DNA of 64,000 nucleotides from Chloroflexota bacterium (GTDB lineage Bacteria > Chloroflexota > Dehalococcoidia > Lucifugimonadales > UBA1127), in the NCBI GenBank assembly GCA_026713825.1, contig JAPONS010000067.1, positions 1 through 64,000 on the forward strand, read 5' to 3'. The notes beneath the pieces were generated by a model that saw nothing but the letters and a program-made list of their open reading frames with translations, ran no database searches and was not told the origin of the DNA. Of the stretch, positions 1 through 64,000 are shown piece after piece. A program made the position numbers and the translations under genes. Every line of letters begins with the position of its first letter. Position 1 is the first letter of the stretch.

Positions 1-56
1 GGGTTGGGGGAGTCTGGGGTGGAGGAGGGGTTTTGGGTGGGGGCGCCCCACACGGC

Positions 57-87
57 CCCTGGATCCCGGCTTCCGCCGGGATGGAGG
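57..87. repeat. Palindromic repeat family A, copy 1
   Basis: Short intergenic palindrome. The arms ATCCCGGC and GCCGGGAT flank a 4-base TTCC loop, followed by GGAGG. Related copies lie near 2673, 3710 and 4141. It sits just past the stop codon of the era gene and has no coding potential. It resembles REP-type repeats, but I cannot name a family. Confidence 0.6.
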
Positions 88-98
88 TACGGGGGTGG

Positions 99-1070
99 CT
101 AGTAGCCGACTTCTTCCAGGAAGGCGGGGTCATCGCGCCATTCTGTCCAGACCTGGACCCAGACTTCCAGGTAGATGGGGCGGTTGAAGAGGTCTTCCAT
201 CTGGAGGCGGGCGGCGGTGGCGACTTCTTTCATGGCGGCGCCGCCCTTGCCGATGAGGATTCGGCGCTGGGAGGCACGGTTGACGTAGACGACGACGCGG
301 ATGTAGTCCTTGGTGCGCTCCTCGCCGTCGGCTTCCAGGAACTCCTCGACCTCTACGGCGGTGTCGTAGGGGACCTCCTGGCCGAAGCGGCGGAAGAGCT
401 GCTCGCGGACCATCTCGGAGGCGAGGAAGCGCTCTGAGCGGTCTGTGAGCTCGTCGGCGTCGTACTCGGGGCCGCGCTGGGGGAGGCGGTCGACGAGGAG
501 CTTGAGGAGGAGGTCGGTGCCGTCGGCGTTGAGGGCGCTGATGGGGACGATTTCCAAGGACGGCGCGATCTCGTGGTAGGCCTGGATAACGGGAAGCAGG
601 TGGGGCTTGCTCACCTTGTCGACCTTGTTGAGGGCGACCACCGTTGGCGTCTCCTCGGCTGCCAGCGCCTTGAGGAGCGACTTCTCCGTCTCGCCGGGGG
701 GCCTGGGTTCGGCGACGAGGAGGGCGACGTCGGCGGCGAGCATCGCCTCCTGGACGTGGCCGAGCATGCGGCGGTCGAGGGCGTCGCGGGTGCGGCGCAT
801 GTATCCGGGGGTGTCCCAGAAGACGATCTGGTAGTCATCGTGCGTGAGGATGCCGAGGAGCTGCTGGCGCGTGGTCTGGGGGCGCGGCGATGTGATGGCC
901 AGCTTCTCCCGAAGGAGCGTGTTCAGGAGCGTCGACTTGCCCGCGTTGGGCCGGCCGAGGATGGTGACGAAGCCCATCCGGTGCGGGGCTGCCGTCTTCC
1001 CGCGGCCCTTGCGCACACCCGCGCCGGCTGCGGGCTTTGTCGACGTCCCGGACGCTTTCGACGTTGCCAT
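99..1070 (-). CDS. era: GTPase Era
   Basis: Era is a Ras-like GTPase that binds the 3' end of 16S rRNA and helps 30S subunit maturation in the cytoplasm. The 323-residue product has the G1 loop GRPNAGKST at 39-47, G3 DTPG at 86-89 and G4 NKVD at 148-151. A C-terminal KH domain carries the GKGG signature near residue 275. Residues 1-30 form a Lys/Ala-rich extension that most Era proteins lack, so translation might instead begin at Met32, which immediately precedes the core; no decisive ribosome site settles this. A DUF4177-like gene lies just upstream on the same strand and may be co-transcribed. Family assignment is secure. Confidence 0.96.
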   Translation of the reverse strand: MATSKASGTSTKPAAGAGVRKGRGKTAAPHRMGFVTILGRPNAGKSTLLNTLLREKLAITSPRPQTTRQQLLGILTHDDYQIVFWDTPGYMRRTRDALDRRMLGHVQEAMLAADVALLVAEPRPPGETEKSLLKALAAEETPTVVALNKVDKVSKPHLLPVIQAYHEIAPSLEIVPISALNADGTDLLLKLLVDRLPQRGPEYDADELTDRSERFLASEMVREQLFRRFGQEVPYDTAVEVEEFLEADGEERTKDYIRVVVYVNRASQRRILIGKGGAAMKEVATAARLQMEDLFNRPIYLEVWVQVWTEWRDDPAFLEEVGY

Positions 1071-1090
1071 TGTGTGACGCGCCTGGCCGA

Positions 1091-1309
1091 CTAGGTCTTC
1101 TCGCGCTTGAGGTAGACGACGGTGGTGCCGGAGGGGACACCCGCCTCGTCAGGATCAGACTCGTCGATGTACTCGGTCTCGGTGACGGCGACGAGCTCCC
1201 AGCCGTCCTCGCCCATCTCGTTGAGGATCTCCTCGTACTCGGCGACGCGGCCAGCGCCGTCCTCCACCTCGTCGCCCAACTCTATCACGCGGTATTCCCA
1301 CCTTGCCAT
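1091..1309 (-). CDS. Small DUF4177-like protein
   Basis: A 72-residue acidic protein that opens with WEYRVIEL and has the block MGEDGWELVAV. This layout (aromatic beta strand, helix, then GWELV strand) is typical of small DUF4177-like proteins, whose function is unknown. There is no signal peptide or membrane segment. It lies 20 bases upstream of era on the same strand and downstream of the GuaB3 gene, so it may belong to a loose housekeeping cluster. The family match is from memory of the motif; function is not known. Confidence 0.7.
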   Translation of the reverse strand: MARWEYRVIELGDEVEDGAGRVAEYEEILNEMGEDGWELVAVTETEYIDESDPDEAGVPSGTTVVYLKREKT

Positions 1310-1397
1310 GTCGTGCTCCTATGTATCTTCGCGGCGGGCCACAAGCCCACCCGCCAATGGGCGCCGGCCACCGGCCGCGGCTGACACCGTTCCCGTC

Positions 1398-2540
1398 CTA
1401 CAAGCTGTTGGCCATCTGGAAGGCCTTGCCTTCCATCTTTATGTCAGGGGCGTAGACCAGGTCCGTCTGCTGGAGCTCGCGGACGTTGAAGGCGCCCACC
1501 ATGCCCATGCAGGCCCGGAGCGCGCCGGTCAGGTTCATGGTGCCGTCCGTGCGGGATGAGGGGCCAAAGAGCACCTCTTCCAGCGTGCCCTTGGTGCCGA
1601 CGCGGATGCGGGTGCCCCGAGGGAGCGCCGGGTCCGGGGTCGCCATGCCCCAGTTGTAGCCGCGGCCGGGGGCCTCGACGGACTGGGCGAAGGGAGTTCC
1701 GAGCATGACGCCGTCGGCACCGGCGACCATGGACTTGCAGAAGTCGCCGCCGGTGCGGATGCCGCCGTCGGTGATGACGGAGACGTAGCGGCCGGTGCGG
1801 TGCAGGTACTCCTCGCGGGCAGCGGCGCAGTCCATCGTCGCGGTCACCTGGGGGACGCCGATGCCGACGACCTCGCGGCTGGTGCAAGCGGCGCCGGGGC
1901 CGATGCCGACGAGCAGGCCGCTGATGCCGTTCTCCATGAGCTCAAGCGCGACGTCGTAGCCGACGCAGTTGCCGACGATGACGGGGCGGCGGGTCTGCTC
2001 GACCAGCTCGGAGAAGATGAGGCCGCGATAGCTCTTGGAGATGTGGCGGGCCGTCGTCACGGTGGACTGCACGACGACGACATCGGCGCCGGCCTCGACG
2101 GCAATGGGGGCGAGCCGCTTGGCGCGCTGGGGCGTGATGGCGACGGCGCAGGGGACGTCGCCGGACTTGATCTCCTGGACTCGCTGGGCCACAAGCTCGT
2201 CCTGCACGGGCTGCTGGTAGAGGCGCTGCAGGAGTGCGGTGGCCTCCTCAATGGGCGTCTCCGCGACCTCGGCGAGCTTGTCGGCAGCGTCGGGGTAGCG
2301 GGTCCAGAGGCCCTCGAGGTTCAGGACGGCGAGGCCGCCCAGCTTGCCCATCTTGATGGCGAAGCCGGGCGAAACGACGGCGTCCATGGCAGATGCGAGA
2401 ACGGGGATGGGGAAGCGGTGCTCACCGATGGTGAGGCCCATGTCTGCCTGCTCAGGGTTGATAGTGACTTGACCGGGGACAATAGCTACTTCGTCGAAAC
2501 CGTAACTGCGGCGTACCTCCTTGAAGCGAGGCGCCCCCAT
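1398..2540 (-). CDS. guaB3: GuaB3-type IMP dehydrogenase-related protein
   Basis: A TIM-barrel protein of the IMP dehydrogenase/GMP reductase superfamily, 380 residues from the chosen start. It lacks the CBS-domain pair of ordinary GuaB. The catalytic-loop region is recognisable as GIGPGAACTSREV, where the Cys is the expected nucleophile, and a phosphate-binding block ITDGGIRTGGD follows. This compact form matches the GuaB3 group best known in actinobacteria and cyanobacteria, whose exact purine reaction varies between studies. An upstream in-frame ATG would add 15 residues, but the internal ATG follows AAGGAAG at good spacing, so I chose it. True GuaB function cannot be excluded without a genome-wide search for guaB. 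Confidence 0.85.
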   Translation of the reverse strand: MGAPRFKEVRRSYGFDEVAIVPGQVTINPEQADMGLTIGEHRFPIPVLASAMDAVVSPGFAIKMGKLGGLAVLNLEGLWTRYPDAADKLAEVAETPIEEATALLQRLYQQPVQDELVAQRVQEIKSGDVPCAVAITPQRAKRLAPIAVEAGADVVVVQSTVTTARHISKSYRGLIFSELVEQTRRPVIVGNCVGYDVALELMENGISGLLVGIGPGAACTSREVVGIGVPQVTATMDCAAAREEYLHRTGRYVSVITDGGIRTGGDFCKSMVAGADGVMLGTPFAQSVEAPGRGYNWGMATPDPALPRGTRIRVGTKGTLEEVLFGPSSRTDGTMNLTGALRACMGMVGAFNVRELQQTDLVYAPDIKMEGKAFQMANSL

Positions 2541-2672
2541 AGGCCACTTCCTTTCTGCGGCGAATGGTTTCGGGGAGTTTAGCAACGGGGTTTTTCGCCG
2601 TCAATTTGCTTGAAACGCGCTTTGAACGGAGTTTTGGGGCAGGGCGGGTGTGCGCCGTTGGGCGCGGGCTTT

Positions 2673-2700
2673 CTGGATACCGGCATCCGCCGGTATGACG
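2673..2700. repeat. Palindromic repeat family A, copy 2
   Basis: Stem arms ATACCGGC and GCCGGTAT around an ATCC loop. Compared with copy 1, one C-G pair has become A-T, so the stem is preserved by compensatory change. It lies between the GuaB3 gene and the fumarylacetoacetate hydrolase-family gene. Confidence 0.55.
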
Positions 2701-2806
2701 GAGTGGGCGGGGGGTGCGCGGTAAAAGTCAGAGGCCCGTCCGCAGGACAGGCCCCTTCCGCCGTAACGCTTTCAGCCGTATGTGGCATATACAAGCCCAA
2801 GGCCGA

Positions 2807-3571
2807 TTACTCGCTCACCACGGGGTTGCGGAGCGTGCCGATGCCGGGGATCTCGACTTCCACCACGTCGCCGGGGTTGAGCTGGCTCGTCTGGCCGGGG
2901 GTGCCGGTGTAGATGACGTCGCCCGGGTCAAGGGTGACGTAGCGGCTGATCTCACTGATGACGGTGGGGATGTCGAAGATGAGGTCCTCTGCGTGGGCGT
3001 GGTTGTGGGTCTTCTCGCCGTTCACGGACACCTGGATGGTGAAGTCGAACGGGTCGACGTCGGTGCTGATGAAGGGACCGAGGGGGCCGAAGGTGTCGGC
3101 GCCCTTGGCGCGCCACCACTGCATGTCCTTCTCGGGGCCGTTCTGCCAATCGCGGGCGCTGACGTCGTTGCCGATGGTGTAGCCGAGGACGTACTCGAGG
3201 GCCTCTTCACGGGAGACCTTGCTGCACGTCTTGCTGATGATGGCAACGAGCTCGCCCTCCTCGTCGACACGGCCCGCGCCATCGGGGAGGACGATGTCCT
3301 CGCCGTCGGCGATGATGCAGTTGTGGGGCTTGTAGAAGCCTTCCACGCGCTTGGGGGCCGGGCGCTCGCCGAGGTGGGTGCTGTAGTTCAGGGCGATGGC
3401 GATGACCTTGCCGGGCTGCACGGGGGGAAGGATCTGCACTTCTTCAAGGGTGTGGGTGTGGTCGGTTACCTCATAGTCCTCAAAGGGCGTTGTGGTGATC
3501 TGCTTGACCTGACCGTCTTCCACCACGCCATAGGCGACCTCGCCGTGGGCGTAGTACCGAGCAAACTGCAT
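2807..3571 (-). CDS. Fumarylacetoacetate hydrolase family protein
   Basis: A 254-residue FAH-superfamily enzyme. Relatives hydrolyse acylpyruvates, isomerise or decarboxylate 2-oxo-hept-ene-dioates, or hydrate 2-oxopentenoate; substrate cannot be read from sequence. The conserved metal-site segments are visible: a Glu pair in EEGELVAIISK, the Asp in NDVSARDWQ, and the downstream GPLGPF and GDVIYTGTP blocks. A GGGAGGAAG ribosome site precedes the start. The promoter contains a palindrome with the same core as one upstream of the amino-acid dehydrogenase gene at 51.4-52.5 kb, suggesting shared control of catabolic genes. Likely cytosolic. Confidence 0.9.
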   Translation of the reverse strand: MQFARYYAHGEVAYGVVEDGQVKQITTTPFEDYEVTDHTHTLEEVQILPPVQPGKVIAIALNYSTHLGERPAPKRVEGFYKPHNCIIADGEDIVLPDGAGRVDEEGELVAIISKTCSKVSREEALEYVLGYTIGNDVSARDWQNGPEKDMQWWRAKGADTFGPLGPFISTDVDPFDFTIQVSVNGEKTHNHAHAEDLIFDIPTVISEISRYVTLDPGDVIYTGTPGQTSQLNPGDVVEVEIPGIGTLRNPVVSE

Positions 3572-3612
3572 CTTCCCTCCTTCAATGCATGGCGGCGAAT
3601 GTGTTGCAAAAG

Positions 3613-3641
3613 AGTATAACGAATTTCGTTGTGGATGCCCA
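3613..3641 (-). promoter_or_regulatory. Promoter of the FAH gene with palindromic operator
   Basis: On the minus strand a TATACT -10 box (3613-3618) lies 17 bases from a TGGGCA -35-like box (3636-3641). Between them a perfect 13-base palindrome, AACGAATTTCGTT (3618-3630), overlaps the spacer, a typical repressor position. Its 11-base core ACGAATTTCGT recurs in the promoter at 52581-52620. Confidence 0.5.
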
Positions 3642-3709
3642 AGGGGGGATTTGGGCGATTTTTGGGAATCGGGGGAATCCGGGCGAGCGGCCGGACGGGT
3701 TGCCCGGCC

Positions 3710-3808
3710 CCTGGATCCCGGCCCCGTATCGGGGTACGGGGCATGCCTTCGCCGGGATGGAGGCGGAAGTGGTGGGAAGGGCGACGGAGGTTGGTTGTGG
3801 GGTGGGCT
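3710..3808. repeat. Palindromic repeat family A, copy 3, with nested palindrome
   Basis: The family A palindrome is interrupted: after GGATCCCGGC a second inverted repeat with arms CCCCGTA and TACGGGG is inserted before TTCGCCGGGATGG. The right flank (3751-3808) repeats almost unchanged at 4159-4216, making a direct repeat of about 58 bases around the palindromes. Confidence 0.5.
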
Positions 3809-4140
3809 GCCGCCCCGGCCCCTCTCCTTTCCATTGGTTTGACATTCGTTGCGTTATGTCCGTAGCTGACGGGGAGGTTGTTTGCCCTTTGTTTTGTAGG
3901 GAAGGTGTCGCAAAGCAGCTACAAGTTGAAAAATTTTGCAAAAGGGCCACCCGCTCACATAGTCGTCGTAGGTCGTTCTGGTGGTTGATGGGGACGCACG
4001 TCATGGGAGGAGGGTAGCGGAGGCTGGGGTGTTTGCGCGAGGGGCTTGTGTCAGGGTGGTGCGCAGGTCGCTGAGGGTGGAGGATGACGAGAGGGGGGCT
4101 GAGGGGGGTGTCCCGGGGGTCGGTCGCGGGGGTGGGCCGC
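3809..4140. other. Gene-free stretch between FAH and npdG genes
   Basis: No convincing gene on either strand in the whole interval between the FAH gene and the F420 reductase gene. Reading frames here have biased composition and no recognisable domains. A locally AT-rich patch lies around 3885-3945. The remainder is G-rich spacer between two repeat copies. I see no tRNA or clear structured RNA. Confidence 0.5.
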
Positions 4141-4216
4141 CCCTGGATCCCGGCATCCGCCGGGATGGAGGCGGAAGGAGAGGGGGATTGCGACGGTGGT
4201 TGGTTGTGGGGTGGGC
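4141..4216. repeat. Palindromic repeat family A, copy 4
   Basis: Uninterrupted copy of the palindrome (ATCCCGGC, ATCC loop, GCCGGGAT). Its right flank matches that of copy 3 over about 58 bases, including GGTTGGTTGTGGGGTGGGC. It lies just past the stop of the F420 reductase gene. Confidence 0.55.
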
Positions 4217-4242
4217 GGGCTTGGGGCGAACGGAGAGGGGGG

Positions 4243-4899
4243 CTAGATGCCGGTGATGCGGATGGAGGAGTGGGCTTTGTAGATGCGGTTGATGTTGATG
4301 AGGAGCGAGGTGAGGTGCTCGACGTAGCGGGAGTTGACGAGGGCGCCGCCGTTGACGGCGCGGACGCCCTTGATGGACTCGGCAAGCTGCATGACTTTGG
4401 CCTTGGCGTCGGGGTCGTCGCCGCAGACGACGACATCGCAGTCGAGGGCGCGGAGGGGCATGAGCAGGTCGATGGCGCTAAGGTTATGGAAAGCGCCGAC
4501 GACGGAGGACTCGGGAAGCAGGTCGCGGGCCTCCTCGGCGGCGGAGCCGGCGGGGACGGGGAGGGCCTGGGCCGAGCCCCGGACGAAGGCGAGGGGCGCG
4601 ACGACGTTGACGATGACCTTGCCGCGCAGGTGCGGCTCAAGCTCCGTCAGCGTGTCCTTCTGGGCCGAGTAGGGCACGGCGATGAAGATGAGGCCGCCCA
4701 CGCGGGCGGCCTCCTCGTTGGAGCCGCCCAAGACGCTGGTGTCGGGGTAGTTGCGGGGCAGGAGCGCGCGCACATCGGAGGCGGAGGCCACGCCGCGCTG
4801 GGGGTCGCGGGAGCCGAGGAAGATTTGCTCGCCGATGATGGCGAACCGCAGTGCGAGACCTCGGCCCTCGGGCCCGGTGCCGCCGATGAAGGAGATCAT
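4243..4899 (-). CDS. npdG: NADPH-dependent F420 reductase
   Basis: Transfers hydride between NADPH and coenzyme F420 in the cytosol, supplying reduced F420 to LLM-type oxidoreductases such as the one encoded at 17.9-18.8 kb. From the chosen start the protein is 218 residues and opens with the Rossmann motif ISFIGGTGPEGRGLALRFA; the GTGxxG form is typical of this family. Further blocks IFIAVPY and VVGAFHNLSA also fit. An in-frame ATG 51 bases upstream exists, but the Rossmann strand normally starts at the N terminus and a GGAG sequence precedes the internal ATG. The next gene is divergent. Confidence 0.92.
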   Translation of the reverse strand: MISFIGGTGPEGRGLALRFAIIGEQIFLGSRDPQRGVASASDVRALLPRNYPDTSVLGGSNEEAARVGGLIFIAVPYSAQKDTLTELEPHLRGKVIVNVVAPLAFVRGSAQALPVPAGSAAEEARDLLPESSVVGAFHNLSAIDLLMPLRALDCDVVVCGDDPDAKAKVMQLAESIKGVRAVNGGALVNSRYVEHLTSLLININRIYKAHSSIRITGI

Positions 4900-5087
4900 G
4901 GATGCCGCTCCGCTGCGTGTCTTCATGTGGCGTTTGGAATACCGCCACATTGAACTAGCATATCAGATTCGATACTACCCACCTAATGAACACACGCTGA
5001 CGCCATAGCACCTGCAGGCGCCGGAGGCCCCGGAGAACGACGCGGGGCAAGGCTGAATGAACGGCCTGGTATGGTATCCTGCCTGCT

Positions 5088-6047
5088 ATGGAATCAGCCT
5101 TGGCCATACGGGATGCGCTGGTACGCCGGTCGTTGCTGGTGGTGTCGCCACTGGACCGGGATGCGCTGGAGCGGGCGGTTGGCGCGGGCGCCGACGCGGT
5201 GGTACTCGACGTGGCGCGGGGACCGGCGGCGCACCGGCGCGAGGAGGCGCGGCGCGGTCTCGGCGCGGCGATTGCCTCGGTCGCGCAGTCGGGCGCGGAG
5301 GTCCTGTTGTGGACGGACGCCGGCGGCGCGGGGGCCGACCTTGCGGCGTGCGAGGGCGGTGTGTCCGGTGTGCTCGCGGCGGCGGAATCGGCGGCGGACG
5401 TTGCCTCGGTGGACGGCGCGCTGCGCGCGTGGGAGGCGGCACGGGGGTTGGGGCCGGGTTCGGTGAATATAGCGGTTGTGTTGGCGACCGGGGCGGCGGT
5501 GCGGGGGTGCGATGACATCGCCGGGGGGTGCTCACGCGTCGTCGCACTTGTGGTGGACGAGCGGGCGCTGGTGCGGAGCGCCGGGGAGAACGCCGCCGCG
5601 AGGCGTGAGCTTGCGGCGTACTATCGCGGCGCGGTGGTCGTGGCAGCGAAGGCGCTGGGCGTGCAGGCGCACGGGGCCGTCGCGCCGGGGTCGGGGGCGC
5701 TGGCCGCGGGGTACGCGACTATGGGGCGCCGCATGGGACTTCGCGGGGCGCTGTGCTTCGACGCCGACGCAGTATCGCTCGTCAACGCGGGATTCAGCCC
5801 AACGGAAGGGGAAGTCACGGCGGCGCGGCGCGTGCTGTCGGCCATGGAGGACGCAGTTGCCGGCGGCCGGGGCGCGATTGCAGCGTCGCCGGGGACGATG
5901 GCGGACCTAGCGAATGTGCGGCAGGCGCAGGCTGTCGTTGATCGCGCCGAGGCTATCCGCCGACGGCATGATCAGCCTGAACCTGATGGCGAGCCTTCGG
6001 CGACGGAACCCTCGACGGAGGAAGGGAGCGCACCGCCTTGGCGTTAG
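5088..6047 (+). CDS. Degenerate CitE-like protein 1
   Basis: A 319-residue protein that aligns by pattern with HpcH/HpaI/CitE aldolase-lyases: the opening RRSLLVVSP corresponds to the usual RS-L-F-P start, and GADAVVLDVARG to the strand that normally reads LDLEDSV. The acidic metal-binding residues of that motif are missing, and later catalytic Glu positions are not evident, so it is probably not an active lyase. The C-terminal 35 residues are a polar Pro/Glu-rich tail. It overlaps the next gene by 10 bases and heads a three-gene CitE-like operon. The fold assignment is inference from motif spacing; function unknown. Confidence 0.75.
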   Translation: MESALAIRDALVRRSLLVVSPLDRDALERAVGAGADAVVLDVARGPAAHRREEARRGLGAAIASVAQSGAEVLLWTDAGGAGADLAACEGGVSGVLAAAESAADVASVDGALRAWEAARGLGPGSVNIAVVLATGAAVRGCDDIAGGCSRVVALVVDERALVRSAGENAAARRELAAYYRGAVVVAAKALGVQAHGAVAPGSGALAAGYATMGRRMGLRGALCFDADAVSLVNAGFSPTEGEVTAARRVLSAMEDAVAGGRGAIAASPGTMADLANVRQAQAVVDRAEAIRRRHDQPEPDGEPSATEPSTEEGSAPPWR

Positions 6048-7582
6048 CGGACTACCTGCAACCGCATGAGCGCGTGGCGGCCGAGTGCGGGCATGTGGCG
6101 GCCACCAACCTGCGACTGATCCACTACGCCGCCCGCTCCGGCGCGCCGTTGTTCCGCGAGCTGCCGTACTCCGCAGTGCAGGGCATCAGGCTGGCGCAGC
6201 GTCCGCGCATCACGACGGTCGTGCTGGGCGCGCTCATCGCCGTGCTGAGCCTGCTGGCGGGGCCGGGATCGCCACTGCAGATCGGCGCCGCAGGGCTGGG
6301 CGCGGCCGCTGTGCTGCTGGGCATCGTGTTTGGCGACCTCTCACTGGTGATCACGACGGAGACGGGCGGCGCAAAGCCCACTCGCTGGCCGCTGCGTGAA
6401 GTTGGGCGGCGAGAGAGCCAGGAGCTGGTCAGCATTGCGCGGGCCGCAATGAACGGCGAGTACGATTTTGCCCCCGAACCCGCCCCCGCCCCCATGCCGC
6501 AGAGCGTGATCGCGCGCTCCGTGCTGCTGTTGCCGGCAGACGAAGCGGCGCTGACGCTGGCGGCGCTGAGCGGCGATGCCGACGTGATTTGCCTCGACCT
6601 GACGACGCTGGTGCATGCGTCCCGCCGTGCAGCGGCGCGGGAGCTTGTGCGGAGCGCCGTTGCCGCCGTGGCGGCGGCCGGGCGCCGGGTGTGGGTCCGC
6701 GTCAGCGTCGACGAGGCGGAGGCGGACGTGGCCGCCTGTGTGTGGCCGGGACTTGGGGCCGTTGCCGCGAGGGTGGAGTCGGCGGAGGACGCCCGGCGGC
6801 TGGAGGCGCTGCTCAACGACGTCGAGAGCGAGCGCAGCTTGATGGAACGGGTGCGGATCGTGGTGCAGGTGGAAACGGCCGCTGGGGTTTGGGCGCTGCG
6901 GGAGACGATGGGGGCTACGCCGCGCGTGTCCGGCGTGATTGTCGCGACGCACGATGCGCTCGACCTGCTGGGCAGGCCGGACGCACGGGCCAGGTGGGAG
7001 AAGCTGCGGCCGCCGGCGCTGCCGGAGGCCGCGCACCGGCGAGGGCGCATCGCCGCGGCAGCAGCGGCGGCGGGGGCGCCGGTGTACGCGAGCCTCGCAA
7101 CGGGGATCGCGCCGGGGGGGCTTGTCGACGCGCTGGGCCACGATGCCCCGCAGCGGCTGGCCGATGCCGCAACGGCGGCCCGCGCGCATGGCTTCCATGG
7201 GGCGGTGACGCTGCACTCGGAGGCGGTCGCGGCGTGCAATGCGGCGTTTCCGGGAACGCGTGTGGCGAGCGCGCCCCCGGCGGCGGCACCCGCGCCCTCG
7301 GCGTTGCAGCCCGTTGTGCCCTCGCACTTCGGCATTGGGGTGGCGCGGGCGACCGAGGCGACCGCAGCCGCGATGCCCGACGCTTCGGCGGATAGAGCGG
7401 ACGACGAGCCAGAGGCCCCAAGCGTTACGTCAACTTCTGCACCTTCGGCCGCGCCGCCTACGGCTCCGGTCGTGTGGCAGCCCGTCGTGCCCTCGCACTT
7501 CGGCATCCGCGTGCCGCCAAGGGAGCCCGACGGCTTCGAGGAGCCGGAGAGCGTCGAAACGCCGACTGTGGAGGAGCGCTAG
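6038..7582 (+). CDS. Membrane-domain/CitE-like fusion protein
   Basis: A 514-residue fusion starting at TTG behind a GGGAG site. Residues 1-125 look like a bacterial PH-type membrane domain: a VAAECGHVAATNLRLIHY strand pattern, then two hydrophobic segments near 60-80 and 83-102. Residues 155-415 resemble a CitE barrel (ARSVLLLP, DADVICLDL, VVQVETAAGVWAL), but LDLTTL replaces the metal-binding LDLED, so catalysis is doubtful. The tail, about residues 415-514, is Ala/Pro-rich and carries the ten-residue motif QPVVPSHFGI twice. The gene lies between two other CitE-like genes. I know of no described protein with this architecture; it may anchor a CitE-like complex at the membrane. Confidence 0.7.
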   Translation: MALADYLQPHERVAAECGHVAATNLRLIHYAARSGAPLFRELPYSAVQGIRLAQRPRITTVVLGALIAVLSLLAGPGSPLQIGAAGLGAAAVLLGIVFGDLSLVITTETGGAKPTRWPLREVGRRESQELVSIARAAMNGEYDFAPEPAPAPMPQSVIARSVLLLPADEAALTLAALSGDADVICLDLTTLVHASRRAAARELVRSAVAAVAAAGRRVWVRVSVDEAEADVAACVWPGLGAVAARVESAEDARRLEALLNDVESERSLMERVRIVVQVETAAGVWALRETMGATPRVSGVIVATHDALDLLGRPDARARWEKLRPPALPEAAHRRGRIAAAAAAAGAPVYASLATGIAPGGLVDALGHDAPQRLADAATAARAHGFHGAVTLHSEAVAACNAAFPGTRVASAPPAAAPAPSALQPVVPSHFGIGVARATEATAAAMPDASADRADDEPEAPSVTSTSAPSAAPPTAPVVWQPVVPSHFGIRVPPREPDGFEEPESVETPTVEER

Positions 7583-7585
7583 GCC

Positions 7586-8560
7586 ATGCCGCCCGTTCGA
7601 CGGTCCATGCTGTTCACGCCGGCCAACGTCCGGCGGTTTGTAGAGGGTGTATGGCGGCATTCGGCGGACGTGGTGGCGCTGGACCTGGAGGACTCCGTGG
7701 CGCCGGAGGAGAAGGCGGCCGCCAGGGCGGCTGTGCGGGAGGCCATCGGGCTGGTGCAGCGCGGGGGTGCGGAGGCGGCGCTGCGGATCAACCACGACGC
7801 CGTCGAGGCGGACTGCGACGCTGGCGTGTGGCCGGGGCTGAGCGCCATCGTGCTGCCCAAGGCCGAGACGGCAGAGCAGGTGAGCGGGCTCGACGCGATG
7901 CTGTCCCGGCTGGAGGCGGCGCGGGGGATGGCGGCGGGCGGCGTGGAGATCATGCCGATGATCGAATCGGCGGTGGGGGTGCAGAACGCGCACGCCATCG
8001 CGTCGGCGAGCGCACGGGTGCGTTCGTTCGGCGTGCTGGGCGAGGCGGACCTGACCGCGGACCTGGGGCTCTCCTTCGACGACTTGCATGAGATCGACGT
8101 GCTGGGCTATGCGCGGGGCGAGGTTGGGCTTGCGGCGCGGGCGCTCGGCAAGACGGTGAACGGGCGCGCGTGGACGTCCGGGCGCTCGACGATAGCCGAC
8201 TACGGCGACGCGGCGGCGATGGAGCGCTCGATGCGGGCGTCGTGGGAGGCGGGGTGCCGGAGCACCTTCTGCGTCCACCCGTCGCAGGTTGCGGCGGCGA
8301 ACCGGGGGCTTCGGCCGACGGAGGCGGACGTGGTGCTGTGCGCCGAGGCCGTGCGCACGTACACGGAGGCGCGGCGGGAAGGGCGACCGTACGGTGTGCG
8401 GCAGGGCGTCATCATCGATGGGCGCATCGCGCGGGCGGCGCTGGACACCATCGCCTACTCGCTCGATTGCGCGGCCAAGGACGCGGGCAAGCTGCTGCGG
8501 CGGCGGGAGATGGAGGAGGCGCTCGCAGATGCGGCCTTAGCGGAGGGAGAGGGTCCGTAG
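7586..8560 (+). CDS. CitE-like CoA ester lyase (HpcH/HpaI family)
   Basis: A 324-residue protein and the only member of this operon with an intact active-site pattern: RRSMLFTPA at the start (substrate-carboxylate Arg), DVVALDLEDSVAP (metal-binding acid), LRIN, VLPKAE, PMIESAVG (catalytic Glu) and GEADLTADLG. Relatives cleave or form malyl-, citramalyl- or methylmalyl-CoA; which substrate is used here cannot be told. A GGAGGAGCG ribosome site overlaps the end of the preceding gene, so translation is probably coupled. It ends just before a convergent aminotransferase gene. Confidence 0.88.
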   Translation: MPPVRRSMLFTPANVRRFVEGVWRHSADVVALDLEDSVAPEEKAAARAAVREAIGLVQRGGAEAALRINHDAVEADCDAGVWPGLSAIVLPKAETAEQVSGLDAMLSRLEAARGMAAGGVEIMPMIESAVGVQNAHAIASASARVRSFGVLGEADLTADLGLSFDDLHEIDVLGYARGEVGLAARALGKTVNGRAWTSGRSTIADYGDAAAMERSMRASWEAGCRSTFCVHPSQVAAANRGLRPTEADVVLCAEAVRTYTEARREGRPYGVRQGVIIDGRIARAALDTIAYSLDCAAKDAGKLLRRREMEEALADAALAEGEGP

Positions 8561-8571
8561 CGTCCCCTCCC

Positions 8572-9897
8572 CTACAGCAGGCCGTCTGTGCGGAGGGCGG
8601 TGAAGGCTTGCTCGAAGCTGGCGAGGGTGCTCTGGACGTCGGCTTCGGTGTGGGCGGCGGAGATGAGGCCGGAGGGGCGGCCGCTCATGAGGTTTACGCC
8701 GGCGTTGATGGCGGCGAGACGCATTGCAGAGACTATGTTCGGCGGCGTTTGTTTCTGGCTCTCGGACGGGTGCAGGTGCTCGGCGTCGGAGCACTGGCAC
8801 TGGGCGCCGAGGCGCACCTGGAAGATGGAGGCGACGCCGTAGCAGCAGCCCGGCACTTCCATCCGGGTCATGATGTCGTTGAGACCGGCGCGGAGCGTTG
8901 CGGCACGGGCGTCGGCGGTGGCGTTGGGCTCGCCCGTGGCGACAATCTGGAGAGCGGCCGCGCCCGCGGAGGCCGAGATAGGGTTGGCGTTGAACGTGCC
9001 GGGGTGGGCGACCCGGTTGTCGCCAACGCCCTCGTGGTGGGCGATCATGTCGATGATGTCGGCGCGGCCGCAGACGGCGCCGCCGGGCAGCCCGCCCGCG
9101 AGGATCTTCGCGAGGGTGGTGACGTCGGGCGTGACGCCGTACAACCCTTGCGCGCCGCCGGGCGACACGCGGAAGCCGGTCACGACCTCGTCGAATATCA
9201 GCAGCACGCCGTGCTTCAACGTCAGGTCGCGCAGGGCGTGGAGGAACTCGGGGTAGACGGGAACGTGGCCCATGCTCGCGCCCGTGGGCTCGAGGATGAC
9301 GGCGGCGATGTCGTCGTGGGCCTCTAGGGCCTGCTCGACCAGCGCCGGGTCGTTGGGGGGCACGACGTAGGAGAGGGCGGCGACCTCTGGCGCGATGCCG
9401 CCCATGTTGCGGCTCGAACCCACGGCGAGGAGGTCATTCCAGCCGTGGAAGTGGTCCGTGAAGCGGAGGACGTGGGTCTTGCCGGTGTAGGCGCGCGCCA
9501 GCCGCAGGGCCAGCATGGTCGCCTCCGTGCCGGACGAGGTGAAGCGCACGCGCTCTGCCGAGGGCACCAATCGCAGCACCCAGCGGGCCCACTCCATCTC
9601 CTCGAGGTGGCTGGCGCCGCGGTGGGTGCCGCGCGAAAGGGCCTCGGTCACGGCCTGGATCACCTCGGGGCGCCCGTGGCCGAGCAGGAGGGCGCCGTGG
9701 CCCATAACGTAGTCGATGTACTCGTTGCCGTCGACGTCCCACTTGCGGCTGCCCTCGGCGTGGGTCACCACGAGGGGAAACGGGTCCATGTAGCGGGTGT
9801 CGTGGGTGACGCCGTCGGGGAAGATGCCGACAGCTTCCGCATGGAGCGCGGCGGACCCCGGGTGCTGCTGCGCGTACAGTTCCTGAATGGTTGGCAT
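8572..9897 (-). CDS. Class III aminotransferase, glutamate-1-semialdehyde mutase-like
   Basis: A 441-residue PLP enzyme of the aminotransferase class III fold. Lys264 in TTLAKILAGGLPGGA is the expected Schiff-base residue and Asp236 in FDEVVTGFR the pyridine-N partner. The block SSGTEATMLALRLARAYTGK is the one seen in HemL and its relatives. Substrate is uncertain: an insertion with CQCSDAEHLHPSE around 365-380 is unlike standard HemL, so it may be a paralogue with another amino-acid substrate. The start was chosen at the ATG preceded by GAGGGGGGAC; a longer frame runs into an intergenic repeat and is not credible. Confidence 0.85.
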   Translation of the reverse strand: MPTIQELYAQQHPGSAALHAEAVGIFPDGVTHDTRYMDPFPLVVTHAEGSRKWDVDGNEYIDYVMGHGALLLGHGRPEVIQAVTEALSRGTHRGASHLEEMEWARWVLRLVPSAERVRFTSSGTEATMLALRLARAYTGKTHVLRFTDHFHGWNDLLAVGSSRNMGGIAPEVAALSYVVPPNDPALVEQALEAHDDIAAVILEPTGASMGHVPVYPEFLHALRDLTLKHGVLLIFDEVVTGFRVSPGGAQGLYGVTPDVTTLAKILAGGLPGGAVCGRADIIDMIAHHEGVGDNRVAHPGTFNANPISASAGAAALQIVATGEPNATADARAATLRAGLNDIMTRMEVPGCCYGVASIFQVRLGAQCQCSDAEHLHPSESQKQTPPNIVSAMRLAAINAGVNLMSGRPSGLISAAHTEADVQSTLASFEQAFTALRTDGLL

Positions 9898-9946
9898 GCC
9901 GTCCCCCCTCAGTGGTGTTGTTGGTTGGCCGTATTGTGCCGCCCTG

Positions 9947-10013
9947 CGTCTCCGTCCATCCCCTTCGAGAGCCTCAGGACAGGCTTCGATTTCCCTCAGG
10001 ACGAACGGAGACG
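9947..10013. repeat. Palindromic repeat family B, long form
   Basis: Terminal inverted repeat CGTCTCCGT/ACGGAGACG. It encloses two imperfect tandem copies of a TTCGA-N-CCTCAGGAC unit. It sits between divergent genes, next to the threonine synthase promoter. Other copies are near 11262, 15102, 20551 and 25080. Confidence 0.65.
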
Positions 10014-10076
10014 CGCCCGAAACGGGCACGGTCCTATGCTATCATGCCCTGTCCGAATTTCGCTTGGGATGCCGAT

Positions 10077-11249
<1,173 letters not shown>

Positions 11250-11261
11250 CCGGCCGTGCAA

Positions 11262-11297
11262 GCCGTTCACCCTTCGATTTCCCTCAGGGCGAACGGC
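11262..11297. repeat. Palindromic repeat family B, short form
   Basis: Arms GCCGTTC and GAACGGC around CTTCGATTTCCCTCAGG. This is the short form of the element, immediately downstream of thrC. Confidence 0.6.
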
Positions 11298-11320
11298 CAA
11301 GACGGCCCGATGGTGGTGGT

Positions 11321-11482
11321 GTGAGCATCGGTATAGTCTACGGGGCAGGCATAGGCATCGTCGTCGGGACCGTGCTCTTTGCGGTGACGGGCGAGGCCTG
11401 GTTGCCAGGGATGGGGGCGCCGATGGGCGCGGCGTTCGGCTTAGCCTTTCGCGCTGCTGCGGGCCGCCGAGGCCTCGACTAA
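11321..11482 (+). CDS. Small Gly-rich membrane protein
   Basis: A 53-residue frame starting at GTG. It contains a glycine-zipper-like hydrophobic helix (IGIVYGAGIGIVVGTVLFAV), then a second amphipathic stretch with GMGAPMGAAFGLAF. Small proteins of this kind are common in bacteria and have no assigned role. No strong ribosome site is present, only a GGTGGTGG run. It lies directly after a repeat downstream of thrC. Coding status is uncertain. Confidence 0.4.
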   Translation: MSIGIVYGAGIGIVVGTVLFAVTGEAWLPGMGAPMGAAFGLAFRAAAGRRGLD

Positions 11483-11538
11483 ACCGGATACCCTCGGGCG
11501 GCGTGACCTTGCCCCTACTCGCGATAGCTTGTAACTGC

Positions 11539-11544
11539 TATACT
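11539..11544 (+). promoter_or_regulatory. Extended -10 promoter element
   Basis: TGCTATACT reads as an extended -10 (TG-N-TATACT) with no obvious -35. It would start transcription about 60 bases before the Cys-rich small protein gene. Confidence 0.4.
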
Positions 11545-11608
11545 GTCAGCCAATGCATTCTTGGGGTGGCTATTTGCGCCCCTCTCGCTAGGAGAAATCG
11601 TCGAGAGT

Positions 11609-11869
11609 ATGGGAACCTTCAAGCATCCGGCGCGGTCCGTCTGGCACACCTCAGTCTGCTCGCGGTGCAAGCGGGTGATTCAGCGGGTGCTGCTGCCCGG
11701 ACTGCAGAAGCGCACGACGCACCGGGTCTGTGACCGGTGCCTCTCCGAGGGCAGCCAGGCACAGGGGCAGGCCGCAGCAGCCGCGGCTCCCGCCGCCGGC
11801 GGACGCAGGCCGCGAGGGCGCGGCGGACGCCGTCCGGCGACGCAGGCAGCTCCCGCCGCAGCCGAGTAG
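11609..11869 (+). CDS. Small basic zinc-ribbon-like protein
   Basis: An 86-residue basic protein. Two Cys pairs, CSRC and CDRC, are spaced about 25 residues apart and could bind one zinc. The tail is a low-complexity Ala/Gly/Arg sequence (GGRRPRGRGGRRP) like RNA-binding RGG tails. It might be a nucleic-acid or ribosome-associated factor, but I do not recognise the family. The ATG before GTFKHPARS was preferred over an upstream TTG. A strong terminator follows the stop. Confidence 0.55.
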   Translation: MGTFKHPARSVWHTSVCSRCKRVIQRVLLPGLQKRTTHRVCDRCLSEGSQAQGQAAAAAAPAAGGRRPRGRGGRRPATQAAPAAAE

Positions 11870-11888
11870 GCCAGACGACTCGACACAC

Positions 11889-11924
11889 AAGACCGCCCAG
11901 GGCGCTTTCGCCCTGGGCGGTCTT
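11889..11924 (+). terminator. Strong hairpin terminator
   Basis: A perfect 16-base-pair stem (AAGACCGCCCAGGGCG and its complement) with a CTTT loop. The tail is weak (ACTATT), but position and stability support termination after the small zinc-ribbon gene. It shares its outer AAGACCGCCC/GGGCGGTCTT arms with the hairpin at 17110. Confidence 0.75.
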
Positions 11925-12075
11925 ACTATTGGACTTTGGCGGGTCCATGACGGGGCGGGATGCTCCGCCGGTGTGGGGTTGCCCCTGATTCATGGCAGAC
12001 CCCGCGGCGGTTGCCAAAGGGTTTGGCACATGCGTGCTATGTGGTGTAATGTTGCCCGACAGGGAGAGCAGGAAC

Positions 12076-13143
12076 ATGCGGCACATACTGCACGCGGATA
12101 TGGACGCCTTCTACGCGTCCGTCGAGCAGATGGACAACCCGGAGCTGGCGGGCAAGCCGGTGCTGGTGGGCGGGTCGCCGACGTCCCGGGGCGTCGTGGC
12201 GGCCGCGTCCTACGAGGCCCGGCGTTTCGGCGTGCACTCGGCCATGCCGATGAGCGTCGCGGTGCGGCAGTGCCCGCACGCGGTCATCGTGCGGCCGCGC
12301 TTCGACCGGTACCACGAGGTGTCCGAACAGATACGCGCGATCTTCCTCGGCGTCACGCCGCTGGTGGAGCCCCTGTCGCTCGACGAGGCGTACCTCGACA
12401 TTACCGACGTCGTCACGCCGGACCGGAGCCCCGAGTCCATCGCACGGGAGATCAAGTCGCGGGTGCGGCTGGACGTGGGGCTGACCATCTCCGTCGGCGT
12501 CTCGACGTGCAAGTCGGTGGCCAAGGTGGCGTCGGACTTCGACAAGCCCGACGGGCTGACCGTGGTGCCGTCCGGTAGCGAGGGGGCGTTCCTGGCGCCA
12601 TTGGCCGTCCGGAAGCTATGGGGCATCGGGCCGAAGACGGCGGCGCGGCTGGAGACGGAGGGCGTCCACACAATCGGACAGCTGGCGCAGAGGCCCGATG
12701 AGTGGTTCACGCGGTGGTTCGGCAAGCGGGGGCCTGAGATACGGCTGATGGCCAACGGGCAGGACGAGCACCCCGTTGCCACCGAGCGGGAGACCAAGTC
12801 CGTCAGCGCGGAGACGACGCTGGCCGAGGACGTGTCGGAGCTGGAGGACCTGCGGGCCATCGTGCGGCGGGTGAGCGAGCGGGTGGCGCGGCACCTGGAG
12901 GGCAGCGACCTGCAGGGGCGGACGGTCACGCTGAAGCTGCGGCTCTCGGACTTCACGACGTTCACGCGGCAGGTCACGCTCGCTGCGCCGGTGAGCGAGG
13001 CGTCGCAGATCGACGAGGTCGCGCAGGGCATACTCGTGCGGGAGGCGACGCCGGGGCGGTGGTTCCGGCTGATCGGCGTCGGGGTGTCGCACTTCGGGCC
13101 GGCGCCGGAGAACCCGCAGCTGGCGTTGTTTGGGGAGGAGTGA
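12076..13143 (+). CDS. dinB: DNA polymerase IV (Y family)
   Basis: A translesion polymerase of 355 residues that inserts nucleotides opposite damaged bases. Palm-domain metal ligands are visible: Asp8 and Asp10 in HADMDAFYASVE, and Asp103/Glu104 in SLDEAYLD. The helix-hairpin-helix region LWGIGPKTAARLE and a C-terminal little-finger domain are present. It ends with LALFGEE, a plausible sliding-clamp binding peptide. The start was chosen at the ATG behind AGGA, where the family normally begins; the frame extends 28 codons further upstream without homology. I saw no LexA-like box. Confidence 0.95.
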   Translation: MRHILHADMDAFYASVEQMDNPELAGKPVLVGGSPTSRGVVAAASYEARRFGVHSAMPMSVAVRQCPHAVIVRPRFDRYHEVSEQIRAIFLGVTPLVEPLSLDEAYLDITDVVTPDRSPESIAREIKSRVRLDVGLTISVGVSTCKSVAKVASDFDKPDGLTVVPSGSEGAFLAPLAVRKLWGIGPKTAARLETEGVHTIGQLAQRPDEWFTRWFGKRGPEIRLMANGQDEHPVATERETKSVSAETTLAEDVSELEDLRAIVRRVSERVARHLEGSDLQGRTVTLKLRLSDFTTFTRQVTLAAPVSEASQIDEVAQGILVREATPGRWFRLIGVGVSHFGPAPENPQLALFGEE

Positions 13144-13163
13144 GGGTGGTCTCTATAGCCAAC

Positions 13164-13207
13164 TGTGTACACAATATATTGACAATGGAGAGGTAGAACG
13201 GTAGTAT
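13164..13207 (+). promoter_or_regulatory. Near-consensus promoter with upstream palindrome
   Basis: TTGACA at 13179-13184 and TAGTAT at 13202-13207 are separated by 17 bases, the best sigma-70-type match in the window. A perfect 10-base palindrome TGTGTACACA (13164-13173) lies just upstream of the -35. It points into a short structured region that ends in a terminator, not toward any protein gene. Confidence 0.6.
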
Positions 13208-13213
13208 TGGGGT

Positions 13214-13291
13214 GGATAGCCCGTGAGGGTTATCGAAAGGGTAGCCCGTGAGGGCTATCGTGGAAAGGGCAGGCTCAGGCTTGTCCTTTTT
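13214..13291 (+). ncRNA. Candidate small RNA next to DUF3800 gene
   Basis: A predicted transcript of about 78 bases. It begins with two near-identical hairpins (13215-13234 and 13240-13259), each 8 base pairs closed by a GUGA tetraloop of the GNRA class, and ends in a U-tailed hairpin (13264-13291). GNRA loops appear only when the plus strand is read, which together with the promoter fixes orientation. Comparative studies have reported structured RNA motifs beside DUF3800 genes; whether this belongs to one of them is untested. It converges on the DUF3800 gene. RNA status is inference. Confidence 0.5.
13264..13291 (+). terminator. Intrinsic terminator, probably bidirectional
   Basis: Stem AAAGGGCAGGC pairs with GCTTGTCCTTT (two G-U pairs) around a TCAG loop, followed by further T residues on the plus strand. 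It overlaps the DUF3800 stop codon region and can serve both convergent transcripts. Confidence 0.65.
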
Positions 13292-14058
13292 CATTTCAAC
13301 AGCAGTTTTCTTCCATCCGGCACAAGCTTCTCACTTATGGCTTCATTTATTCTCTGCCCGTATACGCCGATGGGGTATGCCCCTGGTCCTTGCGCTTCCC
13401 GGACTGCGAGGATTTTCTGCTCGGCAGCTACGATGTCGGCCACCTGCAGACCCGCTATATTGTTCTGCTTCTTGCCAAACAAGAGCGATCCGTTTGGAAA
13501 TAACGTTTTGAATGCGTCTGCCTTCAACTCGGTTGCCCAGGTTTCTCTGAGCCTCGAATAGAACTCCTGCAATTCATGGTTTTCCTTCTTCCCGCGCCCT
13601 TCCACCATGACGTCGGCTATGCCGTCCCTTTGCTCGGAGAGCCAGTGGCCGACGACGCTAAGCAGTTCCTCCATACAGCGATGATACGGCTCCACATTTC
13701 CCTTCCTTATGGCGTCTCCTTCATCCTTCTTGTCAAAGACGACTGTAGCTACGTACATGGGGACAAAGGCGAGAAATTTCAGAAGCGCGGCTTCCCACCC
13801 GGCATTCAGGCGCGTTTCCCTCAAGACGCCAAAGTGGGACTTTCTGTCCATTATCTGCTTCCTGATGAGCACCGGAGGATCATCAACATCGTATGTAAAG
13901 TGTTCCCGCTTGAGAGTCTCCAGCTCTTGTGGCACTGAAGGGTCATACTCAGTCTTCCGAAATACGACGGCGGTCAATCCCAAATATCGCGGTGCGGGAT
14001 TGGGTGAGTCGTGAAATACATGGTCGCCGGACTCATCAATGTAGATGCGAAAGGACAT
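13291..14058 (-). CDS. DUF3800 domain protein
   Basis: A 255-residue protein with the DUF3800 opening FRIYIDESGDH, in which the acidic residues resemble an RNase H-like nuclease strand, and later Asp-bearing blocks MVEGRGKKEN and GLQVADIVA. DUF3800 proteins occur in phages, mobile islands and some predicted RNA-associated defence loci; activity is unproven. The gene is visibly less GC-rich than its neighbours, suggesting recent acquisition. The ATG before SFRIYIDES was chosen; a 26-codon upstream extension lacks family similarity. A candidate small RNA converges on its 3' end. Confidence 0.88.
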   Translation of the reverse strand: MSFRIYIDESGDHVFHDSPNPAPRYLGLTAVVFRKTEYDPSVPQELETLKREHFTYDVDDPPVLIRKQIMDRKSHFGVLRETRLNAGWEAALLKFLAFVPMYVATVVFDKKDEGDAIRKGNVEPYHRCMEELLSVVGHWLSEQRDGIADVMVEGRGKKENHELQEFYSRLRETWATELKADAFKTLFPNGSLLFGKKQNNIAGLQVADIVAAEQKILAVREAQGPGAYPIGVYGQRINEAISEKLVPDGRKLLLK

Positions 14059-14165
14059 TCGTAGATGATGGAAGACGAGCGCATCGCCGTCAAGTAAGGC
14101 TCCTCGCTTACCCTGTAGTTGAGCCTGCGCGCGCAACCCTGTAGCATAGTCGGCAGGAGGGCGGT

Positions 14166-15074
14166 ATGGAGGTCATTCTGGGGTCACCGCGTGGGTTTTG
14201 CGCGGGCGTGGTGCGGGCCATCGACATTGTGGAGCTGGCGCTGCAACGGTACGGGAGCCCTGTGTACGTGCGGCATGAGATTGTGCACAACCCCTTTGTC
14301 GTGGAGGAGCTGCGGGGGAAGGGCGCGATCTTCGTGGAGGAGCTGGACGAAGTGCCGGACGGGCAGATGGTGATCTTCAGCGCGCACGGGGTATCGCCCG
14401 AGGTGCGCCACGAGGCGGACCGGCGCAGCCTGCGGGTCCTGGACGCCACATGCCCGCTCGTGACCAAGGTACACCTGGAGGCCATCAAGTACGGCGGGCA
14501 GGAGTACACGATCCTGCTCGTGGGGCACCGCGAACACCCGGAGACGATCGGCACGTCCGGCGAGGCGCCCGACCAGACGATCATCGTGGAGACCGTCGAG
14601 GACGCGCAGAGCGTGCAGGTGCCGGACCCGGAGCGGGTCGCGGCGCTGACGCAGACAACGCTGAGCGTCGACGACACGAAGGAGATCGTGGACGCGCTGC
14701 GAGAGCGCTTCCCGAACCTGCTCATCCGCAACGACATCTGCTACGCGACCACCAACCGGCAGATGGCGGCAAAGTCGCTGGCGGGGGACACGGACGTGGT
14801 GCTGGTCATAGGCGCGAGCAACAGCTCGAACTGCAACCGGCTGCGCGAGGTGGTGGAGGCGATGGGCATTCCGGCGCACCTGGTTAACGGGCCGGACGAT
14901 CTCCCAGAGGACGCCGTCACGGGGGCCAAGCGCGTAGGCATCGTCTCAGGGGCGTCGACGCCGGAGAGCCTGGTGGAAGCCGTGGTGGCGAAGCTGGAGC
15001 CGTCGAGCATCGTCGCGCGGGACGTCATCGACGAGGACGTCACCTTCGTGCTGCCGCGCGAACTGCGCGACTAG
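14166..15074 (+). CDS. ispH: 4-hydroxy-3-methylbut-2-enyl diphosphate reductase
   Basis: The last enzyme of the methylerythritol phosphate pathway; it makes IPP and DMAPP using a 4Fe-4S cluster. The 302-residue product has the three cluster Cys at 12 (GFCAGV), 96 (ATCPLV) and 192 (NDICYATTNRQ), plus the HNP, HGVSP and GHREHPE segments of the substrate pocket. It has a GGAGGG ribosome site. Its pathway partners ispD and ispF are at the other end of the window, so the genes are not one operon. It is flanked by the DUF3800 gene and a family B repeat. Confidence 0.97.
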   Translation: MEVILGSPRGFCAGVVRAIDIVELALQRYGSPVYVRHEIVHNPFVVEELRGKGAIFVEELDEVPDGQMVIFSAHGVSPEVRHEADRRSLRVLDATCPLVTKVHLEAIKYGGQEYTILLVGHREHPETIGTSGEAPDQTIIVETVEDAQSVQVPDPERVAALTQTTLSVDDTKEIVDALRERFPNLLIRNDICYATTNRQMAAKSLAGDTDVVLVIGASNSSNCNRLREVVEAMGIPAHLVNGPDDLPEDAVTGAKRVGIVSGASTPESLVEAVVAKLEPSSIVARDVIDEDVTFVLPRELRD

Positions 15075-15101
15075 CCGTCAACCTGCGAATTACAGCAAGA
15101 G

Positions 15102-15166
15102 GCCGCCGTTCATCCCCTTCGAGAGCCTCAGGACAGGCTTCGATTTCCCTCAGGATGAACGGCGGC
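15102..15166. repeat. Palindromic repeat family B, long form
   Basis: Arms GCCGCCGTTCAT and ATGAACGGCGGC enclose the same doubled TTCGA-N-CCTCAGGA unit as the copy at 9947. It lies between the convergent ispH and oxidoreductase genes and may act as a terminator in RNA. Confidence 0.65.
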
Positions 15167-15187
15167 TTGCGCTTGTCCGATTCTCGG

Positions 15188-16207
15188 CTACCAGTCCGGC
15201 GCGGCCTCGTAGATCTGCTGGATGAACTCCCACGTCCTGACGGCGTCGCCGAAGTGGGCGTTGGGCTGCTCGCCGGCCTGCAGGCAGTCGATGAAATAGC
15301 GGTGCTGGTGCCAGAAGCCGAGGTAGTGCTCCGGGTTGCTGCCGACGTCCTCGCTGAACACCTTGGAGTCGTAGACCTCGAGCTCGCCGCTGTCCTCGAC
15401 GTAGGTGCTCTGCCGGTCCGCGTCGATGGTTGCGGTGGCGTTCTTGCCGAAGATCTCCGTGCGGAAGAAGCCGGCGGCCGTGGCGCCGGGGACGATCTGC
15501 GCACCGCCGCTGACGATGCTGTAGTGGAGCTGCCCAACAATGCCGCTGGCAAACTCCACCTGGGCCATGATGTGGTTTGCGACGGGGCCGGGGGTGTACA
15601 CCGTGCGCACGTTGCTTGCGAGGCCCACGATGTCGCCGCCGCCGAGCCAACGCAGGTGGTCGACGGAGTGCATGCCGTCGCTGGTGAAGATGTCGAGCAG
15701 GCCAACGCCGCCGGTGTGCTGGCTGAAGTCGCGCGTGGACTTGAGGTTGGCGACGGTGACGGCGTGGATGGGCCCGCGCTCCTCGACTCGCGCCTTGAGG
15801 GCGGCCACCGACGGTACGTGACGACGCTGGAAGCCGACCATCGTGGTGCAGTCATTGAGCTCGGCGTAATGGGCGAGGAGCTTGATGCCGTGCAGGGTCA
15901 CGCTCGGGGGCTTCTCGATGAAAACGTTGCGGCCCTGACTGAGGACGTACTGCGTCGGCTCGAAGACGTCCTGCGGGGGCATGATGACGTAGACCACCTC
16001 CGGGTCCACCTCGTCGAGCATCTTCTTGTAGTCGGTGTAGACCTTGGGAACCTCCCAGCGGGCGGCGGTCTCCTCGGCCTTCTCCGGGACGAGGTCGCAC
16101 AGGGCGGCCAACTCGACGTCGGGCTGGGTGGCGACGGACGGGTAGTGGCGCCAGTTGGCCTGTTTGCCGGCGCCGATGAACGCGGCGCGAATCCTTGAAC
16201 TTGCCAT
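15188..16207 (-). CDS. Gfo/Idh/MocA family oxidoreductase
   Basis: A 339-residue NAD(P)-dependent oxidoreductase. The N-terminal Rossmann motif AAFIGAGKQANW is followed by the family signature around IEKPPSVTLHG, with the conserved Lys of the EKP motif. The C-terminal half is the alpha/beta substrate domain. Relatives act on sugars, inositols and biliverdin; the substrate here cannot be told. The ATG behind GGGGGAACC was chosen over a longer frame that runs through non-coding sequence. It is divergent from the deiodinase-like selenoprotein gene. Confidence 0.88.
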   Translation of the reverse strand: MASSRIRAAFIGAGKQANWRHYPSVATQPDVELAALCDLVPEKAEETAARWEVPKVYTDYKKMLDEVDPEVVYVIMPPQDVFEPTQYVLSQGRNVFIEKPPSVTLHGIKLLAHYAELNDCTTMVGFQRRHVPSVAALKARVEERGPIHAVTVANLKSTRDFSQHTGGVGLLDIFTSDGMHSVDHLRWLGGGDIVGLASNVRTVYTPGPVANHIMAQVEFASGIVGQLHYSIVSGGAQIVPGATAAGFFRTEIFGKNATATIDADRQSTYVEDSGELEVYDSKVFSEDVGSNPEHYLGFWHQHRYFIDCLQAGEQPNAHFGDAVRTWEFIQQIYEAAPDW

Positions 16208-16320
16208 GGTTCCCCCTTTCCATGTGGCCGCGCGACAAGCGCACGCGATGCAGTCCCAAGCGGTGGGATGCGAGTATAGGAGTCGGGCGCGCGGGGGGTC
16301 AAGGAATGGGCGTCGCTCGC

Positions 16321-16348
16321 TTGACACTGCATTGCGCGGGCTTATGCT
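16321..16348 (+). promoter_or_regulatory. Promoter of the deiodinase-like selenoprotein gene
   Basis: TTGACA (16321-16326), a 16-base spacer, then TATGCT (16343-16348). Transcription would start near 16355, leaving a leader of about 40 bases with a GAGGAGG ribosome site 6 bases before the ATG. Confidence 0.55.
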
Positions 16349-16393
16349 AGGCGCAAGCCAGGAGAGCGCCAAACAGCGTCGAGGAGGCGAGTT

Positions 16394-17086
16394 ATGTCAG
16401 AGTGGTTGGGGCGCGAGTACAACTACGACGTCTGGCGGCCGTCGCAGGCCGAGTTCCAGCTCCTGAAGGAGATCCACCACGCGGGCGACGCCGCGCCGGA
16501 CTTCACGCTGCCGCTGCTCGACGGCGGCGAGCTGAGCCTGTCGGACCTGAAGGGCAAGCCGGTGGTCATGGAGTTTGGCTCGATCACCTGACCGCCGTGC
16601 CAGGGGGAGTTCCCCCTCATGGACCAGCTGGCCCGCGACTACGCGGACCGGGCGCACTTCGTCTTCGTGTACGTGCGGGAGGCGCACCCGGACGACTTCC
16701 CGCAGTGGCCGGAGCACAAGAGCATCGAGCAGAAGTTCGAGCAGGCGCGGCTGATGCAGGAGAGGCACGGGACGCCGCGCACCATCGTCATCGATGACCT
16801 CGACGGGGCCGTGCACCGCGCGTGGGGCGGGATGCCGAACATGAGCTGGATCATCGACCACACGGGGCGGGTGTTCTTCAAGGCCGGGTGGACGGTGGAG
16901 GCGGACCTGCGCGCGGGGCTGGAGGACTACTTCGACCTGCGGGAGCGGATGCGCGAGGGCTCGACGGCGCGGTACTACAAGGAGATCATCACGGCGACGC
17001 CGCGGATGCGCGAGGCGGGGGGCATGATGCGGCCGCAGCGGGAGCCAGCGGAGTCCGGTCGGATTCCGGCGGAGAGCGGCGGGTAG
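16394..17086 (+). CDS. Deiodinase-like redoxin, predicted selenoprotein
   Basis: A thioredoxin-fold protein of 230 residues if the in-frame TGA at 16589-16591 is read as selenocysteine 66. The active site then reads FGSIT-U-PPC, matching the iodothyronine deiodinase motif in which Sec follows a GS-x-T segment, and giving a UxxC redox pair. The upstream APDFTLPLLDGGELSLSDLKGKPVV and the downstream redoxin strands are one continuous frame. A bacterial-SECIS-like hairpin follows the UGA. Bacterial relatives are usually generic thiol or selenol oxidoreductases, not hormone deiodinases. Standard TGA stops elsewhere argue against code reassignment; a sequencing error remains possible but less likely. 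Confidence 0.82.
16602..16617 (+). promoter_or_regulatory. Bacterial SECIS-like hairpin
   Basis: A stem of AGGGGG with CCCCCT closes a four-base AGTT loop. Sixteen bases separate the UGA from the loop, and G is the second loop base. These fit the described bacterial SECIS rule (short apical loop 16-37 bases after UGA, with G in its first two positions). Confidence 0.6.
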
Positions 17087-17109
17087 CGGCAACGTACGTC
17101 CTGAGAAAG

Positions 17110-17149
17110 AAGACCGCCCCGTTCATCACAGTGTGAACGGGGCGGTCTT
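17110..17149. terminator. Bidirectional hairpin terminator
   Basis: A perfect 16-base-pair stem (AAGACCGCCCCGTTCA and its complement) with an eight-base loop lies between the convergent selenoprotein and antitoxin genes. On the minus strand it is followed by a pyrimidine-rich CTTTCTC tail. Confidence 0.7.
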
Positions 17150-17171
17150 GTTCAGGGATGCACCTATTGGA

Positions 17172-17477
17172 TCAATTGGCTGGAGGTTGCTCCTTCTCCA
17201 CAAGTCTCCCCGAAAGGTACTTGTGGACCACGCTAGAGAGCAAACTTTGCCGCGACAAGCCCTCCTCGTGGGCTCTGGCACTCGCAAGCATGTAGTCCCG
17301 CTCCGTAACGCGAAGTTGGATCCGCCTATTCTTTGCGTACGTGTTGCGAGCCGCTTCCCCAGCATCCGCGATGGCCTGCTCAACGTTGGGCACGGAGACG
17401 GTTTCGCCTTGCTCGAAGGCCTTCAGAACCTCCCGCTCCTCGTCGTCCAGCTTGTTCTTCATCAATTCATCGCTCAT
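17172..17477 (-). CDS. BrnA-like ribbon-helix-helix antitoxin
   Basis: A 101-residue acidic/basic protein whose C-terminal half contains a ribbon-helix-helix pattern: the strand RRIQLRVTERDY followed by two helices with GLSRQSLLSSVVHKYL. It would bind operator DNA as a dimer and neutralise the adjacent toxin. The start overlaps the toxin stop by 4 bases, giving the toxin-first order typical of BrnT/BrnA pairs. Family inferred from architecture and context. Confidence 0.7.
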   Translation of the reverse strand: MSDELMKNKLDDEEREVLKAFEQGETVSVPNVEQAIADAGEAARNTYAKNRRIQLRVTERDYMLASARAHEEGLSRQSLLSSVVHKYLSGRLVEKEQPPAN

Positions 17478-17761
17478 TGAGGCCGCCTCCCTCGATAACC
17501 TCTGGTCGCCTTGCGACTTGGGATAATCGTCTTGAGAAAGCCTTTGCCGTCAGGCTGTGTCACAAAGGGTACCAAGTAATAGTAGTCGTCTATCTCCACA
17601 ACGAAAACTTGCTGACCCGGATAGCGCTCCAAATTTGGGTGAACGAACACGTCCACCAAGTAGCCTTCTCCAATTGCGGAAACCACCCTGCCGAAAGAGA
17701 TTCCCCGCTGTTCAATGAGCTGTCTATCCTTTTCCTCGCTCCACTCAAACTCAGTGGGCAT
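17474..17761 (-). CDS. BrnT-like toxin
   Basis: A 95-residue protein opening with FEWSEEKDRQLIEQRGISFGRVVSAI, the strand-helix-strand start typical of BrnT, a RelE-fold ribonuclease that cleaves RNA and inhibits translation. Later segments FVVEIDDYYYLVPF and the Arg-rich C terminus (SRKATRGYRGRR) also fit, though the usual arrangement of catalytic residues cannot be checked by eye. It is co-transcribed with the RHH antitoxin. Confidence 0.72.
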   Translation of the reverse strand: MPTEFEWSEEKDRQLIEQRGISFGRVVSAIGEGYLVDVFVHPNLERYPGQQVFVVEIDDYYYLVPFVTQPDGKGFLKTIIPSRKATRGYRGRRPQ

Positions 17762-17882
17762 GGGTCAATGTTCCTCTCCTGCACACCAATTGGCAACCCC
17801 AGTCGTTGGGCGCGTGAAAGTACGAGACCTGCGTCTTCACAGTAGCATCGTCGGCATCAGGCGCGAGCGCACCAAGGTCGAC

Positions 17883-18755
17883 TTAGTTCACGCTGTCTGC
17901 GACTTCCTTGAAGCGGCGGATCACGTCGATGTGCTGGTCGACTGACGTGTATCCGGCGCCCATGGTGACGGCGTCGAGCTGGGTGGCGCCCGTTTCCTTC
18001 CACCACTCGACCGCGGCCGCCCACTCGCTCTCGGGTATGCGGGCCGGGTTCATGCGGGCGCAGATCTCGATGTCCGCCGGGTCGCGGCCCGCCTCCCTGG
18101 CGTAGTCGCACATCTTCTGAATGTGCTGCCGGCCAGCGTCGTCCATCTGGGCCTGCGGGAGCCAGCCGTCGGCGAGCGTGGCCACGCGACGGAGCACCGG
18201 GTCGGCGCCGCCGCCCATCCAGATGGGGATGGGGCGCTGCACGGGCATGGGGTTGAGGCCCGCTCCGGACACGGTGTGCCACTGGCCTGCGAAGTCGACG
18301 GACTCTTCGGTCCACAGCTTGCGCAACAGGGCGACCTGCTCCTCCACTCGCCTGCCGCGGTTGTGGAAGTCCTGGCCGAGGGCCTCGTACTCGACGCGGT
18401 TCCAGCCGAGACCGACGCCGAGGCGCATCCGGCCGTTGCTGAGCACGTCGACGGCGGCGGCCTGCTTGGCAACGAGGGCCGTCTGCCGCTGCGGCAGGAT
18501 TATGATGCCGGTGGTCAGCTTGATGGCGGAGGTCACCGCCGCCAGGTAGCCGAAGAGGACAAAGGGCTCATGGAAGGCGGATTCCATGGTGTAGAGGCCG
18601 CCCCAGTCCGGGTGCTTGGCCGGATCGGCGCCAAGGACGTGGTCGTAGGCCAGGATGTGCTCATAACCGAGCTCCTCCGAAGTCTGCGCGAATTCGCGAA
18701 TGGCGCCCGCGTCGTCGCCGATCTCCGTCTGCGGGAAAATCACACCTAGCTTCAT
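17883..18755 (-). CDS. LLM class F420-dependent oxidoreductase
   Basis: A 290-residue TIM-barrel enzyme of the luciferase-like monooxygenase superfamily. The start KLGVIFPQTEIG, the block RLGVGLGWNRVEYEALG and PIPIWMGGGADPVLRRVA are hallmarks of the F420-dependent subgroup. It probably transfers hydride from reduced F420 to an organic substrate not identifiable here; npdG at 4.2-4.9 kb could regenerate the cofactor. A much longer frame runs upstream through the MFS gene in antiphase and is a shadow; the start is at the ATG opening the barrel. It lies 35 bases downstream of the MFS transporter gene and may be co-transcribed. Confidence 0.92.
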   Translation of the reverse strand: MKLGVIFPQTEIGDDAGAIREFAQTSEELGYEHILAYDHVLGADPAKHPDWGGLYTMESAFHEPFVLFGYLAAVTSAIKLTTGIIILPQRQTALVAKQAAAVDVLSNGRMRLGVGLGWNRVEYEALGQDFHNRGRRVEEQVALLRKLWTEESVDFAGQWHTVSGAGLNPMPVQRPIPIWMGGGADPVLRRVATLADGWLPQAQMDDAGRQHIQKMCDYAREAGRDPADIEICARMNPARIPESEWAAAVEWWKETGATQLDAVTMGAGYTSVDQHIDVIRRFKEVADSVN

Positions 18756-18790
18756 GGAAGGCACCTCGAATGCAGAGTGGTAGCGGGGGT

Positions 18791-20065
18791 CTACTTCGCG
18801 CCGACGGCGGGGCCGCTGCGGGTCAGGACGCCGGGAAGCAGCAGCGAGGCGAGCGTCCCGATCGCATAGAAGATGGCACCGTACAGGAAGAAGACGCTGA
18901 GGCCATAGATCTCGGTCAGGACGCCGATGACGATTGGAGACATGGCGCCGAACATGGCGTTCACGCCCCAGAGCAGCCCGATCATGCTGCCCTCGAGGTG
19001 GAGGCCCTCGGCCATGTCCATGGAGCCTGCCTGCGTCAGCGAGTTGACGGAGAACATGAAGACGCCGGCCAGCGCGACAAGTCCGGCGAGCGCGAGGCCA
19101 TCGTTGTAGACGATCATCAGGGAGACGATGACCGTGCTGCAGGCCATGATCATGAAGATGACGCGGCCTCGACCCCATGAGTCGGACATGCGCCCGAAGA
19201 CGGGGCCGGTGAAGATGGCGATGGCCGTAAGCAGCGAGACGTAGACGCCGATGGCCCACGCTTCCATCTCCAGCTCCCGGCGCAGGTAGATGGGCAGGAA
19301 GAGGAGCACCGCACCGTCGGCGATGCCTCGGACGCCGCCCACGAACAACAACGCGACGAAGGACTTGTAGCGGAAGAGCCGGCCTATGTCGCTCAGCTGC
19401 TCGCCGAGGGTGCGGTCGCCGCCCTGGACGGCGACGCGCTTGGCGCCGCCGATGCTGCGCAGGTAGACCATGATGAAGACGGCCACGCCGAATGCGATCG
19501 GGAAGACGCCCCACAGGATCGCCTGCCAGGCGATGATGCCGAGCAGGAGGCCGAAGACGGCGGGGGCGATGGTCTCGCCGACGTTGCCGGCGGAGCGGTG
19601 GAGCGAGATGTAGAAGCCCCGACGCTCCGGGAATCGCTGCGACAGGATGCCGAGGGCCGGCGGGTGCCAGATGGAACCAGCCGCGGCGGCGAAGCCCAGG
19701 GCGATGATGATGACGTAGTAGTTGGGGAAGACGCCTATGAGCAGGTAGCCGAAGCCCATGAGGCCGATGCTGCCGGCGAGGATGGGGCCTCGGAGGTGCT
19801 GGACGCGGTCGGTGATGACACCGCCGCCCATGCTGGCGACGCCGCTGGAGATGCGGCGGACGGCCTCCATGACGCCGGCCGCGATGTAGCCGATGCCGAG
19901 GGTTTCCATCATGAATGGAAGCAGCACGAGGAAGCCGCGGGAGTAGACGTGCTGCATGGTGTGCGTTGCGATGAGGGCCCACGCGACGAAGAGGTCGCTC
20001 TGGCCGCGCTCGGAGCGCGGGCGCTCCTGGACGGCAACGGGGCGGGCGATGTCGGCTTGGGCCAT
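18791..20065 (-). CDS. Major facilitator superfamily transporter
   Basis: A 424-residue integral membrane protein with about 12 hydrophobic segments and a central hydrophilic loop near residues 200-230. The MFS loop motif between helices 2 and 3 appears as GGVITDRVQHLRGPI, and a second copy in the C-terminal half is GRMSDSWGRGRVI. The substrate is unknown; similar proteins export drugs or carry organic acids. It precedes the F420 oxidoreductase gene on the same strand. Confidence 0.9.
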   Translation of the reverse strand: MAQADIARPVAVQERPRSERGQSDLFVAWALIATHTMQHVYSRGFLVLLPFMMETLGIGYIAAGVMEAVRRISSGVASMGGGVITDRVQHLRGPILAGSIGLMGFGYLLIGVFPNYYVIIIALGFAAAAGSIWHPPALGILSQRFPERRGFYISLHRSAGNVGETIAPAVFGLLLGIIAWQAILWGVFPIAFGVAVFIMVYLRSIGGAKRVAVQGGDRTLGEQLSDIGRLFRYKSFVALLFVGGVRGIADGAVLLFLPIYLRRELEMEAWAIGVYVSLLTAIAIFTGPVFGRMSDSWGRGRVIFMIMACSTVIVSLMIVYNDGLALAGLVALAGVFMFSVNSLTQAGSMDMAEGLHLEGSMIGLLWGVNAMFGAMSPIVIGVLTEIYGLSVFFLYGAIFYAIGTLASLLLPGVLTRSGPAVGAK

Positions 20066-20230
20066 TCAGGTCTCCGTGGGAAGTGTCCGTGGCTAACGTG
20101 ACGATGCTACGGGCGCGGGCGTGGGGGTGTCAAGGTTGAGGGGAGCGGAGAGCGTCCGGCTTGGGGAGAATTGGTGGGCGAGCGGGGCGGGTCAGGCCCG
20201 CCGCTGGTCTCGAACAGGGCGGCCTACGCG

Positions 20231-20527
20231 CTACCTGTTCCGATTCGGCGTCTGGCGTCGGGCAAGTGCAGACAGCGTTGACCAGTCACCGCGAATCAGG
20301 GCTTCCTTCTTTGCCCTTGACCATTTTTTCACCTAGAATTCTGCGGCGAGCGCCTCTTCGCGAGTATAGAAGGCTTCAGCATAGACGAGAGTTACGGGGC
20401 GTCTGGTTGCAGTGTACCCCGGCAGTTCCCCGTTCTGATGTGCCGCCAACCTGCCCTCCAGCGCGTCAGAGTGGCCCGCGTAATAGGAGCCGTCGGCACA
20501 GCGGAGAATGTATACCCAGAAAGCCAT
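20231..20527 (-). pseudogene. GIY-YIG nuclease gene interrupted by amber codon
   Basis: A small UPF0213-type GIY-YIG endonuclease. The first 64 codons encode FWVYILRCADGSYYAGHS with the catalytic Tyr and Arg segments. An in-frame TAG at 20333-20335 then replaces what is usually a Gln codon (AAEF-stop-VKKWSRAKKEALIRGDW). The frame after the TAG continues with the conserved family C terminus for 33 codons to a second TAG. A single CAG-to-TAG change explains it. It may be a recent pseudogene, a suppressed amber codon or an assembly error. Confidence 0.8.
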
Positions 20528-20550
20528 TTGGCGGGGAGTTTACCATTCCC

Positions 20551-20598
20551 GCCCCCTCCATTCATCCTTCGATTTCCCTCAGGACGAACGGAGGGGGC
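20551..20598. repeat. Palindromic repeat family B, short form
   Basis: Arms GCCCCCTCC and GGAGGGGGC around the CTTCGATTTCCCTCAGGACGAA core. Its last base is in the hisB stop codon, so in RNA it would form a hairpin directly after hisB. Confidence 0.6.
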
Positions 20599-21200
20599 TA
20601 CCCGCTGATGGTGCCCTTGGTGCTGGGGACCTGGTCTGATTGGCGCGGGTCTATGGCGATGGCCTGGCGGAGGGCGCGGGCGAGGGCTTTGAAGAGGGCT
20701 TCCGCTTTGTGGTGGGGGTTCTGGCCGGCGAGGACTGTGGCGTGGAGGTTGAAGCGGCCCTCCATGGCGATGGACTCGAGGGAGTGGCGGACGAGGTCCG
20801 CGGGGAGTGATTCGACCATCTCGGCGTCGATGGCGGTGTCTACGATGGCGTAGCTTCGGCCGCTGAGGTCGATGGCTACCTGCACGAGGGTCTCGTCGAA
20901 GGGGACCATGGAGTGGCCCATGCGCATGATGCCGCGGCCGTCGCCGAGGGCTTCGTGGAGGGCGCGGCCGACGGCGATGGAGACGTCCTCGACGGTGTGG
21001 TGCCAGCCGGTCTGGGCGGCGTCGCCGGAGGCCTCGATGGTGAGGTCCATTAGCGAGTGGCGGGAGAGCTGCGAGAGCAGGTGGTCGAAGAAGCCGTTGC
21101 CCGTGCTGACGCTGTACTGCCCCGTGCCGTCGAGGTTGAGCTCGACGCTCACATTCGTCTCGCGGGTCTCGCGCTTTACCGTGGCTGTTCGTGCGTCCAT
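20598..21200 (-). CDS. hisB: Imidazoleglycerol-phosphate dehydratase
   Basis: Dehydrates imidazole glycerol phosphate to imidazole acetol phosphate, step six of histidine synthesis. The 200-residue monofunctional form has the Mn-binding His clusters FFDHLLSQLSRHS, GWHHTVEDVSIAVG and NPHHKAEALFKALARAL. It is the last gene of a five-gene run hisZ-hisG-hisD-hisC-hisB, with 8 bases between the hisC stop and its ATG. hisA, hisF, hisH and hisI are not in the window. Confidence 0.97.
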   Translation of the reverse strand: MDARTATVKRETRETNVSVELNLDGTGQYSVSTGNGFFDHLLSQLSRHSLMDLTIEASGDAAQTGWHHTVEDVSIAVGRALHEALGDGRGIMRMGHSMVPFDETLVQVAIDLSGRSYAIVDTAIDAEMVESLPADLVRHSLESIAMEGRFNLHATVLAGQNPHHKAEALFKALARALRQAIAIDPRQSDQVPSTKGTISG

Positions 21201-21208
21201 TGCGACAC

Positions 21209-22303
21209 CTACTTCATGAGTTCTGTCAGGGCGTTGATGAGGGCGTCCGTTTCCTCGGGCTTGCCGGCGGAGATGCGCAGGCACTCCGTCAGCCGGTCCT
21301 CGTTGAAGCGCCGGACGAAGACGCCGCGCTTGGCGAGCTTCGCCTGGAGCTCGGGGGCGCGGCCGTCGGGGACCTCGCAGAGCAGGAAGTTGGCCTTCGA
21401 CGGGTAGCAGTGGAGGCCGAGGGAGTCCTCGAGCAGCCCGCGCATGCGTTCCCGCTCCTCGACCAGCATGCGGACGCGCTGCAGGAGCACGTCGGTGTCC
21501 TGCAGGGAGGCGCCGAGGGCCACCTGCGCCGCCACGCTGACGTTGTACGGCTGCTTGATGCCCATGATGTGCTCGACCAGCCGTGGGTGCATGATGCCGT
21601 AGCCGAGGCGCACACCAGCGAGGCCGGCCCACTTGCTCATGCTGCGCAGGACGACGAGGTTCGGGTATTCGTCAACGAGGTGGGCCGACGTGAAGCCGCA
21701 GAACTCGTGGTAGGTCTCGTCGACGACGACCATCAGGCCGAGGTCAAGGAGCGCGAGGATGTCCGTCTCGGGCGACAGGGTGCCCGTCGGGTTGTTGGGG
21801 TTGCAGAGGAAGACGAGCTTGGCGCGGCCGTCGGCAGCGGCGGCGCGGACGGCGTCCATGTCGACGGCGAATGACGCATCGCGCGGAGCGTCCACCACCT
21901 CGACGCCCGCGAGCTTGAGCGTGACGGAGTACATGCCGAACGTCGGCGTCAGGTTGATAGCCGTGTCGCCGGGGTCCATGGTCAGGCGGACGACGAGGTC
22001 GATGAGCTCGTCGCAGCCGGCACCGGCGACGACGGACTCGGGCTCCACGCCCGCGTAGGCGGCGAGGGCGGCGCGGACCTCGCGCTGGAACGGGTCGGGG
22101 TAGATGTTGTAGCCGGAGAACGCGCCCAGGGCCTCCGCCACGCGCGGCGACGGGCCGTAAGGGTTCTCGCTGGCGTCCATCTTGACGATGCCGGCGGGGT
22201 CGATGCCCTCGCGCTTGGCGAGCTCCTCCGGCGGCTCGACGGCCTTGTACGGGTCGAGCGCGCGGACGAGGGGCCGCACGAGACGGTCAACGCTGTCGTT
22301 CAT
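21209..22303 (-). CDS. hisC: Histidinol-phosphate aminotransferase
   Basis: A PLP-dependent class I aminotransferase that converts imidazole acetol phosphate to histidinol phosphate. In the 364-residue product Lys224 in RSMSKWAGLAGVRLGYG is the Schiff-base residue, CNPNNPTG binds PLP, and VVDETYHEFCG holds the pyridine-N Asp. Its first base overlaps the hisD stop, indicating translational coupling. Some HisC proteins also act on aromatic amino acids, but the operon makes histidine the main role. Confidence 0.96.
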   Translation of the reverse strand: MNDSVDRLVRPLVRALDPYKAVEPPEELAKREGIDPAGIVKMDASENPYGPSPRVAEALGAFSGYNIYPDPFQREVRAALAAYAGVEPESVVAGAGCDELIDLVVRLTMDPGDTAINLTPTFGMYSVTLKLAGVEVVDAPRDASFAVDMDAVRAAAADGRAKLVFLCNPNNPTGTLSPETDILALLDLGLMVVVDETYHEFCGFTSAHLVDEYPNLVVLRSMSKWAGLAGVRLGYGIMHPRLVEHIMGIKQPYNVSVAAQVALGASLQDTDVLLQRVRMLVEERERMRGLLEDSLGLHCYPSKANFLLCEVPDGRAPELQAKLAKRGVFVRRFNEDRLTECLRISAGKPEETDALINALTELMK

Positions 22304-23637
22304 TATGCATTCCTTGGAGTTCTGTCGAGTCGCATACGGGCGGCGCGGGCGTGGCCCTCGAGGCCCTCAGCCTCGGCCAGCCGCGCGGCGTCCTCGCCGA
22401 GGGCGTGGAAGACCTCTTCCTCCAGGGCGATGACAGAGGTGACCTTGAGGAACTGGTGGACGCCGAGCGGGCTGTTGAAGCGCGCCGTGCCGCCCGTGGG
22501 CATGACGTGGCTGGGTCCGGCGATGTAGTCGCCGGCGACCTCCGGCGAGGCCTCGCCGAGGAAGACGCCGCCGGCGTTGCGGATGCCGCCGAGCAGCCTT
22601 CGCGGTTCCTCGACGAGGAGGCACATGTGCTCCGGGCCGTAGAGGTTGGCGAGGGAGACGGCCTGATCGAGGTCGTCAACGAGGACGGCGACGCCCTGGT
22701 TCGCGACGGCGGCGGAGGCGATCTCGCGCTTGGGGAGTGTGCGGAGCTGGCGATCGATCTCGGCGCGTACGCCGTCGAGGGTTGCGGCGTCGGTGGTGAT
22801 GAAGACCGGTGAGGCGAGCTCGTCGTGCTCGGCCTGCGCCAGCAGGTCGGCGGCGCAGACGGCGGGGTCGACGGTGGCGTCGGCGATGACGAGGGTCTCG
22901 GTGGGGCCGAAGAGGCCGTCAACGGCGACCTCGCCGTAGACCATCTGCTTGGCGAGCGTCACGAAGATGTTGCCGGGGCCGCACACGATGTCCACTTTGG
23001 GCACCGACTCCGTCCCGTAGGCCATCGCGGCGATGGCCTGCGCGCCGCCTATCTGGAAGACGCGGTCGACGCCGGCGACGCAGGCGGCCGCGAGGACGGC
23101 CTGGTTGGGGCCGACGCCGTGGCGCGCGGGCGTCGCAAGGACGACTTCGTCCACGCCGGCGACGCGGGCGGGGACGGCGGTCATCAGCACCGTCGAAGGG
23201 TAGGCGGCCTGGCCACCGGGCGCGTAGACGCCTGCGCGGGCCATAGGCGTGAACTGCTCGCCGAGGCCGGTGGCGGCATCCATCCACGACTTGGGGAGAC
23301 AGGCCTCGTGGAAGGCGCGAATGCGGCCGACGGCGGTGTGCATGGCGGCGCGCAGATCGGGAGCGGTGTCGTCGTAGGCTTGCCGGAGCGCGGAAGGGGG
23401 GACCTCAAGGGACTCCGGCGCGCCGCCGTCGAGGATCTCCGCGTAGCAGCGGACGGCTGCGTCGCCGCTGTCGCGGACGTCGTCGAGGACGCGCTGCACG
23501 GCCTGCCGGGGCGTGAGGCGCTCGCCGAAGCGGGCCTCGATGCCGTCGAGCATCTCGGGCGACGCGGCGTCCCAGACGCGCTGAGCACCGCGCTCGAGGG
23601 CCTTTCGCCCCGCCTCATATCCCTTAACTACGCGCAT
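22303..23637 (-). CDS. hisD: Histidinol dehydrogenase
   Basis: Oxidises histidinol to histidine in two NAD-dependent steps using zinc. The product is 444 residues from the chosen start. Family blocks include YAPGGQAAYPSTVLMTAVPARVAG (substrate and Gly-rich loop), CGPGNIFVTLAKQMVYGEVAVDG, AQAEHDELASP (zinc ligands) and GPSHVMPTGGTARF. The ATG before RVVKGYEAGR was chosen because the 19-codon upstream extension is Pro/Gly-rich and unlike the family; the ribosome site is weak in both cases. hisG ends 64 bases upstream. Confidence 0.95.
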   Translation of the reverse strand: MRVVKGYEAGRKALERGAQRVWDAASPEMLDGIEARFGERLTPRQAVQRVLDDVRDSGDAAVRCYAEILDGGAPESLEVPPSALRQAYDDTAPDLRAAMHTAVGRIRAFHEACLPKSWMDAATGLGEQFTPMARAGVYAPGGQAAYPSTVLMTAVPARVAGVDEVVLATPARHGVGPNQAVLAAACVAGVDRVFQIGGAQAIAAMAYGTESVPKVDIVCGPGNIFVTLAKQMVYGEVAVDGLFGPTETLVIADATVDPAVCAADLLAQAEHDELASPVFITTDAATLDGVRAEIDRQLRTLPKREIASAAVANQGVAVLVDDLDQAVSLANLYGPEHMCLLVEEPRRLLGGIRNAGGVFLGEASPEVAGDYIAGPSHVMPTGGTARFNSPLGVHQFLKVTSVIALEEEVFHALGEDAARLAEAEGLEGHARAARMRLDRTPRNA

Positions 23638-23700
23638 AGCTATGGTCTTGCCCCCATCCTGACCTTCCCTCCCAGGGGGGAAGGGAACATGCAATTTACG

Positions 23701-24762
23701 CTAGGACGCATCGCTCGCATCAACAGCGGCAGCCAGCCGCTCGTACGCCTCGCACTGGGCGAAGAACAGGTACGTGGGCTGCGAGATGGTGATGCCGTTG
23801 CCGCCGAAGCCCCGGAGGTGCTCGACGGCGTCCAGGGCCCGGGCCTTCTCGACGAGGATGGTCACGCTGTACAGGTCCTGGCCGTTGGGCTCAAAGACGG
23901 GCGCGACGGTGGGCCCCTCGAGGCCGGACAGGTCGCGCTGCTCGAGGATGAGGGCGGCGACGGCCTCGGCGGACGGGCCGCGGACGTTGGCGGCGACGCG
24001 GCAGAAGTCCTGCGCCCGCAGGTAGCCTTCGGCCCGCTCCAGCACCGCCTTGACCAGCGCCATCTTGCCGCCGGACTCGCGGAGGGCCCGCTTGTTTGCG
24101 ATGAAGCAGGACTGCGAGGTGAGAATTGTGCCGTCCATGAGGGTCTTGAGGCGGTTCTCGCGGAGGGTCGTGCCGGTGGCGGTGATGTCGGCGATGAGGT
24201 CGGCCTGGCCGATGGCCGGGGCAACCTCCAGCGTGCCGCTCGACGGCACCAGCTTCAGGTAGTTGATGCCCTTGGAGAAGAGGAAGCGCTGCGTCATGCG
24301 CGGGTACTTGGTCGCGACCCGCAGCTCGCGACCACGCTCCCGGAACTCGAGGGCGATGTCCGCGAGGTCGGCAGTCGTCGTTACGTCAAGCCAGGTCTCG
24401 GGGACGGCAAGGGCGAGCTCGCAGCCGCCGAATCGGAGGTCTTCCATGACGACGGTGGCGTCGCCGTCCTCCTGCGTGGACTCCAGGACGCGGTCGAGGC
24501 CGGTGATGCCACAGTCGGCGGTGCCGTCCTCCACCTTGCTGGGGATGTCGGAGGCGCGCTGGAAGAGCGTGCTCACGCCAGGCACGCCGGAGAGCCGGCC
24601 GGTGTAGCCGCGGCTGCTGCTGCGCCGGTTGGGCATGCCGCAGGCGCGCAGGAAGTCCAGCGTCGGGTCGTAGAGCGCCCCGTCGCTGGGGATTGCGAGC
24701 CGCAGCTCCTCGCGGTCGGAGGCGCCGTTAGAGCCAGGTGCGTTCACTTGCCCCATCCTCAT
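23701..24762 (-). CDS. hisG: ATP phosphoribosyltransferase, long form
   Basis: The first and committed enzyme of histidine synthesis. The 353-residue protein has the catalytic core (LRLAIPSDGALYDPTLDFL, DCGITGLDRVLE, DLIADITATGTTLREN) and a C-terminal ferredoxin-like regulatory domain with GLEGPTVAPV and ISQPTYLF, which makes it the long, histidine-inhibited HisG class. That class normally needs no HisZ, yet a HisZ-like gene sits directly upstream and overlaps it by 35 bases. The start could be any of several codons near the N terminus (two Met and one Val before the core). Confidence 0.93.
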   Translation of the reverse strand: MRMGQVNAPGSNGASDREELRLAIPSDGALYDPTLDFLRACGMPNRRSSSRGYTGRLSGVPGVSTLFQRASDIPSKVEDGTADCGITGLDRVLESTQEDGDATVVMEDLRFGGCELALAVPETWLDVTTTADLADIALEFRERGRELRVATKYPRMTQRFLFSKGINYLKLVPSSGTLEVAPAIGQADLIADITATGTTLRENRLKTLMDGTILTSQSCFIANKRALRESGGKMALVKAVLERAEGYLRAQDFCRVAANVRGPSAEAVAALILEQRDLSGLEGPTVAPVFEPNGQDLYSVTILVEKARALDAVEHLRGFGGNGITISQPTYLFFAQCEAYERLAAAVDASDAS

Positions 24763-26209
24763 CCACTGCTACGATTGCGACGAAGCCCTGCCTGCGGGCG
24801 CTGTCCTCGTCGACCTCGCCGTTCAGGGCGACGGCCGCAGCCTCGCCGCCGAGGCGCAGCGACGCTGCGGTCCGCAGCGCGGCGGCCACGGCTGCCGGCG
24901 TGCGCGGGGCGACGAGCGCCCGCTTGCCGCCGCGGGAGTCGTCGGTGAGTGCGCCCGCTTCCGCGAGCTCGTCCAGGACGCTCTCGAGGCTGTACGCGAA
25001 ACCGAGGGCGGGGACGTCGTCCGAGCCGCCCAGCGCCTTCACGAGGCCGTCGTACCGTCCACCGCTGCCGAGCCGGACGCCGTTCATCCTTCGATTTCCC
25101 TCAGGACGAACGGAGGCCGGGCCGCCCCACACCTCGAACAGCGGGCCGGTGTAGTAGGCGAGGCCCCCGGCGAGTCCGAGATCGACCGAGACCTCGACGT
25201 CCTCTGCGTCGTGGAGCGACAGGGCCGCGACGCAGGCATCCAGCGTGTCGAGCGGCGATGGGTCGAGGCCGTGCGAGGCCGCCAGCGACCGGGCGCGGTC
25301 GACGGTGTCTTGCGGGGCGCCGTTGAGCCGCGCGAGGGCACCCGTGAACTGCATGGCGCGCTCGAGTTGACCGGGGTCGTCGGACGCCTGCAGCTTGCGG
25401 GCGAGGCGCTCGAGGATCTCCGTTGCGCTGCGAGCGCCAAAGGTGGACGCTTCGGTGGCGTCGACTGCGGCGAGGTGCTGGCCGAGCGCGGCCATGCCCT
25501 GCCGTTCGCCCTGCACGAGCAGGCCGAGTTCCTCGGCACGGGCGCGGACGGCGTCGAGGTGTTCCTCGCCGTCGCGGAGCTGTCCGATGACGTTCAGGAG
25601 GTAGTGCGTCGCCCGCTCGGACAGCGAGAACTGCCGCAACAGGCCGAGCACCGCGCCGACGTCGCCGACCACGAGCCGCAGCGGGCGCAGCCCCAGCGAC
25701 GTCAGGGCGCCGCAGGCCGTCGCCATCACCTCAGCCTCGGCGGCGGGACCGCCCGCGCCGATGAGCTCGGCTCCTACCTGCGTGTACTGGCGGCCCTGGC
25801 CGGTATCGCCAGCGGTGTAGCGGAAGACGGGGCCCGCGTACTGCCATCGCACGGGCAGCGGGAGCGAGCCGTTCTGCTGCAGGAAGAGGCGGATCACCTG
25901 CGACGTGAACTCGGGTCGAAGGCTCACCTGGTGGCCGCCGGGCTCGACGAAGCTGTACATCTGAGATGCGAGCTCGCCGCCGGACTTGCGGAGGAAGATG
26001 TCGGTGGGCTCGAGCACGGGGGTGTCGACGGTGCGGTAGCCGCACAGCGCGAGCGCCGCCTGCAGCTCGTTCTGCACACGCAGCTTCCGGCGATTCTCTT
26101 CCTCAAAGAGGTCGCGCATGCCCAAGAGGGGGTGCTTGCCCTGCGCCGCCACAATTCCTCCGCAATTGCTGCCCTGCCGTGCCTCTGATGGGGCACATAC
26201 GACATCCAT
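24728..26209 (-). CDS. hisZ: HisZ-like regulatory subunit (histidyl-tRNA synthetase paralogue)
   Basis: A class II synthetase-fold protein of up to 493 residues. It has motif 2-like VFRYTAGDTGQGRQYTQVGAELIG and the HisZ-like GGLAYYTGPLFEV in place of the HisRS signature RGLDYY, so the catalytic Arg is absent and HisZ fits better than HisS. Its operon position before hisG agrees. Just before GSGGRYDGL about 14 extra residues are encoded by an inserted family B repeat. The start is uncertain: ATG at 26209 or a GTG 57 bases further in behind GGAGGA. A divergent HisRS cannot be fully excluded. Confidence 0.82.
   Translation of the reverse strand: MDVVCAPSEARQGSNCGGIVAAQGKHPLLGMRDLFEEENRRKLRVQNELQAALALCGYRTVDTPVLEPTDIFLRKSGGELASQMYSFVEPGGHQVSLRPEFTSQVIRLFLQQNGSLPLPVRWQYAGPVFRYTAGDTGQGRQYTQVGAELIGAGGPAAEAEVMATACGALTSLGLRPLRLVVGDVGAVLGLLRQFSLSERATHYLLNVIGQLRDGEEHLDAVRARAEELGLLVQGERQGMAALGQHLAAVDATEASTFGARSATEILERLARKLQASDDPGQLERAMQFTGALARLNGAPQDTVDRARSLAASHGLDPSPLDTLDACVAALSLHDAEDVEVSVDLGLAGGLAYYTGPLFEVWGGPASVRPEGNRRMNGVRLGSGGRYDGLVKALGGSDDVPALGFAYSLESVLDELAEAGALTDDSRGGKRALVAPRTPAAVAAALRTAASLRLGGEAAAVALNGEVDEDSARRQGFVAIVAVDEDGASERTWL
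25080..25113. repeat. Palindromic repeat family B inside hisZ
   Basis: Arms CCGTTC and GAACGG around the same CTTCGATTTCCCTCAGG core as the intergenic copies. It is inserted in frame into the hisZ coding sequence, where the minus strand translates it to roughly SVRPEGNRRMN. No stop or frameshift results. Confidence 0.75.
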
Positions 26210-26311
26210 TGTAGCTTAGGAAGGGCATAGCCTCAAACGCGGGGGCGCGTGGAGGGAGGGGAGGGGGTCACAGAGCAGGGATGGATAAGATCGGGATTCC
26301 TCAAGTCGACG

Positions 26312-27115
26312 CTACTGGGAGGCTGGTGGAAGCACCGTCACCTCGCCCGCGTTCAGCGACACCGTCGTGCCGTCGTCACGGCGGAGGACGAGGTCTCCGT
26401 TGCGGGTGACGTCCTCTGCGACGCCTTCCGCGATGGTGGCGCCGTCGCCGCCCCATGCGACGCGTACGCGTTGGCCGAGGGTGTCCAGGGTCTTGCGCCA
26501 TTGCTGCAAGAGGGCGGCATCGTCTGCTTCCGGCGCGTAGAGGGCATCGAGGGAACGGAGGAACGCTTGCAGGACGGGGAGGCGGTCGACGGGGAGGCCA
26601 TGGGCTGCGGCGAGGCTGGTGGCCTCTGCGGGGGGCGGCAGCGACGGCGTGGGATCGTGGTTCACGTTGAGGCCGATTCCGAGGACAGTGTAGCCGGCCG
26701 GGTCCCCCACGGCGTGTGCCTCGATGAGCACCCCGGCGACTTTTTTGCCTTGGACACGGACGTCGTTGGGCCACTTGACCGTCGCGGCGAGGCCGGTTGT
26801 GGCGCGGATGGCCTCGACGAGGGCGACGCTGGCCGCCATGTTGAGGGTGCGCATCCGGTCGAGAGGGGGACGGAGCAGGATGGAGAGGGAGAGGTTCTGG
26901 CCGGGCTGCGAGAGCCATTCCCGGTTGAAGCGGCCCCGGCCCCGCGTTTGCTGCTCGGCGAGGACGACTGTGCCCTCGGGGGCGCCACCCTCGGCAGCGC
27001 GGCGGGCGGCGTCCATGGTGCTCGGGAGGGAGCGGTAGATGCGGACGCGGGCGCCGACGATGGCCGTCGCGAGGCCGCGCTTGACCTCGCGGGCGGTGAG
27101 GGTGTCGGGGGTCAT
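26312..27115 (-). CDS. birA: Biotin--protein ligase
   Basis: Attaches biotin to the carrier domain of acetyl-CoA or other carboxylases via biotinyl-AMP. The 267-residue catalytic form has the adenylate loop TRGRGRFNREW, the KWPNDVRVQGKKVAGVLIEA block with the catalytic Lys, and a small C-terminal SH3-like domain. The N-terminal DNA-binding domain of repressor-type BirA is absent, so it probably does not regulate transcription. It lies just downstream of the RNase P RNA gene on the same strand. Confidence 0.94.
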   Translation of the reverse strand: MTPDTLTAREVKRGLATAIVGARVRIYRSLPSTMDAARRAAEGGAPEGTVVLAEQQTRGRGRFNREWLSQPGQNLSLSILLRPPLDRMRTLNMAASVALVEAIRATTGLAATVKWPNDVRVQGKKVAGVLIEAHAVGDPAGYTVLGIGLNVNHDPTPSLPPPAEATSLAAAHGLPVDRLPVLQAFLRSLDALYAPEADDAALLQQWRKTLDTLGQRVRVAWGGDGATIAEGVAEDVTRNGDLVLRRDDGTTVSLNAGEVTVLPPASQ

Positions 27116-27136
27116 CGCGCTTGCTCGAAGGGAGAA

Positions 27137-27529
27137 GGGGCCGGTGGGCCTGTAAGCCGAGTTCTGTACCCGTCCGCCATGAGTTTACGCCCCAAGGGGC
27201 TTCCTCCTTATGGCCAAACGGGCGGTGGCCATCCCTCTAGCCCCGCCGTTGCCGGCGGGGTCGTGCGGCCAACCCGGGGGCGAGCCGGGCGCTCTTGGCC
27301 CCCCTATTTGGCCTTGCTCCGGGTGGGGCTTGCCCGCCGCCGTGTCACCACGGTCGGCCGGGAGCTCTTACCTCCCGATTTCACCCTTACTCCGGCAAGC
27401 CGGAGCGGTATGTTTCTGTGGCGCTTTCCGTCGGGTTTCCCCGCCTGGGCGTTACCCAGCACCCTGCCCGTGAGGAGCTCGGACTTTCCTCTCCGACGAA
27501 TCGGAGCGGCCACCCAGCCCACCGGCCCC
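27137..27529 (-). ncRNA. rnpB: RNase P RNA, bacterial class A
   Basis: The catalytic RNA that matures tRNA 5' ends, about 393 bases. The ends pair as helix P1 (GGGGCCGGTGGGCT with AGGCCCACCGGCCCC). Conserved core segments are readable on the minus strand: AGAGGAAAGTCCGAGCTC near the 5' side, ACAGAAACATACCGC in the middle, TAAGGGTGAAA, and CAGAACTCGGCTTACA near the 3' end. A -10 box sits at the expected distance upstream. Ends are inferred from P1 and may be off by a few bases. Confidence 0.95.
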
Positions 27530-27534
27530 ATGAC

Positions 27535-27540
27535 ATTGTA
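27535..27540 (-). promoter_or_regulatory. rnpB extended -10 element
   Basis: TGCTACAAT on the minus strand is an extended -10 whose predicted start, 5 bases later, coincides with the first base of helix P1 of the RNase P RNA. The -35 is poor. Confidence 0.55.
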
Positions 27541-27565
27541 GCAGGGGCAGAGTCAGGCGTCCGAC

Positions 27566-28009
27566 TCACGCGAATAGCTCGTAGCTGAGGACAATGGCCG
27601 CCACCTGCGCGGCGAGGCCTCCCGCGAGGGCGACGACGCCGACCAGCAGCGGCCCTCGACGGGCGCCCTGGACCGCTTTCTGGATGGCGTGGGCAGAGCA
27701 TCCGGCGATGACGATGGTGAGGAAGACATCGACGTTGGTGAAGGTCCCGGAGGCTAGGTCGGACAGCCCCAGCAGGTACGCCCAGATGGCCAACATGACC
27801 GCGAACCACATGCCGAGGACGCCGACGGCGGCCCACACACCGGCGAACATCCAGCGGGGGATGATCAGGAAGGCCAGCAGCGGCGGAATTATCTGAATGA
27901 CGTGCCGCGCAAGGGTGTTGCTGATGATTCCCACTGCGATGAGGGCGACGGCCACAACGAGGAGGCAAACGGCCACCTGTTTGATCTCGAGCGATAGCTG
28001 CGGGTTCAA
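27566..28009 (-). CDS. Four-helix membrane protein of unknown function
   Basis: A 147-residue hydrophobic protein with four predicted membrane helices, roughly residues 12-30, 38-50 plus 55-80 (possibly one long or two short helices), 93-108 and 118-142. A Gly/Ala-rich last helix ends in SYELFA. No family recognised and no polar active-site pattern is visible. It lies between the zinc-ribbon gene and rnpB on the same strand. Confidence 0.65.
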   Translation of the reverse strand: MNPQLSLEIKQVAVCLLVVAVALIAVGIISNTLARHVIQIIPPLLAFLIIPRWMFAGVWAAVGVLGMWFAVMLAIWAYLLGLSDLASGTFTNVDVFLTIVIAGCSAHAIQKAVQGARRGPLLVGVVALAGGLAAQVAAIVLSYELFA

Positions 28010-28048
28010 TGCTGACCTCGGTATCGGGATCTGCGTGGAGACTCGGGG

Positions 28049-28747
28049 CTACCCCGGATAGAGGAAGCGGCCGCAGTTGGGGCACCGGACAGGGTCGTGG
28101 GTGGAGCGCATCAGCTGGATCTCGTGCGAGGGAACGGCGATGACGCAGCCGCCGCACATGCCTCGCTCGAGTCGAGCAACAGCCTGCCCCCTGCTCGCCT
28201 CCAGGCTGCGAAAACCTCTCAACTCAGCGGGGGTTAAGGCCGCCTCCGCCTCGTTCCGCGCCGCGGCGATGTCCTCGGCGTGCTGCTGCAGCCGACGCTG
28301 CTCATCCTGCAGAGACGGCAGGGAACCCCGCCATTGGGACTCGGCGTCCTGGTAGGCGGCCTCCAGTCCGGCGGCGCGAGTCTGCGCGGTCTCCACCTGC
28401 TCCATCTTGGCCAGAAGCTGCTCCTCCAGATTGCCCTGCCGCTCCTTGAAGTGGGCTATCTCCCGCTGGAGCGCAAGCAGGTCCTTGGAGGCGGCGGTGC
28501 TTCCGCTGTAGAGCCGTTGCTCCAAACCCTTCAGGTGTTCGGCAGTACCCTGCACCTCGCCGTCGAGCTTGGCCTGCTCGGCTTCAAGGGCGGCGAGGGC
28601 CCGCTGGGCGCGGACGGCGAGGGCGTGGGCGTGGAGCGCGTGTTCGTCCCGTTCTATCCGCGCAGCGATACCGGCAAGGCCGGTCTTACTCTCCTTGAGG
28701 GCCAGCTCCAATTCCTGGAGCCTGTAGAGGGCCTCTATGGTCGCCAT
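28049..28747 (-). CDS. Coiled-coil C4-type zinc-ribbon protein (CT398-like)
   Basis: A 232-residue protein consisting of a long antiparallel coiled coil (residues about 5-180), then a zinc ribbon with CGGCVIAVPSHEI and CPNCGRFLYPG. This is the CT398/DUF164 family, which in other bacteria associates with nucleic-acid or secretion machinery without a settled role. The coiled coil contains the typical RLYSGSTAASKDLLALQREI hinge segment. Cytosolic; no signal peptide. Confidence 0.85.
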   Translation of the reverse strand: MATIEALYRLQELELALKESKTGLAGIAARIERDEHALHAHALAVRAQRALAALEAEQAKLDGEVQGTAEHLKGLEQRLYSGSTAASKDLLALQREIAHFKERQGNLEEQLLAKMEQVETAQTRAAGLEAAYQDAESQWRGSLPSLQDEQRRLQQHAEDIAAARNEAEAALTPAELRGFRSLEASRGQAVARLERGMCGGCVIAVPSHEIQLMRSTHDPVRCPNCGRFLYPG

Positions 28748-29209
28748 AGGCGTCGCTCACAGAACAGAGTGGGTGTGGGAAATAGGGCAACATTCTAGAA
28801 ACCGGCCATACTTGTGTCAACGAGCGGAAGGCGGGCGCGTGGGCACCGTTCAGGTCCCCGCGCAGCTGCGCCGTCGAGCAAATTCGCGCGCAGTGATACC
28901 CTCGCGACGCGGGCGTCCGTTACAAGGCTTACGGGGTTATGCATGCACGGACATTCCAGCCATACCGTCAGCTCATTGAACGGCGAGCCGGTACCTGGAG
29001 CGCCGGGCGTGTGGCCCTATACTGGTGCGTTTCATTTTGTGCGGGGGGTTGGTACCATAGAGGGCAACACAGCCATGGCGTTGAGACCGGAGTCGTTGGG
29101 CCTTGTGCCGGCACAGGAAAAGCGCCGTCCGTCTGATCCGACTTGAATCCAGCCTCCCGTTATACTGCGTTGAACCCACCCTGTCCCAGCAAGCGGAAAG
29201 GGAACTGTT
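28748..29209. other. Gene-free leader region before the exported-protein cluster
   Basis: Divergent intergenic region of about 460 bases. Two TATACT -10-like boxes on the plus strand (29018-29023 and 29161-29166) could drive the protease gene; neither has a good -35. The 12-mer TATACTGGTGCG at 29018 recurs before the permease gene at 36.9 kb. No coding frame, tRNA or strong hairpin recognised. Confidence 0.45.
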
Positions 29210-30586
29210 ATGAATAGGGTCTTAGCCGCAGTGTCCGTTCTTTTGCTGACTGCAGGACTCATCGCCTGCACGGATGAGGCTCCGGAGACGAAAACGGCGC
29301 CCGCGCCCACACCGCTGCCGACTGCGGCGCCCGCGACACCCGCCCCGGCGCCGACGGCCGAACCAGCGTCGCCAACGGCTACGCCTCGCCCGACGGTTGC
29401 CGCGCCAACGGCTGCACCGGCGGCGACAGTCGGGCCGCCGCCCACGCCGGCCCCGCCGCCAAAGCCCACGTTCACTGAGATATTGAATATGGTACGGCCG
29501 GCCATCGTGCAGGTGGAGTCCTCCGGCGGGTTGGGATCCGGCTTCATCTTCGACAAGCTGGGGTACGTCATGACCGCGGAGCACGTTGTGGGCGCCGACG
29601 CGTCGGTAGCCATCACGCATGCCAACGGCAGCATAGAGACCGGCCTGGTTGTTGGCCGGGACGAAGTCCGCGACCTCGCTGTCGTGAAGATCAGCGGCGG
29701 GCCGCATCTCACGGCGCTTCCGTTCGGGAGCCTTGAGGATTTGCAGAAGGGCGACCAAGTGGTTTCCACGGGGTTCACGCCCTTCAACGAGGCCACGACT
29801 TCAACCACAGGCATCGTATCGGAGATTCTTCTGCACGATGAACAGCAATACGCCTACCTGCAGACCGACGCCACGTTCCACCAGGGACAGAGCGGCGGCC
29901 CCGTCCTGACCGACGAAGGGTATGTCGTGGGGGTCATCAGCCGCGCGCCAGCGACCACGAGCCCGCTGGTGACGCTCGGCTGGGCCATCGGCATGGACGA
30001 CCAGACCAAGGGCCTCATCCGCCGCCTGCAGGAGGGCGAGATCAACCTGGTGCCAATCAAGCCAGGGCCAGGCCACTCCTACCGCGACCCGGCGCCGCTG
30101 AACTACCCCGTCCGCGTGGTGAGCCGGTACTTCGACGGCAGCCCGCTGGCGCACGACATCACGGTGGTGCAGGTCCTGCGCGGTGAGCCGGCATGGGAAA
30201 TCATCCAGCAGGCATACCGCTTTAACCTGCCGGCGTTCCCGGGCACGGAATACATGCTCGCGTGGGTGCGCATCGACTACACGCAGGGACCCGAGGGCCA
30301 CACCGACTGGGTGAACCAGCTCGACTTCGGCCTGCTCTCCAGCGATGGGCATGATTACATCATTCCCTACAATACCCGGCCACCGCAGCCCTTCCTGAGC
30401 GCCCGGCTGTACCCAGGGGCCAGGGTGGAAGCGTGGACAATCTGGCAGGTGGACGTCAACGACCCCGCGCCGCTGCTGGTGTTCGGCCTGGACTCCTTCT
30501 ACCGCGCCGGCAAGGGCTACTTCTCAACCGCCCCGGAGCCGGAAGAAGAGGCCGCTGGGGAGGCCGAGGGCACAGAGATTTCATAA
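29210..30586 (+). CDS. Trypsin-like serine protease lipoprotein
   Basis: A 458-residue exported protease. Residues 1-20 are a lipoprotein signal ending in the lipobox LIAC (Cys20), and residues 21-88 are a Pro/Ala/Thr-rich linker. The chymotrypsin-fold domain has the triad His125 (TAEHVVG), Asp155 (RDLAVVK) and Ser228 (GQSGGPV), close to the DegP/HtrA core. No PDZ domain follows; the C-terminal 200 residues form an unassigned domain ending in an acidic tail. It is the first gene of a cluster of exported proteins and may process surface proteins encoded downstream. Confidence 0.88.
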   Translation: MNRVLAAVSVLLLTAGLIACTDEAPETKTAPAPTPLPTAAPATPAPAPTAEPASPTATPRPTVAAPTAAPAATVGPPPTPAPPPKPTFTEILNMVRPAIVQVESSGGLGSGFIFDKLGYVMTAEHVVGADASVAITHANGSIETGLVVGRDEVRDLAVVKISGGPHLTALPFGSLEDLQKGDQVVSTGFTPFNEATTSTTGIVSEILLHDEQQYAYLQTDATFHQGQSGGPVLTDEGYVVGVISRAPATTSPLVTLGWAIGMDDQTKGLIRRLQEGEINLVPIKPGPGHSYRDPAPLNYPVRVVSRYFDGSPLAHDITVVQVLRGEPAWEIIQQAYRFNLPAFPGTEYMLAWVRIDYTQGPEGHTDWVNQLDFGLLSSDGHDYIIPYNTRPPQPFLSARLYPGARVEAWTIWQVDVNDPAPLLVFGLDSFYRAGKGYFSTAPEPEEEAAGEAEGTEIS

Positions 30587-30702
30587 GGATGCGGGGCGCT
30601 GCCGCATCCCAAGAGATAGCCGGGACAATAGAACACACATCGTGGTGAGCAGGCGGCGGCGTGCGTGACCGACGGGGCCGGTCCGCCTGCAAGGAGAAGC
30701 AG

Positions 30703-31467
30703 ATGTTCAAGTCGACTTCGATGGGAACGCTGAGCCTTACTCTCGTGCTGATCGCGCTGGCGCTGGGCATCGGAGTCGGCATCGGGTACGTGGCATTCGA
30801 ACCCCAGTCCACTGAGGCGGCGTCGACCCTCGACGCAAGCCAGGAACGGGTTGCGCGGCTGGAAGCGTCTATAGCCGAGAAGGACTCGCGGTACCAGGAA
30901 CTCCTTGACCAGGTGGCCGACTTCAAGGAGGAGGTCGCGCTTACCACTGCGACCAACGAGAACCTCATGGATGAGATCAAGCGGCAGGGCGAGGCTCTCG
31001 CGGCCGCGGAGGCGGCGCAGCGGGGCCTGCAAGTCGATCTCACGTCGACACAGAGGCAGGTGAGGGCCCTGGAGACGCAAATAGGCGGCGAAGCGGCGTT
31101 GACCTCACAAATCTCCGGCTTTACGGAGGCACTCGTGCCGCTGGCGGACGACCGGTTGCTCCTGGTCGAACTGCGCAAGGACACACCGGACACGCTGGAA
31201 GAGGCGACGGAGTACTGGGAGACGGTGAAGGAGCTTGCGGTGGCCGCAGACCCCACGCTGGGAGCCAAGGTTGACCGCGTCATCCAGTTCCTGCCGACGT
31301 ACTTCGAGTGGTTCGAGGGAGAATACACCGACACGTGCGAGTCGCTGCAGGCGTTTTTCGACACGGGCGCGGTGGAGTTCGGCACGCTCTCGGGCGACCT
31401 GCAGAGCGACGTCTTCCTGCTGCTCATCAACCGCATCGACGTTGCAACCGGCCTCGTCGAGAACTAG
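30703..31467 (+). CDS. Membrane-anchored coiled-coil protein
   Basis: A 254-residue protein. One N-terminal transmembrane helix (about 7-27, TLSLTLVLIALALGIGVGIG) is followed by a coiled coil to about residue 140, then a helical C-terminal domain rich in acidic residues. It has the same layout as the protein encoded at 47.9-48.9 kb, which suggests a paralogous family, although sequence identity is low by eye. The ATG behind AAGGAG was chosen. Function unknown; its position between a surface protease and a surface Asp-box protein suggests an envelope role. Confidence 0.7.
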   Translation: MFKSTSMGTLSLTLVLIALALGIGVGIGYVAFEPQSTEAASTLDASQERVARLEASIAEKDSRYQELLDQVADFKEEVALTTATNENLMDEIKRQGEALAAAEAAQRGLQVDLTSTQRQVRALETQIGGEAALTSQISGFTEALVPLADDRLLLVELRKDTPDTLEEATEYWETVKELAVAADPTLGAKVDRVIQFLPTYFEWFEGEYTDTCESLQAFFDTGAVEFGTLSGDLQSDVFLLLINRIDVATGLVEN

Positions 31468-31519
31468 GGCAGACACCGGACCGGCGCGATAAACGAGGAG
31501 AGCGAAAGGGGAGCATGGC

Positions 31520-34033
31520 ATGAAGCGGAGCATCAGGCTGGTCGTGGGGTTGCTGGCCCTCATCCTGCTGCTGACAGCGGCGCCGCACGCAGCCCTGGCC
31601 GAGGGGCCGGAGAACGACGCCAACGCGCAGGCCGACCCGGAAGAATTGAACCGTCGGGCGCCCCAGGTGGTGAGCCCATTCTTCAATGAAGTGGAGAACT
31701 ACGTAAACGTTGCCCCCTTCACCTACCTGACGCCCTTCACAGACATCCTCTCCAGCTCCGTTGGCATCATGGCCCGGGGGATGGACCCGCGAGGCCCGCT
31801 GAACTACACCCACAAGGCCCGGAACAACTATGGGCCGCCCCCCGGCCTTGCTTGGGAGAACATCCCGGAAGTCTTCATGGCTCCGGCCGCACCGCCGACC
31901 GCCCCGGTCTCGCAGGGGGCGGGGCTGGTGCCGTTCCGGGACCCGGCACCGGCGTTCAGCCGCAACATCCTGATCCCGCGGGACTTCTCCAACTCGCCCA
32001 TCCAAACTGAGCCGCACATCGCGGTGAACCCGAACGACCCGGACCACCTGGTCATGGGCGCAGTCGACTACAACTTCCCCAACATCAGCATCTATGTCTC
32101 CATCGACGGGGGCGTGACGTGGGAAGGCCCCTCGCAGCCGCCCTTCCTCGCCGAGGACATCGGCGCAGGCGGCGACCCGGTCGTCGCATTTGACCGGGAC
32201 GGCAACGTCTACGTGATCTTCATCTCCATTGGGGTGGAGGAGTTCACGGTCGGGCCCGCCGCGGACGCGGCCACGGTGTCCAGCATCGGCATCACCAAGT
32301 CGGAGGACGGCGGCCGGACGTGGAGCGAGCCCATCTCCACCTACCGCAGCACCATCGACAAGAACCTGGCGCCGGGCCGCACCGGACGCCTTGAGGGTGA
32401 CATCAGCCTTGGGTTCCTAGACAAGCCGTGGCTGGCCATCGGCCCCAGCGCGGACGATCCGGACAAGGACATCATCTACGTCACCTACACGCACTTCGAG
32501 TCCGTGTACCCCATCGTCTTCCCGTTCTCCGGCAACTTCCCGTTCTTCGGCGTCCCGGTGCTTGAGACCTCCATCCAGGTCGTGAGCTCCGAGGACGGAG
32601 GGAGGAGCTGGAGCCAACCCGTGGTGGTCAGCCCCGTCGTGCGCAGGGTCTTTGCCGCGGGCAGCGGCTCCGAGCCCGACGCCTCCGAAGAGGGCTCCTC
32701 TGATGAGGCGCTACAGGAGTTGCAGGACGCCCCCGGGGAGGCCACCGGCTCGCAGCGCGTGCTGCAGGGATCGCAACCGCAGGTCGCGCCCGACGGCACC
32801 GTCTACGTCACGTGGCTGGACTCCACAGACGACGACTCCCAGGAGGGCCTCGCCGAAAACTACATCGCCCGCTCGGATGACGACGGCAAGACATTCGGGA
32901 AGCCGATCCGCACAAGCGTGTTCAATGAAACCGGCTTCTCGCCGCGCAACGGCTTCTTCCGCTACTGGGGATCGTCGTTCCCGCAGATTGCGACGGGACC
33001 CGGGGACGAGGTGTACGTGGTGTACACCGGGCGGCCGCCGGACTCGAGCGTGGACGACGGCGACATCTACTTCACGCGCTCACTGGACCGCGGCGAGACG
33101 TGGACCCGCGCCAGGGCGCTGAACGGCGACGAGACGCACCACCTGCAGTTCTTCCCCAGCATCGCCACGTCGCCGAACGGCGACCTGCACGTGATGTGGG
33201 GCGACTTCCGCGACGACCGCGCGCAGACGCGCTATCACATCTACTACACAACCTCCACGGACCAGGGCAACACCTGGGGCTTTCGTGACGAGGAGCTGGA
33301 CATCGACACGCCGGACACGCGCGTGACCGACTTCCACTCCAACGCCAACAAGGGCTTTCCGGGAGGCGTCTTCATCGGTGACTACTTCTCCATCGCCGCC
33401 TCTGACAAGGACGTGTACATGACGTGGGCGGACACGCGCCTGGGTGAGTTCGGCCCGACAAACCAGAAGATCGGCTTCACGCGCCGCGCGGCAATACAGT
33501 CGCCGGAGGTGTTCCTGAACCCGCCGGCGGGCCCGGGCGGACAGCCGGTCACGCTGCAGGGCTTCAACTTCCAGCCCGACATCAACGTGCTCATCCGTGT
33601 CGGGGGCGTGTCCGTCGCCTCGGAGCGCACCAACGATCTCGGCCGGTTCACGAGCCAGGTGTTCATCCCGATCTCGGGCGAGGGGGCCCACGCCATCGAT
33701 GTGTTTGACGACTCCGGCAACTTTGCAACATCGTCCTTCTTCATGGAGTTCGGGTTTGACAACATCCAGGACACCCAGGAAGACCTGGTGGACCGGATGG
33801 GGGCACTGGAGGCGCAATTACAAGGGTTAGGCGCGCTCGCGGCCGCGGCCGTCCCGGCACCGCCGTCGGAGCCCGCGCCAGCGACCGCGCCGGAGGTCGT
33901 CATACCAGAGATCCCGGCGCCGATCATCGAGGACACGCAGGCGCCGTGGTGGCTGCTGATCGTCGCCGTGGCCGGCACCGCCGTCGTGGTGGGCGGACTG
34001 GCGTTCCTCGCCGCGCGAAAGACCTCGTCCTAG
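31520..34033 (+). CDS. Surface-anchored Asp-box (sialidase-like) protein
   Basis: An 837-residue exported protein. The signal peptide (1-27) ends ALA. The body carries several Asp-box motifs of beta-propellers: SIDGGVTW, SEDGGRTW, SSEDGGRSW, SDDDGKTF, SLDRGETW, STDQGNTW. An acidic insertion lies near residues 385-410. Around residues 655-740 an IPT/TIG-like beta domain is suggested by FLNPPAGPGGQPVTLQGFNF. A coiled stretch and a Pro-rich linker lead to a C-terminal membrane helix and a short basic tail (AARKTSS), which would hold the protein at the cell surface. Sialidase catalytic residues were not identified, so activity is open. Confidence 0.8.
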   Translation: MKRSIRLVVGLLALILLLTAAPHAALAEGPENDANAQADPEELNRRAPQVVSPFFNEVENYVNVAPFTYLTPFTDILSSSVGIMARGMDPRGPLNYTHKARNNYGPPPGLAWENIPEVFMAPAAPPTAPVSQGAGLVPFRDPAPAFSRNILIPRDFSNSPIQTEPHIAVNPNDPDHLVMGAVDYNFPNISIYVSIDGGVTWEGPSQPPFLAEDIGAGGDPVVAFDRDGNVYVIFISIGVEEFTVGPAADAATVSSIGITKSEDGGRTWSEPISTYRSTIDKNLAPGRTGRLEGDISLGFLDKPWLAIGPSADDPDKDIIYVTYTHFESVYPIVFPFSGNFPFFGVPVLETSIQVVSSEDGGRSWSQPVVVSPVVRRVFAAGSGSEPDASEEGSSDEALQELQDAPGEATGSQRVLQGSQPQVAPDGTVYVTWLDSTDDDSQEGLAENYIARSDDDGKTFGKPIRTSVFNETGFSPRNGFFRYWGSSFPQIATGPGDEVYVVYTGRPPDSSVDDGDIYFTRSLDRGETWTRARALNGDETHHLQFFPSIATSPNGDLHVMWGDFRDDRAQTRYHIYYTTSTDQGNTWGFRDEELDIDTPDTRVTDFHSNANKGFPGGVFIGDYFSIAASDKDVYMTWADTRLGEFGPTNQKIGFTRRAAIQSPEVFLNPPAGPGGQPVTLQGFNFQPDINVLIRVGGVSVASERTNDLGRFTSQVFIPISGEGAHAIDVFDDSGNFATSSFFMEFGFDNIQDTQEDLVDRMGALEAQLQGLGALAAAAVPAPPSEPAPATAPEVVIPEIPAPIIEDTQAPWWLLIVAVAGTAVVVGGLAFLAARKTSS

Positions 34034-34143
34034 CCGGGAGTGGGTAGTAGACGCATCGTTTATGACAAGTAAAATGCGGGGACACGCACCGTCCGGCGGC
34101 GCGTCCTCACGAGAGTATTGATAGCATAAGAGGAGGAGGCCAC

Positions 34144-36747
34144 ATGCAGGCCCGTCGATTCCGGCTCATGCTCACCCTGAGCGCTGTCATGCTCCTGGTC
34201 ACCGCCCTCGGCGTGGGGAGCGCGTACGCCGCCAGCCCCGAGCAGTCGCAGACGGGACCGGCGGTGGACACGGTCTATTTCAAGGCCTTCCATGTAGACC
34301 GCGCGCCCCTGGACCTGGAGCAGGGGAACATGGACCTCTACCTCTTCGGCCTCAAGACGGCGGCGGCCACCGAACTCCGGGGCCGCGACGACCTGCAGAT
34401 CTTCGAGGCCCCGGCCACAACGCTATCCATCATCCTGAACCCGGCGGAGGCTCCCGAGGGGCAGCTCAACCCCTTCTCCATCCGCGACGTCCGCTGGGCC
34501 ATGCAGCACCTGGTCAACCGGGAGTTCGTGGCGGGGGAGATCTACCGCGGCATGGCGGACCCCATGGTCACGCACGTCAGTCCGACCGACTTCGACCAGC
34601 TCACGGTCTTCGACCTGATCCGCGACCTGAACATTCGCTACGACCCTGAGTACGCGCGCGGCCTCATCAACGACGCCATGACGGACGCCGGGGCCGAGAT
34701 GGCCGACGGCGTGTGGAACTACAACGGCAGGCCCATCCGCATCAAGTTCATCATCCGCATCGAGGACGAGCGCCGCGAGATAGGCGACCTGGTCCGCGCG
34801 GAGCTTCGCGAGGCGGGCTTCCAGGTGGACCCGGTGTACCAGAACTTCGCGCCCGCCATCCTGACGGTCTACTCGTCCAACCCGCAGACCTTTGAGTGGC
34901 ACCTGTACACGGAGGGCTGGGGCCGCTCCGCCCCCAACCGGTACGACTACTCGTCGATCAACCAGTTCACGGCGCCGTGGACCGGCGGGATGCCCGGATG
35001 GCGAGAGGCCGGCTTCTGGCAGTACGAGAACGAGGAGCTCGACGAGATCGGCCAGCGCATCTTCACGGGTGAGTTCAGCAACGAGGGGGAGCGCAACGAG
35101 CTCTACGAGCGCGCCACCCGCATCGCCGTGGAGGACTCGGTGCGCATATGGGTCGCGACGGTGCAAAACAGCTTCGCGGCCAACAGCGCCCTCACCGGCG
35201 TCACGCAGGACCTGGTCGCCGGGCCGAAGGCGCCGTGGACGCTGCGCGAGGCCGAGGTGCCAGGTCAGAGCGAGCTGACCGTCGGGCACCTCTGGGTGTG
35301 GACGGAGCGGACGACGTGGAACCCCGTCGGCGGCTTCGGGGACGTCTACAGCACGGACATCTGGCGCAACTTGAACGACCCGCCCATCTGGAACCATCCC
35401 TTCTCCGGGGTGCCGCAGCCGGTGCGGGCCTCGTTCGAGGTGGAGACCGCGGGGCCGTCGGGCAAGCTGTCCGTGCCCTCGGACGCGGTCATGGTCGACC
35501 CGCCGACGGACACATGGAAGAACGTGCCCGCCGGGACGCAGGCGACCAGCAAGGTGACCCTCGACTACAGCAAGTACTTCTCGGCGGAGTGGCACCACGG
35601 CATCGACATCACGATGGCGGACGTCCTCTACTCCATCTACCAGGGCTTCGACATGGCCTACGACGAGGAGAAATCCAAGGTGGAGCGCGCGCTGGCCGTG
35701 ACGGCGCGCCCTTTCCTGGAGACCTTCAAGGGCATCCGCGTGCTGGACGAGAACCGGCTGGAGGTCTACGTGGACTTCTGGCACTTCGAGGAGAACTACA
35801 TCGCGTCCTACGCGAGCCCGTCCAGCGTGTCCATGCCGTGGGAAGTGCTGGCGGCCATGGACGACCTGGTCTTCAACCAGCGGCGCGCCGCCTACAGCGA
35901 CACCGCCGCCGCCCGCTTCGACGTGCCGTGGATCAGCCTGGTGCAGGACCGCGACGCACGGCTCGTCCGCACGACGCTGCTCGACTTTCAGCGCAACGAC
36001 ACGGTTCCCGAGAGCGTGTTCACCGTCAATGGACGGTCGTACGTGACGGCGGGCGAGGCGCAGGACCGCTACCAGGCGGTGCTCGACTGGTTCAGCGAGC
36101 ACAACCTGATGGTCATCAGCAACGGCCCGTTCATGCTCACCCGCTACGACCCGCCGGCGCAGTTCGCAGAGCTGACGGCCAACCGGCACCCGGACTACCC
36201 CTTCTCCAAGGGCGACTTCAGCTTCGGCGAGGCCGAGCTAGTGCGGCTGTCGGACACGCCATCTGCGCTGCAGATCGGCGCGGCCAACGCGTTGACGGTG
36301 CAGGTGGACGGCCCCGGCACCGTTGGGCTGCAGTACACGCTCTTCGACCCGGCGGAGAACAAGGTGCTGGCGATGGGGCAGGCGCAGTCCGGCGCGGGAG
36401 GCGCGTTCACCATCGCGCTTGACCAGGCTGTCGGCGACAACCTGCAGCCCGGCCTGTATCAGCTCTACCTCGGCGGGTACAGCGACGCCGTCTCCAGCAT
36501 GACGCAGCGGCGCATCGACCTGGAGGCGTCGCTGGACGCCGTGGTGACGCCGAGCACCACGACGGCCACCACCATGGACACCGCGCAACCTGCGGCGACG
36601 ACGGCCGCGGGGCAGCCCGAGGCGCAGACGCCAACGCAGCAGGACACCGGCGGCGGTTGCGGCCGCGGGGAGCAGGCGGAGTCGGTGTACGCGCTGGCGG
36701 GGCTCGCGCTGTTGGGGTTGGTGTTCCGGCGGCGGTTCTGGCGGTAG
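34144..36747 (+). CDS. Exported substrate-binding protein with permuted SBP_bac_5-like order and CTERM-like tail
   Basis: An 867-residue protein with a signal peptide (1-29) but no lipobox. Motifs of the DppA/OppA family occur in unusual order. The segment normally late (NPFSIRDVRWAMQHLVNREFV, then YDPEYARGLINDAM) is near residues 110-185. The segment normally early (HHGIDITMADVLYSIYQ, then NGPFMLTRYDP) is near 480-680. A beta-rich domain (715-800) and a Thr/Pro linker follow. The C terminus has GGGCGRG, a hydrophobic helix and RRRFWR, like protein-sorting CTERM tails. Two permease genes follow, so it is likely the binding protein of an oligopeptide-type importer. The permutation reading is inference. 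Confidence 0.8.
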   Translation: MQARRFRLMLTLSAVMLLVTALGVGSAYAASPEQSQTGPAVDTVYFKAFHVDRAPLDLEQGNMDLYLFGLKTAAATELRGRDDLQIFEAPATTLSIILNPAEAPEGQLNPFSIRDVRWAMQHLVNREFVAGEIYRGMADPMVTHVSPTDFDQLTVFDLIRDLNIRYDPEYARGLINDAMTDAGAEMADGVWNYNGRPIRIKFIIRIEDERREIGDLVRAELREAGFQVDPVYQNFAPAILTVYSSNPQTFEWHLYTEGWGRSAPNRYDYSSINQFTAPWTGGMPGWREAGFWQYENEELDEIGQRIFTGEFSNEGERNELYERATRIAVEDSVRIWVATVQNSFAANSALTGVTQDLVAGPKAPWTLREAEVPGQSELTVGHLWVWTERTTWNPVGGFGDVYSTDIWRNLNDPPIWNHPFSGVPQPVRASFEVETAGPSGKLSVPSDAVMVDPPTDTWKNVPAGTQATSKVTLDYSKYFSAEWHHGIDITMADVLYSIYQGFDMAYDEEKSKVERALAVTARPFLETFKGIRVLDENRLEVYVDFWHFEENYIASYASPSSVSMPWEVLAAMDDLVFNQRRAAYSDTAAARFDVPWISLVQDRDARLVRTTLLDFQRNDTVPESVFTVNGRSYVTAGEAQDRYQAVLDWFSEHNLMVISNGPFMLTRYDPPAQFAELTANRHPDYPFSKGDFSFGEAELVRLSDTPSALQIGAANALTVQVDGPGTVGLQYTLFDPAENKVLAMGQAQSGAGGAFTIALDQAVGDNLQPGLYQLYLGGYSDAVSSMTQRRIDLEASLDAVVTPSTTTATTMDTAQPAATTAAGQPEAQTPTQQDTGGGCGRGEQAESVYALAGLALLGLVFRRRFWR

Positions 36748-36839
36748 GGACCTCATTCAAGATGAACTCAGCAGGGGCGGCTCCTTTGGGACCGTCCCTT
36801 TCTTTGACCCGTACTCGCGCTTTGCCCCGTTGCCTTCGG

Positions 36840-36845
36840 TATACT
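36840..36845 (+). promoter_or_regulatory. -10 box before permease genes
   Basis: TATACT within TATACTGGTGCG, 51 bases before the TTG start of the first permease. No acceptable -35 is seen. The identical 12-mer occurs at 29018. Confidence 0.35.
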
Positions 36846-36896
36846 GGTGCGAGCGGCACTGCGCCGCGCCGATACTGAACCTGACGGAGGAGCCCA

Positions 36897-37952
36897 TTGG
36901 CCCTCGTCCGCACCCTTGGCATTCGCGCCGCAACGCTGCTGGGCGTGCTGCTCACTGTGCTTGTGCTGCTCGTGGTGACGCTGGGCTCCACCGGGTTCTC
37001 CGACCGCATCCTGACAGCCGTCATCAACGAGGAGATCCGCGCCCTCCGCACGGCGCAGGCGACGCAGGCCCGCGACACGGACGCGCTCGAGGAGGCGCTG
37101 GAGGTCAGGAGGCAGGAGCTCATCGTCTTCTACGACCTCGACAAGGCGTGGTGGGAGCGGATGCCGGCGACCGTCTTCCGCGTCATCACCCTGGACCTCG
37201 GCGAGGCGCGCACGCTGCGCAGCTCCGAGGGGAGCCGCCGCGTCTCCGACATCGTGCTGGAGCGGCTACCGAACACGGCCATCCTCCTGACGACGAGCCT
37301 CATCATCACGGCGGTCATCGGGCTTGCGGTGGGCGTCAAGATGGCGACACGCGTCGGCACGCGCCTCGACCGCGTCGTGTCCTTTGGGGCGGCGGTGTCA
37401 TTCGCGCTGCCGGCGTGGTGGACGGGCATCCTGCTGATCCTGCTGCTCTCATTCCAGTTCAACATCCTGCCGAGCGGGGGCATGTTCAGCACGCCGCCTC
37501 CGGAGGGCGGCATAGCGCGCTTCTTCGACCTGCTGAAGCACGCCATCCTGCCCATCATCACCCTCGTGCTGGTGAGCGTCGGGCCGTACCTGTACGCCGT
37601 GCGGACGATGACGCTGAACGTGGCGCAGGAAGACCACGTGCTTGTCGCGCGCGCCAAGGGCCTCGCCGAGAGCGCGGTCATGCGGCAGCACATCCTGCGC
37701 GTTGCGGCGCCGCCCATCGTGACGGGGCTCATCCTGAGCCTCGTCGGCTCCCTTGGCGGCTCCATCCTCGTCGAGACGGTGTTCAACTGGAACGGCATGG
37801 GCCGCCTCTACTTCGAGGCGGTGGCGGGCACGCCGGACGAGGGCCTAATCGTCGCGCTCACCTTCATCTTCACGCTGATGTACGTGGTGGCGCGCTTCGT
37901 GCTGGAGGTGCTCTACCTCCTGCTTGACCCGAGGGTACGGTACAGCGGATGA
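36897..37952 (+). CDS. Oligopeptide-type ABC permease, DppB-like
   Basis: A 351-residue inner-membrane permease starting at TTG behind GGAGGAG. After the first helix (about 8-28) there is an extracytoplasmic segment of about 100 residues with charged helix EIRALRTAQATQARDTDALEEA, longer than in standard DppB. The transmembrane core has the cytoplasmic coupling loop VARAKGLAESAVMRQHILRVAAPP, the site that contacts the ATPases. The ATG of the next gene overlaps its stop (ATGA). No ATPase gene adjoins; candidates are encoded at 45.1 and 46.6 kb. Confidence 0.9.
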   Translation: MALVRTLGIRAATLLGVLLTVLVLLVVTLGSTGFSDRILTAVINEEIRALRTAQATQARDTDALEEALEVRRQELIVFYDLDKAWWERMPATVFRVITLDLGEARTLRSSEGSRRVSDIVLERLPNTAILLTTSLIITAVIGLAVGVKMATRVGTRLDRVVSFGAAVSFALPAWWTGILLILLLSFQFNILPSGGMFSTPPPEGGIARFFDLLKHAILPIITLVLVSVGPYLYAVRTMTLNVAQEDHVLVARAKGLAESAVMRQHILRVAAPPIVTGLILSLVGSLGGSILVETVFNWNGMGRLYFEAVAGTPDEGLIVALTFIFTLMYVVARFVLEVLYLLLDPRVRYSG

Positions 37953-39388
37953 ACGCAACATTCAGCGGCGCGGTGAGGGTGCTCGTGGGGAGCGCTATCG
38001 GGAAGGCGGGGCTGGCCCTGCTGGGCTTCCTGGTGGCCGTGTCCGTATGGGTGCTTGCCACCTACCCCCTCGACTTTGGGACGCGGGAGTGGAGCAACCC
38101 CGCCGTGTGGGCCGACAACCCCAAGGCCGTGCCCCCGACGTGGACGAACATTTTCCCCGGGTCGGACAACGTCGCCCACGCGACGCTCGTCACCGCCGAG
38201 CCGGACGATGTGCGCACCGCCGGAAGCGTGACGGCGGAGACGTATCGGCTGCCCCTCGCGCACACCTTCGACGGCTTTCCGACGTTCATCTCCTTCTCGC
38301 TGGAGCCGGTCACGTTCTACGGGCGGCCGCCGCTCATCACGCTCGCGCTCGAGCGGCCCGACGGCGGCACGGTGCGGCTGCTGCAGCACGTGCCCTCCGG
38401 CTCACGCGACGGCGAGGACGGGCCGTTCGTGCGTTACGTAAACAACCCGTACCGCATTCTCCTGAGCACGGAGGAAACCTTCCGCTCGGCACTCGCCGAC
38501 TACCACAACGAGCGCTACGGCACGGCGTTCGACGAGCGGGACCTGCGCGGCTTTGGCGACCACGCGGCCTTCGGCACGCCGACGGCGGGAGAGGATGTTG
38601 CCTTCGAGCCGTTGGAGGGTGAGTACACCTTTGTCGTCACCGCCACCTTCGCCGACGAGAACGACAGCATGGACGGCGCAAAGGTTGTGGTGGGCGGGGA
38701 CGTGTTCGGCGGCATGGGGTCGGACTCGCAGGGGCGCGACCTGTTCGTGGGGCTGCTGTTCGGGTTCCCGGTGGCGCTCTTCATCGGACTGCTGGCGTCA
38801 ACGCTCACGACGGGCATTGGGGCGTCGCTGGGCATCATGAGCGGCTACCTCGGCGGCTGGGTGGACACGGCCATCCAGCGGCTGGCGGACGTCGTCGCGA
38901 ATGTGCCGCTGCTGCCCATCCTCATCTTCATGGTCATCGTGCTGGGGTCCAACCTCTTCCTCATCATCCTTGTGCTCGTTGCGTTCAGTTGGCCAGGGCT
39001 CACGATCCTCATTCGCAGCATGGTGCTGCAGCTCCGCTCGGGGCAGCTGGTGGAGGCGACGAAGGCGCTGGGGGCGTCGCAGCGGCGCGTGATGCTGCGG
39101 CACATCTTCCCGCAGACGGCGCCGTACGTCTTCGCGCAGATGATCTTCTTCACGCCGGCGGCAATCCTTGCGGAGGCGGGCCTCAGCTTCCTCGGCCTCG
39201 GCGACCCGTCGATTCCGACGTGGGGGCAGATACTGGAGCAGGGTTTCCGCACGGGGGCGGTGTACGTCGGCTACTGGTGGTGGGTGCTGCCGCCGGGGCT
39301 GCTCATCGTGCTGACGGCGATGGCCTTCGTGCTGCTGGCGCTGGCCATCGAGCCGGTGCTGAACCCGCGTCTCCGCACGATGCGATAG
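37949..39388 (+). CDS. Oligopeptide-type ABC permease, DppC-like, with inserted domain
   Basis: A 479-residue permease. After helix 1 (about 18-40) an extracytoplasmic insertion of about 200 residues is present before the family motif GSDSQGRDLFVGLLFG (normally GTDxxGRD). Its last part, TFVVTATFADENDSMDGAKVVVGG, looks like a beta sandwich. The rest is a standard DppC core with the coupling loop EATKALGASQRRVMLRHIFPQTAP and LSFLGLGDPSIPTWG. Ordinary DppC is near 300 residues, so the insertion is the notable feature; it may interact with the unusual binding protein encoded upstream. Confidence 0.9.
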   Translation: MNATFSGAVRVLVGSAIGKAGLALLGFLVAVSVWVLATYPLDFGTREWSNPAVWADNPKAVPPTWTNIFPGSDNVAHATLVTAEPDDVRTAGSVTAETYRLPLAHTFDGFPTFISFSLEPVTFYGRPPLITLALERPDGGTVRLLQHVPSGSRDGEDGPFVRYVNNPYRILLSTEETFRSALADYHNERYGTAFDERDLRGFGDHAAFGTPTAGEDVAFEPLEGEYTFVVTATFADENDSMDGAKVVVGGDVFGGMGSDSQGRDLFVGLLFGFPVALFIGLLASTLTTGIGASLGIMSGYLGGWVDTAIQRLADVVANVPLLPILIFMVIVLGSNLFLIILVLVAFSWPGLTILIRSMVLQLRSGQLVEATKALGASQRRVMLRHIFPQTAPYVFAQMIFFTPAAILAEAGLSFLGLGDPSIPTWGQILEQGFRTGAVYVGYWWWVLPPGLLIVLTAMAFVLLALAIEPVLNPRLRTMR

Positions 39389-39435
39389 CGCGAAAACCCA
39401 GCCGTAACTTCCAAGAAAACGCCAGATAGTTGCCG

Positions 39436-39441
39436 TATACT
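39436..39441 (+). promoter_or_regulatory. -10 box implying a leaderless mRNA
   Basis: TATACT lies only 6 bases before the ATG of the IscA-like gene. If it is the -10, transcription starts at or next to the start codon. Confidence 0.4.
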
Positions 39442-39447
39442 CTTCAT

Positions 39448-39723
39448 ATGCTCTTCAACGTGACATCGGCGGCGCTGGAAGCCCTTCTGCACGGGCGCAT
39501 ATCGGAGGGGCACCCGTCCGGGCAGGTCATGCGCGTCATCTGGGACGGCGACGATCTCGCCTTCGAGATGGACGAGCCGGACCTGCTGGACATGGTCTTC
39601 CGCTGCGAGGGCGAGCCGGTACTCCTGGTCGACCCCGACATGAACGCGGACCTTGGGGACATGATGCTCGACGTCACCGCGGACGAGGAGGGCTACAACT
39701 TCTATCTGACGCCGACAGACTAG
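39448..39723 (+). CDS. Small IscA/HesB-like fold protein
   Basis: A 91-residue protein whose pattern (FNVTSAALEALLHGRI at the start; DLAFEMDEPDLLDMVF; EGEPVLLVDPDMNADLGDMMLDV) follows the HesB/IscA beta fold, but without the three Cys that bind iron-sulfur clusters; only one Cys remains (FRCEGE). Proteins of this type are small and of unknown role. A TATACT box just upstream and no ribosome site suggest leaderless translation. The fold call is inference. Confidence 0.6.
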   Translation: MLFNVTSAALEALLHGRISEGHPSGQVMRVIWDGDDLAFEMDEPDLLDMVFRCEGEPVLLVDPDMNADLGDMMLDVTADEEGYNFYLTPTD

Positions 39724-39756
39724 CCCCGGCACGCCCTCCGCAACTTCCTTCCCGCC

Positions 39757-39785
39757 TTGACACCCATCCTGCGCCCGGCGAATCT
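39757..39785 (+). promoter_or_regulatory. Promoter of first arylsulfotransferase-like gene
   Basis: TTGACA (39757-39762) followed at 17 bases by a weak GAATCT. The same arrangement, with recognisable similarity over about 30 bases, precedes the second copy of the gene, so the promoter was duplicated with it. Confidence 0.45.
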
Positions 39786-39871
39786 TATGCGAAATCCTCA
39801 GGCCGGCTGCGTTCTGCGCGTCGATGGGCATGTCGCAGCGCAGGCCGCAATACTCGCGAAGGAGCACACGC

Positions 39872-40948
39872 ATGGGATTCGCTGTGCACGGCAACCACGG
39901 AGTCACGTACTGGGAAAAGGACCGCACCTTCAACGGCGTAACGCTGTACAGCACCTTCGGCAGCCCGAACACCAATCTCATCAACATGGACGGGGACGTG
40001 GTGCACGAGTGGACGGCGCCAGACCCGGCCAAGCCATTCTTCGGCTACCTGCGGGACAACGGCAACCTGCTCGTGAGGTGCTTCGACGGCTCGGAGCCGT
40101 ACTTGCACGGCGGCAACGGGGGCGTCCTCGTCGAGCTCGACTGGGACAGCAACGTGGTGTGGCGCTACGACAACCCGGTCATCCACCACGACCACATCGT
40201 CCTGCGCAACGGCAACATCATGGTCATCGGCTGGGAGCCAATGACCGCGGAAGAGAAGGAGCGGGTACAGGGCGGGTACGAGGAACTCGACGACGAGGGG
40301 AACGAGAAGGAGATGCTAGCAGACTTCCTCCTGGAGCTGACACCGGACAAGCAGGTGGTCTGGGAGTGGCACGGAAAGGACAGGCTTGACCCCGCGCAGG
40401 ACATGATCTGCCCAATGGACACCCGCAGTGAATGGACGCACTGCAATGCCGTGCTGGAGCTGCCCGACGGCAACATCTGCCTCAGCTTCCGGCAGACGAG
40501 CGAGCTCATCTTCATCGACAAGGGAACCGGCGAGGTGTGCTGGCGCTTCGGGCCGGGGGAGCTCTTCCACCAGCACAACCCGACGCTGCTGGCGAACGGC
40601 AACCTGCTGGTCTTCGACAACGGCGAACACCGGCCGAAGGCGGCCGCCACGTCGCGCGTAGTGGAGCTCGACCCAGCCACGAAGGAGATCGTGTGGGAAT
40701 ACAAGGGCGACCCGACGGCCTCGTTCTACAGCACGCACATCAGCGGCGCGCAGCGGCTCCCGAACGGGAACACGCTCGTTTGCGAGGGCCGGCCCGGGAG
40801 GCTGTTCGAGGTGACGGCGGACAAGGATCTGGTCTGGGAGTTCATGAACCCGGAGATCCTCGAGTTTCGGGAGGAGAAGTTCAACCGGGCGGTGTTCCGG
40901 GCGCGCCGGTACGCCGTCGACGGGCCGGAGATTCGCGGGCGGGTGTAG
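39872..40948 (+). CDS. Arylsulfotransferase-like beta-propeller protein 1
   Basis: A 358-residue protein with repeated propeller blades marked by NGN and W-x-Y/F strands. His-rich blocks VVHEWTAP, VIHHDHIVLRNGNIMVIGW, WTHCNAV and FHQHNPTLL match the arylsulfotransferase (ASST) group, which moves sulfate between aromatic groups using a catalytic His. No signal peptide is visible, whereas classical ASST is periplasmic. AAGGAG precedes the chosen ATG. The next gene is a 358-residue paralogue. Substrate unknown. Confidence 0.82.
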   Translation: MGFAVHGNHGVTYWEKDRTFNGVTLYSTFGSPNTNLINMDGDVVHEWTAPDPAKPFFGYLRDNGNLLVRCFDGSEPYLHGGNGGVLVELDWDSNVVWRYDNPVIHHDHIVLRNGNIMVIGWEPMTAEEKERVQGGYEELDDEGNEKEMLADFLLELTPDKQVVWEWHGKDRLDPAQDMICPMDTRSEWTHCNAVLELPDGNICLSFRQTSELIFIDKGTGEVCWRFGPGELFHQHNPTLLANGNLLVFDNGEHRPKAAATSRVVELDPATKEIVWEYKGDPTASFYSTHISGAQRLPNGNTLVCEGRPGRLFEVTADKDLVWEFMNPEILEFREEKFNRAVFRARRYAVDGPEIRGRV

Positions 40949-40963
40949 CTGCCACTGGCGTCC

Positions 40964-40992
40964 TTGACACTCGATGGGCGCTGGGCGAACCT
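40964..40992 (+). promoter_or_regulatory. Promoter of second arylsulfotransferase-like gene
   Basis: TTGACA (40964-40969) with a 17-base spacer to GAACCT. It aligns with the promoter of the first copy: both read CCTTGACAC, then GGCGAA-N-CT. Confidence 0.45.
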
Positions 40993-41080
40993 AGCGCGCG
41001 ACCCCGAAATCGGCAATACGACACGCGTCGTCTCGGCGCTTTGACCGCAGTATCGGACGAGACGCGAAGGGAGCAGGCAC

Positions 41081-42157
41081 ATGGGCTTTGCAGTCTACGG
41101 CAACCACGGGGTGACGCACCACGAGCCGGAGCGCTCGTACGGCGGGGTCACGGTGTACACAACCATTGGCGCGGACACGACGCGGCTCATCGACATGGAC
41201 GGCAACGTCGTGCACGAGTGGACGCCGCCGGACCCGGCCAAGCCCTTCTACGGCTTCATGAAGGACAACGGCAATCTCCTCGTCCGGTGCTACGACAACA
41301 CGGAGCCCTGGACCGGCGGCGGCTTCGGCGGAGTGCTGGTCGAGCTGGACTGGGACAGCAACGTCGTCTGGCGTTATGACAACCGGGTCATCCACCACGA
41401 CCACATCGTGCTGAAGAACGGCAACATCATGGTCATCGGGTGGGAGGAGATGACGGATGAGGAGGCGGCACGGGTGCGGGGCGGCGCAGACTGGCCCCCC
41501 GGACACGTCCCGGCCCACGCCATGCTTGGGGATTTCCTGCTCGAGCTGAACGGGGACGGGGAGGTCGTGTGGGAGTGGCACGGCAAGGACAGGCTTGACC
41601 CGGAACAGGAAGTGATCTGCCTGCGGGAGTTTCGCGGCGAATGGACCCATTGCAACGGCGTGACCGAGCTCACGGACGGGAATGTCTGCATCAGCTTCCG
41701 CCAGACGAGTCAGCTCATCTTCATCGACAAGGCTTCGGGCGACGTGTACTGGCGCTTCGGGCCCGGCGAGCTTTCGCACCAGCACAACCCGACGCAGCTC
41801 GACAACGGCAACCTGCTCATCTTCGACAACGGCGAGCACCGCACGGTGGGCAGCGTGTACTCGCGCGTAGTTGAGGTTGATCCCGGCACAAAGGAAATCG
41901 TGTGGCAGTACCGGGGCGACCCCGGGCTGTCCTTCTTCAGCACGGGCATCAGCGGGGCGCAACGGCTGCCCAACGGCAACACGGCCATCTGCGACGGCCG
42001 CACAGGTCGATTGTTCGAGGTTACGACGGATGGGGACGTAGTCTGGGAGTACATGAACCCCGAAATCCGGCAGTGGCGCGGCGAGAAGCACAACCGCGCG
42101 GTGTTCCGGGCGCTCCGCTACGCCGTCGACGGCTCGGAGATACGGGGGCGGGTGTAG
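41081..42157 (+). CDS. Arylsulfotransferase-like beta-propeller protein 2
   Basis: A tandem paralogue of the preceding protein, also 358 residues, clearly similar from start (GFAVYGNHGVTHHE) to end (YAVDGSEIRGRV). The same His blocks are kept: VVHEWTPPDP, VIHHDHIVLKNGNIMVIGW, WTHCNGV, SHQHNPTQL. The main differences are at residues 125-150, where this copy has a GGADWPPGHVPAHAM segment. It is preceded by its own similar promoter and a GGGAG ribosome site. No signal peptide. Duplication followed by divergence suggests two related substrates. Confidence 0.82.
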   Translation: MGFAVYGNHGVTHHEPERSYGGVTVYTTIGADTTRLIDMDGNVVHEWTPPDPAKPFYGFMKDNGNLLVRCYDNTEPWTGGGFGGVLVELDWDSNVVWRYDNRVIHHDHIVLKNGNIMVIGWEEMTDEEAARVRGGADWPPGHVPAHAMLGDFLLELNGDGEVVWEWHGKDRLDPEQEVICLREFRGEWTHCNGVTELTDGNVCISFRQTSQLIFIDKASGDVYWRFGPGELSHQHNPTQLDNGNLLIFDNGEHRTVGSVYSRVVEVDPGTKEIVWQYRGDPGLSFFSTGISGAQRLPNGNTAICDGRTGRLFEVTTDGDVVWEYMNPEIRQWRGEKHNRAVFRALRYAVDGSEIRGRV

Positions 42158-42234
42158 CGGGCGCAGAAACGGGGCCGCCTTCGACGATCCAGAGGCAGTA
42201 GGGGGCATTTGGGCGCCTTAGGGGGTAGCGAATT

Positions 42235-42327
42235 CATTCCATTATGGAATGTCCGCCATGAGACGCTTGAATTATTGCCTAGCTTGCGCTAGCATCATTG
42301 CCCGACAGCAGATAGGGGATGCTATCT
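42235..42327 (+). promoter_or_regulatory. Cluster of short palindromes before binding-protein gene
   Basis: Three short inverted repeats: CATTCCA/TGGAATG around TTA (42235-42251), CTAGC/GCTAG around TTGC (about 42280-42293), and AGATAG/CTATCT around GGGATG (about 42310-42327). They could be operators or leader hairpins. No riboswitch class is recognised. Confidence 0.35.
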
Positions 42328-42397
42328 GAATCAAGGTATGCTTCCCAAGCCATACAGAGCCCTTTGGCATTATTGGTAACCAGGAGAGGGGAGACTA

Positions 42398-44188
42398 ATG
42401 AAAGACATCGGATTCATCAGGTTAGCCGCCGTAGCCATGGCGTTGGCAGCGATGATCGGGATCCTCGCGGCGTGCGGCGGCGAATCAGACTCGGGCGGGA
42501 CGACGGCAACGACGACGGGCAGCGCGTCGGCGCCGCAGCAGCCGGCGGCTCCGGCCGCGCCGGACCAGCCGACGGGCGAGGCGGGAGGCGCGATGGCGGC
42601 CCCGACGGCCGAGCCGGCAATGATGCCTCGGGAAGCACCTCAGGTCATGATGGCCGAGCCCACAGTGGAGAGGGTCATCGTGGGCATCGTGCCGTTCTCG
42701 CAGGAGGCGAACGTCCGGCGTATCGTCGGGCAGATCGCCGCCGTGCAGTTTGACCCCATCGACGAATCGCTAATTGGTATGGACCCGGCAACCGGTCAGC
42801 AGATCCCGGAGCTGGCAGAGGAATGGGCCCTCGAGGGTGGCAGCGCCTGGCGGTTCAAGCTCCAGCAGGGCGTGCAGTTCCACAAGGGCTGGGGTGAGGT
42901 CACCGCACAGGACGTGCAGTTTGCCTTCGAGGAGTACATCAAGGACGACGCCGTGGGAGGCGTTCGCGCGCCGCTGCGCCGCGGTGTCAACAGGGTCGAG
43001 GCCGTCAACGACTACGAGGTGCTCATCCACCTCAACCAGTTTGACGCGGACCTGGTGAACCTGCTCTCGAGGGCGCAGCCTGCCGTGTCGATCGTCAGCA
43101 AGGCGCACTATGACTCGATTGGCGGCGACCCGGACATCAATGACGAACCGCTGGTCGGTACGGGTCCTTACCAATTCCTTGAGCGGGAGCAGAACGTCTA
43201 CTTCCGTTACAAGCGCAATGAGAACCACCGGAGCATCCAGCCGGAATTTCCGGAGCTGGAGTTCCGGTACATGAATGAGGCCTCCACCCGACTGGCAGCA
43301 TTGCTGACCAAGGAAATCCACGTGACCAACCTGCCCGACGACCTCTACGGGCAGGCGCTGGGCGACGGCATGAGGGTCATTCCGGGCATGGCCCCGCTTC
43401 GCAGGACCTTTATGACGTACTATTGCTGCTTCGTTGACGAGGACACTCGCGAGTGGCCAATGCACCCGGACTCACCGTTGCAGGACATTCGTGTTCGCCA
43501 GGCATTGAACAAGGCCGTCAACCGCGACGAGCTGAATGATGCGCTTCTTGCGGGCAAGGGCCAGATCATGTACGTGAACAACTTCCTCCCCACGCTGTCC
43601 GGCTGGTCCCAATCTTGGGTGGACCGCTTCCCGCAGGCCTACGGCTACGACCCGGCGGCGGCGCGAGCGCTGCTCAGCGAGGCGGGCTACAGCCAGAACA
43701 ACCCGCTGGAAACCAACGTCCACGTCTTCAAGAGCACGCAGCTGCCGGGCGCTGACGACATCGCGGAAGTCATCGCCGCGTACCTGACCGACGTTGGCGT
43801 GAAGGTCAACTTTGTGCAGGACGATGCCGCGACCCGCCGCGCCAGGAGCCGCACCCAGCAGTACACCAACGACCTCTCCCTGGGTTCAACGAGCGCGGGA
43901 CAGATCGTTGGTTCCAGCGTCTACACTTCAAACACCTCCTTCTCCCGCGTAGCCACGACGCCGGAAGTCGACGCGAAGTTCCTTGAGATTCGCAGAGAGA
44001 CCAGCGACGCCCGTCGGGCGCAGCTCTGGACCGAGTACGGCAACCTCCTCTACGACAACTACACGAGCATCCCGCTCTACTGGTTGCCAGCAGAGGTGGT
44101 CGTGAACCCCGAAGTCGTCAGCGGCTTCGAGTGGCCGGGCGCGCTGTCCGGGTTCTGGTCCCACTTGTGGCAGCTCAAGTCGACTTAG
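42398..44188 (+). CDS. Oligopeptide-type ABC substrate-binding lipoprotein
   Basis: A 596-residue SBP_bac_5 protein with a lipobox LAAC (Cys26) and a Pro/Ala-rich linker to about residue 85. Motifs are in the normal order: WRFKLQQGVQFHKGWGEVTAQDVQFAFEEY, GTGPYQFLEREQN, DIRVRQALNKAVNRDELNDALL, YGYDPAAARALLSEAGY. It would capture peptides, nickel complexes or similar solutes outside the membrane and deliver them to a DppBC-type permease. No permease adjoins; two ATPase genes lie within 5 kb and two permease sets elsewhere in the window. A GAGAGGGGAG ribosome site precedes the ATG. Confidence 0.93.
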   Translation: MKDIGFIRLAAVAMALAAMIGILAACGGESDSGGTTATTTGSASAPQQPAAPAAPDQPTGEAGGAMAAPTAEPAMMPREAPQVMMAEPTVERVIVGIVPFSQEANVRRIVGQIAAVQFDPIDESLIGMDPATGQQIPELAEEWALEGGSAWRFKLQQGVQFHKGWGEVTAQDVQFAFEEYIKDDAVGGVRAPLRRGVNRVEAVNDYEVLIHLNQFDADLVNLLSRAQPAVSIVSKAHYDSIGGDPDINDEPLVGTGPYQFLEREQNVYFRYKRNENHRSIQPEFPELEFRYMNEASTRLAALLTKEIHVTNLPDDLYGQALGDGMRVIPGMAPLRRTFMTYYCCFVDEDTREWPMHPDSPLQDIRVRQALNKAVNRDELNDALLAGKGQIMYVNNFLPTLSGWSQSWVDRFPQAYGYDPAAARALLSEAGYSQNNPLETNVHVFKSTQLPGADDIAEVIAAYLTDVGVKVNFVQDDAATRRARSRTQQYTNDLSLGSTSAGQIVGSSVYTSNTSFSRVATTPEVDAKFLEIRRETSDARRAQLWTEYGNLLYDNYTSIPLYWLPAEVVVNPEVVSGFEWPGALSGFWSHLWQLKST

Positions 44189-44218
44189 GCATTGCCGAGA
44201 ATCACAGTTTGACCACGG

Positions 44219-44241
44219 AGCGGGGGGCGGCGCCCCCCGCT
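44219..44241 (+). terminator. GC-rich hairpin after binding-protein gene
   Basis: AGCGGGGGGC pairs with GCCCCCCGCT around GGC. No T tract follows, so it may only attenuate read-through or stabilise the mRNA end before the metallo-hydrolase gene. Confidence 0.45.
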
Positions 44242-44262
44242 TCCGCGTAGAGGGAGGGCGCC

Positions 44263-45120
44263 ATGAACATCAAGGTCCTCATGTTGGGCACGGGCACTCC
44301 TCGGCTTCGGCCCCACCGGTGCGGCAGCTCGAGCCTGATCCAGATCGGCGGCGACAGCATCCTGATCGACTGCGGGTACGGGTCCGCGCGGCGCATGGCG
44401 GAGAACGGCATCAACCTGCACGACGTGCAGCGGCTGCTGTTCACCCACCATCACTACGACCACAACGTCGACTACCCCTCCTTCGTGCTGCACGGGCGGT
44501 CGGGGCGCGAGACACCGCTGAACGTGTACGGGCCGATCGGCACCGAGAAGCTGTCGAGCGACCTGTTCGTGACCGGCGGGTTCACCATCGACCTGAACAA
44601 CCGGCTGAGCGCGGACATCAACCGCGGGACCATCCTCAGCGGCGTGCAGGACATCGACGCGGGCTTCACCCTCGAGAGCGACACGTGGAAGCTGACGGCA
44701 GAGCGCGCCGACCACTTCACCGTCGGCGGAAATTTTACGCTGTGCTACCGCATCGACACGGACGACGGCTCCATCGTGTTCTCCGGCGACACGATCCCGT
44801 GCGACGGCATTCGCAAGCTGGCCAAGGGCGCGGACGTGCTGGTGCACGAGGTCTTCTGGCAGCCGCTTCAGGGCGTGGACGGCCGCCGCCCCTTCACCAA
44901 GGAGGACGCCACCGAGGAGTTGTACACGGCCTCCCGGCGCACCAAGCACTCGCTGCCGGAAGAGGTCAAGACTATCGCGCACGAGGCGGGCGTCAAGCGG
45001 CTTGTCCTCACGCACCTCTTCTCCGACGAGCATCTGGACGAGCTGCAGGGCTACATGCAGCAGGGCGTAGAATGCGAGGTGGTCCTGGGAGAGGACCACA
45101 TGCGCTTTGAGGTGGGGTAG
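44263..45120 (+). CDS. Metallo-beta-lactamase fold hydrolase (RNase Z-like)
   Basis: A 285-residue protein with the HxHxDH-type metal motif as FTHHHYDHN, the N-terminal KVLMLGTGTPRL strand and the FSGDTIPCDG block typical of RNase Z and arylsulfatase-like members of the superfamily. Those enzymes process tRNA 3' ends or hydrolyse small esters. It lacks an obvious flexible-arm exosite, so an arylsulfatase or phosphodiesterase role is at least as likely; the nearby ASST genes make sulfate ester hydrolysis an attractive but unproven idea. The next gene starts 6 bases after its stop. Confidence 0.85.
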   Translation: MNIKVLMLGTGTPRLRPHRCGSSSLIQIGGDSILIDCGYGSARRMAENGINLHDVQRLLFTHHHYDHNVDYPSFVLHGRSGRETPLNVYGPIGTEKLSSDLFVTGGFTIDLNNRLSADINRGTILSGVQDIDAGFTLESDTWKLTAERADHFTVGGNFTLCYRIDTDDGSIVFSGDTIPCDGIRKLAKGADVLVHEVFWQPLQGVDGRRPFTKEDATEELYTASRRTKHSLPEEVKTIAHEAGVKRLVLTHLFSDEHLDELQGYMQQGVECEVVLGEDHMRFEVG

Positions 45121-45125
45121 GCAGC

Positions 45126-46103
45126 GTGGCATTCCTTGAGGTTGAGGACCTTCGGCTGGCGTACGTCACGGACCGGGGTTTGCTGTGGGCCGTGGACGGC
45201 ACGTCGTTCTCGCTCGATCCGGGCGAGGCGCTCGGGCTTGTGGGCGAGTCGGGCAGCGGCAAGAGCAGCCTGGCGCTGGCGCTGATGCGGCTGCTGCCCC
45301 GCAACGCGCACGGGCCGGAGGGGGCCGTGCACCTCGATGGCGTGGAGGCGCTTTCCCTGAGCGAGGAGGAATTCCGGCGGCGCATTCGCGGGAACGTGAT
45401 CTCCATGGGCTTCCAGGGAGCGATGAACTCGCTCAACCCCGTCATGCGCGTGGGGCATCAGATCGCCGAGCCGCTGCTGGTGGACGGCGGGGTCTCGAAG
45501 TCGGAGGCGCACGCGAAGGTGCGGGCCATGCTGGAGATGGTGGGCCTGCCGACGGAGGTCTTCGGGCGCTACCCGCACGAGCTGAGCGGCGGGATGAAGC
45601 AGCGCGTCGTCATCGCGATGGCGCTGGTGCGCGACCCGAAACTTGTGGTGCTCGACGAGCCGACGTCGGCGCTCGACGTGAGCGTGCAGGCGCAGATCAT
45701 GAACCTGCTGAAGCGGCTCAAGCGGGAGCTGGGTCTCTCCCTCATCTTCATCACCCACGACCTGGCGCTGGCGAGCGATGTGTGCGACTACATCGCGGTG
45801 ATCTACGGCGGGCGTGTCGTGGAGATCGGCGGGATAGAGGGGGTGCTGCGGCGCCCGTCGCACCCGTACACGGAGAAGCTGCTGGCGAGCGCGCCGAAGC
45901 TGCGCATGAGCGAGCAGCCGGACTTCATTCCGGGCGCGCCCCCAGACCTGCTCGACCCGCCTGCCGGGTGCCGCTTCAGCCCCCGCTGCAGCTACGCCAC
46001 GGACATCTGCTTCGCGGAGGACCCACCCCTCTTCACCGTCGAAGCAGGGCACACGGCGAAGTGCTGGTTGCGGCAGGATACGGCGGCAGAAGCCGTGGAC
46101 TGA
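45126..46103 (+). CDS. Oligopeptide-type ABC ATPase, DppD-like
   Basis: A 325-residue ATPase starting at GTG. Walker A is GESGSGKSS, the Q-loop is GFQGAMNSLNPV (a variant known in DppD-type proteins), the signature is ELSGGMKQRV and Walker B is LVVLDEPTSALD. The C terminus has the oligopeptide_HPY region with Cys residues (AGCRFSPRCSYATDICF), which often binds an iron-sulfur cluster in this family. It probably pairs with the ATPase encoded on the opposite strand at 46.6-47.6 kb. Confidence 0.93.
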   Translation: MAFLEVEDLRLAYVTDRGLLWAVDGTSFSLDPGEALGLVGESGSGKSSLALALMRLLPRNAHGPEGAVHLDGVEALSLSEEEFRRRIRGNVISMGFQGAMNSLNPVMRVGHQIAEPLLVDGGVSKSEAHAKVRAMLEMVGLPTEVFGRYPHELSGGMKQRVVIAMALVRDPKLVVLDEPTSALDVSVQAQIMNLLKRLKRELGLSLIFITHDLALASDVCDYIAVIYGGRVVEIGGIEGVLRRPSHPYTEKLLASAPKLRMSEQPDFIPGAPPDLLDPPAGCRFSPRCSYATDICFAEDPPLFTVEAGHTAKCWLRQDTAAEAVD

Positions 46104-46108
46104 CGGCC

Positions 46109-46621
46109 CTACAGGGTCATCACCGCTTCCAGCCGGTAGCCCTGCAGCTTCGCCCGGCCTTCGAGGAAGCCAAGCTCCGCGAGGACGGATAGTCCCGCAA
46201 CCTCGGCGCCGGCGCCCTCAACCATGCGGATTGCGGCGGCCAGGGGGCCGCCCGTCGCGAGGATGTCGTCGACGATGAGGACACGCTGGCCTGCTTCCAC
46301 GCCGTCGCGGTGCATCTCAATGGTGTCTGAGCCGTACTCGAGGTCATAGTCCACGCTGACGGTCTCGTACGGCAGCTTGCCGGGCTTGCGCGCAGGGACG
46401 AATCCGGCGCCGAGCCGGAGCGCGACAGGCGTGCCGAGCAGGTAGCCGCGCGCCTCGACGGCGAGCACCGTGTCGATATGCTCCTCGGCCCAGGGAGCGG
46501 CCATTGCGTCCACGGCAGCGGCGAGGCCGGCGTGGTCCTTCAGCAACGGGGTGATGTCCTTGAAGACGATGCCCGGTTGAGGGAAGTCGGGAATGTCGCG
46601 GATGAGATGGTGCAGGTCCAT
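46109..46621 (-). CDS. apt: Adenine phosphoribosyltransferase
   Basis: Salvages adenine to AMP with PRPP in the cytosol. The 170-residue product has the PRPP loop VLIVDDILATGGPLAAA and the typical start IRDIPDFPQPGIVFKDITPLLKD, with the Apt hood block EARGYLLGTPVALRLGAGFVPARKPGKLP. It lies 3 bases downstream of a DppF-like gene on the same strand and converges on the DppD-like gene with 5 bases between stops. Confidence 0.97.
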   Translation of the reverse strand: MDLHHLIRDIPDFPQPGIVFKDITPLLKDHAGLAAAVDAMAAPWAEEHIDTVLAVEARGYLLGTPVALRLGAGFVPARKPGKLPYETVSVDYDLEYGSDTIEMHRDGVEAGQRVLIVDDILATGGPLAAAIRMVEGAGAEVAGLSVLAELGFLEGRAKLQGYRLEAVMTL

Positions 46622-46624
46622 GGG

Positions 46625-47635
46625 TTACACCTCGGTCGGCCGCGCTGTCTCGGCACCGTCAGCATGCGTTACAGGCGAGTAGAGGTGGCAGGCGACGAAA
46701 CGTCCGATGCGGGCCTCCACAAGCTCCGGCTCCACGACGTCGCATAGGCCGGCCATGAACTCCGGGCAGCGGGGGTGGAATCGGCAGCCGGTGGGCACAT
46801 TGGCTGGGTTGGGCGGTTCGCCCGGGACGGTGGGCCGGTCGCGGAGACGGTTGTCCGGGTCGGCCTCCGGCACGGCTGCGATTAGCGCGACGGTGTAGGG
46901 GTGCATCGGGTCGTCCAGCACCTCGCCCGGCAGACCCTGTTCGGCCACCCTGCCGAGGTAAAGGACGGCTATGCGGTCCGAGAAGTAGCGCGCCGTCGCG
47001 ATGTCGTGCGTTATGTACAGAAAAGCGATGCCCATCCGCTCCTGCAGCTCTCGCATGAGGTAGAGGATCTCCGTGCGGCTTGAGGCGTCGATCATGGACA
47101 CAGGCTCGTCGGCGAGGATGTAGTCGGGCTGCATGATGAGCGCGCGGGCGATGCCGACACGCTGGCGCTGACCGCCGGAGAGCATGTGGGGAAACTTGCC
47201 GGAGAACTCGCCCGCCGGGGCCAGCCTCACCTCTTCCAGCGCTTGGTGAACGCGATCCGCCCTGTCCTGAATAGCATGGATGAGCAACGGCTCCTCGAGG
47301 ACCTGCCGGACGTCCATGAATGGGTCGATGCTGGAGTAGGGGTCCTGGAAGACGGCCTGCGCGCGACGGCGGAACCAGCGCAGCTTGCCGTCGGGTATGC
47401 GAGTGATGTCGTCACCGTCGAAGACGACGGTGCCCTCCGTGATTGGGGCCAAGCGCAGGGATGCGCGGCCGAGGGTGGTCTTGCCACTGCCGGACTCGCC
47501 CACGACCGACACGGTCTCGCCCCGATTGAGCGACAGGGAGACGCCATCGACAGCGCGCACTATGTCGGCCCGAAAGAGCATCTTCCTGGCGGAGAAGTGC
47601 ACCTTGATGCCGTTCAGGGTCAATAACGGCGGCAA
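46625..47635 (-). CDS. Oligopeptide-type ABC ATPase, DppF-like
   Basis: A 336-residue ATPase. Walker A is GESGSGKTTLG, the Q-loop is VFQDPYSSIDPFM, the signature is MLSGGQRQRVGIARAL and the Walker B region reads YILADEPVSMID, where the usual LD is ILA before DEP. The C-terminal oligopeptide region has GCRFHPRCPEFMAGLCD. It is expected to form a heterodimer with a DppD partner, most simply the one encoded convergently next door. The opposite strand orientation is unusual for such pairs. Confidence 0.93.
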   Translation of the reverse strand: MPPLLTLNGIKVHFSARKMLFRADIVRAVDGVSLSLNRGETVSVVGESGSGKTTLGRASLRLAPITEGTVVFDGDDITRIPDGKLRWFRRRAQAVFQDPYSSIDPFMDVRQVLEEPLLIHAIQDRADRVHQALEEVRLAPAGEFSGKFPHMLSGGQRQRVGIARALIMQPDYILADEPVSMIDASSRTEILYLMRELQERMGIAFLYITHDIATARYFSDRIAVLYLGRVAEQGLPGEVLDDPMHPYTVALIAAVPEADPDNRLRDRPTVPGEPPNPANVPTGCRFHPRCPEFMAGLCDVVEPELVEARIGRFVACHLYSPVTHADGAETARPTEV

Positions 47636-47856
47636 CGCTATCTTGCTCCCCTTCTCTTACGTTTCAATGTCATGGGGTTGATGGGGCGCTCGCCCGCGAG
47701 GGAGCCTGCAGCCCGGCATTTCCATTGTACGCGAATACGGCGCTTCACACGCGCCGCCACTGCGGAAGGGCCGCTTCGGGAATAACCCACCAACGACGCG
47801 ATAGCTACGCGGTATCCACGGTGATACAATGACAGTGACAACCTGGGAGGGTGCAG

Positions 47857-48852
47857 ATGCAGAAGGTCTTTCTGGGTACATTGCTTGTGGTCTTGATGGC
47901 CGCCCTCTTTGCCGGCGGCCTCATAATTGGTCTTGGGGTTCACGGGCCGGACGTCACGGCGCTCCGGGCGGAAACCGCGGAACAGAAAGATGAGCTAACG
48001 AGTTTGCAGGCGCGCCTTTCAGGTCAGGAAAGCCAAGTGGCTTCACTCAAGACGGAATTGAGCGACGTGAGCGCGGAACGGTCGGGCCTGAGCGTCTCGC
48101 TTGACGCGTCCCGCTCCACCGTCAGGGACATGGAAGCTGACACGGCGCGGCTGTCCTCGGATTTGCGCAACGCACAGATTCAGCTGGACCGGACGGAGAA
48201 CTCGCTGGAAAGCGCCGAGGAGCGCAGCCGCAAGCTCCAGGTCGAGGTCCTGAGTCTTATGGGGTCGCAACGGGACCTCACAATGGCCATCAGTCTGCTT
48301 GAGGAATTGCAGCTTCTCAACAACGGTGAGTTTGGGCCCAATCACGGTGACGCTCAGCTTTTGGTCGAGGAAGGGCACCGGGCCGCCAACAACGACAACT
48401 ACGGGGAGGCCGCGAAGTTTTTCGGCGAGTCCAGCAAGGCCTTTGACCTAGCCAAGACAAACGTGGCAGAGGTTACGACCAAGAGCGAAGAACTCGTGGA
48501 CCTGGTACCCGAAGATCTCAACCGGACGTTTGTGGAGAGCCACCGACAGGCACGCTCTACGGTCTTTGCCATGGAAGCGCAAGCACGCACGTATCAAGCC
48601 GCCGATTACCTCTACACCATCATTGACGAGTGGGTTGAAACCGAGAACCCAACAAGGAGCGACAGGGCCCGTTGGGGAGAACTCGCGGACATGGCGGAAG
48701 ACCAGTTCGAGATGGCAATGAGCGCGCTCGATGAGGCGGACACCTGGAGCCCCGGGCTGTGGCGCCGTACGGAAGCAATTCGGCTGAACACCCGCGACTG
48801 GCGCAACCTGATGCTGGGCATCCGGTTCAACATTATCGACGTGCAGTCCTAG
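47857..48852 (+). CDS. Membrane-anchored coiled-coil protein 2
   Basis: A 331-residue protein. One N-terminal membrane helix (about 5-27) is followed by a long heptad-rich coiled coil (about 30-125) with regular Leu and Ala/Ser/Thr positions. A helical domain then follows (LLVEEGHRAANNDNYGEAAKFFGESSKAFDLA resembles a TPR-like pair). The layout resembles the protein at 30.7-31.5 kb. The ATG 6 bases after GGGAGG was chosen rather than an overlapping GTG. Function unknown; probably an envelope scaffold. Its last bases overlap the convergent lipB stop. Confidence 0.72.
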   Translation: MQKVFLGTLLVVLMAALFAGGLIIGLGVHGPDVTALRAETAEQKDELTSLQARLSGQESQVASLKTELSDVSAERSGLSVSLDASRSTVRDMEADTARLSSDLRNAQIQLDRTENSLESAEERSRKLQVEVLSLMGSQRDLTMAISLLEELQLLNNGEFGPNHGDAQLLVEEGHRAANNDNYGEAAKFFGESSKAFDLAKTNVAEVTTKSEELVDLVPEDLNRTFVESHRQARSTVFAMEAQARTYQAADYLYTIIDEWVETENPTRSDRARWGELADMAEDQFEMAMSALDEADTWSPGLWRRTEAIRLNTRDWRNLMLGIRFNIIDVQS

Positions 48853-49571
48853 AGCAGGGAGGCGCCAGCCGCCTCCAGGGCGAGAATCGTTTCAATGTCT
48901 GCTGCGGACCTCCAGTGCATGTCCATTCGCAGGTGAGTTGCAAGGGCTTTGGCAGTGGCTTCCCTAACTGCCGCGGGGTCCACATCTCCGCCAAGCTCCC
49001 GCTCCAGGGACGTTACGCGCAGGTCCGGCACTCCACACGCGACGATGTGCTCAAAGTAGCTGAGGCGCGTGCTGACGTTGAGGGCGAATCCGTGGCTGCT
49101 GACGCCGCGGCTCACGCGCAGCCCTATGGCGGCGATCTTGCGCTCGTTGCCGGGTTCACCGACCCACACTCCGGGCATCCCCTGCTGCCGATGGCCCTCG
49201 ACGCCGTACGACGCCAGCGCTTCCATAAGGGCCGCCTCAAGGGCGCGGACGTACCGCACGGGTCCGCCCAAGGGGCGAATGTCCATGATGGGGTAGCCCA
49301 CCAACTGACCGGGTCCGTGATAGGTGACTTCGCCGCCGCGGTCGGCCTCGTGAACTTCGACTCCGGCACGGGTGAGGGCGTCACGGTCAAGGAGCACGTC
49401 ATCCATGCGCCCCCGGCGGCCGAGGGTGTAGACGTGAGGATGCTCAAGCAGCAACACGGTGTCTCCGATGCGCCCCTGTTTTCGGGCCTCCACCAGCGCC
49501 GCCTGCAGCGCGCATGCGGGGCGGTACTCAACCTGTCCCAGCCAGTAGACCACCCCATTGCGCTCTCTCAT
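48849..49571 (-). CDS. lipB: Octanoyltransferase LipB
   Basis: Transfers octanoyl groups from acyl carrier protein to lipoyl domains, the first step of lipoate synthesis. The 240-residue protein shows the substrate tunnel block DRGGEVTYHGPGQLVGYP, catalytic Lys145 in RKIAAIGLRVSRGVSSHG and catalytic Cys179 in HIVACG. lipA is not in the window. Confidence 0.96.
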   Translation of the reverse strand: MRERNGVVYWLGQVEYRPACALQAALVEARKQGRIGDTVLLLEHPHVYTLGRRGRMDDVLLDRDALTRAGVEVHEADRGGEVTYHGPGQLVGYPIMDIRPLGGPVRYVRALEAALMEALASYGVEGHRQQGMPGVWVGEPGNERKIAAIGLRVSRGVSSHGFALNVSTRLSYFEHIVACGVPDLRVTSLERELGGDVDPAAVREATAKALATHLRMDMHWRSAADIETILALEAAGASLL

Positions 49572-49643
49572 ATGGGCATTATGGGCGAGGAGCGCGGGGC
49601 GCGCCAGCGGTCGTGATTCGCTACAATGGTGCGGGAGGCAGCT

Positions 49644-50114
49644 ATGGCAGAACGACGGTTTTGGCTGTTTAAGTCCGAACCCAATGCGTACTCATACGCC
49701 GACCTGCAACGTGACGGCGTGGCCGAGTGGGACGGCGTCCGCAACTACCAGGCCCGCAACCTCCTTCGGGACACTATCCAGGAAGGCGACGGCATCCTCT
49801 TCTACCACAGCAGCGTTGCGCCGATGGCCGTTGTGGGGACAGCCGTAGTCGTGCGCGGCGGGTACCCGGACGAGACGGCATGGGACCCCGACTCGGCCCA
49901 CCCGGACCCGAAGAGCACCCCTGACAACCCCGTGTGGTACATGGTGGACATCCGGGCAGACCGGGAATTCAAGAGCCCGGTGACGCTAGAGGCCATCAAG
50001 AGCACGCCGGGACTGGAGAAGATGATGGTGGCGCAGCGCGGCGCTCGACTCTCCATTCAGCCCGTTACAGCGGAGGAGTGGGACATCGTCACAAAAATGG
50101 GAAGCCTGGGGTAG
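49644..50114 (+). CDS. EVE domain protein
   Basis: A 156-residue PUA-like EVE domain (RFWLFKSEPNAYSYADL, the start shared with human THYN1; EWDGVRNYQARNLLRD; GILFYHSS; WYMVDI). EVE proteins are thought to recognise modified bases in DNA or RNA and often accompany restriction or repair genes. Here the next gene is endonuclease IV, 4 bases after its stop, which suggests a link with DNA repair. An upstream frame start was passed over because the ATG behind GGGAGG fits the family start. A TACAAT -10-like box lies at 49621-49626. Confidence 0.9.
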   Translation: MAERRFWLFKSEPNAYSYADLQRDGVAEWDGVRNYQARNLLRDTIQEGDGILFYHSSVAPMAVVGTAVVVRGGYPDETAWDPDSAHPDPKSTPDNPVWYMVDIRADREFKSPVTLEAIKSTPGLEKMMVAQRGARLSIQPVTAEEWDIVTKMGSLG

Positions 50115-50118
50115 CGCG

Positions 50119-50970
50119 ATGCGAATTGGCGCACACGTGTCGTCCGCGGGAGGCATCAGCAAGGCGATCGACCGCGCCGTGGAGATAGGCGCGGAGACGA
50201 TACAGATCTTCTGCTCGCCGCCGCAGGGCTGGGCCTACAAGCCTCCGCCGGAGGGGGAGGTACTCGCCTTCCGAGAGAAGTCTGAGGAGACGGGCATCCT
50301 GCCCTCTTTCCTGCACGGAATCTACCTGATGAACTTCGGCAGTCCGGACCCCGCGCTGCTGGCCAAATCCAAAGGGGCGCTTGCCAACTACATGGAGTGC
50401 GCCGCGCAGATCGGCGCACGGGGTGTCATCTTTCACTCGGGCAGTCACATGGGGCAGGGCTTCGAGGCGGTGCTGCCGCAGACGGCCGCCGCGCTGCGGG
50501 AGGTGCTGGGAGCTGCGCCAGAGGGGCCGAACCTGATCATCGAGAACTGCGCGGGCATGGGTAACCATATCGGAGCGTCATTCAAACAGATCGGGCGCAT
50601 CATGGAGGGCATTAACAGCCCTCGGGTGAAGGTGTGCCTCGATACACAGCACAGTTTCGCGGCCGGCTACGATGTTTCGCAGGCGGAGATGCTGGACGAG
50701 GCAATGGCGGAGTTTGATGAGGCAATCGGGCTGACCAACCTTGTGGCCGTCCACGCCAACGACGCCAAGACTCCCTTTGCGTCGGGCGTCGACAGGCACG
50801 CGAACATAGGCGAGGGCCACATTGGCGACGAGGGATTCGCGGTAATCATGGCGCATTCTGCATTTCAGAACGTGCCGTTCCTGCTGGAGACGCCGGGGGA
50901 GGGGAAGGGGCCGGACCGCGCGCAAATCGACCACGTGAAGGCCATCAGAGACCTTGCGGGGGCAGCGTAA
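50119..50970 (+). CDS. nfo: Endonuclease IV (AP endonuclease)
   Basis: A 283-residue TIM-barrel zinc enzyme that nicks DNA 5' to abasic sites. Family blocks are clear: IGAHVSSAGGISKAIDRAVEIGAETIQIF, IIENCAGMGNHIGASF, VCLDTQHSFAAGYD, VHANDAKTPFASGVDRHANIGEGHIG and LLETPGE, which together contain the nine zinc ligands. Its stop overlaps the ATG of the next gene by one base (TAATG). Confidence 0.95.
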   Translation: MRIGAHVSSAGGISKAIDRAVEIGAETIQIFCSPPQGWAYKPPPEGEVLAFREKSEETGILPSFLHGIYLMNFGSPDPALLAKSKGALANYMECAAQIGARGVIFHSGSHMGQGFEAVLPQTAAALREVLGAAPEGPNLIIENCAGMGNHIGASFKQIGRIMEGINSPRVKVCLDTQHSFAAGYDVSQAEMLDEAMAEFDEAIGLTNLVAVHANDAKTPFASGVDRHANIGEGHIGDEGFAVIMAHSAFQNVPFLLETPGEGKGPDRAQIDHVKAIRDLAGAA

Positions 50971-51347
50971 TGAGCGTCCGCCTTTCTCCGGACGCCTTTC
51001 AGGAGTTGGTGGCTGACGCGCTGGACAGCCTGCCTTCGGAGGTCCTCGAATTGCTGGATAACGTGGACGTTCATACCGCTTTCTGGCCGTCAGTCGACCA
51101 GTTGGAGGAGACGGGGATCAGGAACGGGTACGGGCTCCTGGGACTTTACGAGGGCACACCTCTCACAGACAGGGGGCACTACAACTTCGCGCTGCCGGAC
51201 CGGGTCACGCTGTTCCAGCGGCCGCTCGAGGCCATCTGCTCCACGCACGAGGAACTCGAGCGCCAGGTGCAGGTCACCGTCGTGCACGAACTGGCCCACC
51301 ACTTCGGTTGGAGCGACGAGGAGATCGACCGAATGGGGTTCGGTTAG
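50970..51347 (+). CDS. Minimal zincin-like metallopeptidase family protein
   Basis: A 125-residue protein with the zinc-protease helix VVHELAHHFGWSDEEIDRMG, i.e. HExxH with a downstream Asp as likely third ligand, and the family block NGYGLLGLYEGTPLTDRG. This is the DUF1025-type minigluzincin group; substrates are unknown. It is translationally coupled to nfo. Its stop is about 30 bases from the convergent dehydrogenase gene. Confidence 0.88.
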   Translation: MSVRLSPDAFQELVADALDSLPSEVLELLDNVDVHTAFWPSVDQLEETGIRNGYGLLGLYEGTPLTDRGHYNFALPDRVTLFQRPLEAICSTHEELERQVQVTVVHELAHHFGWSDEEIDRMGFG

Positions 51348-51375
51348 CTCCCCGCCGCTCCCGGCGACAAGATTT

Positions 51376-52518
51376 CTACGCCGCAGCGTGCTCCAAGGCA
51401 CCGTCCGGCGTCCGCACCCGGAGAAAGCGCTCGCGGTCTTCGTGGGCCTGCCCGTTCAGTTGGCCCTTGAGGGCGAGGCGAGCGCGCTCCAACCGCTCTT
51501 CCGCCAGCCGGTCAGCCGCCTCGTGGGGCGGGATGCCGCGCTTGTGGGAAACGCTGAGCACCTCGGTCACGGTATCGTAGATATGCCCGACGCGCTCGCG
51601 CGCGATGTTCTCGTCGTAGCCATCCACCTCGACGGCCAGGTTGATGACGCCACCGGCGTTGATGATGAAGTCGGGCACGTAGACGATTCCGTGATGCCAG
51701 AGCTTTCGGCCGTCGTCCGGGGTCAGCAACTGGTTGTTGGCGGCGCCGGCCACAACCTTGGCTCGCAGGCGGCGGATGGTCTTCTCGTTCAGGACGCCAC
51801 CGAGGGCGCAGGGCGCGAAGACATCGCACTCGACGTCGTAGATGGCATCGGGGTCCTCCAACACGCGGCAGTTGAGGAGCCTGGCACGCTCCAGGGCCTC
51901 ACGGTCCACGTCCGTGACGGTGACGCGTGCGCCGGCGGCCAACAAGTGGCCGACCAGGGAGTTCGCCACCTTGCCGAAACCCTGTACAGCAACGGTCACA
52001 TCCTTCAGGCAGTCCACGCCGAACGCCTCGTAAACGGCTGCCTCCATGCCGCGGTACACGCCAAAGCCGGTGATGTGGGACGTGTTTCCGCTGCCACCCA
52101 TATGGGCGGGCAGGCCCACGACGTGGCGGGTCTCCTTGCTCATCTCGACAAGGCGCTCCGGTGTAACGCCGACGTCTTCCGTGGTGATGTAGCGGCCGCC
52201 GAGAGAGTCGACGTGGCGGGCAAAGGCGCGGATGGCCGCGTTGGAGACGCCGGTGCTGGGGTCAGCCCAGATGAGGCCTTTGCCGCCGCCGAAGTCCAGA
52301 CCGGCCGCCGCGCTCTTGTACGTCATGGCGCGTGCAAGCCGGAGCACGTCGGCAAGGGCGTCGGCTTCAGTGGCGTGGGGCCAGATGCGCACGCCGCCCA
52401 GCGAGGGTCCAAGGGTGGTGTCGTGGATACATACAAAGGCTCGGAGGCCGGAGGTCTTGTCGACCGCAACCAAGAGTTGCTCGTAGTCGCCGGTCTGCAG
52501 GGTCTCGATGATGTCCAT
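51376..52518 (-). CDS. Leucine/phenylalanine-type amino-acid dehydrogenase
   Basis: A 380-residue Glu/Leu/Phe/Val dehydrogenase that deaminates a branched-chain or aromatic amino acid to the oxo-acid with NAD. The catalytic residues match leucine dehydrogenase: Lys68 in AMTYKSAAAGL and Lys80 in FGGGKGLIWAD; TEDVG and the Rossmann loop VQGFGKVANS follow. The C-terminal 30 residues after LARLALKGQ are extra and polar. The promoter carries a large palindrome and a GC-rich leader hairpin. Leucine or valine is the likeliest substrate. Confidence 0.9.
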   Translation of the reverse strand: MDIIETLQTGDYEQLLVAVDKTSGLRAFVCIHDTTLGPSLGGVRIWPHATEADALADVLRLARAMTYKSAAAGLDFGGGKGLIWADPSTGVSNAAIRAFARHVDSLGGRYITTEDVGVTPERLVEMSKETRHVVGLPAHMGGSGNTSHITGFGVYRGMEAAVYEAFGVDCLKDVTVAVQGFGKVANSLVGHLLAAGARVTVTDVDREALERARLLNCRVLEDPDAIYDVECDVFAPCALGGVLNEKTIRRLRAKVVAGAANNQLLTPDDGRKLWHHGIVYVPDFIINAGGVINLAVEVDGYDENIARERVGHIYDTVTEVLSVSHKRGIPPHEAADRLAEERLERARLALKGQLNGQAHEDRERFLRVRTPDGALEHAAA

Positions 52519-52533
52519 CGTTTGCCTCCTCTC

Positions 52534-52557
52534 CGGCGCCGGAGCGGCCCGGCGCCG
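52534..52557 (-). promoter_or_regulatory. Leader hairpin before dehydrogenase gene
   Basis: CGGCGCC pairs with GGCGCCG around a 10-base loop, directly before the GGAGG ribosome site. It could tune translation, but no ligand-binding class is recognised. Confidence 0.4.
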
Positions 52558-52580
52558 CGTCCAATTAACCTTCTCTTTCC

Positions 52581-52620
52581 ATTATACGCGATTTTCGCTT
52601 GGTGTGACGAAATTCGTCAC
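52581..52620 (-). promoter_or_regulatory. Promoter with palindromic operator for dehydrogenase gene
   Basis: On the minus strand a consensus TATAAT (52581-52586) is separated by exactly 17 bases from a perfect 17-base palindrome GTGACGAATTTCGTCAC (52604-52620) that occupies the -35 position. No TTGACA is present, so the palindrome is probably a regulator site. Its core ACGAATTTCGT is also in the FAH promoter near 3618. Confidence 0.6.
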
Positions 52621-52672
52621 GCATTTTGGGCGAGCGTCAACACATATGGAGGCGTGGCGTTAAACTCGAACA

Positions 52673-52698
52673 AGGAGGCGGGCTTGCGCCCGCCTCCT
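52673..52698 (-). terminator. Hairpin terminator of the ABC exporter pair
   Basis: AGGAGGCGGGC pairs with its complement over 11 base pairs around a four-base loop, 28 bases beyond the stop of the permease gene. The downstream tail is only moderately T-rich. Confidence 0.6.
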
Positions 52699-52725
52699 CA
52701 ACATTCGTCAGCGTGGTCCGGTGGA

Positions 52726-53463
52726 CTACAAGTCGCGACTGTTCATCAACCGGACGGCCAGGATAGGCAGAACAAGAACGGGGATGATGCCGATGATGAT
52801 CAGCACTGTGACTTCGGCAGAAAGCGACTTGCCCTGCAACACCAATGGCAGGTTGCCCAACACCCCCTCGGGCGAAAAATCCTCGGCGTAAGCGATGTCA
52901 AGGATGCCAAGGGCCATGTACCAGATAACGCCAAGCACCACCAGGCCAAGCATGGTGTTGTTGACCAGCACACTCACGGTTATGCCGAGGAAGGAGAGAA
53001 CGGTGATCAAGAGCACCCAGTAGGCGATGCCGACAAGAATGCCCTCCACGGTCATGTCATTGTTCAGGGACATTGCACGCATCAGGAAAGCCGTCGGCGC
53101 TACGACGACGAGGAACATGACGGCATTGCCAAAGGACCGGGAAACCAGCTTCGCCAAGAGGTAGGGCGTCGGGGCGATGCCGCGGCTGATAATGGACTCG
53201 CCCAAGAAACGGAACTCCTGCGATATGGCGCTGACGCTATTGGCCATGATCACAAGGCTGCCCAACGCCACGTACAGGACGAGAGCCCAGCCCATAAGGA
53301 AAGAGGAGTCGTCGATGAAGTTGCGGGACACAATGACGGCCACGATGCCGCCAAGCACTGTGAGAGAAAACCAGAACCTGACGATCCAAGACTTCGCCAG
53401 GATCATAAGGTCGTATTCGAGCAGACACAGGAACGCGTTGGTGCCAAGGCCTCTACGCATCAA
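52726..53463 (-). CDS. ABC-2 type permease
   Basis: A 245-residue membrane protein with about six hydrophobic helices. It fits the ABC-2 exporter pattern: a cytosolic N terminus, then helices near 25-47 and 58-80, paired helices about 105-130 and 145-170, a helix near 172-195 and a last one near 222-240. It overlaps the upstream ATPase gene by 4 bases, forming a two-gene exporter. The transported substrate is unknown. A hairpin terminator follows. Confidence 0.82.
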   Translation of the reverse strand: MMRRGLGTNAFLCLLEYDLMILAKSWIVRFWFSLTVLGGIVAVIVSRNFIDDSSFLMGWALVLYVALGSLVIMANSVSAISQEFRFLGESIISRGIAPTPYLLAKLVSRSFGNAVMFLVVVAPTAFLMRAMSLNNDMTVEGILVGIAYWVLLITVLSFLGITVSVLVNNTMLGLVVLGVIWYMALGILDIAYAEDFSPEGVLGNLPLVLQGKSLSAEVTVLIIIGIIPVLVLPILAVRLMNSRDL

Positions 53464-54527
53464 TTCACCTCATCAGATGAAGCAGAGCGGAGCGAGGGCA
53501 GACCCTCCCGAGGGTTCCTGGACGGTGGGTAGATCCCCAACTGGGCCATGATGTCCTCAGTGTCCAGCGCCCTGGCGAAGCCCTTCCGCCGATCTTCCTG
53601 CAACGTCTTCAGGAAGGCGTCCTCCAGGTCACCGGCAGGCTGGATTGACTTGAGGACCACCCCGTGGCGGGCAAGAGCATCCAGCACCTGGCTAAGGACC
53701 GAGATAAACTCGCCTTCCCTGTTGTTAAACGCAATACGCACCGTGTTTGCTCCAAGCCGCTCGAACTGGATGCCGCGCACTTCCACCGACGCGGCCTGGA
53801 GGCCGAGCTCGACTTCACCCTCCACGAGCACGTCGATAGTATTAGCAAGGGCGAGCTGCTTCATATCGAGGACGGAGCCGGTGAACACCAGCTTCCCATG
53901 ATTCAGGATGCCCACGTAGTCACAGGTCTCATCGGCGTCGGGCAGGATGTGGGTGGACAGGATGATGGTCTTGCCCTTGCGGCGGAGCTCCTCAAAAAGG
54001 TCCAAGGTGTAGTGGCGGCCCTCCGGGTCAAGGCCGATGGTCGGCTCGTCCAGGAGGAGGAGGTCGGGGTCATTCATGAGGGCGGCGGCAATGCCTAGCC
54101 GGGTGCGCTGCCCACTGGACAGGTGCTCAACGCGCTGGGACGAGGCTTGCAGGAGGTCCATAGCGTGCAACAGCGCTGAAAGCCTGGGTTTTCGGATACT
54201 GGTGGTGATGCCGAAGAGTTTGCCCACGAGGTCCAGGTATGTGATAGGCGTCATGTCGATGGGAAAGTTGCCGTTCTGAGAGTGAAAGCCAATTCGGCGG
54301 CGGAGGTGGCCCGATGAGAGGTTCATCGGCTCCTGGAAGACACGTATTGTCCCCGCAGTCGGGCGCTGGAGGCCCATGATGAGGCGGAGCGCCGTACTCT
54401 TGCCGGCGCCGTTGGGGCCAATGAGACCAAAGATGCATCCCTGTGGAATGGAGAGGTTGACGCTATTGAGGGCAATCTGCCGTGTCTCGTAAATCTTCGT
54501 CAGGTCCACCGTCTCAACAACGTCCAT
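53460..54527 (-). CDS. ABC-2 type exporter ATPase
   Basis: A 355-residue ATPase: Walker A GPNGAGKSTALR, Q-loop FHSQNGNFP, signature HLSSGQRTRLGIAAAL, Walker B LLLLDEPTIGLDP and the H-loop STHILPDADE. The C-terminal domain of about 130 residues is longer than a plain nucleotide-binding domain and resembles the extra region of CcmA/NatA-type exporters. Paired with the overlapping permease gene. It is divergent from the DsbA-like selenoprotein gene. Confidence 0.9.
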   Translation of the reverse strand: MDVVETVDLTKIYETRQIALNSVNLSIPQGCIFGLIGPNGAGKSTALRLIMGLQRPTAGTIRVFQEPMNLSSGHLRRRIGFHSQNGNFPIDMTPITYLDLVGKLFGITTSIRKPRLSALLHAMDLLQASSQRVEHLSSGQRTRLGIAAALMNDPDLLLLDEPTIGLDPEGRHYTLDLFEELRRKGKTIILSTHILPDADETCDYVGILNHGKLVFTGSVLDMKQLALANTIDVLVEGEVELGLQAASVEVRGIQFERLGANTVRIAFNNREGEFISVLSQVLDALARHGVVLKSIQPAGDLEDAFLKTLQEDRRKGFARALDTEDIMAQLGIYPPSRNPREGLPSLRSASSDEVN

Positions 54528-54685
54528 GTTTGCTCCTTGCGAAAGCTACTCGCTATATTCGCACAAGTCTGGAAGGCCGGGCAATAGGACAGCTACGCGG
54601 GTAATCCCGTGTTGGCGTGCAGCAACTGCTTTGACGCTGGGGCGGCGTCCCTCTACAATGAGCCCACTTGATCGGGAGGTGCGGC

Positions 54686-55324
54686 ATGGCGAAGCTTTCT
54701 TGCGACGTGTTTTATGACTACACCTGACCCTTTGTCTACAACGCAGCCGTGTGGCTGGAGTCGGCACAAGAGACGGCGGGTGACGAACTGGAACTGAACT
54801 GGCGCGGCTTCCTGCTGGAGCAGATCAACAGCAAGGAGGGCGCGGACTGGAAGGTCTGGGAGCAACCTGACGATTATGAGTTCCGGGGCATGTGGGCGCT
54901 CCGGGCTGGCGAGGCCGCCAAGGCACAGGGATCTGAAGTGTTCAAGAAGTTCCATATGGCCCTACTCCGAGCCCGGCACGAGGAGCGCGTCAACGTCGGC
55001 GACCGCGAGGCGCTGATGGAGATTGCGGGTCGTGTGGGGTTGGACCTCGAGCAGTTTCGCGCCGACATGGAGGACCCGGCGACCAAGGACAAAGTGGCCG
55101 CCGACCACATAGAGGCCGTCGAGAGCTTTGGCGTCTTCGGCACCCCCACGTTCGTGTTCCCCAACGGCGCCGCGGCCTTCGTCAAGCTGCTCAAACCGCC
55201 AGAGGCCCGCGCCTCCCGCGCATTGGAGTTGCTGGCAGAAATGATGGAGGACCACATCTACATCGGCGAAGTGAAGCGTCCCCAGCCGCCGTGGCCCAAG
55301 GGCGCCTTCACCGCCGGGAGTTAG
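54686..55324 (+). CDS. DsbA-like thioredoxin-fold protein, predicted selenoprotein
   Basis: A 212-residue DsbA/FrnE-like protein when the in-frame TGA at 54725-54727 is read as selenocysteine 14. The start then is AKLSCDVFYDYT-U-PFVYN, with Sec at the place of the first active-site Cys of DSBA-like proteins (YDYxCP). No second Cys is present (UPFV), so it is a one-selenol type. The later cis-Pro loop GVFGTPTFVFPNG is intact. A GGGAGG site lies 6 bases before the ATG, confirming the start upstream of the TGA. A SECIS-like hairpin follows the TGA. No signal peptide, so it is probably cytosolic. RNase III follows after 9 bases. Confidence 0.83.
54744..54757 (+). promoter_or_regulatory. Bacterial SECIS-like hairpin
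   Basis: CAGCC pairs with GGCTG around a GTGT loop, with 21 bases between the UGA and the loop and G as the first loop base. This satisfies the bacterial SECIS spacing and loop rule. Confidence 0.6.
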
Positions 55325-55333
55325 TGTCGTCGA

Positions 55334-56065
55334 ATGAACCTGGACCTGGCGCAGGTCGAGCAGGCCCTAGGCGTCGGATTCCACGACGCGGGTCTGCTGC
55401 GCCTGAGCCTGACCCACAGCTCCTACGTCAACGAGCACCCCCAAGACACTCCCGCATCCAATGAGAGGCTGGAGTACTTGGGGGACGCCTTTTTGGACAT
55501 GGTAGTTGCCCGCAAGCTGTACCTTGACCACCCCGAGATGACCGAGGGGGACCTCACGGAGGCGCGGGCCTCCCTCGTACGCGGCGAGACTTTGAGCGCG
55601 GCGGCAGTTGAGCTGGGTCTCGGCGAGCACCTGCTGCTGGGCCAAGGTGAAGAGCAGACGGGCGGCAGGGCCAAGCCCAACAATCTTGCGTGCGCACTGG
55701 AGGCACTTGTGGGGGCCGTCTACCTTGACCAGGGCCACGAGGCGGCGGAGGTCTTTGTGCTGCGTGTCTTGCAGCCCTACATCGGAGCAGTTGGCGCCAA
55801 TCAAGTAGCGCAGGACCCCAAGTCCCTGCTACAAGAGATGGCGCAAGCCAAAGGACTTGGCGTTCCGCGTTACCGGGCGCTCTCGGAATCGGGGCCGGGG
55901 CACGACCGCACCTTCACCGTTGAGGTTGTCGTAGCCGACGAGGCGCTCGCGCAGGGCAGCGGACGGCGTAAGGTGGAGGCGGAGCGCCAGGCCGCAAGAG
56001 CCGCACTGGCGCACATTGAGAGGGCCTTGGCCGGGGGCGCGAATGAACCGGAGACAGCGCCGTAG
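55334..56065 (+). CDS. rnc: Ribonuclease III
   Basis: A 243-residue double-stranded RNA endonuclease used in rRNA processing and mRNA decay. The signature NERLEYLGDAFLDMVVA (43-59) includes Glu47 and Asp51, and Glu123 in ALEALVGAVYLDQG completes the metal site. The C-terminal dsRNA-binding domain covers about 160-232 with HDRTFTVEVVVADEALAQGSGRRKVEAERQAA spacing. It may be co-transcribed with the selenoprotein gene upstream. Confidence 0.96.
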   Translation: MNLDLAQVEQALGVGFHDAGLLRLSLTHSSYVNEHPQDTPASNERLEYLGDAFLDMVVARKLYLDHPEMTEGDLTEARASLVRGETLSAAAVELGLGEHLLLGQGEEQTGGRAKPNNLACALEALVGAVYLDQGHEAAEVFVLRVLQPYIGAVGANQVAQDPKSLLQEMAQAKGLGVPRYRALSESGPGHDRTFTVEVVVADEALAQGSGRRKVEAERQAARAALAHIERALAGGANEPETAP

Positions 56066-56174
56066 GAGGCCTCAGCGCGGCGATAGTCAGGGCAACGCGC
56101 GTCCGATATGGCCGTGGATAGCTCTCGCGGCTTTGGTCGCGGTGACAATCGCGCTTGCAAGGACCATACTCTAG
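56043..56174 (+). CDS. Possible small membrane peptide
   Basis: A 43-residue frame overlapping the end of rnc: an Arg-rich start (NRRQRRRRPQRG) and one hydrophobic helix (IWPWIALAALVAVTIALA). The charge and helix layout is that of a single-pass peptide, but no ribosome site is clear and homologues are unknown to me. Confidence 0.3.
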   Translation: MNRRQRRRRPQRGDSQGNARPIWPWIALAALVAVTIALARTIL

Positions 56175-56190
56175 CGACCGGGAGGGCGCG

Positions 56191-56436
56191 ATGCGGTGGA
56201 TATTCCTTCGGCCTGCAGCGGCCGTGGTCGGTTGGGGCATCGCCTTGCTCTCGCTGAAGTTGGCGATGCTGGGAGCGCTCCGCTTCTTCCTGGTCACCGG
56301 AGGGAGCCCGGCATACATACTTCGCCGCAAACGCTGGTATGAGACGAGTGTGCTTGGCCGGCCAATGGGGCTTCGCGGGGCGTTGCACTTCGGGCTTTGG
56401 GCGGCGGAACAGGGCCGAGCCCGACATTGGCCATAG
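56191..56436 (+). CDS. Small membrane protein of unknown function
   Basis: An 81-residue frame with GGGAGG 6 bases before its ATG. Two hydrophobic stretches (about 7-22 and 24-35) are followed by a basic segment LRRKRWYETSVLGRPMGLRG and a less structured end. The good ribosome site supports translation; no family recognised. Confidence 0.5.
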   Translation: MRWIFLRPAAAVVGWGIALLSLKLAMLGALRFFLVTGGSPAYILRRKRWYETSVLGRPMGLRGALHFGLWAAEQGRARHWP

Positions 56437-56489
56437 TGGGGGAAGCCCGTCGCCCGTTTGAGCCGAGGAAGGACATAGGTTAGAATTGC

Positions 56490-56516
56490 TTGACAGCCCA
56501 GTATTGGTATGATACT
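56490..56516 (+). promoter_or_regulatory. Possible promoter of oligopeptide ABC operon
   Basis: TTGACA (56490-56495) and GATACT (56511-56516) with a 15-base spacer, about 175 bases before the first permease gene. AGTAT/ATACT arms in the spacer could be an operator. A second TTGACA lies at 56615 with a poor -10. Confidence 0.35.
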
Positions 56517-56690
56517 TATTTGCAAAATGCATCTTGTGCCCAGGGGGAAGGGCAAGGTGTGCTTTCCACACAACGTCTATATCTCTCGGGAATCCCTGTA
56601 CCGGTAGCGCAGTGTTGACATGACAAAGTACAATCTGCGCACTCTCAAAGCTGCTCCGATGCAGCGATACGAAGGAGAAACGAGGAGGAC

Positions 56691-57611
56691 ATGCAGCGAT
56701 ACATCATCATCAGGTTGATCCAATCGGTGTTTACGCTCATTGGCGTGAGCATCATCGTCTTCTCCCTCGCAAGGCTCTCCGGCAACCCGCTCGACGTGCT
56801 CCTGCCGGACGAGGCCGACGACGAGACGTTCATCCGCATCAGCGAGCTCTGGGGCCTCAACGACCCGTGGTACGTCCAATACTTCACCTTCGTCAAGAAC
56901 GCCTCCCGCGGTGAGTTCGGCCCTTCCTTCAAGTGGCAGGGCCGCACGGCGATGGAGCTTGTGATTCTTCACCTGCCGGCAACGCTTCAACTAGCATCCA
57001 TATCAATCGGTGTGTCGGTGCTGTTAGCCGTGCCCATTGGAGTTATGTCAGCCGTGAAGAAGGGAACCATGCTAGATACAATCGGGAAGCTCATTGCCCT
57101 TCTGGGGCAGTCGCTTCCCTCATTCTGGCTGGCCATCGTGCTCATCTGGATCTTCGCGGTCCAGCTGGGGTGGTTCCCGACATCCGGCAGGGGCGGCTTT
57201 TCCAACATGGTGCTGCCGGCCGTCGCGCTGGGGTGGTTCTCGGTGGCGTCATTCATGCGCCTGACCCGCTCCTCCATGCTGAACGTGCTGGACAGCGAGT
57301 ACATCAAGCTCGCGCGCATCAAGGGCCTGCCGGAGTGGAAGGTAGTTTGGAAGCACGGCCTGAAGAACGCCGCCATCCCACCGCTGACCGTATTCGGCGC
57401 AATCGTCGTGGGCCAGATGACGGGCTCAGTGACTATCGAGACGGTGTTCGCGTGGCCGGGCGTCGGCTTGCTGGCGCTGCAGGCGGTGAACGCCCGCGAC
57501 TACCAGGTCATTCAAGCCGTGACGATGTTCATCTCAGTGCTGTTCATCGGCATGAACCTGCTCATCGACATCCTTTACGCGTACATTGACCCACGTATCA
57601 GGTTCAACTAA
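56691..57611 (+). CDS. Oligopeptide-type ABC permease, DppB-like
   Basis: A 306-residue permease with the usual DppB plan: helix 1 (about 9-29) after QRYIIIRLIQSVFTLIGVS, a periplasmic loop with LGLNDPW-type residues (LWGLNDPWYVQYFTF), then five helices and the coupling loop KLARIKGLPEWKVVWKHGLKNAAIPP. First gene of a four-gene operon (B, C, D, F). An ACGAGGAGG ribosome site precedes the ATG. Size is standard, unlike the permeases at 36.9-39.4 kb. Confidence 0.94.
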   Translation: MQRYIIIRLIQSVFTLIGVSIIVFSLARLSGNPLDVLLPDEADDETFIRISELWGLNDPWYVQYFTFVKNASRGEFGPSFKWQGRTAMELVILHLPATLQLASISIGVSVLLAVPIGVMSAVKKGTMLDTIGKLIALLGQSLPSFWLAIVLIWIFAVQLGWFPTSGRGGFSNMVLPAVALGWFSVASFMRLTRSSMLNVLDSEYIKLARIKGLPEWKVVWKHGLKNAAIPPLTVFGAIVVGQMTGSVTIETVFAWPGVGLLALQAVNARDYQVIQAVTMFISVLFIGMNLLIDILYAYIDPRIRFN

Positions 57612-57663
57612 GCGTACAGGCTCGCATCAACACAAGAAGTCGAAGGAATAGGGAGAACTGGAA

Positions 57664-58590
57664 ATGGCGACTGAGGGAAACGTTCTACAATTGCCGCAGA
57701 GGCTGCCCTGGTACAGTGTGGCAAGGCTGAGGCATCTTACCAACCTGATTTTCAAGGAGTACCCTGTAGTCTGGTTGACCATCCTCTTCCTGGTGCTGAT
57801 CTTCCCTGCGCTGACGGCAGACTTTACCGCTCCCCACGACCCGCTGAAGCAGCAGCTCAGCAAGCGGCTCACGCCTCCGGTGTGGGACCAAACCGGGGAG
57901 AAGCCGGGCAGCTGGTCCAACATTCTGGGAACTGACAAGCAGGGCCGGGACATCCTGAGCCGCATCATGCACGGCTCCCGCATCTCCCTGATGGTCTCGC
58001 TCTCCGCATTGGCAATTGGAGGCACCATCGGCACGACGTTGGGCCTTGTTTCCGGCTACTTCGGCCGGTGGGTTGACCACCTGATCATGCGTGTGGTCGA
58101 TACATTCCTCGCCTTGCCTCTGATTTTGATGGCCCTAGTAATCGTGGCGGTCTTCGGACCAAGTTTCTACACGGCCATCGGAGTGATATCAGTGCTCCTA
58201 TGGTCGCGGTACACGCGGCAGATTCGGGCTGAGGTCCTGTCCATCAAGGCGCTGGACTTCGTAGCCCGCGCCCGGGTGGCCGGTTGCTCCAACTTGCGGA
58301 TCATCGTCAAGCACGTCTTCCCGAACGTGGTCAACACGCTGATCGTGCTTGCGACGCTGCAGGTGGGAACCGTGATTCTGCTGGAGGCCACGCTCAGCTT
58401 CCTTGGCGCCGGAATCCCGCGGCCGAACCCGGCTTGGGGCGTCATGGTGGCGGACGGCCGGGACCACATCGCGAGCGCTTGGTGGATCGCCGTTATGCCC
58501 GGACTGGCGATCATGTTCGTGGTGTTGTCCATGAACATGATGGGCGACTGGCTCCGCGACAAACTTGATCCGAAACTGCGGCAGGTGTAA
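57664..58590 (+). CDS. Oligopeptide-type ABC permease, DppC-like
   Basis: A 308-residue permease of standard size. It has an N-terminal helix (about 36-56), the motif GTDKQGRDILSRIMHGSRISL that marks DppC, then five helices with the coupling loop DFVARARVAGCSNLRIIVKHVFPNV and LSFLGAGIPRPNPAWG. It would form the channel with the DppB-like protein encoded upstream. The next gene starts 4 bases after its stop. Confidence 0.95.
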   Translation: MATEGNVLQLPQRLPWYSVARLRHLTNLIFKEYPVVWLTILFLVLIFPALTADFTAPHDPLKQQLSKRLTPPVWDQTGEKPGSWSNILGTDKQGRDILSRIMHGSRISLMVSLSALAIGGTIGTTLGLVSGYFGRWVDHLIMRVVDTFLALPLILMALVIVAVFGPSFYTAIGVISVLLWSRYTRQIRAEVLSIKALDFVARARVAGCSNLRIIVKHVFPNVVNTLIVLATLQVGTVILLEATLSFLGAGIPRPNPAWGVMVADGRDHIASAWWIAVMPGLAIMFVVLSMNMMGDWLRDKLDPKLRQV

Positions 58591-58594
58591 TGCG

Positions 58595-59650
58595 ATGACC
58601 ACAGAGTCGGAAAACTACCGAGAGCCCGAAAAGAACATCGGTGAAGTGGTCCTGGACGTTAGGGACCTGCGAACCTACCTCTACACGCGGTGGGGCATCA
58701 CCAAGGCCGTTGACGGCCTGAGCTTTCAGGTGCGGGCGGGCGAGACGCTTGGCATTGTGGGCGAGTCCGGATGCGGCAAGAGCATGACGGCGCTGACTCT
58801 GCTGCGACTCGCACCCAAGCCGGCCGCCAGGATTGTGAGCGGCGAGATCCACTTGGATGGGGAGAATATCCTGGAGCGGCCGGAGTCGGAGATGCGGTTC
58901 GTTCGCGGCCAGAAGATCTCCATGATCCTGCAGGACCCGATGACCTCCCTGAACCCCGTGTTCACCATCGGCAACCAGATGGTGGAAGCACTGGGCATGT
59001 ACTACCAGGAGGAGCAGCAGCGGGGGCTGCGGGAGCGAGCCGTCGACATTCTACGGCGGATGGGCGTGGCCGCGCCGGAACGGCGAGTACTGGACTTTCC
59101 CCACCAAATGAGCGGCGGCATGAAACAGCGCGTGGTAGGCGCCATGGCAATCGCCGGCACACCGCGCGTTCTTATTTGCGACGAGCCAACGACTGCGCTC
59201 GACGTGACGATTCAAGCGCAATACCTGCGGCTGCTGAAGCAGGTGCAGGCCGAGTCCGGTGTCTCCATCATCTTCATCACGCACGACATGGGCGTTGTGG
59301 CGAAGATGTGTGACCGTGCGCTGGTCATGTACGCCGGTCGCGTGGTGGAGCAGGGTGACATCCGCACGCTCTTCAAGAACCCGTCGCACCCGTACACCAA
59401 GGCCCTGATGGCCTCGGTGCCCTCCATGGAGGAAAAGCACGTTGACAAGCTCTACTCCATCGAGGGGCAGCCCCCCGCCCTCTTCGACCTCCCAGTGGGT
59501 TGCCGTTTCGCCAACCGATGTGAGTTCGCGACGGACAAGTGCGTCGAGGCATACCCGCCGTCCTTCGCCAACGAGCAGGGCCACTCTGCCGACTGCTGGC
59601 TGTTGGAGGGGCAGAGTGACTGGCGTCAAGTGGCGGAAGCCGCCGTATAA
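58595..59650 (+). CDS. Oligopeptide-type ABC ATPase, DppD-like
   Basis: A 351-residue ATPase. Walker A GESGCGKSMTAL, Q-loop ILQDPMTSLNPVF, signature QMSGGMKQRV and Walker B LICDEPTTALD are all present. The C-terminal region has GCRFANRCEFATDKCVEAYP, the Cys-rich segment of the family. It energises import together with the DppF partner encoded next. The ATG close to the permease stop was chosen over a longer frame inside the permease gene. Confidence 0.95.
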   Translation: MTTESENYREPEKNIGEVVLDVRDLRTYLYTRWGITKAVDGLSFQVRAGETLGIVGESGCGKSMTALTLLRLAPKPAARIVSGEIHLDGENILERPESEMRFVRGQKISMILQDPMTSLNPVFTIGNQMVEALGMYYQEEQQRGLRERAVDILRRMGVAAPERRVLDFPHQMSGGMKQRVVGAMAIAGTPRVLICDEPTTALDVTIQAQYLRLLKQVQAESGVSIIFITHDMGVVAKMCDRALVMYAGRVVEQGDIRTLFKNPSHPYTKALMASVPSMEEKHVDKLYSIEGQPPALFDLPVGCRFANRCEFATDKCVEAYPPSFANEQGHSADCWLLEGQSDWRQVAEAAV

Positions 59651-59670
59651 CCTGATCTTTTGGAGGAATC

Positions 59671-60642
59671 ATGGAACAGGACATCCTGCTCCAAGCTACA
59701 GACCTCACTAAATACTTCCCTGTCACCAAGGGCTTGGTGCTCCAGAAGATCATTGGGTGGGTGCAGGCTGTTGACCACATCAACTTCACCATCCGTCGCG
59801 GGGAGACACTGGCGCTGGTGGGAGAATCCGGCTGCGGCAAGACGACCACGGCCAAGCTCATCCTTCGTTTGGAACGGCCTACCACCGGCCAGGTCACCCT
59901 TGAGAACTCCGACGTTCATAACCTGGAGGGTGATGAGCTGAAACAGTATCACACCGACGTGTCGGCGGTTTTCCAGGACCCCTGGAGCTCGTTGAGCCCT
60001 CGAATGCGCGTGCGAGACATCATCTCGGAAGCGCTTGTGGTCAACCAGAAGGTAGCCAAGCAGGAAGCCTACGACCGCGTCGACTACCTGCTTGAATCAG
60101 TTGGACTCCGGGCACAGCAGGCGACCCTCTACCCCCACGAGTTCAGCGGCGGCCAGAGGCAGCGCCTAGCTGTCGCGTCGGCGCTGGTTGGCAACCCCAA
60201 GCTGATATGCCTGGACGAGCCGGTCTCCGCGCTTGATGTGTCAATTCAGGCGCAGATCATGAACCTGCTGAAGGACCTGCAGGAGACCTTCAACGTCGGC
60301 TACCTGCTCGTGGCCCACAACCTGGCCACCGTGCGCTACCTGGCGCACGAGGTTGCGGTAATGTACCTCGGGGAGATCGTGGAGCAGGCAGAGACAAACG
60401 AGCTGTACGACAACACACTCCACCCGTATACCAAGGCCCTCTTCTCGGCGGCACTGACTGCGAACCCGGACTCCCAGCGTGAGGAGATCGTCCTCCGCGG
60501 CGAGGTCCCGAGTCCCATCAACCCGCCGTCCGGCTGCCGGTTCCACGTCCGGTGCCCCTACGCGATGGATATCTGCTCGCAGGCGATTCCGGAGCGGAAG
60601 GAAATGGCCCCCGGACATTTTGTCAGCTGTCACCTGTACTAG
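59671..60642 (+). CDS. Oligopeptide-type ABC ATPase, DppF-like
   Basis: A 323-residue ATPase with Walker A GESGCGKTTTAK, Q-loop VFQDPWSSLSPRM, signature EFSGGQRQRLAVASAL and Walker B LICLDEPVSALD. The C-terminal oligopeptide region has GCRFHVRCPYAMDICSQ. A GGAGG site precedes the ATG. It is the last gene of the operon; a U-tailed hairpin follows. No substrate-binding protein gene is in this operon; the lipoprotein at 42.4 kb is a candidate partner. Confidence 0.95.
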   Translation: MEQDILLQATDLTKYFPVTKGLVLQKIIGWVQAVDHINFTIRRGETLALVGESGCGKTTTAKLILRLERPTTGQVTLENSDVHNLEGDELKQYHTDVSAVFQDPWSSLSPRMRVRDIISEALVVNQKVAKQEAYDRVDYLLESVGLRAQQATLYPHEFSGGQRQRLAVASALVGNPKLICLDEPVSALDVSIQAQIMNLLKDLQETFNVGYLLVAHNLATVRYLAHEVAVMYLGEIVEQAETNELYDNTLHPYTKALFSAALTANPDSQREEIVLRGEVPSPINPPSGCRFHVRCPYAMDICSQAIPERKEMAPGHFVSCHLY

Positions 60643-60662
60643 AAACAGCTACGGCAATCGTC

Positions 60663-60694
60663 AAAGGCGCCCCGCTTTCGGCTGGGGCGCCTTT
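60663..60694 (+). terminator. Intrinsic terminator of oligopeptide ABC operon
   Basis: AAAGGCGCCCC pairs with GGGGCGCCTTT around a 10-base loop, followed by GCTTTT. Located 20 bases after the DppF-like stop. Confidence 0.8.
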
Positions 60695-60778
60695 GCTTTT
60701 CCCAATGACAGATGCCGGGGCTGCAATGCGGTGGCCGGTGCAGTAGAATGGGGCAAGCAGCGCGGAGGTCGCACACAC

Positions 60779-61912
60779 ATGCAGCATGTGTTTCACGAGA
60801 CCGTCAGGGCCCTTGAGGCAGGCGAGCCCTGCGTGATGGTCACAGTTATCCAGACGGAAGGCTCCACGCCCCAAAAGCCGGGAGCCAAGCTCCTGGTCCG
60901 TGCCGATGGCAGCGGTGTCGGCACGCTGGGCGGTGGTTGCGTGGAGGGCGACATCTGGTTCGCGGCGAAGATGCTTCTGCGCGGCGGTGGGCCCGCCGAG
61001 GTGCGGGACTACGAGCTCACAGAGGAGATCGCAGCTCGTGACGGTCTCATATGCGGCGGCACCATGCACTTTCTGCTGGACCCCATCCGGGAGCCCGTCG
61101 GCGTGCTGCCGCAACTGCAGCAGGTCGAGCGGGCCTACGACGGCGACACGGCCATCGGCATCGCGACGCTGGTTGGCGCACCGGAGGGTTCGCCTCACAC
61201 CATCGGCACAAAGCTGTACCTGGAAGCGACCGGCGATACAAAGGGCACGCTCGGCGACGAGATCCTTAATGCGCAGGCCATTGACCGCATTGAGCAACTG
61301 CTGGCCTACGGCAAGTGCGAGCACTACACCACGGAAGAGGGATTCGATATCTTCATTGAGGCGTTCACGACACCGCCAACGCTGGTAGTGATGGGCGGCG
61401 GGCACATCTCCAAGGCCCTGACAACGCTTGCGGCTCCGCTTGGCTACCAGTATTACGTGGTGGACGACCGCCCGGAATTCGCCAACCCCGATCGATTTCC
61501 CGACGCTGTCGGCACCGTTGTTGCGGGCTATGACACCGGCCTGGACAATCTCCCCATCACTCCGAACACTGCCGTCGTCGTCGCGACGCGGGGCCACCGA
61601 TACGACGACATGGCAGCGGAGGCAGCGGTGCGGTCGAAGGCCGGCTACGTAGGCATCCTCGGCAGCAAGCGCAAGAACCTGCTCATCTTCGAGGAACTCT
61701 TCCGCAAGGGCATTCCAGAAGAGCGCATCCGCGCCGTGCGGGCGCCGGTGGGACTCGACCTCGGCGGGCGTACGCCGGAGGAGATTGCGCTCAGTATTAT
61801 GTCCGAAATCGTTGCGCTACGGCATGGCGCCAGCGGCGCGCCGCTGCAGATGGACAGCCGCCTCTTCGGCATAGCCCGTGACAAGGGCACGGCGGTCCCC
61901 GGCAGGAACTGA
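60779..61912 (+). CDS. XdhC/CoxI family molybdoenzyme maturation protein
   Basis: A 377-residue protein. The N-terminal XdhC_CoxI domain has VMVTVIQTEGSTPQKPGAKLLV and the CGG motif ICGGTMHFLLDP. The C-terminal Rossmann domain begins VVMGGGHISKALTTLA and has GSKRKN and GLDLGGRTPEEIALSI. Relatives insert sulfurated molybdenum cofactor into xanthine or CO dehydrogenases. No such enzyme is in the window. GGAGG lies about 10 bases before the ATG. Its TGA overlaps the ATG of mocA by one base. Confidence 0.92.
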   Translation: MQHVFHETVRALEAGEPCVMVTVIQTEGSTPQKPGAKLLVRADGSGVGTLGGGCVEGDIWFAAKMLLRGGGPAEVRDYELTEEIAARDGLICGGTMHFLLDPIREPVGVLPQLQQVERAYDGDTAIGIATLVGAPEGSPHTIGTKLYLEATGDTKGTLGDEILNAQAIDRIEQLLAYGKCEHYTTEEGFDIFIEAFTTPPTLVVMGGGHISKALTTLAAPLGYQYYVVDDRPEFANPDRFPDAVGTVVAGYDTGLDNLPITPNTAVVVATRGHRYDDMAAEAAVRSKAGYVGILGSKRKNLLIFEELFRKGIPEERIRAVRAPVGLDLGGRTPEEIALSIMSEIVALRHGASGAPLQMDSRLFGIARDKGTAVPGRN

Positions 61913-62520
61913 TGGCGCCGGGCGTCACCGCGGTCCTCCTCGCCGCCGGCGAGTCCTCCCGTATGGGCCAACCCAAGCCCCTGCTGCCTTGGGGCGACTT
62001 GCCTCTTGTACGGTACCAGGTCAAGGCGTTGGCGGAAGCAGGCGCAGGCCCCATCGTGGTTGTGCTGGGGCCGACTACATTGGACGCAGAGGCCCACCTC
62101 GCAGGCATAAACGGTGTTCGGGCTGTGGTCAACCACCTCGCACCAGAAGGGAAGACCACCTCGGTGCGGCTGGGCGTCTCGCAGGTGGCGGAGGACGCCG
62201 AGGGCATTCTGCTGCTGGCAGTGGACCAGCCTCGCAGTTCAGACATCATGCGCCGGGTCATCGACGCACACCTAGCCGGAGACGCCCTTATTACACACCC
62301 GACGTACGAGGGCCGTGGCGGGCATCCCATCGTCTTCCACTCCTCGCTGGCGCCGGAGCTGCTTGCCGTCACAGAGGAGCGCCAGGGCATACGCGAGGTC
62401 GTCAGCCGGCACATGCACAGGCTACAGCGTGTCGAGCTCGGCGACCCTATGGTGCGCCTGGACCTGAATACGCTTGACGACTACCGCACCGCGCTGGCGC
62501 AGTACGGGCCGCGGCCGTAG
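61912..62520 (+). CDS. mocA: Molybdenum cofactor nucleotidyltransferase, MocA-like
   Basis: A 202-residue nucleotidyltransferase with the NTP loop LLAAGESSRMGQPKPLLPWG and LLLAVDQPR, which bind nucleotide and metal; the HPTYEGRGGHPIVF block is typical of the MocA/NboR-type subgroup. It likely forms molybdopterin cytosine dinucleotide for molybdenum hydroxylases, consistent with coupling to xdhC. The 3' end of the gene is part of a predicted terminator. Confidence 0.9.
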   Translation: MAPGVTAVLLAAGESSRMGQPKPLLPWGDLPLVRYQVKALAEAGAGPIVVVLGPTTLDAEAHLAGINGVRAVVNHLAPEGKTTSVRLGVSQVAEDAEGILLLAVDQPRSSDIMRRVIDAHLAGDALITHPTYEGRGGHPIVFHSSLAPELLAVTEERQGIREVVSRHMHRLQRVELGDPMVRLDLNTLDDYRTALAQYGPRP

Positions 62521-62536
62521 AGCGCGCTGTTTTTTT
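62497..62536 (+). terminator. Probable terminator overlapping mocA end
   Basis: GCGC/GCGC and TACGG/CCGTA stems with small internal loops lead into GCTG and seven T residues (62530-62536). The hairpin overlaps the mocA stop. Confidence 0.45.
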
Positions 62537-62627
62537 GCCCCGCCCCCCTATGCTATGCTGAGGCCGACCTGCGCGAGTCTTCTTAACTCGAACAGCGTCG
62601 GACTCTTGGTCAATACGGAGTGTGTGA

Positions 62628-63329
62628 GTGACTGGCCGAATAGGCGTCATACTCGTGGGGGCGGGGGAAAGCCGCCGCATGGAAGGCATTGACAAGGTGT
62701 TTGCCACTCTGCGCGGCCGGCCAATCCTCGACCATTGCCTTGGGGTCATGGCGTCGGTGCCCGAGGTGGCGGCTGGCGTCATCGTCGTATCGGAACGTAA
62801 TCTGGAGCAGGGGCAGTACGTGCTGATGCGACGCGGGTGGTCCGTCGGGTGGAGCATCTGCACCGGCGGCGAGCGGCGGCAGGACTCGGTGCAGCGGGGG
62901 TTGGAACGGCTGAAGGACGTGCAGTGGGTGGTCATTCACGACGTCGCGCGGCCGTGCGTCGACCGCTTGATGGTGTACCGGGGGCTGGAGGCCGTGGAGG
63001 CGACGGGCGCGGCTGTCGCGGCGGTGCCGGTTACGGACACGGTGAAGGTTGTGGAGGACGGCGAGCGCGTCGTCGAAACGCTTGACCGCTCCCGGCTGTG
63101 GGCGGTGCAGACGCCGCAGGTGTTCCGCCGCGACCTGTTGGAGGCGGCCTTCGCCCAGGTGCAGGATGACGTGACAGACGAGGCCACGATGCTGGAGCGG
63201 CTTGGGCATACCGTGAATGTCTTCCAGGGCGACTATGGCAACCTGAAGGTCACGACACCGCAGGACCTGGTCATCGCCGAGGCCGTTCTGGCGTCGCGGG
63301 CGACGGTGGAGGTGCTGCCATCCGCATAG
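62628..63329 (+). CDS. ispD: 2-C-methyl-D-erythritol 4-phosphate cytidylyltransferase
   Basis: Forms CDP-methylerythritol in isoprenoid synthesis. The 233-residue product starts at GTG. It has the CTP loop as GAGESRRMEGIDKVFATLRGRP (family form LLAAGxGxRM is altered to ILVGAGESRRM), VHDVARP-like WVVIHDVARPCVD and the VPVTDTVK block, and VQTPQVFRRDLL. It overlaps ispF by 10 bases in a different frame, and cysS follows. The altered first motif is unusual but the key Arg and Lys remain. Confidence 0.93.
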   Translation: MTGRIGVILVGAGESRRMEGIDKVFATLRGRPILDHCLGVMASVPEVAAGVIVVSERNLEQGQYVLMRRGWSVGWSICTGGERRQDSVQRGLERLKDVQWVVIHDVARPCVDRLMVYRGLEAVEATGAAVAAVPVTDTVKVVEDGERVVETLDRSRLWAVQTPQVFRRDLLEAAFAQVQDDVTDEATMLERLGHTVNVFQGDYGNLKVTTPQDLVIAEAVLASRATVEVLPSA

Positions 63330-63796
63330 GGAACGGCTACGACGTCCACCGACTGGTCGAGGGCCGTCCCCTGGTGCTCGGCGGCGTGACCATCCCGCAT
63401 GACAAGGGCCTGCTGGGGCACAGTGACGGCGACGCGCTGCTGCATGCCGTCATCGACGCGCTGCTGGGCGCCGCGGGCCTCGGCGACATCGGCGGGCAGT
63501 TTCCCTCAAGCGATCCGGCGTACAAGGACGCCGATAGCCGGGAGCTTCTTCGGCGCGTGATCGCGCTCGTCGGCGGGAACGGGTGGAGGCTTGTGAACCT
63601 GGATGCTACAATCATAGCCGAGAAGCCGGTGATGAAGCCCCACCTGGCGCCCATGCAGCAGTGCATCGCGGAGTGCCTGTCGGCCCAACCGGACCAGATA
63701 AACGTCAAGGCCAAGACCAATGACGGCCTTGGAGCCATCGGCGGCGGCGAGGGCATCGCCGTCCACGCCGTAGCCCTCCTAGAGGAAACCCCATGA
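63320..63796 (+). CDS. ispF: 2-C-methyl-D-erythritol 2,4-cyclodiphosphate synthase, apparent ATC start
   Basis: Cyclises CDP-methylerythritol phosphate in a trimeric zinc enzyme, following IspD and IspE. The family start RIGNGYDVHRLVEG (zinc ligands Asp and His) is in frame, but the codon in the Met1 position is ATC, and no ATG, GTG or TTG lies between it and upstream non-homologous sequence. A GGAGG is placed 7 bases before the ATC. Alternative in-frame GTG is 18 codons in and would delete the DVH zinc ligands. Later blocks GLLGHSDGDALLHAVIDALLGAAGLGDIG and the GEGI end are intact; 158 residues. Its TGA overlaps the cysS ATG. Confidence 0.9.
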   Translation: MRIGNGYDVHRLVEGRPLVLGGVTIPHDKGLLGHSDGDALLHAVIDALLGAAGLGDIGGQFPSSDPAYKDADSRELLRRVIALVGGNGWRLVNLDATIIAEKPVMKPHLAPMQQCIAECLSAQPDQINVKAKTNDGLGAIGGGEGIAVHAVALLEETP

Positions 63797-64000
63797 AGCT
63801 CTACGACTCCCTGACCGGTGAAAAGCGCGAGTTTGTGCCCCATGACGACACCGTGAAGATGTACGTCTGTGGCGTTACGCCTTATTCCTCTTCGCACGTG
63901 GGGCATGCCATGTGTTCCGTGTACTTCGACACGCTGCGCCGCTACCTGGAGTACTCCGGGTACGAGGTCAAGCACGTCCAGAACTTCACGGACATTGACG
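63793..64000 (+). CDS. cysS: Cysteinyl-tRNA synthetase, 5' part
   Basis: The first 69 codons of a class I synthetase that charges tRNA-Cys; the gene runs off the window. KMYVCGVTPYSSSHVGHAM holds the first zinc ligand Cys and the HIGH-type motif (SHVGH), and VQNFTDID is typical of CysRS. The start overlaps the ispF stop (ATGA), so ispD-ispF-cysS form one translationally coupled unit. The ispD-ispF-cysS order is known in other bacteria. Confidence 0.93.
   Translation, partial: MKLYDSLTGEKREFVPHDDTVKMYVCGVTPYSSSHVGHAMCSVYFDTLRRYLEYSGYEVKHVQNFTDID

Follow-up and report, generated by a model that had tools for sequence, protein, structure and literature searches.

Proteins of the DUF3800 family are common and, to our knowledge, without known function. 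Rfam contains the motifs DUF3800-I (RF02969) and DUF3800-IX (RF02968) (PMC11701678), and DUF3800 proteins in Cas12a2-linked loci have been reported to possess an RNase H fold with a catalytic rearrangement (PMC10910872). Among systems in which phages act through RNA, the pseudo-ToxI of phage PhiTE suppresses ToxIN by RNA mimicry (PMC3475682), and phage tRNAs evade tRNA-cutting defences (PMC10264068, PMC11555353).

Against this background we analyzed a DUF3800 gene and the small RNA gene that converges on it in a 64-kb stretch of DNA from a Chloroflexota bacterium (hereinafter the window, taken at its full length of 64,000 nucleotides; Table 1). An earlier note on this DNA had described a TTGACA-17-TAGTAT promoter, two near-identical hairpins with 8-bp stems and GTGA loops, an intrinsic terminator, and a DUF3800 gene on the opposite strand, and each of these elements is found at the locus: the protein belongs to the DUF3800 family (PF12686: 39 bits against a curated cut-off of 21, E 1.6e-9), RNA and gene are convergent, and a promoter scan around the RNA returned two promoter-like sites in 3.5 kb where 0.5 were expected. 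A simple terminator scan did not list the terminator of the window RNA; its hairpin and TTTTT are nevertheless plain in the sequence and are also the rule in the family. The folding energy of the RNA lies far below that of shuffled sequences (z -6.4; 0 of 200 shuffles as low). Folding the region as two separate hairpins gives -27.4 kcal/mol and as a single long nested hairpin -29.2 kcal/mol, a near tie that makes the description as two hairpins uncertain; in the nested fold the conserved GGTGGA and CGTG likewise border the outer stem. The genome holds no copy of the hairpin besides the tandem pair at the locus. The 10-base palindrome TGTGTACACA, to which the same note had pointed upstream of the promoter, does exist (13164-13173) and carries no weight, since 116 such palindromes occur in the 64 kb and the related promoters that we read lack it.

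Table 1. Features of the RNA-DUF3800 locus, in window coordinates
Feature	Position	Strand	Basis
RNA promoter, TTGACA-17-TAGTAT	13179..13207	+	promoter scan
Small RNA, putative start; conserved GGTGGA, hairpin region, conserved CGTGG, terminator hairpin	13211..13292	+	covariance model R1
Hairpin copy 1, GATAGCCC-GTGA-GGGTTATC; family helix P2	13215..13234	+	sequence reading, folding, R1
Hairpin copy 2, GGTAGCCC-GTGA-GGGCTATC; duplication private to the window among loci read	13240..13259	+	
Intrinsic terminator, common to the RNA and the convergent DUF3800 gene	13262..13292	+	sequence; T-run in relatives
DUF3800 gene, 255 aa; predicted RNase H2-like fold; conserved YIDESGDH, E153, D208	13291..14058	-	
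Predicted DUF3800 promoter, TTGACG-17-CATCAT; nearly leaderless message	14065..14093	-	promoter scan; same layout in G004
Right flank of cassette, TTGAGC-17-TAGCAT; probable ispH/lytB promoter	14119..14147	+	direct reading
Two-gene cassette (RNA and DUF3800) between dinB and ispH/lytB; approximate boundaries	13150..14116	.	

Searching the genome collection with the DUF3800 protein recovered 61 loci; they span many phyla, and one lies in an archaeal MAG. At most loci the region 3' of the DUF3800 stop shows, on the opposite strand, a promoter followed by AA-[P1]-GGTGGA-[P2]-GCGTG-terminator, P1 being in a typical member a 5-bp hairpin with a 4-nt loop. A covariance model of this RNA (R1), built without the window RNA, matched beside 31 of the 35 intact close DUF3800 genes (L006-L023, L025-L040, L042), with the RNA converging on the DUF3800 stop, and at the other four (L006, L027, L028, L035) a variant promoter-hairpin-terminator RNA was recognized by eye only. 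The earlier note had taken homologues consistently lacking the RNA as evidence that would speak against its proposal; among the 35 close intact genes there is not one without it. Run on the window, R1 recovered the window RNA as its best match (22.1 bits, E 8.3e-7) and scored the second hairpin as a partial copy. Over 53 loci it gave 48 matches, all at the 3' flank of intact or broken DUF3800 genes except on two phage contigs; because most rows of its training set were drawn from these same loci, the informative matches are the independent members, namely the window, L007, L010, L045, L050, L064, L081, L235, L236, L238, L240, L243, and L245. Most Chloroflexota matches to R1 below about 28 bits were dropped, as they resembled chance matches in coding DNA.

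An alignment of the 31 RNA cores bears out the hairpin covariation in homologous loci that the earlier note had proposed as a check: 99.2% of cells are paired, six pairs are changed on both sides, and there are 66 double-change cells against 16 in shuffled alignments, while structures slid along the same alignment reach at most 53% pairing. Both helices covary strongly, with G-U pairs included, and one-sided changes from C-G to U-G in P2 favour an RNA over a DNA structure. A sigma-70-like site matching at least 9 of 12 positions lies just 5' of the RNA in 23 of 34 loci, compared with 9 of 680 48-mers drawn at random from these loci; in 32 of 34 loci a T-run follows the core at a distance of no more than 55 nt. 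What did not carry over to the family is the tandem GNRA-hairpin design: of the loci read, only the window has P2 in duplicate, P1 is absent from the window RNA and its nearest relatives, and most members combine a single P2-type hairpin with a different second hairpin on the 5' side, the loop being sometimes of a non-GNRA type. The conserved position and the covariation, together with the joint exchange described below, assign the RNA to DUF3800, and we regard it as close to certain that the RNA family is real and paired with this protein.

More distant DUF3800 genes also face convergent RNAs, with the related core GGA-hairpin-[U]CG. The convergent hairpin is of another kind at three further DUF3800 genes (L246, L249, L046), where it contains a conserved CTGCGTAGCGG segment, present twice in L249. 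At L082 (354-1159), in a single case of partner swap, a family RNA (28.6 bits) converges not on DUF3800 but on a gene coding for a NYN domain (PIN-like) adjoining a type I restriction specificity gene; relatives of this NYN gene, located on five plasmids and a viral contig, did not show the same RNA. A different promoter-hairpin-terminator unit converges on the downstream side of an NYN gene in a Paenarthrobacter plasmid (L256); genes of this type may be paired with RNAs of their own.

The search with models of the known DUF3800-associated RNAs, suggested in the earlier note, came back empty: Rfam 15 gave no match to the window RNA at gathering thresholds, nor any up to E 5. There was likewise no gathering match in 20 close relatives or in sets of 20 and 11 more distant loci; on a typical member (L019) only unrelated chance matches appeared, and the DUF3800-I model (115 positions) matched nothing in 400 Chloroflexota genomes or the controls. 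The RNA family is widespread and uncatalogued, a distinction from known motifs drawn only with the Rfam 15 models.

The AF2 model of the window protein (pLDDT 93.9, pTM 0.92) found its closest solved folds in RNase H2/HII (3puf_G and 1eke_A; Z 10.2 over 166 residues), with 1eke_A also recovered by Foldseek (E 2e-4); the same fold recurs at Z 7-9 in Argonaute and Piwi nucleases, and the matches listed in the fold search are headed by RNase H-like folds and do not include ToxN. Across an alignment of 34 DUF3800 sequences D8, E9, D12, E153, and D208 are invariant, and the YIDESGDH segment resembles the DE motif of RNase HII. DUF3800 is accordingly predicted to adopt an RNase H-like fold with a candidate active site, and we infer that it acts as a nuclease. 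No solved structure was found among DUF3800 relatives by sequence; the RNase H fold reported for the Cas12a2-linked proteins (PMC10910872) is independent of the one found here. PADLOC returned no convincing match for the window protein, and the literature mentioning DUF3800 contains, as far as the search matches show, no description of it as a toxin.

Comparison with genomes of the same genus suggests that RNA and protein travel as a unit. In three of them no DUF3800 gene separates dinB from lytB, the gap being about 70-80 nt, and a fourth (G004) carries in the same gap a DUF3800 gene whose product is 46% identical to that of the window, together with a different RNA. As the gap in G004 differs in both genes from that of the window while the neighbors are 94% (dinB) and 97% (lytB) identical, the two have been exchanged together. 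The inserted segment, which starts right behind the dinB stop and reaches as far as the lytB promoter, holds only the RNA and DUF3800. L006, among the close loci, is itself a MAG of this genus and places the window in the class Dehalococcoidia. Of 393 genomes of this class, no more than 12 yielded a DUF3800 relative, and so patchy a distribution is typical of accessory genes. Elsewhere in the window, positions 17172-17761 (minus strand) hold a weak match to the BrnT toxin (PF04365, E 5.8e-4, below the cut-off) and an adjoining 101-aa ORF, possibly a BrnT/BrnA-like toxin-antitoxin pair judging from the sequence; positions 27137-27525 (minus strand) code for a bacterial class A RNase P RNA (270.9 bits).

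At six loci the RNA is intact beside a broken DUF3800 gene: one stop codon in L024, a deletion in L041, a frameshift in L045, deletions in L050, only 29 residues left in L064, and only a C-terminal remnant in L080. Three more loci (L043, L044, L052) have a broken DUF3800 gene with no RNA seen. Retention of the RNA next to a broken gene is, in this small sample, the pattern that would be expected if the protein were harmful without its RNA. Some of the breaks could be assembly errors, or the genes may have been broken only recently, which by itself could account for the remaining RNAs.

Copies of the RNA also occur on viral records. Two records carry the complete RNA and no DUF3800 gene, one of 21.8 kb (L235; R1 64.7 bits) and one of 44 kb, where the RNA stands beside an endolysin gene (L238; 30.1 bits); as viral records may be fragments, the absence of DUF3800 holds for the record and is not proven for the virus. 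Scans for two hairpin cores of the distant type returned 40 viral records, of which 11 have a DUF3800 gene, always next to the hairpin, and 29 carry the core without the gene, some of them possibly by chance. Several viral matches to the last of the patterns (e.g., L289, L290) have the appearance of coding DNA and could be due to chance. A 23-nt hairpin, GGACCGGGGATTCCCAGTCGGCG, is identical in viral contigs bearing DUF3800 (L272, L275, L280, L285, L295) and in contigs free of it (L273, L276-L278, L282, L284, L292, L294, L296), and the long DNA matches of L285, L294, and L278 are Acinetobacter phages or plasmids; an arms race inside a single host group would leave such sharing behind. On temperate phages we observed DUF3800 genes in Pseudomonas JBD68, Paracoccus Pkon1, and Latilactobacillus TMW 1.1365 P2 (L110-L112), in the latter two near CI repressor or integrase genes. 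A further phage sequence (L123, L124, L137) combines a promoter with a P1-like hairpin and GGTGGAT but lacks P2, either by chance or as a degraded copy.

In six viral contigs (L258, L263, L265, L268, L269, L270) a DUF3800-type hairpin is inserted in a tRNA-like gene, mostly in the D-loop and typically as GGCGGAA-[hairpin]-TGGTAGACGC, with matching acceptor and T arms around it in L269, L270, L268, and L263. ARAGORN calls a tRNA in L270 (tRNA-Ile) and L268 (tRNA-Ala) only once the hairpin is removed; for L258, L263, L265, and L269, which the Rfam tRNA model did not detect, the tRNA-like reading comes from arms judged by eye. Ordinary tRNA genes adjoin other viral hairpins, that of L267 heading an array of 16 tRNAs, and none of 80 control viral loci has a tRNA within 600 nt. 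A loose viral pattern, AATCC-N7-10-GGAGGTGGAT, gave 120 stretches, by our estimate about the number due to chance in a collection of this size, and was kept only as a control. L262 and L266 have half a tRNA-Leu with the hairpin after an intact tRNA-Leu; L262 additionally codes for a phage tmRNA and a GOLLD RNA, and L258 for a phage tmRNA.

Comparative sequence analysis thus supplies the conserved RNA and its pairing, the joint exchange with DUF3800, the predicted fold of the protein, the pattern of gene loss, and the copies on phages, and we infer that a protein-RNA toxin or defence module is the best model for them. We lean, with somewhat more belief than doubt, toward DUF3800 being a nuclease toxin or abortive-infection effector restrained by an RNA antitoxin, against which phages carry decoys. 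The hairpin GGUGGA-stem-loop-[G/U]CGUG of the roughly 80-nt RNA would be the specific ligand of DUF3800, and its binding would restrain the protein in the manner of an RNA antitoxin; infection would lower the level of the RNA and free the nuclease, and phages would counter with free copies of the hairpin acting as decoys, sometimes inside tRNA-like genes. The substrate could perhaps be tRNA, a guess prompted by the link between the hairpin and tRNA genes and in line with the precedents of phage tRNAs. The phage copies of the hairpin and the prophage location of DUF3800 are suggestive of anti-phage defence; the position of the window cassette between housekeeping genes, outside any defence island, counts against it.

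The main alternative, to our minds unlikely yet deserving serious weight, is that DUF3800 cannot work without the RNA, which would serve it as cofactor or scaffold within an RNP nuclease, while the phage copies would compete for the protein as decoys and titrate it. Much of the evidence would also be explained by a guide or cofactor RNA: the near-universal pairing and the covariation agree with it, as does the fold shared with Argonaute and Piwi nucleases, and decoys would work equally. Yet the RNA contains no variable segment of guide length, its variation being confined to the 4-nt loops, paired positions, and the terminator stem, and it stays intact beside broken DUF3800 genes. Much less probable is a role purely in cis, in which the RNA would regulate DUF3800 as an antisense transcript or provide the shared terminator; the convergent layout with a common terminator would fit, but copies lie on phage records without DUF3800, the conserved flanks fall outside the gene overlap, and conservation of P1 and P2 is unnecessary for termination. 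That the hairpin is instead a DNA element handled by DUF3800, such as a transposition or recombination site, seems very improbable: the cassette moves, phage hairpins sit at several places, and the RNase H fold is common to transposases, but promoter and terminator are conserved, P2 includes G-U pairs, the tandem pair is confined to a single genomic locus, and the phage copies occupy structure-preserving places of tRNA-like genes.

More broadly, and more tentatively, the RNA-restrained nuclease could represent a widespread and unrecognized defence module of the RNase H fold, to which phages answer with the hairpin alone or set in the D-loop of a tRNA-like gene; we found no description of this kind of anti-defence RNA in the literature searched. 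DUF3800 had already been noted beside structured RNAs, and to this are now added a compact covarying RNA family and a defined two-gene unit. With a covarying RNA, a candidate active site, and natural phage hairpins in hand, the question of what DUF3800 and its RNA do together becomes directly testable. If the decoy reading is true, tRNA-like genes serve phages as hiding places for antidote hairpins, and inserts in tRNAs could be used to find other RNA-controlled defences.

Set against the described systems, the window RNA resembles the Rfam motifs DUF3800-I and DUF3800-IX in being a structured RNA adjoining a DUF3800 gene, and differs in that no Rfam 15 model matches it or the relatives scanned. 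The protein is like RNase HII and RNase H2 in predicted fold and in its conserved acidic residues, including the DE motif on the first strand; unlike them it is RNA-paired, only about 11-13% identical, and a putative nuclease. From the guide-RNA nucleases (OMEGA, CRISPR) the family is separated by the lack of a variable guide segment. The RNA of type III toxin-antitoxin systems consists of tandem repeats upstream of the toxin and co-transcribed with it, whereas the DUF3800 RNA is convergent, has its own promoter, and lies downstream of the stop; as the gene order differs, and the RNase H-like fold found for DUF3800 differs from that of ToxN, we do not file the cassette as a type III member. 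The phage tRNAs that evade defences offer a parallel as phage RNA genes directed against nuclease defences, and differ from the present case, where a DUF3800-type hairpin lies within or beside tRNA-like genes. A close precedent for the proposed logic is that of ToxIN and phage pseudo-ToxI, in which a nuclease is held by a structured RNA and the phage escapes by encoding that RNA itself.
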